A stretch of DNA of 23,674 bases from a virus: IMG/VR virus record IMGVR_UViG_3300025132_000307, positions 1-23,674 of that record; one strand, written 5' to 3'. Under the pieces are notes generated by a model. That model had not been told where the DNA came from. It did no database searches and was given only the letters and a program-made list of their open reading frames with translations. Both the position numbers and the translations under genes were made by a program. Below, piece after piece: positions 1-23,674 of the stretch. Positions within the stretch are counted from its first letter, which is position 1, and each line of letters opens with the position of its first letter.

Positions 1-206
1 CAGGTGATTACACTTATGCTCTTAGCAATAATATGGGAAATAATCAATGGTCACAAACTTGTAATGCTATATCTGCTGAAATAGCACAAGTTAAAGACGC
101 AACATTGCTAACTTCAGCAATATCTGTTTTAGTTTTTAGTAGGGCAGATAGCTTTACTGCTGCTGACCAAAGGAATTTTGTTACGTTACACGGAGACTTA
201 GCATGA
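1..206 (+). CDS. C-terminal end of an unrecognised virion-region protein (partial)
   Basis: An open frame runs in from the left edge (first full codon at position 3) and gives about 67 residues before a TGA at 204-206. The segment ends in LHGDLA and has no motif I recognise. Its stop overlaps the next ATG in an ATGA arrangement, as expected for translationally coupled late genes, which is the main reason to call it coding. It lies immediately before a tail-fibre-like gene on the same strand, so a virion or tail role is a guess from position only. The start lies outside the window. Confidence 0.6.
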   Translation, partial: GDYTYALSNNMGNNQWSQTCNAISAEIAQVKDATLLTSAISVLVFSRADSFTAADQRNFVTLHGDLA

Positions 207-1339
207 GTAAAGCAGCAGAATTAGCAAAGATGGGTGAAGTCCTAACCAATAATCAAATTGGTGGGCGAAGAAATATTGTTATTAATGGTGCTATGCAAAT
301 TGCACAAAGAGCAACAAGTTCTACAGGCATAGGTTCTGCAGCAGGATATTTTACTTGTGATAGATGGAAAATACATACAGCAGGTACGACAGCAGGTAGA
401 TTAACAATGGCACAGTCAACAGATACTCCAAGTGGGTTTGCCAATAGTGTAAAATTAACTTGCACTACAGCCGATACTTCTATTGCAGCAGGAGAACAAT
501 TACAGCTAAGAACTACGTTTGAAGGTCAAGATTTACAACAGTTAAAAAAAGGAACTTCTGATGCCGAGAAACTAACAGTTTCTTTTTATGTTAAAGGTAA
601 TGCTAGTGCTACTTATACGTGTGAATTGTATGATGCTGATAACACTAGACACAATGGACAAGAGTTTTCCGTAACAACAAGTTGGACAAGAGTTGTATTA
701 ACGTATGATGGAGATACGAGTGGTGCATTAGATAATGATAATGGGGGTAGTTTAAATTTAACTTTTATACTTCACGCAGGTTCTAATTTAACTGGTGGTA
801 CATTTTCATCAAATACTTGGAATACTACAACTAATCAAAGAGTTGGGGATAATCAAACATCTTTTTTTGACAGCACTGATAGAACATTTTTTATTACAGG
901 TATACAACTGGAAGTAGGTTCTGCAGCCACGCCATTTGAGCATAGGTCGTTTGGAGAAGAGCTAACTTTGTGTCAAAGGTATTATGAAGTTATATTTAAT
1001 GGTACTTTTAGCACTTCTGATTTTAGTAGTTATCATCCGTGGGTAGGGATGGCTCAAGGTAGTAAAAGTGACCAAATAAATTACATGCCACAATTTAGAG
1101 TATTAAAAAGAGTAGCAGGTGGAACTGCAATTAATACAACAGTAAGTAATGGTTATGAAATGTATACTTATACAACTACTAAAACAAGTAATACACTTGG
1201 CAATTCTTCTAATAATATGGAAAGAGAAAATGGTCTTTGGTGGTTGGGTGGAAGTGTGACTGGTGTTACAGAACAATCTGCATGGGCATTAAGATTAAAA
1301 AGCACTGATTGTTTTTTAGCAATAGACTGCGAATTGTAG
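203..1339 (+). CDS. Putative tail fibre / receptor-binding structural protein
   Basis: This 378-aa protein is rich in Thr, Ser, Asn and Gly with alternating beta-prone stretches, as in phage fibres and appendages. Its N-terminal part has RRNIVINGAMQIAQR followed by a GYFTCDRW-type segment, and the middle has FITGIQLEVGSAATPFEHR followed by a CQRYYE segment. I associate this combination with marine phage tail fibre or carbohydrate-binding appendage proteins. It would be exposed on the particle and contact the host surface. The start ATG at 203 overlaps the preceding stop. The family call rests on motif memory, and the receptor is unknown. It could instead be a head decoration or a base-plate protein. 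Confidence 0.6.
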   Translation: MSKAAELAKMGEVLTNNQIGGRRNIVINGAMQIAQRATSSTGIGSAAGYFTCDRWKIHTAGTTAGRLTMAQSTDTPSGFANSVKLTCTTADTSIAAGEQLQLRTTFEGQDLQQLKKGTSDAEKLTVSFYVKGNASATYTCELYDADNTRHNGQEFSVTTSWTRVVLTYDGDTSGALDNDNGGSLNLTFILHAGSNLTGGTFSSNTWNTTTNQRVGDNQTSFFDSTDRTFFITGIQLEVGSAATPFEHRSFGEELTLCQRYYEVIFNGTFSTSDFSSYHPWVGMAQGSKSDQINYMPQFRVLKRVAGGTAINTTVSNGYEMYTYTTTKTSNTLGNSSNNMERENGLWWLGGSVTGVTEQSAWALRLKSTDCFLAIDCEL

Positions 1340-1348
1340 AGGAATAAA

Positions 1349-1528
1349 ATGGATATAGATTTTAACAATATAAAAAGAATACAATGGCAAAAAAATGATA
1401 AAAAAACTATTGAAGTAGAGTGTGGAAATATTGTATTTACTGTTGCACCAATAGACACTAATAGACATTGGGTTGAAATTAAAGAACGAGTAAACGCAGG
1501 AACATTGACTATAAAGGATGCAGACTAA
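1349..1528 (+). CDS. Small protein downstream of the tail fibre gene (59 aa)
   Basis: A 59-codon frame opens at ATG 1349 behind an AGAGGA Shine-Dalgarno sequence and ends with TAA at 1526-1528, filling the space between the tail-fibre-like gene and the membrane-protein gene. The C-terminal half has a pattern of the type P-x-D-x-NRHW followed by an AD ending (APIDTNRHWVEIKERV). Similar endings occur in short proteins that follow phage tail fibre genes, some annotated as fibre assembly or XkdW-like. Coding status is well supported by the ribosome binding site, fit and spacing; the fibre-associated role is inference from position and this weak motif. Confidence 0.6.
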   Translation: MDIDFNNIKRIQWQKNDKKTIEVECGNIVFTVAPIDTNRHWVEIKERVNAGTLTIKDAD

Positions 1529-1530
1529 AA

Positions 1531-1761
1531 ATGGTCGTTGACGCAATGCTATTTTGGAATATTGTTTTAACAATGGTTGTTGTACCATTTGGTTGGGCAT
1601 TCAATAAAATGTTTCAAGAAGTAAAGCGTATACAGATACTATTAAACAAGACTCGTGAAGAGTACGCACGTAAAGATGATGTAAAAGATGATATGCACAA
1701 CATTATGGATGCTATGCAAAGACTAGAAGATAAATTAGATAAGATATTAATGAGTAAATAA
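1531..1761 (+). CDS. Small membrane protein with coiled coil; holin-like candidate
   Basis: This 76-aa protein has one hydrophobic segment near the N-terminus (about residues 5-24, LFWNIVLTMVVVPFGWAF). A charged helical tail (about residues 28-74) with heptad-like spacing follows, ending RLEDKLDKILMSK. One membrane span plus a cytoplasmic coiled coil suits a small holin, a spanin-like protein or a membrane-anchored virion accessory protein. T7 has a similarly small holin (gp17.5) just after its tail fibre gene, and this gene is two small steps after the tail-fibre-like gene here. The predicted lysin is far away on the other strand (22850-23281), so pairing the two is inference. The stop overlaps the next start as TAATG. 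Confidence 0.5.
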   Translation: MVVDAMLFWNIVLTMVVVPFGWAFNKMFQEVKRIQILLNKTREEYARKDDVKDDMHNIMDAMQRLEDKLDKILMSK

Positions 1762-3749
1762 TGGCAGTATTTAGACAGTTTAAACCACAAGCGTTACAGC
1801 GAATAGCAAACACTATGGGTTACTCAGGTGATATGAGTGGCTTTAGAAGTTATATAAACCAAAATCCTTTGTTACAAGAACGTATGAAACAACTTGAAAG
1901 TTCAGCTTCTCAAATGGCAGAGAAAGGTATTGTTAAAAGACCAATGCAACAACAAGAGCAAACACCTACAACAGTAGGAAGTTTTGTACCCCCACCAACG
2001 CAAACATTTCAAACAGGTGGTGCTGTAACTGCACCTATTAATCCTGCTCTGCCACAACAGTTTATTCCCCAAACACAATACGACCCTAGTTTAAATATAC
2101 AAGACTTACAGGCAAGACAGGCACAAGCTCCGTCTCTTCCTACAGGTGCAACAGTTGTGCCTACTGGAATTATACAAAGTCCAAGTCAAACAGTTGGTAC
2201 AGCACAAGGTCAACTAACAGGTACAGTTGCCGTTCCAACGAGCCAAGCAACAACTACTGTTGCAACTGCTCCTACAACTCCACAAACACAAACATTAACT
2301 CCTGCAACAACAGCAGGACAGGTTGGGCAAATCGCAACGACTGCACAACAAACAACACAACCTCAAGCAATACAGGCTCAACAGATTGACCAGTCGTCTG
2401 TATCAGGGTTAAAGGCTGCTCAAGGTACGGCAACCCAAATGGTAAATCCTGTACAAAGAAAAGTGCAAACAGGTGAACTTATTTCTCCAAGTGCCAATGC
2501 ACAAACAGCGTCAACATACACCGAACAAATACAAGCTGCAACTGCTACACCTACACAAAAAGCTACCGTTGCAGGACAGCTAGAAAGTTTAATGCAACAA
2601 TTTGAAAGTGGAAACACTCCTGCTTGGGCTGCAGGTGCAATGAGAAATGTATCAGCAGTTATGGCACAACGTGGTTTGGGTGCATCAAGTATTGCAGGAC
2701 AGGCTCTTGTACAGGCAGCAATGGAATCAGCACTTCCAATAGCACAGGCTGACGCACAGGTTATTGCAAACTTTGAAGCACAGAATTTATCTAACAGACA
2801 ACAACGTGCAATGTTATCGGCACAACAACGAGCACAATTTATTGGACAAGAGTTTGACCAAATGTTTCAAACAAGAGTTCAAAATGCTAGTAAGTTATCG
2901 GACATTGCCAATATGAATTTTACGGCTGAACAACAAGTTGCCTTAGAAAATTCACGAGCAGCTCAATCAGTCAACTTAAATAACTTATCAAACCAACAGG
3001 CAATGGTAATGGCAGAAGCATCTGCTCTTGCTAATATAGATATGTCTAATTTAAATAATAGACAACAAGCTGCAATTACAAATGCCCAACAGTTTCTACA
3101 AACAGACATGGCAAATCTTTCTAATAGACAACAAAGTGAATTGTTTAATGCACAGGCAAGACAACAGTCAATGTTTACTGACCAAGCTGCTATCAATGCA
3201 TCTAGACAATTTAATGCTACTTCTCAAAATCAAGTTGACCAATTCTTTTCACAGTTACAAACACAAGTAGGACAGTTTAATGCAACACAGTCTAATGCAC
3301 AAGCACAGTACAATGCAGGACAGGCTAATACTATTGAACGGTTTAATGCTGAACTGAATAATCAACGTGAACAATTTAATGCACAAAACAGATTAGTCAT
3401 TGACCAAAACAATGCTCAATGGCGAAGGGAAATAGCAACGGCAGATACTGTTGCAATAAATCGTGCAAATGAATTAAATGCAACAGCATTACTAGGGTTA
3501 TCAAATAGTTCTTATAATAACTTGTGGCAACATTATGGAGACGTAATGGAATGGGCATGGACTTCCTCTGAAAATAATGCTGAACGTGTTGTACAAATGG
3601 CAATGGCAGAGTTAGATGCTAAAGTAAGAACGGACTTAAAAAATCTTGAAGCCGAGATAGAAGACAGTAAAGCTATAGGTGGTTTAGTTTCTGATTTATT
3701 TTTCTCTCCAATTGGTGGTAGTTTAGTAGGGGGTATATTTGGACTATGA
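1761..3749 (+). CDS. Q/N/A-rich repeat virion protein, probable internal virion protein
   Basis: This 662-aa protein has three parts. The N-terminal domain (about 1-60) carries a GYSGDMSGFRSYINQNP segment of a type I associate with marine phage virion proteins. A low-complexity Thr/Gln/Pro/Ala linker runs from about 65 to 235. A long helical region (about 250-560) is built of 11/22-residue repeats. The C-terminus (about 635-662) is Gly-rich and hydrophobic (LVSDLFFSPIGGSLVGGIFG), as in proteins that insert into membranes. It precedes two large ejection-protein candidates, and T7 gp14 is also small-residue and Gln rich, so an internal or ejected virion protein is plausible. At 662 aa it is much longer than gp14. 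A tail or fibre-stalk protein is the main alternative. Confidence 0.55.
   Translation: MAVFRQFKPQALQRIANTMGYSGDMSGFRSYINQNPLLQERMKQLESSASQMAEKGIVKRPMQQQEQTPTTVGSFVPPPTQTFQTGGAVTAPINPALPQQFIPQTQYDPSLNIQDLQARQAQAPSLPTGATVVPTGIIQSPSQTVGTAQGQLTGTVAVPTSQATTTVATAPTTPQTQTLTPATTAGQVGQIATTAQQTTQPQAIQAQQIDQSSVSGLKAAQGTATQMVNPVQRKVQTGELISPSANAQTASTYTEQIQAATATPTQKATVAGQLESLMQQFESGNTPAWAAGAMRNVSAVMAQRGLGASSIAGQALVQAAMESALPIAQADAQVIANFEAQNLSNRQQRAMLSAQQRAQFIGQEFDQMFQTRVQNASKLSDIANMNFTAEQQVALENSRAAQSVNLNNLSNQQAMVMAEASALANIDMSNLNNRQQAAITNAQQFLQTDMANLSNRQQSELFNAQARQQSMFTDQAAINASRQFNATSQNQVDQFFSQLQTQVGQFNATQSNAQAQYNAGQANTIERFNAELNNQREQFNAQNRLVIDQNNAQWRREIATADTVAINRANELNATALLGLSNSSYNNLWQHYGDVMEWAWTSSENNAERVVQMAMAELDAKVRTDLKNLEAEIEDSKAIGGLVSDLFFSPIGGSLVGGIFGL
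2799..3377 (+). repeat. 11/22-residue protein repeat array inside the 662-aa virion gene
   Basis: QQ pairs occur at residues 347, 391, 412, 435 and 457, giving intervals of 44, 21, 23 and 22. The units resemble DMSNLNNRQQAAITNAQQ and DMANLSNRQQSELFNAQ. Downstream the unit becomes 11 residues with an aromatic at an exact interval: F484, F495, F506, Y517, F528 and F539, mostly in FNA or YNA triplets. This is a hendecad pattern, expected for a right-handed coiled coil or a long amphipathic helix. DNA identity between units is only partial, so this is an old protein-level repeat. Confidence 0.8.
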
Positions 3750-3985
3750 GTTATTTTAATGAACCTGCAAGACTTGCAGTACTGGCTTTAATGCCTGAAG
3801 TAAATAGAATTAATAAAGTTGAAAAAACTAATGCAACAAATAATGACAAGCAAAAAGGTTTGTTAGCAAGAAACACTATGTCTAAACAAAATGATAAAAC
3901 AAAAGGCAAAAGTGAAATACAAAAAGTTGCTGAGTACATGAGCAACATTAAAACAGAAATGGATAAATATAAAGATGCCCTTTAG
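3746..3985 (+). CDS. Small lysine-rich protein of unknown function
   Basis: This 79-aa protein is rich in Lys, Asn and Met, with a basic polar centre (about residues 25-58) and a helical C-terminus. It has no transmembrane segment and no motif I know. Its ATG overlaps the stop of the 662-aa gene (ATGA), and its own stop lies 11 bp inside the next gene. It therefore belongs to the late virion operon and may be a minor virion or assembly protein, on position only. Confidence 0.6.
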   Translation: MSYFNEPARLAVLALMPEVNRINKVEKTNATNNDKQKGLLARNTMSKQNDKTKGKSEIQKVAEYMSNIKTEMDKYKDAL

Positions 3986-4472
3986 ACAAGACCCTGCATT
4001 TGACGCACCTATTCCCGGACAGTCTTTAACGGCTGAACCAAAAAATAGACCGTGGAGAAACCCACCTCAACTTGACACCGTTGAAGATGCGATGGAATAC
4101 TATCTTCCACGTTTGTCGTCACGTGAACTTGCACCTCGTTTATTAGATGTTATTGAAAGTGGAATACCTTTAACGTCCCTAGCTGAAACTATTGTAACAG
4201 GTGGTGCTATGCAAGGAGTGCATAGTATTGACGTGGGAATATTAGTAGCTCCAATACTTGTTGAGTACATGAAAGGCATGGCAGAAATTGCCGAGATTGA
4301 ATATAACTTAGGTACAGAAGATAAAGAAGCACAGCCTGACCCACAACTTGTACGAAGAGCAATGGAAGATTTAAAAGAACAAGAGACAAATATAGCACAA
4401 GAACCTATGGAAGATACCGAAGAGCAATCAGAGCAACCAACAGGTCTTATGGCACGTAAGGAGACAGAATAA
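3975..4472 (+). CDS. Conserved marine-phage virion-region protein of unknown function
   Basis: This 165-aa protein opens with FDAPIPGQSLTAEPKNRPWR, an N-terminal signature I associate with proteins of unknown function beside structural genes in marine phages. The middle (about residues 35-110) is predicted helical and moderately hydrophobic, including ETIVTGGAMQGVHSIDVGIL. The C-terminus is acidic and Gln/Glu-rich. It lies between the repeat protein and the large ejection candidates, so a minor virion or scaffold-like role is possible. The start overlaps the previous gene by 11 bp, and the stop overlaps the next ATG (TAATG). Confidence 0.6.
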   Translation: MPFRQDPAFDAPIPGQSLTAEPKNRPWRNPPQLDTVEDAMEYYLPRLSSRELAPRLLDVIESGIPLTSLAETIVTGGAMQGVHSIDVGILVAPILVEYMKGMAEIAEIEYNLGTEDKEAQPDPQLVRRAMEDLKEQETNIAQEPMEDTEEQSEQPTGLMARKETE

Positions 4473-6379
4473 TGGGATTTAGACTTTCGTCAGCAGTAGC
4501 AGGATTTGCAACACGAACATCAGAAAATTTAAAAAGTTTACAAGATAAAGCAGATGAAATAACTAAAACTGCTGCGGCTCGTTACGCAGAAGAAGCAAAG
4601 GACGTGCGTAAAGAACGTATGAAATCTATTCGTGAGTACTCAAGAAAAGCAAGGTCACTAGCAAGTTTAGGTTTAAATAATTCTCAAGTTGAAACCGTAC
4701 TAAGTGCAGGGCTAGGAAAAGCTGATGAGTTTGAGAAGGCAATTGGATTTGCTGCCCTTGAAGCAAAGAATAAAGGAATAGAGTTTGACGATAAACAATT
4801 TATAACGGACGCTTTTGGTGCACGTAACTTAGACGTTTCGCCAGAGGGTTCAGGACGAACAATTGTTGAACAGGCAAAATTATATGCCCAAGAACAAACA
4901 CCCTTTATTGGTGCAGACGCTGAAACAATTGGTGCACAAGTTTCTGATGCAACAAAAACTTTATTTGGCAGTCTTGGAAAAGGCTACGGTGAGTCACAGT
5001 TTAAAGCATATGCTCAAGCTGCAGGTGGAACAGCACCTATTGATGTGCAAACAGATAGGGCATTAGGTGCGTCAACAGGTTACAACTTATCAGGATTACC
5101 TGCATTATCTGTTGACCCACTTGTATCAACGCAATTGCAAGAGAGTAAAGCTACTATTGCATCTATAGAAACAAGTACAAAGTTAGCTGAACAAAACTTT
5201 GAGTACCTTCAAGACCTAAACCCCATAAGAATAAGAAAAATTTTTGCAGAAGTAAAAGGTTTAAATATAGCAAACCAAACAGCACTTTGGGAAAAAGAAA
5301 CGGCAAAGCATGAAGCACTAATGTCAAAAACTAAAGAAACAATTTTAAACTTGCAGATTGATAAGTTAGAAGGAGATATTAAACAACAACGTAAAGACCT
5401 AAATAAAGTTGAAGACTTTGAAGAACACCTTGCAACATTAACAGCTATGAAAAGTAACCTACGATTGGACAAAACTTTAAGTGACGAAGAAAAAACAGCT
5501 AGGTCAAAATTAATTGACGAGGAATTACTAGCAACGCAAATACAAAATGCTGCGTTTGAAGATGCAACGGCAGATAACCAAGGATTTTCAGGTTCTAATT
5601 TAATTACTCTATTTAACTACGCAATTGAAGAGGAACAAAAAGAGTTTGAGATTGGAACAACTAATAAGTTTCCATCTGCTTTAGGAACAGACGTTGCTTT
5701 TATTACAGACCCTGAAACAGATGAAGTTGTGTACAATACAACTGCAGAAGGTGGAAACGTAAAAAGATTTAAAGAAATAATAGCCATAGCAAAACAAAAT
5801 GCTGTAGAAAAATTTAAGAAGTTTGACGGTGGTAACAGAGCACAAATAAATCAACTACTAGAAATTGTAGGCACTCCTAAAGTTAATACCTCAACTGCTG
5901 AAACAACAGTTAGTGAAAGCGAAACAATTAGTAAACCCAAAGAAGAAGCTCCGTTAACTGACATAGAAATACAGGAGATGGGGGTAAATAAATACCTAGA
6001 AGAAGCATATAAAGAATCTCAAAATTTAAATAAACCTATAAACAGACAAAAGTTAGGAGAGCAACTTGTAAATATTTTTCCTAATCTAGAAAGTGCAGAC
6101 CTTTTTAGTATGTTTAATCAGATGGAAGAAAATTATCCACTTAAGAAAAAAGAAGACGTAAGAACATTTGTTGACTCTGGTATTTCAAAACCACAATTTG
6201 TTGGCACGGCTAATAAAGGTCCATTATTTGCACAAGGAAAAGATATTTACCAAATTATAGACGAAAGAGGAAATAAACAATTTGTTATTTTAAATGATAA
6301 GGGTGAAGGAGCAACACGACTATCGTCTCCTATAAGGAATTTTTTTAAGACTACAACAGATTACAATATTCCTGAGTAA
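4472..6379 (+). CDS. Large helical virion protein, probable internal virion protein
   Basis: This 635-aa protein is highly charged and mostly helical, with an amphipathic N-terminus (GFRLSSAVAGFATRTSENL). Coiled-coil-prone stretches lie at about residues 15-60 and 215-345, and a Glu/Lys/Thr-rich linker at about 475-500. No enzymatic motif is visible. Its place just before the 1132-aa gene, and its size, match the T7 order in which gp15 (747 aa) precedes gp16. The comparison is by position and length only, with no sequence match claimed. The 11-bp gap to the next gene carries its AAAGGA ribosome binding site. Confidence 0.55.
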   Translation: MGFRLSSAVAGFATRTSENLKSLQDKADEITKTAAARYAEEAKDVRKERMKSIREYSRKARSLASLGLNNSQVETVLSAGLGKADEFEKAIGFAALEAKNKGIEFDDKQFITDAFGARNLDVSPEGSGRTIVEQAKLYAQEQTPFIGADAETIGAQVSDATKTLFGSLGKGYGESQFKAYAQAAGGTAPIDVQTDRALGASTGYNLSGLPALSVDPLVSTQLQESKATIASIETSTKLAEQNFEYLQDLNPIRIRKIFAEVKGLNIANQTALWEKETAKHEALMSKTKETILNLQIDKLEGDIKQQRKDLNKVEDFEEHLATLTAMKSNLRLDKTLSDEEKTARSKLIDEELLATQIQNAAFEDATADNQGFSGSNLITLFNYAIEEEQKEFEIGTTNKFPSALGTDVAFITDPETDEVVYNTTAEGGNVKRFKEIIAIAKQNAVEKFKKFDGGNRAQINQLLEIVGTPKVNTSTAETTVSESETISKPKEEAPLTDIEIQEMGVNKYLEEAYKESQNLNKPINRQKLGEQLVNIFPNLESADLFSMFNQMEENYPLKKKEDVRTFVDSGISKPQFVGTANKGPLFAQGKDIYQIIDERGNKQFVILNDKGEGATRLSSPIRNFFKTTTDYNIPE

Positions 6380-6390
6380 AGGAAATAATA

Positions 6391-9300
6391 ATGGGTAAAT
6401 TTGGTAACATTTTTGAAGACAGTAAAGAACAGGTACAAATAAAACCGTTGTCCGTTTCTTCTTCACGTTTTGGAGGTATTTTTGAAGACGATGAAGATGA
6501 AAAAGAAATACAGCAGTACAATTCTGACGCTGTAGGTATTGACGCATGGGCACAAGACGAGTCAAAAATGTCAAGTCTTTCTACGTACATGAAAAAAAGA
6601 TTTGGGCAGGAAGAAGGTGAACAAAAAGAAGACGAAACTAATGAGCAGTACATTAACAGGTTTGCTTCTCATGCTAGTGGATTTGAAAATAATAGTGTAG
6701 GGTTAATGAGTCAGATAGATTATCTGCGTAAGGCAGATGATAACTCTCGTATTGAATTTGGTGAGATGTACGATGAATATTTAAAGCTACCAAGTTTTTG
6801 GCAGGAAGGTGGGCGAGACTCTGTAAAAGCTGTAAGAGATACCGTAGGTCAATTAATCTTTGACCCTATGAATATATTTAGTGCAGGTGTTGGTAGACTT
6901 GCAGCGTCAACTGTTGGTAAAGTTGCCGTCAAAGAAGGTTTAAAAAGATTTATCCCTAAGAGTGCAATTGCAAGAGGTGCAACTGCAGCAGGTGCAGTAA
7001 CAGCAGGAGAGACTGCCCTATTTGACGTTGGATTACAAGACGTAGAACGTAAGGGTTACATAGGTGGCAAAACTCCTGAAGACGGAATAGATTTATTTAG
7101 AACACTTGTTGCAGGTGGTATTGGTGGTGTTTTTGGTGGTATTATCGGTGGAGTTGCAAGTATTGGTGCAGGTAAGTCAGCTAAAAAGTTAGCACAAGAA
7201 GGTGCAAGAAAAGCTGACAAGAAAAATGTAGAGTCAATGCAAAATGAAATGTTTTCACAGGAAGCTGAAGCATCTTCTTTTGACGCAATCAAAGGTCCTA
7301 CTTTATCAGATGCAACAAAAACAATTAAACGGTTTAATGAAAAGAAAGCAAAGGCACAGAAGGAACAAGGGGTACAGTACACACCTGACGGTGTTTATAA
7401 AGACACACCTTTTTTAGAACCCCAAATACTTGTTGACCTTTCAAGGCGAATGTCAAGAGTGGTTTATCGAATTGCTGAACAAGACCCTGAGATGCTTACA
7501 AAGTATAGTAACACAACAAAAATATCAAACATTGTTAAAGATACATTAGAGAATATTAAAGACGTTGACGTTGACATATTAGAAACAGCCCTGTCCAAAG
7601 AAAAGATTTCCAAGAATGATTTTTTAGATTTTATGGAAGTAACAGATGGGTTTGCAAATATGAAACGAGGTACAACTCGTGACGCAGCAAGGCAGTTACA
7701 GGCAGATAGTGCTCTTGGTAAAATGCGAAAGGCAATTATTGAACTAGCACCTGCCGAACAAAATAGAATAGATAAAATTTTTGGTCAACCTGAAGAAACC
7801 ACAAGTGCACTTGGGTATTTTTATAAGGGGTTTAAGAGACTAGACCGAGAACGTAGAGCATTGATGGTTACACAAATTGCAACAACGGCAAGAAACGTAG
7901 CTACAGGCTTGGCAGTTATTACAACAGACACCGTTTCTAATCTTGTTGAATCAGCTTTATACCATGCAGGAAAAGGATTTAGAGCAGCAATTGACGGTAG
8001 GCTTAGTCTTGAAGGTAGCGTCCGTGGTTTATATGACGTGGGAAAAGACGCTCTTGCTTTACCTATAATGTTTGTAAGACAGGGACGTGCAAAAGAAATG
8101 ACGGACTTTCTTCTTGAGGACAATCCTAGACTTGCAAAAATATTAGATAGAACATTGCAAGAAGTTGGTGAAGGTGAAGGGCTTTCAAGTTTTTCAAGAG
8201 CAATGAACACCTTAAACATTATGCAAGATAAAGTTTTTAGACGTGCATTTTTTGCCCATTCCATTGACAAGAAATTAAGACGAGCAGGTGTAGGTGCAAA
8301 GGCAGGGTCAATTTATAAAAAGACAGACGGTTCAATAGATGTTGATAGACTGTCTACGTTACAGCTAGACAAAGACTCTTATGTTGGTGGTCTTGATTAT
8401 CTGTATGCCCTTGATAAAAACATTGACACAAAATATTTAAAAGATGCAATAGATGAATCACTTAAAAATACTTTTTCATTCATGCCTAAAAAAGGACCTG
8501 CCCATCACTTTATAAAGGCAATTGAGGGACTTCCGGGTGTTCCTGTTATTGGTACAGGAGAGTTTCCTTTCGCAAGGTTTATGGCAAATGCCATGATGTT
8601 TCAATTTAAATATAGCCCATTAAATGGAGCAGGTGCAGTTGCAAACTATGCAATTAAGTTTGCAGGACGAGGATTTAAAACAGGTGCAATGACACCTGCT
8701 GACAATCAAATGTTCCGAGAAAAACTTTCTCAAGGACTAGTAGGAACTGCCGCATTGTATGTGGCAATAGAATACAGGTCACGTAATCAAGACACTAAAT
8801 GGTACGAAGCAAAAAATAACGAGGGTAAGATACTTGACCTTAGACCATTCTTTCCTCTTGCACCGTATTTAATTGTAGCTGATGCATGGGTTAAAGTTGC
8901 CAATGGTGAAACAGAAAAATTATCAGGACGAGATATTCTTGAAGGATTTACAGGTGCACAGTTTAGAGCAGGTGCAGCGTCCTATACAATAGATAGGTTC
9001 TATGAATTGCTTGGACAAGAAGGTGACGTTACAGGAGAACAAATAGGTGAGACTGTAGGACGTTATGCAGGAGAGTTAGTTGGTGGAGCACTTACTCCAT
9101 TAAGAGTATTAAAAGATATTAATGCAGCCTTTGACGAGGACGCAGCAATATTACGTGACTCTAGACAAATAGAAGGTGAAGGTGGAGTTGAAAGAGGTGT
9201 TGACGTATTTCTAAAAACAACTTTACATAAAAACTTACCAAATATTGTTGGGTTAGAAGACGATATACCTGAATATGTTTCTCCTACAAGAGATGAACCT

Positions 9301-9789
9301 ATTAGATTTCAGTCACCATTGTTAGGGCAGATATTAGGTTTAAGGTTTAAAGAAAGAAGAACTCCAGTTGAAACAGAACTCACACGATTGGGTTATGAGA
9401 ATTTTGAAATCTTTCGTACAACAGGAGACAGAGAAACAGATAACTTAGTTAAAAAAGAACTAGCACCATTAATTGAAAATCTACTAGGGCAGTACGTAGA
9501 AACTGAAGGATATAAAAATTTAACAGAACCACAAAAACAAACTAAGATAGGTGGTACATTAAAGTTGTTACGTGCCTTTGCAAAAAAACGTGCAAAACTT
9601 AAAGCTCAAATTGACACAACAAAAGAGTTTACTCCTTTTGAGCGTACCGAATTTAATAGATTACCAAGAAAAAAGAAAGCTCTTGCCAATGAATACTTTA
9701 TGAAAAACTTTGGTGTAACAATAGAAGAGTCTAAACGATATAGAGAAGGGAAATTTTTAGCATTAGAGTTAAGTAAACTCTATGACTAA
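6391..9789 (+). CDS. Very large virion protein, probable DNA-ejection protein (T7 gp16 position)
   Basis: At 1132 aa this is the largest protein in the window and the last gene of the + strand block. The N-terminus has two copies of a short acidic motif: FGNIFED at residues 4-10 and FGGIFEDDEDE from residue 27. Around residues 235-255 there is a glycine-zipper-like hydrophobic stretch, VAGGIGGVFGGIIGGVASIG, and an Ala/Gly-rich stretch precedes it. The rest is helical and charged. T7 gp16 (1318 aa) is an ejected protein with an N-terminal lytic transglycosylase; I see no such catalytic domain here. Size, membrane-prone segments and gene order support ejection. The ATG follows AAAGGAAATAATA. 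Confidence 0.6.
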   Translation: MGKFGNIFEDSKEQVQIKPLSVSSSRFGGIFEDDEDEKEIQQYNSDAVGIDAWAQDESKMSSLSTYMKKRFGQEEGEQKEDETNEQYINRFASHASGFENNSVGLMSQIDYLRKADDNSRIEFGEMYDEYLKLPSFWQEGGRDSVKAVRDTVGQLIFDPMNIFSAGVGRLAASTVGKVAVKEGLKRFIPKSAIARGATAAGAVTAGETALFDVGLQDVERKGYIGGKTPEDGIDLFRTLVAGGIGGVFGGIIGGVASIGAGKSAKKLAQEGARKADKKNVESMQNEMFSQEAEASSFDAIKGPTLSDATKTIKRFNEKKAKAQKEQGVQYTPDGVYKDTPFLEPQILVDLSRRMSRVVYRIAEQDPEMLTKYSNTTKISNIVKDTLENIKDVDVDILETALSKEKISKNDFLDFMEVTDGFANMKRGTTRDAARQLQADSALGKMRKAIIELAPAEQNRIDKIFGQPEETTSALGYFYKGFKRLDRERRALMVTQIATTARNVATGLAVITTDTVSNLVESALYHAGKGFRAAIDGRLSLEGSVRGLYDVGKDALALPIMFVRQGRAKEMTDFLLEDNPRLAKILDRTLQEVGEGEGLSSFSRAMNTLNIMQDKVFRRAFFAHSIDKKLRRAGVGAKAGSIYKKTDGSIDVDRLSTLQLDKDSYVGGLDYLYALDKNIDTKYLKDAIDESLKNTFSFMPKKGPAHHFIKAIEGLPGVPVIGTGEFPFARFMANAMMFQFKYSPLNGAGAVANYAIKFAGRGFKTGAMTPADNQMFREKLSQGLVGTAALYVAIEYRSRNQDTKWYEAKNNEGKILDLRPFFPLAPYLIVADAWVKVANGETEKLSGRDILEGFTGAQFRAGAASYTIDRFYELLGQEGDVTGEQIGETVGRYAGELVGGALTPLRVLKDINAAFDEDAAILRDSRQIEGEGGVERGVDVFLKTTLHKNLPNIVGLEDDIPEYVSPTRDEPIRFQSPLLGQILGLRFKERRTPVETELTRLGYENFEIFRTTGDRETDNLVKKELAPLIENLLGQYVETEGYKNLTEPQKQTKIGGTLKLLRAFAKKRAKLKAQIDTTKEFTPFERTEFNRLPRKKKALANEYFMKNFGVTIEESKRYREGKFLALELSKLYD

Positions 9790-9791
9790 TG
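9761..9791. other. Inverted repeat at the convergent gene junction
   Basis: CATTAG (9761-9766) is complementary to CTAATG (9786-9791). Inside it, TAGAGTT (9764-9770) pairs with AACTCTA (9776-9782) around a 5-nt loop; the two pairings partly exclude each other. The element covers the stop of the 1132-aa gene and the only 2 bp between the two opposing transcription units. Neither strand shows a clear U-run after the stem, so a weak or factor-dependent bidirectional terminator is only possible. The stem is AT-rich and could be chance. Confidence 0.3.
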
Positions 9792-10154
9792 TTACCTCTT
9801 GTCTCCACTTCCCCCAAGCACACCACGTTTCTTACGTGACTGTAACTTCTCTAAATTACCTTCCATAATCTTTCCCAAGTCAGAACCTAAATGGTCAGCT
9901 AACATAGCACAGTACCATAGGACATCTCCTATCTCCTCTGCTAGTCCATCCGTAGGTTTATCATCTCGTATAATCTTCTTTACTTTATTTCCTATCTCTC
10001 CTGCTTCACCAACTAATCCTAAAGTAAGATACTCTAATGCTTTGTCTGATGGAAAAATAGCTGTTGTCTTTGCCTGTGCCTGATAGACACTTGCCGTAAT
10101 ATTACTTTTGTTTAAATTAACCATAAACTTTTGTGCTTCTTCTTCTAGATTCAT
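9792..10154 (-). CDS. mazG: MazG-like nucleotide pyrophosphohydrolase
   Basis: This 120-aa protein has the all-alpha NTP pyrophosphohydrolase signature: GLVGEAGEIGNKVKK, with E50 and E53, followed by AEEIGDVLWYCAMLA, with E73, E74 and D77. Together these give the EExxE...ExxD metal-binding set that holds Mg2+ and the triphosphate. Family members hydrolyse (d)NTPs to monophosphates. Phage MazG has been proposed to alter ppGpp or nucleotide pools, though substrates vary. It is the last gene of the - strand block, 2 bp from the opposing + strand gene. Its start overlaps the RMF-like gene by 38 bp. Length fits single-domain phage MazG proteins. Confidence 0.9.
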   Translation of the reverse strand: MNLEEEAQKFMVNLNKSNITASVYQAQAKTTAIFPSDKALEYLTLGLVGEAGEIGNKVKKIIRDDKPTDGLAEEIGDVLWYCAMLADHLGSDLGKIMEGNLEKLQSRKKRGVLGGSGDKR

Positions 10155-10338
10155 ATTGCTTTACCTTTTTTAGTTGGGCAAAATAAGCAGAGTCAAAACC
10201 TCTTTGCCATTCTCTATATTGCATAGTCGTATGACTATACGGACTTTTTAAATGACCCCTTCTAAAGGCTTGAACACCTCTATTAAATTGTATAATTAAA
10301 GGTGCGTCATACTTTCCTAAATTATTTCTTCTTTTCAT
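10117..10338 (-). CDS. RMF-like small basic protein
   Basis: This 73-aa basic protein starts at ATG 10338; a TTG two codons upstream is less likely. AAGG lies 6 nt before the ATG. Residues 20-51 follow the spacing of ribosome modulation factor (E. coli RMF, 55 aa): RG at 20-21, A24, G28, PY at 33-34, W44, G47-F48 and A51, with GVQAFRRGHLKSPY and REWQRGFDSAY as the core. RMF binds the 30S subunit near the anti-Shine-Dalgarno region and drives 100S dimers in stationary phase; CrpP-like proteins share the fold pattern. A role in altering host ribosomes is inference. It overlaps genes on both sides, yet the motif argues it is a genuine gene. Confidence 0.7.
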   Translation of the reverse strand: MKRRNNLGKYDAPLIIQFNRGVQAFRRGHLKSPYSHTTMQYREWQRGFDSAYFAQLKKVKQYESRRRSTKVYG

Positions 10339-10567
10339 TATCAACCTTCTCCTCTTTCTTAATAAAAAACTTTTCTAACATCTCTAACTTGTCATTGTAG
10401 TCAGCTATCTTACCTAGTTCAACTTCAATAACACTTTGTATGTCTTGGTGCTCAGGCTCACCAATACCAACAGGTCTTGACAAGGACACCTCTACATTTG
10501 CTATGTGTTTGTTTATTTGTCCTGTGTAGTACGACCTTGCCGCATTAATCATTAAGTCTCTAATCAT
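10322..10567 (-). CDS. Conserved small phage protein of unknown function
   Basis: This 81-aa protein starts at ATG 10567 behind AAAGGAG. It has an amphipathic N-terminal helix, then a central motif close to VSLSRPVGIGEPEHQDI, then a helix (about 47-70) and a Lys/Glu-rich tail. Short proteins with an N-terminal helix and a PVGxGEHxDI-type centre recur in marine phages, usually without known function. No catalytic residues are evident. Its start overlaps the previous stop (ATGA), and its end overlaps the RMF-like start, so it is co-translated in the same operon. Confidence 0.65.
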   Translation of the reverse strand: MIRDLMINAARSYYTGQINKHIANVEVSLSRPVGIGEPEHQDIQSVIEVELGKIADYNDKLEMLEKFFIKKEEKVDNEKKK

Positions 10568-10986
10568 TTGTTTTCTCCTTTCTTAAATGCTTTGATAACG
10601 TCCGATGAAAATAGTTTCTGTAGATTTAACAGGTACATCTTTGATGCCATGTGGTCTCCACCTGAAACACTTCTCTTGTAATCTAAATTTTCTATAATAC
10701 GTTTTAAGTTTTTTGTTTCAAAGACAATAGTTGCAAACGTATCTTTGCCAATACATAAATTATGAAACCAGTAATCTGACTCCGTGCTATTGATGCCACT
10801 TGGTTTTCCATAAGATTCGTACTCAACTGCAATATTGCCAGTCTTTTGCCATACATCTCTTTCACTTTTCACCTCTATCTTTTTATTTTCAAGCATGTCT
10901 AATATTAATTCTTCTCGTATCTGCCCATATTTTAAGTCAATGTCAAATTTTTTCCTGTCTTCTATGCTTGGTTGTGTTTTTCTCAT
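10564..10986 (-). CDS. Putative PD-(D/E)XK-type nuclease
   Basis: This 140-aa protein has a nuclease-like pattern: a helix with E25/E26 (GQIREELILDMLENK), then a strand ending in E38-V-K40 (KIEVKSERD). TGNIAVEYESYGKPSGI (49-65) follows, with another conserved acid (E55), then STESDYW. This arrangement resembles small phage PD-(D/E)XK proteins sometimes annotated as restriction-endonuclease-like. A role in host DNA breakdown or phage recombination is inferred. AAAGGAG lies before the ATG. It is the first gene after the 81-bp gap downstream of ribonucleotide reductase, so it may have its own promoter there, though none is clear. Confidence 0.55.
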   Translation of the reverse strand: MRKTQPSIEDRKKFDIDLKYGQIREELILDMLENKKIEVKSERDVWQKTGNIAVEYESYGKPSGINSTESDYWFHNLCIGKDTFATIVFETKNLKRIIENLDYKRSVSGGDHMASKMYLLNLQKLFSSDVIKAFKKGENK

Positions 10987-11033
10987 AAAAATTCTCCTTT
11001 GATTAAAATTTTTCTTGTTTTAAAGACCGTCAG

Positions 11034-11053
11034 AGGGGTGAAACAACACCCCT
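11034..11053 (-). terminator. GC-rich hairpin after ribonucleotide reductase (possible terminator or processing site)
   Basis: On the - strand AGGGGTG pairs perfectly with CACCCCT (7 bp, four G-C pairs in a row) around a TTGTTT loop, 14 bp after the reductase stop. It sits in the largest intergenic gap in the window (10987-11067). No U-run follows directly (CTGACGGTCTTTAAAAC), so a classical intrinsic terminator is not certain. An RNA processing or 3'-end stabilising stem is equally possible. It stands out in a GC-poor region. Confidence 0.45.
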
Positions 11054-11067
11054 GTGTGTGATTGTAC

Positions 11068-13023
11068 CTAAGAAATATCTACTATCTCACAGGCATCACC
11101 AGAACACGCTAGTTCCTTTGTTGACTTTGTTTGGTCTTCTTTTTCATAGTTTGACAGGTTTTCCCATACAATCTTAGGCATGTCCTTGATACTTTCATAA
11201 TCTTCTTTCTCAATCTCCTGATAAGGTGCTTGAACATATGTATGTTCGCTATGTGGTAAGAAACTTATACCTGAAACCTCATCAAAATGACTATACACCC
11301 AAGCTCCAACTTCCATCCATTCATGGTCACGAACTGTGATAGTAATAGACGGTTTGTGTTCACACCAATGTCTTTGATATTTTAACCAAAGTTCTAATTG
11401 GTCTAATGCTGTTGTGTCATTTCGTGTAATAGCTTTCTCTGGACTTTTTATAGGAAAGCTAAACACGGTAACATTATCAGGGTTCATTGCATCAGGTTCA
11501 TTTGGCACTCCTTCATCAACCATTAGCTGTGTTAATGGGTCTTTGTTATCGCCACGTACAGTACGAATATAATACTTGCTATGTCGAGCATGAATACCAC
11601 TTGCACTATCCACCAACTGCGAAACTGTTCCACTAGGTTTAACACATGTAATTGCAGTTGATTGATTAATTCCAAACCTATCTGCCCATTCTTTATTTGT
11701 TTCAATTGCAGTCTCCCTTAATGTATCAAGAATAAATCGTATATCTCCTGCTGAACCATTTGTTATTTGATTGTCCATGATGCCTGTTAAAGATACACCT
11801 AATAGTCTTTCTTCTATTGTATTGTCTTTCCACATCTTACGCAAATATTTAAAGTCTGTTAATGTTGATTGATATGTTCCAAGAATAGTTGCAACTTTTA
11901 CTTTGTCCTGTAAAGTATCTATATTGTCCTCTTCACGGATAACAACTTCTGTAAGATTACAGAATTGATTAGGTCTTAGTATAATCTCAGAGCATGGGTT
12001 CGTACCAAAATCTAAATATGATTGCTCACTATGTGAATACATTACATATGGACTGTTATCATCTGTTACTTTAAATTTCTCATCGTACAATTTACGTCTA
12101 CCATTTTTAGATGCTTGTTTAACGGCAGCTAATCTATTAAAGATACCACGTTCTCCTGATTTACTTTCTACTAAAGCTAACCATTCACGCATAAATGTTT
12201 CCATCTCAGGTTTAAACCTGTAAGCTACACTATTATTAGACAAGGCTCTATGTCCATGTGTCTCCCACCAATTGCCTGACTTAGCATGACGCATTTGGTC
12301 ATCATTTAAATTTGAAAGACTGATGAGGGCAGAACGTCTTACCCCACCAACGACTACTACCTCACCAATCTTACACATTATGTCGTGACATTCAATTGGG
12401 TAGAGTTTTCTACCTGCTGCATTTTTAAATGTCGCAACACAAAACTTATATAAATCTAACAATGGTGCAGGACCTGATGCCCTACCACCAAATGTTTTTA
12501 ACTTAGCTCCTGCAGGTCTTACCAATGATACATCTAATGTTGGTATTTGTCCAACAGATAACATGGCAAGTAACTCACGTAATGCCCTTGCCCAACCTGA
12601 ACGAGAATCAGCAACCTTAATAACAGTATTACTGTTTTCAAAGTGTTCATTAATTACTGGAATTTTATCAACACAATCTCTTTCAACAGAAAAACCTACA
12701 CCTGTACCACACATAAGAATATACATAGCTTCGTCAAAAGCACGTAAGTCATCAACAGCTAAATAAGAACAGTTGTATCCTGCCACATTACATTTGTCTA
12801 AGGCTTTACCTGAAGTCATTAGTGCTCTCATACTTGGCATAACTTTTAATTCTTTAATGTAATGTCCAATACCATCTGTGCCGTCAACAAAAACATTAGG
12901 AAACTTATTGTACATATAGTCACAATATCTATCTACTGTTTCCGTCCATGTCTCTCTTCTGTTTTCTTTATCTAACCATCTTGCATATCGTGATATTGCT
13001 ATAAAATTTTGGTAGTCATTCAT
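11068..13023 (-). CDS. nrdJ: Class II (adenosylcobalamin-dependent) monomeric ribonucleotide reductase
   Basis: This 651-aa enzyme would reduce ribonucleotides to deoxyribonucleotides for phage DNA synthesis. It has the key residues of the Lactobacillus leichmannii monomeric type. C85 in AGYNCSYLAV and C355 in FCNLTEV form the reducible pair. C344 and E346 in TNPCSEI are the thiyl-radical cysteine and general base. KPSGTVSQL (462-470) is the phosphate-binding segment. C640 and C645 near the C-terminus match the shuttling pair. It lacks the class I radical tyrosine subunit and the class III glycyl motif, so B12 would be the radical source. L. leichmannii's enzyme is 739 aa. The start overlaps the preceding 58-aa gene by 8 bp. 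Confidence 0.92.
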   Translation of the reverse strand: MNDYQNFIAISRYARWLDKENRRETWTETVDRYCDYMYNKFPNVFVDGTDGIGHYIKELKVMPSMRALMTSGKALDKCNVAGYNCSYLAVDDLRAFDEAMYILMCGTGVGFSVERDCVDKIPVINEHFENSNTVIKVADSRSGWARALRELLAMLSVGQIPTLDVSLVRPAGAKLKTFGGRASGPAPLLDLYKFCVATFKNAAGRKLYPIECHDIMCKIGEVVVVGGVRRSALISLSNLNDDQMRHAKSGNWWETHGHRALSNNSVAYRFKPEMETFMREWLALVESKSGERGIFNRLAAVKQASKNGRRKLYDEKFKVTDDNSPYVMYSHSEQSYLDFGTNPCSEIILRPNQFCNLTEVVIREEDNIDTLQDKVKVATILGTYQSTLTDFKYLRKMWKDNTIEERLLGVSLTGIMDNQITNGSAGDIRFILDTLRETAIETNKEWADRFGINQSTAITCVKPSGTVSQLVDSASGIHARHSKYYIRTVRGDNKDPLTQLMVDEGVPNEPDAMNPDNVTVFSFPIKSPEKAITRNDTTALDQLELWLKYQRHWCEHKPSITITVRDHEWMEVGAWVYSHFDEVSGISFLPHSEHTYVQAPYQEIEKEDYESIKDMPKIVWENLSNYEKEDQTKSTKELACSGDACEIVDIS

Positions 13024-13192
13024 CTTTATTCTCCTGTGTTATTCTTAAATTTTTAATTGTCGCACCTGCAATATCATGGAAGTACTCATGCATCGCATCT
13101 TCAAACTCCTCTTTAACTGAACCGTCTGAAGGAACGGTGTATTCATCGGAGTCAATCTCTAATGTCATATAGACTTTAACTCTTATTGTCAT
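13016..13192 (-). CDS. Small protein of unknown function (58 aa)
   Basis: This frame starts at ATG 13192 (MTIRVKVYMTLEIDSDEY); a TTG five codons upstream is possible but has no better ribosome binding site. The protein is acidic, with a beta-prone N-terminus and a helix containing EFEDAMHEYFHDIAGATI. No known motif is visible. It overlaps the end of the DUF3310-like gene by 17 bp and the start of the reductase by 8 bp, which suggests coupled translation rather than an independent ribosome site. Confidence 0.55.
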   Translation of the reverse strand: MTIRVKVYMTLEIDSDEYTVPSDGSVKEEFEDAMHEYFHDIAGATIKNLRITQENKDE

Positions 13193-13403
13193 TGTCTTTG
13201 ACTTCAATAAGTTTTGTTAAGTACCATTGAGCTTTCTTTAAATCTTCAACTTGGTTCTTATATCGGTATCGCCATATGTACTTAATAATATTTCCCTGTA
13301 AATAATATTCAAAGCCTTCGCTTGTTGCAGCTTGTATAGCTTCAATGCACTCAAGGCTAGAAGCGTTATAGTGTGGTGGTCTGTCAATCATATTTGCCAT
13401 CAT
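13176..13403 (-). CDS. DUF3310-like protein
   Basis: This 75-aa protein matches the DUF3310 pattern (PF11753): an N-terminal RPPHYN, then LECIEAI, then a helix with YLQGNIIKYIWRYRYKN and finally EDLKKAQWYLTKLIE. The family is common in phages and its function is unknown; some members are loosely labelled nucleotide kinases without support. There is no P-loop here. GAAAGGA lies upstream of tandem ATG codons at 13403 and 13400, and either could be used. It sits between the endonuclease group and the reductase. Confidence 0.8.
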   Translation of the reverse strand: MMANMIDRPPHYNASSLECIEAIQAATSEGFEYYLQGNIIKYIWRYRYKNQVEDLKKAQWYLTKLIEVKDNDNKS

Positions 13404-13750
13404 GCATTTCCTTTCGTATCTGTTTTAGAAAAATCTAGTGTTACTACATTACCATTTTCTCCCACAACGGTCAACTCTTTTTGTGGAAAAAGCTGTTTAG
13501 TATAATTTTTTGCAAACTCATCTATGTCTGCCATAAGGTCAGGGTCTTGTTCCATCATAGGTATTACACTACACATCATGGTACATAGACGATACAATTC
13601 ATCTCTGTCACTCTTGGGTAAAGAACTTTTTGGAGACTCTAATATAAACATCTCTATCTGTCCTGTCCACGACTTGTTTTTTCTGTCAAGAACAGGTCGC
13701 AGTTGTATGGTAAGGTCTTCGTTTCTTAGGTTAACTCTTCGTCTTGTCAT
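13400..13750 (-). CDS. Hypothetical protein of the replication block (116 aa)
   Basis: The frame starts at ATG 13750, 7 nt after AAGGAG, and overlaps the endonuclease I stop (ATGA). The N-terminus is basic (TRRRVNLRNEDL), the centre helical with several Met and Cys residues (ELYRLCTMMCSVIPMME), and the C-terminus ends in a strand-like NVVTLDFSKTD. I do not recognise a family. Its place after the T7-type endonuclease suggests DNA metabolism, but nothing in the sequence proves it. Confidence 0.6.
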   Translation of the reverse strand: MTRRRVNLRNEDLTIQLRPVLDRKNKSWTGQIEMFILESPKSSLPKSDRDELYRLCTMMCSVIPMMEQDPDLMADIDEFAKNYTKQLFPQKELTVVGENGNVVTLDFSKTDTKGNA

Positions 13751-14211
13751 ATGTAACTCCTTTTTATTTTTTTATCTTTAAATGCAATAAAGTTTTTAGT
13801 TGTTAATCGTTTTGGTTTTTCTTTTAACCAGTCCTCTGGTATAATCCTATCATAGAATTGTATATTATTTCGTATGCACCATTGAGCATAAGTCATCTTG
13901 CCACCCTTACGTAATTTCTTTCTACTATTCTCAAATACAAATCGTATGTCTAGTTTAGGATGTTGTTTTTTTATGCACAGATGTTTTCTTCTGTCAGCTA
14001 TAAGAAACCTACCTTTTGTTTCAATTATAATTCCATTATTTAAAATGAAATCAGGGGTATAGGTACGGTACGTAAGGTCTTCCCATTCAATCTTTAAAGA
14101 CTCATAAGAAAATTTTATGTTGAGTTCTTTTAAATAGGTTGCAACCTTATCTTCAAGACCACTCCTATACCCATTTTTACGTGCCATTTGTCTAGCACTA
14201 TAAGCTGACAT
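13747..14211 (-). CDS. T7 gp3-type endonuclease I (Holliday junction resolvase)
   Basis: This 154-aa protein carries the catalytic set of T7 endonuclease I (149 aa; E20, D55, E65, K67) with nearly identical spacing: E20 in YRSGLEDKV, D54 in YTPDFIL, and E64 and K66 in IIIETKGRF. A basic region (RRKHLCIKKQHPKLDIRFVF) and a WCIRN segment follow, as in the family. Such enzymes cut branched DNA, resolving replication and packaging intermediates and, in T7, helping to degrade host DNA. It follows the coiled-coil gene with a TAATG overlap and lies with the polymerase and Cas4-like nuclease. Confidence 0.9.
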   Translation of the reverse strand: MSAYSARQMARKNGYRSGLEDKVATYLKELNIKFSYESLKIEWEDLTYRTYTPDFILNNGIIIETKGRFLIADRRKHLCIKKQHPKLDIRFVFENSRKKLRKGGKMTYAQWCIRNNIQFYDRIIPEDWLKEKPKRLTTKNFIAFKDKKIKRSYI

Positions 14212-14441
14212 TAAAAATAATATCTCATTCGATACGATGATTCATCTCCGTAGTTCCATCTTTCACTTACACCAAGATTTTTCATCTCTTCACGTACTAA
14301 CTTTTCAGCTTCACGTCTTTGCTCCATTGCCTGACGTAACCCTGATGTTCTACGTTCTCTATATTCTTTTTTAAGGTTAAGAAGTTCTTGTTCTTTTTCC
14401 TTAATCATTTCTTCCATTTCTTTTAATGTTACTTCTGTCAT
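14211..14441 (-). CDS. Small coiled-coil protein (76 aa)
   Basis: ATG 14441 overlaps the stop of the upstream Cas4-like gene (TAATG); an upstream in-frame start at 14537 would overlap that gene by almost 100 bp and is unlikely. Residues about 5-60 form one charged helix with heptads (LKEMEEMIKEKEQELLNLKK). The C-terminus is Tyr/Arg-rich and ends RMRYYF. No known motif is visible. Its position between two nucleases could mean a partner or regulator of either, which is inference. Confidence 0.6.
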   Translation of the reverse strand: MTEVTLKEMEEMIKEKEQELLNLKKEYRERRTSGLRQAMEQRREAEKLVREEMKNLGVSERWNYGDESSYRMRYYF

Positions 14442-15295
14442 TACGCATACTCCTTTTCTAAATAAACATATGGCACAAGTTTTCTTTCCTTTGCCTGTGA
14501 CATGACTGCTGGTTTTTCTTTTAAGGTAGACCAACATTCAAAACGAAACTCACAAAAGCTACAGTTCTTTGACAGTATTTTATTTCCTGTGCGTTTACCT
14601 CTGAAGGTTTCGTCTTCTGCTTCAAAACATCTTTCAAATTTATTTACTTTTAATTTGTTAATGATGTTTTGTATCTTATCTAATTCTTTATCTATGTCTA
14701 AGCCTGTTGCAGGAACGTACTTGTAGTCACAGTTATTTTTATTTATAACCCACCAACCACCTGCTTTTTTTCCAGACGCTTTGGCATATCCTGCAAGTTG
14801 CCCTACGTATCCAAAGGCATCACTCTCTTTAACATAGTCAAAAGATTTAAATTTATTTGTGTATGACCACATTGAAGCTGATTTAATATCGTCAACAGCA
14901 TCGTCAAGGATAAGGTCATACGTTCCTTTTATAGTGTCCTTACCCAATTTAAGTTGGACTTGCTCACTATCTTTAAAGTTTACACCTGACTCTTTTAGTA
15001 TACCTTTAAACACAGCTTCAACTATGTCACCTAGCATCATAATCATAACACGATTAGCAGGTGGGTGAACTCTAGTCTCAGGTTTATTTTTCATAAACCA
15101 CAGTTGGCAATAGGGTCTGCCAATATTTGACATTCGTAACCGAAACTCTTCTTCTCTTGGAGAGAATTGTTTTTTTAATGCGTCACGAATGTACGACACA
15201 ACCTGTTCAATTGTGTCGTCACTCATGCCAACAAGACCCTGTGTTGCCTTGTCAAGGTATCGGTGTACCTTTAGTTCTTGAGAACTTGACACCAT
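14441..15295 (-). CDS. Cas4/RecB-like exonuclease with predicted Fe-S cluster
   Basis: This 284-aa protein has PD-(D/E)XK nuclease motifs: an acidic helix around E93 (LGDIVEAVFKGIL), D127 in KGTYDLIL, D136-I-K138 in DDIKSAS, and the QxxxY motif Q166-Y170 (QLAGY). C63 lies early (GRPYCQLWF) and three cysteines, C245, C248 and C254, lie late (CSFCEFRFEC). This is the split four-cysteine arrangement that holds a 4Fe-4S cluster in Cas4 and AddB nucleases. It probably processes DNA ends, a job done in T7 by the unrelated gp6. It lies between the SSB-like and endonuclease I genes. There is no CRISPR array here, so a Cas4 role in immunity is unlikely. Confidence 0.82.
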   Translation of the reverse strand: MVSSSQELKVHRYLDKATQGLVGMSDDTIEQVVSYIRDALKKQFSPREEEFRLRMSNIGRPYCQLWFMKNKPETRVHPPANRVMIMMLGDIVEAVFKGILKESGVNFKDSEQVQLKLGKDTIKGTYDLILDDAVDDIKSASMWSYTNKFKSFDYVKESDAFGYVGQLAGYAKASGKKAGGWWVINKNNCDYKYVPATGLDIDKELDKIQNIINKLKVNKFERCFEAEDETFRGKRTGNKILSKNCSFCEFRFECWSTLKEKPAVMSQAKERKLVPYVYLEKEYA

Positions 15296-16212
15296 TAAAA
15301 CGGTATCTCATCGTCAAGACCATTAGAAACGTCAACAAAGTCATCGACTGTTTCCGTTTCATCTTGGGAAAGACTGTTAGCCTTAGATGCACCACCTGAT
15401 TTCTCTGTCCACTTATTGAAGACATAGATATTGTAGTTTTCAATCCATTGCATGAACCCATCAAATCTTTCTTGGACTTCATCGGTTACGTCATGCACGT
15501 CAGGAAGAACAGAGGTTGTTGGTAGATAAAAGGAATTACCATTTGGTAACTTTCTTTCTTCTGAACCTAGCTGAATCATGTGTTGAATAGGTAGGTGTTT
15601 CATGGTTGCAATCTTATTGATTGAGTCACCCATAATTTTAAAGGCATCTCTGTTATCAATCTCCCAAATAAAGGACGTTTCAAAGCCGTCAGTTACAAGC
15701 TCTTGTCCCTCATGGTCATAGGCATTGTCCATTGAGACTGTGCCAATAACTGCTCGTACTCTCTTGATACTTTTAAGTAGAGCTTTTGTGTTGTCAGGTA
15801 AAGACGCATAGTCTTTGACGTACCCTGCAGGTTTACCACAGTTAAAGCCACCTGATGTGTCCTTTAAATCTATATTAAGATTGTCCGACAGAACAGTCTT
15901 AACAAAGAAACCTTTTCCACCTTCAGGCTTAACAAACTTCTTGTACATAAATCTCTGTACATAAGGACGGATAGTTACCTTGTCAGCATAAAGAACACGG
16001 TCATTCTCTAAGTCCTCAAGTTTGTATGACCCACCGTTTATAACGGCAGCTTGGGTACGTTTACCCTTTACTTCAATCTCACCCATAATTGGTGAGTGTT
16101 GTATTTTGAGACGAGCAAGTTGTGAAGTCTTCTTCTCGCTTGTCATGTCTGCATTCATGCCCATAGCTTGTGCCATAGCATTGAAGTTATTTGTGTCTAT
16201 AGTCGTTTGCAT
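15295..16212 (-). CDS. Putative single-stranded DNA-binding protein
   Basis: This 305-aa protein ends in an acidic tail (about 273-305) with a terminal GLDDEIPF. That is nearly the tip of E. coli SSB (DDDIPF) and resembles the acidic, Phe-ending tail of T7 gp2.5; such tails recruit replication partners. The body is beta-rich and basic in parts (VTIRPYVQRFMYKKFVKPEG). I see no canonical OB-fold signature, and it is longer than gp2.5 (232 aa). The gene lies directly after DNA polymerase. I chose ATG 16212 because AAAGGAG lies 5 nt upstream; the ATG at 16227 overlaps that site and would add five residues. The SSB role is inferred from tail and position. Confidence 0.7.
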   Translation of the reverse strand: MQTTIDTNNFNAMAQAMGMNADMTSEKKTSQLARLKIQHSPIMGEIEVKGKRTQAAVINGGSYKLEDLENDRVLYADKVTIRPYVQRFMYKKFVKPEGGKGFFVKTVLSDNLNIDLKDTSGGFNCGKPAGYVKDYASLPDNTKALLKSIKRVRAVIGTVSMDNAYDHEGQELVTDGFETSFIWEIDNRDAFKIMGDSINKIATMKHLPIQHMIQLGSEERKLPNGNSFYLPTTSVLPDVHDVTDEVQERFDGFMQWIENYNIYVFNKWTEKSGGASKANSLSQDETETVDDFVDVSNGLDDEIPF

Positions 16213-16217
16213 ATACA

Positions 16218-16224
16218 CTCCTTT
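16218..16224 (-). promoter_or_regulatory. Ribosome binding site that decides the SSB-like start
   Basis: AAAGGAG on the - strand lies 5 nt before ATG 16212. The earlier in-frame ATG at 16227 reads straight through this site, so it is unlikely to be the start. Confidence 0.7.
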
Positions 16225-16245
16225 CATAAAATGTACCTAGTTATA

Positions 16246-18267
16246 TCAGTTTAAATCATGTGTGTCAAGCCAATTATTACCTATTTTTATATCTAATAAA
16301 AGAGGAACATTGAAGTCAACATTGAACTGTTTTTGTATAATATTAACTAGATTTGCGTTGAGTTTTTTGATTGTGTACACAATGTCATTGACTTCTTCAG
16401 GGTGTACGTCAATCACTATACTATCGTGAACTGTATTTACTATGCACGATTGGTATGTATTTAACATTTCATCTAAATGTAATAAGGTTATTGGTACTAT
16501 ATCTGCCGTAGCAAATGATTGTACAGGGAAATTCTTTATCTGTGTAAAGTATGTTACTGAACCATTAGCTCTTCTCTCTACTCCCGGAAAAGCAAACTGC
16601 CTACCTGATGGTGTAATTATTTTACGAGTAGTTACAGCTTCCTTAGCCAATCTGGAATGCCATAATGCGATTCCTTTGTACTTTTCTGTAAACTGTTTGT
16701 AGTACGCTGCTTCTGCGTGGCTTCTTCCATAGCCTGTTGCTCCGTAGAGAGGAGCAAATGTATGAGACTTCCCTTCTTGACGAGTCGTTGGTTGACCAGC
16801 AGCCGTAATAACTTTTGCTGTATACGAATGAACATCGAAACCATCTTGTATCTCCTTCATTGCTACCTCATCTTGTGATAGATAGGCAGCCGTTCTAAAT
16901 TCTAATTGGGCAAAATCAGCTTCAAGGATTTTACCACCTTCCCAACGTGAAACAAATACTTTCTTTACAGGAAACGTGCCACCACGTGGCATGTTCTGCA
17001 TGTTAGGGTCTGCTCCACTAAACCTGCCTGTGGCAGTTCGGTGCTGTAAAAGTCGGACATGTAACTTGTTGTCGGACTTTACATTCGTCTGTATACCGTC
17101 TATGAATGACGATATATAAGTGTCCAATGCCGATAGTCGTATGACCTTTGAAAGGAAGGTTGCTTCTCTTGTTAAACCCCTGCTCTTGGCAATAGAACAC
17201 AAATAGTTTAGATGGACTTTGCTTGTTGACCAACCATTGGCAGTCAACCACTTTCCATTAGGTGTTTTAAAACGCATACCTGCAACCTTTGACGTTGGTA
17301 TAAACAAGTACCCCTGTCCGTCACAGTTTGTGCAACGTGTTTCTCTTGAGAAAGGTGAACCGTCCTTCTTTGTTTTTCTTATCTTGCCATGACCATAACA
17401 TACTGTACATTGTTGTGCTTTTGTTTTGAAGATAACGTCAGAGTTCCAACGTACCCATAGAACATAGTTCTGTCTCTGCCATGTTAAAGGTATGTTATTT
17501 ACCCAATCGGTTTTGTTCTTAGGTTTTCTACTGTATATTAACCATGACAATTGTTCAGGACTGTTAAGGTTTACAGGTGTGTCACCCATAAAGAACTTGA
17601 CTTCACTTGCAAGGAAGTCTTGTATCTGTTTCTTTTCCTCTACAAACTCAGCACGAACAGACGCAAGAGACTTTAAGTCTACAGAAAATCCACGTTGATA
17701 TATATGGGCAAGACATAGTGCAACTTTATTAGTAAGTGTCACAACGTCAACAAGACTTGCCGATTCCTTTGTCTGTAACTGTGCATATATTTTATCGGAC
17801 AGTTGTTGTGTTGCCTGTAAGTCGGCAATCAGGTACTCTGTTAGTTCATCTTTTGGTATCTCATCAACACCAATACCTTTTTTAAGATATTCCTTCATCG
17901 TGTCCTGCTTCTTCGTGTCTAAGTCATATCGTTCAGCACATGCTTCTAATGACAACGGTTGTTTCTGTCCTCGTTGTAAGATGTACTCACCCAGCATAGT
18001 GTCAAACACAGGACCTGTGTATGTAAATCCACATTCCCACAACCACATTAAGTCATGCACAATATTATGTCCAATCATAATTGTTGCTTGGTCAATGACC
18101 TCTTGCAGTTCCTTGTGTTGGTTTTGTACATCGTCAAATATGTACTGCTTACCTGTGTCCGTTAAGCACCCTACCATAACTAATGAATTACCTGATTCAA
18201 AAGGGTCAAGGTGTACCTTATCGTCTCTCTTTGTAACAGTATTCTCTACGTCAAGAGTTAGTTTCAT
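16246..18267 (-). CDS. polA: Family A DNA polymerase with DnaJ-type zinc finger insertion
   Basis: This 673-aa replicative polymerase has intact 3'-5' exonuclease motifs: D6 and E8 (TLDVENT), N68 and D72 (IGHNIVHDLMWL), and Y145 and D149. The polymerase motifs are present: A with D451 (LEADFAQLEFRT), B with K500, F504 and Y508 (KSHTFAPLYG), and C with H614-D615 (NTVHDSIVID). There is no 5'-3' exonuclease domain. Between the exonuclease and polymerase parts, C287xxC290xGxG and C312xxC315xGxG form a DnaJ-type zinc-binding pair; HMO-2011 polymerase has such a partial DnaJ domain. F504 matches E. coli F762, the residue used to sort viral polymerases. The start overlaps the helicase stop (ATGA). 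Confidence 0.96.
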   Translation of the reverse strand: MKLTLDVENTVTKRDDKVHLDPFESGNSLVMVGCLTDTGKQYIFDDVQNQHKELQEVIDQATIMIGHNIVHDLMWLWECGFTYTGPVFDTMLGEYILQRGQKQPLSLEACAERYDLDTKKQDTMKEYLKKGIGVDEIPKDELTEYLIADLQATQQLSDKIYAQLQTKESASLVDVVTLTNKVALCLAHIYQRGFSVDLKSLASVRAEFVEEKKQIQDFLASEVKFFMGDTPVNLNSPEQLSWLIYSRKPKNKTDWVNNIPLTWQRQNYVLWVRWNSDVIFKTKAQQCTVCYGHGKIRKTKKDGSPFSRETRCTNCDGQGYLFIPTSKVAGMRFKTPNGKWLTANGWSTSKVHLNYLCSIAKSRGLTREATFLSKVIRLSALDTYISSFIDGIQTNVKSDNKLHVRLLQHRTATGRFSGADPNMQNMPRGGTFPVKKVFVSRWEGGKILEADFAQLEFRTAAYLSQDEVAMKEIQDGFDVHSYTAKVITAAGQPTTRQEGKSHTFAPLYGATGYGRSHAEAAYYKQFTEKYKGIALWHSRLAKEAVTTRKIITPSGRQFAFPGVERRANGSVTYFTQIKNFPVQSFATADIVPITLLHLDEMLNTYQSCIVNTVHDSIVIDVHPEEVNDIVYTIKKLNANLVNIIQKQFNVDFNVPLLLDIKIGNNWLDTHDLN

Positions 18268-19487
18268 GCTTCGTACCTCGCTAATCTATAGTCAAGTTCA
18301 CAATGGACACTTCCATGCCAACCTGACAATTTGTTTTTAACTATGTTAAGATGTCTCTGTGGGTCTTCCTCATCTTGTCCTTCCACTTGTGGGTTCTTCG
18401 CAATAAGAATCATAAGGTCTGCTTCGGCAGCCTTTCCTGTTCGACTACCTTCCATCATGCTTTGGTTAAGAACTATCTTACCTTCAGCTTCAGCCGACAG
18501 TTGCGACATGTACAGGACGGCACATTCATATTGCTTTGCAATCTGTCTTGCATGGACAGCACAGGCTTTGAGTGCTTCGTCTGTCCTTGCAAATCCTTGA
18601 TACGTTGCAAACTTATCACCCATGTCTAACACTACAATGTCAGGACGGACAGACTTAACAACGGACTCAACCCAATTCATGTCTCGCATAGTTGTGTCCT
18701 TAATCCGTATCTTGTCCTTTACTTTGTCGTAAAGATGATGGGCTTGGTTAGGGTCTTTCTTTATCTCAGGTAATGTTAAACCTGTGGCAGATGTAAGGTA
18801 TCTTGCACCGACCCTATGACTTCCTTCTTCGTTACATAACACAATACACTTCGCACCTTGCTCGGCAAACCCACCAGGACCTGCGATTAATGACGCATGA
18901 AAAGATGTCTTACCTGTGTTAGGTCTCGCACCTATCTCAACAAGATGTCCTGCATTGATACCTTCAATCCGTCTGCATAGTGACGGTATATTAAATGTCC
19001 AACGTGCTTCCAAATCATTCTTGGCTAACAATGTCTGTATGTCAATGTCGTCCCAATCTATATTAAGGTTCGGTGTAAAGTCATCTGCGTACTGTTCTAA
19101 TAGATTACGTAAAGGTTCAAGCGAACTCTTTGAACCGTTCACATAGTCGAACCCTAAGTTTGCAATGTCCTCACCAATAACTTGTTGAAATAACTTTGCC
19201 AAAACTTCCTGTGCAATGTCGTTGCCCATTGGCTTTTCTTTTTTAATCTGTGTGAACAGAGAACTGTACGCACCCTTCTGTGCCGTTGTCATGGACGGAT
19301 TGCCTGACATAAACAGAGCTTCCACTTCGTCAGGTGTTACTGTCCTGTCGTACTTTTCTAATGCACTATCTAATGTCTCTTTAATCTTCCGTACGTCCTT
19401 GCTAAATAATCTGTTCGGACATCTTGCACCTCTATGGTCTTCATAGAAGGACTTCTGCATAAGACTTCTTATTAATGCTAATTCCAT
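18264..19487 (-). CDS. DnaB-like replicative DNA helicase
   Basis: This 407-aa protein has a RecA-type ATPase core: Walker A at 186-195 (GARPNTGKTS), Walker B at 284-291 (IVVLDMGD, D288), a QLS sensor around Q329 and a basic KNKLSGWHG segment near the C-terminus, as in DnaB and the helicase half of T7 gp4. The first ~160 residues are helical and lack the primase modules. It would unwind the fork in front of the family A polymerase. The primase is a separate upstream gene that overlaps it by 10 bp, so the fused T7 gp4 arrangement is split here. AGGAG precedes the ATG. Confidence 0.9.
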   Translation of the reverse strand: MELALIRSLMQKSFYEDHRGARCPNRLFSKDVRKIKETLDSALEKYDRTVTPDEVEALFMSGNPSMTTAQKGAYSSLFTQIKKEKPMGNDIAQEVLAKLFQQVIGEDIANLGFDYVNGSKSSLEPLRNLLEQYADDFTPNLNIDWDDIDIQTLLAKNDLEARWTFNIPSLCRRIEGINAGHLVEIGARPNTGKTSFHASLIAGPGGFAEQGAKCIVLCNEEGSHRVGARYLTSATGLTLPEIKKDPNQAHHLYDKVKDKIRIKDTTMRDMNWVESVVKSVRPDIVVLDMGDKFATYQGFARTDEALKACAVHARQIAKQYECAVLYMSQLSAEAEGKIVLNQSMMEGSRTGKAAEADLMILIAKNPQVEGQDEEDPQRHLNIVKNKLSGWHGSVHCELDYRLARYEA

Positions 19488-20260
19488 ATTAACTCTCCTA
19501 ACTTTTCAATGTCTGCATTATTATTATATTTTAAATCGTCTGTCAACCGTAAAACTTTTACCCCTGCTACCCAACTCCGTAGTTCCTTTGCAATCTGTAA
19601 GTTTTTTGGAAGTGCGTCAGGGTCAAGGGCAACAACGACACTTGTAAAGTTCTTGGACATAAACTGTTTGTGTTCCTCTAGCAAACTTGTACCTAACAAG
19701 GCAACACCTGTCACACCTAACTTCGTTACAGCACAGGCACTAATACAGTCCTCTACAAGAACACATGTGTACTGCAGCTTTGCATCACAATGACTTGTTC
19801 TACAGACATACGGATACCTACTGTCTCCGTACCGTTTCCATTTTGGTAAACGCTTTGTGAGACTTCTTCCTACTGCGTCAACCACAGTACCGTCTTCGTT
19901 TTTAATAAGAAAGACTGCTCGGTTCTCTCGCACATCATACATGCAATGTTCCTTATAGATACTGTCCATGTTGTTCATAATATTGGTGCTGTTTAATGGC
20001 ACAATACAATCAGGTAATACAAAAGTATTCAGTTGTTTCTTTACTGTCTTTGCCTTTTTAATTTGGTCAACAGTCATGTTTACCTTTGCCGTTCCTGATA
20101 TATTACAACTTGCCTTGTAACAATTCCATAGTCGTCTACCCATACTGTTAGTAACAGTAAATGTATTCTTGCCACCACACTCAGGACAGTCCATGCGTTT
20201 TGTTTGGTCATGCCCAATCTCATCTGCTATGTTACATACATATGTATATATATCTGTCAT
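19478..20260 (-). CDS. DNA primase (zinc-binding plus TOPRIM domains)
   Basis: This 260-aa protein has an N-terminal zinc ribbon, C25xxC28 (DCPECGGKNTF) with C47 and C52 (LWNCYKASC). A TOPRIM catalytic core follows, with E170 (VLVEDCISACAV) and D213-x-D215 (VALDPDALPKN). This matches the primase half of T7 gp4, which makes short RNA primers for lagging-strand synthesis. It precedes the helicase gene with a 10-bp overlap, and the two products probably act together. The 40-bp gap before it (20261-20300) holds AAGG 9 nt before the ATG; I see no convincing promoter there. Confidence 0.9.
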   Translation of the reverse strand: MTDIYTYVCNIADEIGHDQTKRMDCPECGGKNTFTVTNSMGRRLWNCYKASCNISGTAKVNMTVDQIKKAKTVKKQLNTFVLPDCIVPLNSTNIMNNMDSIYKEHCMYDVRENRAVFLIKNEDGTVVDAVGRSLTKRLPKWKRYGDSRYPYVCRTSHCDAKLQYTCVLVEDCISACAVTKLGVTGVALLGTSLLEEHKQFMSKNFTSVVVALDPDALPKNLQIAKELRSWVAGVKVLRLTDDLKYNNNADIEKLGELIWN

Positions 20261-20300
20261 ACTTAATCACCTTAAATGTTACACATTAATTATCATACTT

Positions 20301-20657
20301 TTATGAATAAGGCAAGTACCTCAATAATAATTTATTATTTATTTTTGATTCCGTAATAATTCGTCTGCCAATTTTTGAGAATCGGTACTTATTATACGGA
20401 ACGTACTTGCCCTTTTGTGGTTTGATTTGTGGTGCAACGTAATCTTGAAAACCAAAGTCAGCCTTTTGTTTTTGTAATAATAACAATAGGTTACTGTCCC
20501 ATTGGTCGTCAACGTCACACCACTTTAATTTAAACAGTTCTTTGAACTGACATTGAAGTACGTACGCAGCTTGTACTAGCACACCCACATTTCTGTATTG
20601 AAATTTACTGTAGGCATGTGACAAAAATGCAACAACTTCGTCCCTAGTCCACGTCAT
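20301..20657 (-). CDS. Truncated tyrosine-recombinase-like protein
   Basis: From ATG 20657 this frame gives 118 aa; earlier in-frame ATGs up to 20741 would overlap the previous gene further. The order of motifs resembles the start of a phage tyrosine recombinase catalytic domain: MTWTRDEVVAFLSHAYSKF, then QFKELFKLKWCDVD where integrases have tGxRxxEllxLxWxDID, then DFGFQDYVAPQIKP. The first catalytic Arg is replaced (LQCQFKEL), and the protein ends before any HxxR box or catalytic Tyr. Only 40 noncoding bases follow, so the rest is not simply frameshifted. It cannot be a working integrase. It may be a decayed or repurposed DNA-binding remnant, next to primase. The family link is moderately sure. 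Confidence 0.55.
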   Translation of the reverse strand: MTWTRDEVVAFLSHAYSKFQYRNVGVLVQAAYVLQCQFKELFKLKWCDVDDQWDSNLLLLLQKQKADFGFQDYVAPQIKPQKGKYVPYNKYRFSKIGRRIITESKINNKLLLRYLPYS

Positions 20658-21036
20658 ATTTCCATGCCAATTCATCTTCGGACAGTACAAAGTCCTTCCA
20701 ATAGGCAGACCCTGTAGCATCATCATTTTTTTGTGGGACAAACTTTAAGGAACTATGTAGATGATGTAGTAACTCACTCAGCATAGTTACCTGTGATAAT
20801 TGTATGTCATAGCACTCGGATATGTAATCTACTGTGTCTTTTAATTTGTTATGAAAGTCAAGAAACTTGAGACGTTGGTCTTCCGTTACAAGAATGTCCT
20901 TTGATATGTTTACTTTATAGGAATACTTTTCCTTGAGTAATTTCTTAAAGGCATTACGGACGTGTTCCTCATTCATTGTTTCAGGGTCAACAAGTTTACC
21001 CTCACTCTCACTAAAATATTTAATAGTCTCTGACAT
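20644..21036 (-). CDS. Hypothetical protein of the replication block (130 aa)
   Basis: This frame starts at ATG 21036, 8 nt after AAAGGAG. The protein is charged and largely helical, with a FSESEGKLVDPETMNEEHV segment near the start, a central helix (RLKFLDFHNKLKDTVDYISE) and an acidic end (EDELAWKYDVD). No catalytic motif or membrane span is visible. It overlaps its neighbours on both sides and lies upstream of the recombinase-like gene and primase. Function unknown. Confidence 0.6.
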   Translation of the reverse strand: MSETIKYFSESEGKLVDPETMNEEHVRNAFKKLLKEKYSYKVNISKDILVTEDQRLKFLDFHNKLKDTVDYISECYDIQLSQVTMLSELLHHLHSSLKFVPQKNDDATGSAYWKDFVLSEDELAWKYDVD

Positions 21037-21286
21037 TATCGTACTCCTTTATGTAGTTGAATGTTATGTTTGCGTCAGGGTGTTGAGACTGTATATAGTC
21101 AAGTGCATACATAATTGGGTTGCAACTTCCTATAATGTATCGCCTAAATCTGACAATTACTTTGTGTACATTGTCCACGTTTGCCGACACCTCATACTCA
21201 TAAGAGTCTGAAATCTCAGGCACTTGTTCAGCAGGATACAATGTTATTTTTCCCTCTGTGGGGAAATCTGGATATGATTCTGTCAT
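21020..21286 (-). CDS. Hypothetical protein (88 aa)
   Basis: This frame starts at ATG 21286 behind AAAGGA and overlaps the methyltransferase stop (ATGA). The N-terminal third is acidic and Pro-rich (ESYPDFPTEGKITLYPAEQ). A strand-rich centre (HKVIVRFRRYIIGSC) and a helix follow. I recognise no family. It is the gene directly after the C5 methyltransferase. Confidence 0.55.
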   Translation of the reverse strand: MTESYPDFPTEGKITLYPAEQVPEISDSYEYEVSANVDNVHKVIVRFRRYIIGSCNPIMYALDYIQSQHPDANITFNYIKEYDNVRDY

Positions 21287-22371
21287 TTTATTCCTTTCAT
21301 TATGTGTGTTAGTACATCAACTGTCCAACCATTGCCTAACATTTTATATCGTTGGCTATTGGACACATGATTTGTATAGTTGTCAGGTACAGTTTGCAAT
21401 CGCTCACACTCAAGAGGTGTTAGCTTTCTCCATTGCATACCTTCAACAACTACGTTGTCTTTAGTAAAGGTAGTCAAACAATTTGACTTACCTGTATCAC
21501 TAACCTCTAATTGTTTAGTGAATGGCAGTTCTAGTTGGTTGTCTTTGCGTGTACCATGCTCGTCTAGTCTACGATTAACAATCCTACCTATGGCAACCTT
21601 TGGTTCTCTGTTTCCACCACCCATAGTGTTAAGTGTGGGTGCTTTTCCATTGGGTGAGTATATACGTTTGAGTATATCATGTCCATTAATAGTATCGGCT
21701 TCGCCTACTTGTACCATAGTACGTTGTCTACGTTGGATACTGTTCCACCATACTGCTCCATTGTATCGTGCCGTAATGCAATGGGACTTACCCTCTTTGT
21801 TAGTCATAGCTTCATTCGCTATGCCATCATCTTCTAGTATGTCCTGCAACACTATACCCTTGTCCTCTGTCGGTACATCAAAAGGTATGTTAGTCCAATA
21901 CAATCTCTTTCTATTCTGTGCTGAAAATAAACTACTGTTTATTGTAATAGGTTCAACACCTAGATACTTTGTGATAATGTCCTGCGAATCTTGTTTCATA
22001 GGTACATTCTCCATGAGAAAGTACTTAGGTTTTAACGTATCTTTTAGTCTAACAAACTCAAAGAATAGTTTGCTACGAGGGTCATCAAAGTCTAACTGTT
22101 TACCTGCCACACTAAATCCCTGACAAGGCGAACCACCCATAAGTAAATCTATTTCATTCTCATAAAATGTTGGAGAATACTTAGATTTAGAACTTGACGT
22201 TATAACATCTTGTACATCTCCTAACTGTACTGTGTCAGGGTAATTAGCCTGTGCAACTTTGATAGCATACTTATCTATTTCCGATGCAAAGTAGGTATCA
22301 TACTTTACACCTGCTCTGTTGAGGGCTATCTGTCCACAGGACATGCCGTCAAATAAACTTAATACATTCAT
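21283..22371 (-). CDS. C5-cytosine DNA methyltransferase
   Basis: This 362-aa enzyme would transfer a methyl group from S-adenosylmethionine to C5 of cytosine in a short DNA site. The motifs are in the usual order: I (LSLFDGMSCGQIAL, 4-17), IV with the catalytic C83 (GGSPCQGFSVAG), VI (LMENVP, E121-N122-V123), VIII (QNRKRLYW, 152-159), IX (KLTPLECERLQTVPDNYT) and X (MLGNGWTVDV). The target domain is relatively long (about 165-305) and has repeated GK-type segments (GKSHCITARY, GKAPTLNTMGGGN, GKSNCLTTF). The site cannot be read from the sequence. AAAGGAG precedes the start. It probably protects phage DNA, and a small nuclease gene lies nearby. Confidence 0.95.
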   Translation of the reverse strand: MNVLSLFDGMSCGQIALNRAGVKYDTYFASEIDKYAIKVAQANYPDTVQLGDVQDVITSSSKSKYSPTFYENEIDLLMGGSPCQGFSVAGKQLDFDDPRSKLFFEFVRLKDTLKPKYFLMENVPMKQDSQDIITKYLGVEPITINSSLFSAQNRKRLYWTNIPFDVPTEDKGIVLQDILEDDGIANEAMTNKEGKSHCITARYNGAVWWNSIQRRQRTMVQVGEADTINGHDILKRIYSPNGKAPTLNTMGGGNREPKVAIGRIVNRRLDEHGTRKDNQLELPFTKQLEVSDTGKSNCLTTFTKDNVVVEGMQWRKLTPLECERLQTVPDNYTNHVSNSQRYKMLGNGWTVDVLTHIMKGIK

Positions 22372-22565
22372 TCACTCTTCTCCTTTATCAAGTTCCAAAG
22401 TTGTTTTGCCAAATCTTTTCTGCCTAAATCGTACCCTCTTACAGGTTCATTGTCAGAGACATGGACATAATCTGTACCATCTTTGTTTAGTTTATACCTA
22501 TTCAACTCTTCCCAAAGACGAACTCTTAGTAACCCTAGAGGGTCATATTGTTGTTTACTCATCAT
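22368..22565 (-). CDS. Small protein between nuclease and methyltransferase (65 aa)
   Basis: I place the start at ATG 22565 or the next codon (22562), because AAGGA lies 5-8 nt upstream and the longer frame from 22601 would run far into the previous gene. The protein is charged, with a QYDPLGLLRVRLWEELNRY helix and an RGYDLGRKDLAKQLWNLI helix. No motif is recognised. Its stop overlaps the methyltransferase start (ATGA), and its start overlaps the small nuclease gene, so the three are coupled. Confidence 0.55.
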   Translation of the reverse strand: MMSKQQYDPLGLLRVRLWEELNRYKLNKDGTDYVHVSDNEPVRGYDLGRKDLAKQLWNLIKEKSE

Positions 22566-22857
22566 CACTTTCCTTCCAATGAAGTTTATTTTTATATACA
22601 CCTAACAAAATAACTCCCAATTTTTTTTGAATTGGAGTAAGTTTAGAATAATAAAATTTTTCATGGGTAAACTTTCCCTTATATATATTAGGTGTTTTTA
22701 CATCAATAAGATATACTTTATTATCTTTTATAGCAACTATATCAACTGCACCTGTACAACACAAATTTCTAAAGACCTCATATCCTTCTTTCAACAAGAG
22801 ATTACAGGCAGTTATTTCGGTTATATCACCTGTTCTTTTTTCAGAAAATTTATTCAT
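22555..22857 (-). CDS. Small PD-(D/E)XK nuclease-like protein
   Basis: This 100-aa protein fits a minimal PD-(D/E)XK fold: E14 in an N-terminal helix (GDITEITACNLLLKEGYEV), D39 in GAVDIVAI, then D52-V-K54 in VYLIDVKT. It ends with a short helix and strand (IQKKLGVILLGVYKNKLHW). This resembles archaeal Holliday junction resolvase (Hjc) and small endonucleases of that fold. It could resolve branched DNA or cut unmodified DNA. It lies two genes before the C5 methyltransferase in the same overlapping run, but nothing in it defines a site. The ribosome binding site is weak (GGGATATAAATT). Confidence 0.65.
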   Translation of the reverse strand: MNKFSEKRTGDITEITACNLLLKEGYEVFRNLCCTGAVDIVAIKDNKVYLIDVKTPNIYKGKFTHEKFYYSKLTPIQKKLGVILLGVYKNKLHWKESDDE

Positions 22858-23281
22858 AATTTATATCCCATCTGTAAAATATGTGGTCGCCAATTCGTGT
22901 TATGTATGTCTTGGTTTCTGCCCAACTTGGATTAACATAGTGTGCATGGTAGTGTGTTGCACCATCAATAAGATTGATAACCTTACCATAGTACACTCCA
23001 TCAGCTACCATTATAGCATATTGCCATGCTTGTTTATCTTTTGGTTCGTCACTTTTCCCATCACAGTACCAACTAAATTGACACTTGTGTCTTATAGGTA
23101 AGTCACGTTTCCATTTGTATGTTTGCCCTTGCTTTACCACGTCACACACATTGTCAGGGTATCGTTCGTCATGTACCCTATTCATGGTGACTTGTGCTAC
23201 GGCAATCTGACCTATCGTACTTTGGTTCTTTGCTTCGTGATATACGTTAAGTGCAAGACACATTACGGCTTCAATTATCAT
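22850..23281 (-). CDS. SleB-type cell wall hydrolase (probable endolysin)
   Basis: This 143-aa protein matches the cell wall hydrolase SleB family (Hydrolase_2). The N-terminus, ALNVYHEAKNQSTIGQIAVA, contains the likely catalytic Glu (E16), and QVTMNRVHDERYP follows. CQFSWYCDG lies in the centre and ATHYHAHYVNPSWA and DHIFYRW near the end. The family cleaves the glycan strands of peptidoglycan. There is no clear signal peptide, so release would need a holin; the candidate at 1531-1761 is on the other strand. AGGAG lies 7 nt before the ATG, which overlaps the end of the 39-aa gene. It is in the replication block rather than with late genes. Confidence 0.88.
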   Translation of the reverse strand: MIIEAVMCLALNVYHEAKNQSTIGQIAVAQVTMNRVHDERYPDNVCDVVKQGQTYKWKRDLPIRHKCQFSWYCDGKSDEPKDKQAWQYAIMVADGVYYGKVINLIDGATHYHAHYVNPSWAETKTYITRIGDHIFYRWDINYE

Positions 23282-23390
23282 TACTCATCTCCTTTTCTAG
23301 TAGTTCACACTCTTGTGATTGGTATTCGTCATCACATAGTTGACTTTCCCCATGACATACAGGGCATTTGTATATATCATCTTCACTCAT
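23271..23390 (-). CDS. Tiny Cys-rich protein, possible zinc ribbon (39 aa)
   Basis: A 39-codon frame starts at ATG 23390, 6 nt after a strong AGGAG, and ends at TGA 23271-23273, just inside the lysin gene. It has C9-P-V-C12 (YKCPVCHGESQLC), then C19 and C28. A CPxC knuckle with two later cysteines suggests a single zinc site, although the last spacing is irregular. The C-terminus (CELLEKEMS) resembles the tail of the partial gene at the right edge. Function unknown; it could be a small regulator or adaptor. Confidence 0.6.
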   Translation of the reverse strand: MSEDDIYKCPVCHGESQLCDDEYQSQECELLEKEMSNDN

Positions 23391-23401
23391 TTACTTCTCC
23401 T
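23385..23401 (-). repeat. 17-bp direct repeat, copy A (ribosome binding site and start region)
   Basis: On the + strand this reads ACTCATTTACTTCTCCT and is identical to 23619-23635. On the coding strand it contains AGGAG, a TAA and ATGAGT, the translation start of the 39-aa gene. Confidence 0.85.
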
Positions 23402-23624
23402 GTTCTACAGTTACATTAATATCCCATTGAAATCCACTATGCTCAATGTCCATTGAAGTTAGTGCATCATGGATAATGTCCGATATATATTGAGCATCAC
23501 CACTACTTATATGTTTATTAAGTTCATCTATATCTACTTCCGATACAGTTACTTCATCATCACTAAATGTTTCTTTTAAGTATGATTTTGTGTTGTTGTC
23601 AAAATTAATATTTACTGTACTCAT
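23391..23624 (-). CDS. Small acidic protein of unknown function (77 aa)
   Basis: This frame starts at ATG 23624 behind AAAAAAGGAGAAGTAA, a strong ribosome binding site, and ends with TAA directly before the ATG of the 39-aa gene. The protein is very acidic (DDEVTVSEVDIDEL), with a helix in the middle (YISDIIHDALTSMDI) and a strand-like end (QWDINVTVEQE). Acidic small proteins in the first part of a phage transcription unit are often host-takeover factors or DNA mimics, but that is speculation here. Confidence 0.6.
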   Translation of the reverse strand: MSTVNINFDNNTKSYLKETFSDDEVTVSEVDIDELNKHISSGDAQYISDIIHDALTSMDIEHSGFQWDINVTVEQEK

Positions 23625-23635
23625 TTACTTCTCCT
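23619..23635 (-). repeat. 17-bp direct repeat, copy B (ribosome binding site and start region)
   Basis: Identical to the copy at 23385-23401. It holds the AGGAG and ATG of the 77-aa gene and the TGA of the partial gene upstream. The sequence beyond it (TTGTTCACACTTGTC on the + strand) also resembles the segment at 23299-23316. Confidence 0.85.
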
Positions 23636-23674
23636 TTTTTCAAGTTGTTCACACTTGTCAAACAAAAGTTCATA
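23621..23674 (-). CDS. C-terminal end of an upstream small protein (partial)
   Basis: A frame entering from the right edge gives YELLFDKCEQLEKRRSK and then a TGA that overlaps the next ATG as ATGA. Only 17 residues are visible. The call rests on the overlap pattern of this operon and on likeness to the C-terminus of the 39-aa protein (CE-x-LEK in both). The rest lies outside the window. Confidence 0.45.
   Translation of the reverse strand, partial: YELLFDKCEQLEKRRSK

Follow-up and report, generated by a model that had tools for sequence, protein, structure and literature searches.

The described proteins closest to the one studied here are the ribosome modulation factors (RMF; PF04957; PDB 2jrm, 6h4n chain v and 9iot chain y). 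In E. coli RMF the core residues G16, G23, P30, W40, G43 and W44 are required, replacement of G16, C29, W40 or W44 by alanine abolishes binding to the ribosome, and dimerisation, which is lost in R45A, needs both G23 and R45, the latter in contact with the anti-Shine-Dalgarno (anti-SD) base C1536 (PMC8126665). A second point of comparison is formed by the Rmf/CrpP family (NF041886) and the non-canonical Rmf-like proteins of Pseudomonadota; the drug-modifying role claimed for CrpP is disputed, to judge by the title of Zubyk and Wright 2021, which PMC9495688 cites. On the phage side, genes for HPF (Escherichia phage rv5) and bS21 (pelagiphage HTVC008M) have been published, and the phage bS21 was found in purified ribosomes while the phage HPF was not (PMC6375957). 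Furthermore, a protein of Caulobacter phage CcrBL9 (A0A385EFF1) is annotated 'Ribosome modulation factor', so that comparable phage genes are already known. A literature search for phage-encoded RMF returned nothing on point, and no paper on the gene described below was found.

The window, that is the whole stretch of DNA analysed, is a 23,674-base virus record. On its minus strand, positions 10117..10338 encode a 73-amino-acid protein with an ATG start, hereafter the RMF-like protein, assigned to the Rmf/CrpP fold from a conserved family, an AlphaFold2 model and RMF as the best PDB match. The protein is basic (pI ~10.8, 17 Lys and Arg versus 4 Asp and Glu); a TTG at 10344 is an alternative start, which would give 75 amino acids. 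The sequence and an SD scan place a strong Shine-Dalgarno-like sequence, GAGGAGAAGG, at 10345..10354 on the same strand, and an SD-like tetramer precedes 21 of the 32 predicted genes of the window versus 12% of background ATGs, in agreement with the strong Shine-Dalgarno sites originally noted for the genes of this phage. The neighbouring genes all lie on the minus strand. The 3' end of the RMF-like gene shares 38 bases with a gene for a MazG-type nucleotide pyrophosphohydrolase (9792..10154; Pfam MazG E=1.4e-9, phrog_229 E=5.1e-35), and its start shares 17 bases with the ORF of an 81-aa protein of no named function (10322..10567; phrog_1811 E=1.3e-21). Upstream in the same gene run are a 140-aa protein, also of no named function (10564..10986; phrog_13596 E=4.9e-42), and a class II (adenosylcobalamin-dependent) ribonucleotide reductase, RNR (11068..13023; TIGR02505 E=1.1e-89, under the equivalog cut-off of that model).

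The closest nucleotide match of the window is the Roseobacter phage CRP-1, and the DNA polymerases of HMO-2011, CRP-345 and CRP-1 share 60-63% identity with that of the window; by these comparisons the window is related to the HMO-2011-type marine phages. Relatives of the RMF-like protein are encoded by 502 stretches in viral contigs (tblastn, not deduplicated), with a median dN/dS of 0.14 over 29 pairs. The ORF picked out in the original prediction is a real gene, strongly conserved and under purifying selection. Among isolates with an HMO-2011-like polymerase, the gene is present in HMO-2011, CRP-1, CRP-345, CRP-3, CRP-212 and CRP-235, and it was not found in the regions examined of CRP-2, CRP-603, CRP-207, CRP-738 and HTVC033P, nor in those of the RNR-bearing phage CRP-13. 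Since RNR-bearing isolates of the group lack it in the regions examined, the gene is an accessory found in part of the HMO-2011-type group, and its partnership with RNR is not obligate. The records of the reference phages call it 'hypothetical protein' or do not annotate it as a gene. No cellular homologue was found in genome contigs, searched with the patterns TMQYREW and KYDAPLxI only, and none in 289 alphaproteobacterial genomes, a weak search in a set without positive control; from these searches the family would be a phage-restricted lineage of HMO-2011-type marine phages.

Several observations were made alongside. In the deposited genomes of CRP-212, CRP-3 and CRP-235 the RMF-like ORF sits without annotation in the interval that separates the RNR gene from the gene that follows. 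A relative is also carried by a contig of 110,914 bases (IMGVR_UViG_3300029448_000003), about twice the length of HMO-2011-type genomes, which may come from another type of phage or result from misassembly. In the window itself, the DNA polymerase (16246-18267, minus strand) bears CxxCxGxG-type repeats resembling the DnaJ-type insertion described for HMO-2011-type phages, and a 362-aa ORF at 21283-22371, also on the minus strand, has the PCQGFS and ENV motifs typical of DNA cytosine methyltransferases, for which it is a candidate by motifs.

The relationship of the protein to RMF was examined at several levels of sequence comparison. Taken singly, it scores 15.7 bits with PF04957 (E=0.016, or E=4.8e-4 when scored within the 23.7-kb record), under the Pfam gathering cut-off of 27.9 bits, and 11.9 bits with NF041886 (E=0.13), under the NCBIfam cut-off of 28 bits. 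A narrow profile of gammaproteobacterial RMF matched it at chance level, 242 of 5000 shuffles being as good, whereas with a broad Rmf/CrpP profile, made of gammaproteobacterial RMF and the non-canonical Rmf-like proteins out of 200 Pseudomonadota genomes, the RMF-like ORF headed the 343 ORFs of the window and 0 of 5000 shuffles did as well. Hence the RMF profile match by which the original prediction was to be judged is found within the record and with the broad profile, but stays below both family cut-offs. Profiles of the phage family were also compared with hhalign, where significance rests on column-shuffled decoys and not on a database search. Against the broad Rmf/CrpP profile the family profile scored 25.7-34.6, which none of 200 decoys reached; against canonical RMF alone the profile of the window lineage did not clearly pass, as 1-4 of 200 decoys reached its score. 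Syntenic divergent orthologues (CRP-212, CRP-235, the freshwater phage ctYwJ313 and related contigs), which tblastn (E 3e-7 to 1e-2) and their position after RNR link to the window protein, matched canonical RMF with 91% probability and broad Rmf/CrpP with 96%, in both cases with 0 of 200 decoys, and among the Pfam hits of divergent family members RMF recurrently came first or second. A sequence-profile search of the PDB with alignment A1 did not return RMF, so sequence alone does not reach the solved structures, and E. coli RMF searched against phage genomes by tblastn gave chance-level matches only. Matches to cellular RMF or Rmf-like proteins were also seen for four other phage families, phrog_10492, phrog_13106, phrog_17748 and phrog_26995, whose proteins may likewise have the Rmf fold.

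The AlphaFold2 model of the window protein, built from phage sequences alone and with no templates, is a two-helix hairpin (residues 14-27 and 39-72; pLDDT 84.6, core above 90) whose second helix extends into a basic tail. In the PDB, Foldseek ranked RMF 2jrm first (E 1.6, probability 0.72), and in VIA-align the first two places went to the RMF of E. coli, with 52 residues at 2.6 A and Z 6.3, and to that of Vibrio, with 57 residues at 3.1 A and Z 6.0, the next chain being at Z 4.6; for a helical hairpin such Z values near 6 are modest, and AlphaFold2 may have seen RMF in training or carry a memory of its structures. With a second model, of a family member whose loop is 13 residues longer, three RMF chains were the top three in VIA-align, and RMF itself was not listed by Foldseek. 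The CcrBL9 protein, likewise from an alphaproteobacterial phage and of RMF-type predicted structure, is among the structural matches, but the match is weak (E 0.76, TM 0.49 by query) and its RMF name is annotation only. The S30AE alpha/beta domain of HPF (PF02482) is absent, the predicted model being all-helical and no Pfam HPF hit being obtained. The published phage genes that encode proteins associated with ribosomes or of the hibernation type, HPF and bS21 (the latter from a marine pelagiphage), are comparable to the RMF-like gene in kind, but their folds differ. In a large lineage of the family (L034:2998-3237 and related loci), AlphaFold2 predicts the loop insertion as a beta-hairpin between the two helices.

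The RMF fold that the original prediction anticipated is therefore seen as a confident predicted hairpin with RMF on top in both structural searches of the window model. Distant homology to Rmf/CrpP, or at least the same fold, is well supported, though not proven, by predicted structure, by profile-profile comparison with decoys and by linking orthologues. We consider it very probable that this small basic two-helix protein belongs to a phage-restricted lineage of the Rmf/CrpP fold in HMO-2011-type marine phages. The identity originally proposed stands as far as fold and distant homology are concerned, but does not extend to a working RMF, as the residues indicate.

Residues G21, A24, G28, P33-Y34, W44, G47-F48 and A51 of the window protein correspond to RMF G16, A19, G23, P30-Y31, W40, G43-W44 and A47, and the N-terminus is basic as in RMF. 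The original claim that the key RMF positions keep their spacing holds within the helices, where the distances from RG to A, A to G, W to G and G to A are the same, but not between them, the G-to-P stretch being two residues shorter and the P-to-W stretch one longer. Over 97 aligned relatives G21, W44 and G47 are invariant and position 48, equivalent to RMF 44, is always aromatic (F/W/Y; F in the window protein); the conservation is looser at the other positions named with them, P33 being kept in 65/97 and the R of 'RG' in 31/97. The equivalent of RMF G23, present in the window protein, is found in 69/97, and all 97 carry a positive net charge. In a 61-member alignment L14, G21, F25, M39, R42, E43, W44, R46 and G47 are invariant, and two family-specific blocks, KYDAPL and TMQYREWxRG, are nearly so. 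In contrast to RMF, the phage family has I/V/F/M at the equivalent of R11, S/P/N/T at that of C29 (C in 1/97) and N/S/D/T at that of R45. The basic C-terminal helix is also longer, and many relatives have a loop insertion. The non-canonical cellular Rmf-like proteins share with the phage family the G-A-G-(N/C)PY-W-G-aromatic skeleton, the mostly missing R45 (D/E in 14/17) and a significant profile match, while the window protein falls below the family cut-off and its lineage has the two blocks of its own. On these residues the phage protein looks closer to the broad Rmf/CrpP family than to canonical RMF, and because it lacks tested features that define RMF we place the gene outside RMF proper, as a new lineage within a known fold. 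In one relative (L126, ORF near 3989) most of the RMF-like core is duplicated in tandem within a single reading frame of 127 aa.

As for function, we know of little that has been established for non-canonical Rmf/CrpP proteins, and a fold is not proof of function. Fold and charge suggest that the RMF-like protein might well be a ribosome- or rRNA-binding modulator that dampens or protects host ribosomes, the leading reading here, to which we give a little less than even credence. The protein would be made from its strong ribosome-binding site within the nucleotide-metabolism gene run, its two helices would pack around the invariant Trp44 and the aromatic at 48, and its basic N- and C-terminal ends would face the 16S rRNA of the 30S subunit, so that host ribosomes would be dampened or protected during infection. 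Because it has other residues in place of the loop Cys of RMF and of the Arg that contacts the anti-SD, the protein probably forms no canonical 100S dimers and probably docks otherwise than RMF.

Alternatively, the Rmf/CrpP fold may have been turned to another target, be it a host protein, another RNA, or RNR or MazG, for instance as a small regulator of dNTP supply. We regard this as a possible but less than even prospect, to which the neighbourhood is central. Among distinct relatives with enough upstream sequence, a class II RNR lies upstream in 105/105, the 81-aa protein in 68/105 and the 140-aa protein in 23/105; among those with enough downstream sequence, MazG follows immediately in 78/100. 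The replacement of the canonical rRNA-contact residues beside nearly invariant blocks of the family's own is consistent with a different partner, as is the presence among the weak structural matches of the window model of Aqs1, a small helical phage protein known as an anti-activator of a host regulator. Against this, CRP-2, CRP-603, CRP-207, CRP-13 and CRP-738 have RNR without the gene in the regions examined; hence the gene is not needed for RNR, and the linkage may reflect shared gene order only. A strict functional tie to RNR was rejected on the same five phages. After RNR, glutaredoxin and PhoH fill the slot in CRP-2, CRP-603, CRP-207 and CRP-13; the replacement of the RMF-like gene by these two genes in L325, L326, L327 and L328 suggests a swappable accessory slot.

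The position beside MazG, noted originally, is thus confirmed in the window and in most relatives, but the stress-nucleotide module drawn from it is weakened: MazG is located elsewhere in CRP-212, ctYwJ313 and CRP-3 (in CRP-212 and CRP-3 the annotated MazG gene stands before RNR instead), and the alarmone link through MazG is weak because a cyanophage MazG is reported not to hydrolyse (p)ppGpp (PMC9038755).

That the protein is a true functional RMF, binding the anti-SD pocket and forming 100S particles with host HPF so that ribosomes hibernate during infection, is improbable. The same predicted fold, the similar size and charge and the conserved equivalents of G16, W40, G43 and aromatic 44 would fit it, but the equivalents of C29 and R45, whose alanine exchange in E. 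coli RMF kills ribosome binding and dimerisation respectively (PMC8126665), are replaced, and the narrow RMF profile does no better on the window protein than on shuffles. Furthermore, no full canonical RMF was found in the 289 alphaproteobacterial genomes sampled, where four of the 289 exceeded the Pfam cut-off, the best at 38.9 bits over part of the model. A shut-off of SD-led initiation would also harm the phage's own genes, given that 21 of 32 carry an SD-like tetramer. For this reason, and with R45 missing, the selective effect on host mRNA considered in the original prediction loses ground, as an anti-SD block would hit those phage genes most; neither 100S formation through the RMF anti-SD contact nor a selective sparing of phage mRNA is supported. 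Least probable of all is a chance resemblance, in which an unrelated helical hairpin shares the G, W and G-aromatic positions with RMF: sub-threshold single-sequence matches, the chance-level narrow profile and modest structural scores would allow it, but it is opposed by the empty decoy sets of the broad family profiles and of the syntenic orthologues against canonical RMF, by two models leading to RMF chains and by the first rank among the window ORFs.

The HMO-2011-type phages form one of the dominant virus groups of the sea, with slow-growing hosts. Given that the alphaproteobacteria sampled lack canonical RMF, any action of the phage protein would take place in hosts that have no RMF of their own. 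More tentatively still, and with rather low confidence, we propose that in this abundant group a phage-borne ribosome modulator, an RMF fold without the anti-SD contact, might retune or shelter the 30S subunit during infection of RMF-less alphaproteobacterial hosts. The predicted RMF-fold protein is in any case a concrete and testable candidate for direct phage action on host ribosomes, and with it the RMF fold, known mainly from gammaproteobacterial hibernation, would now extend to phages of alphaproteobacteria.
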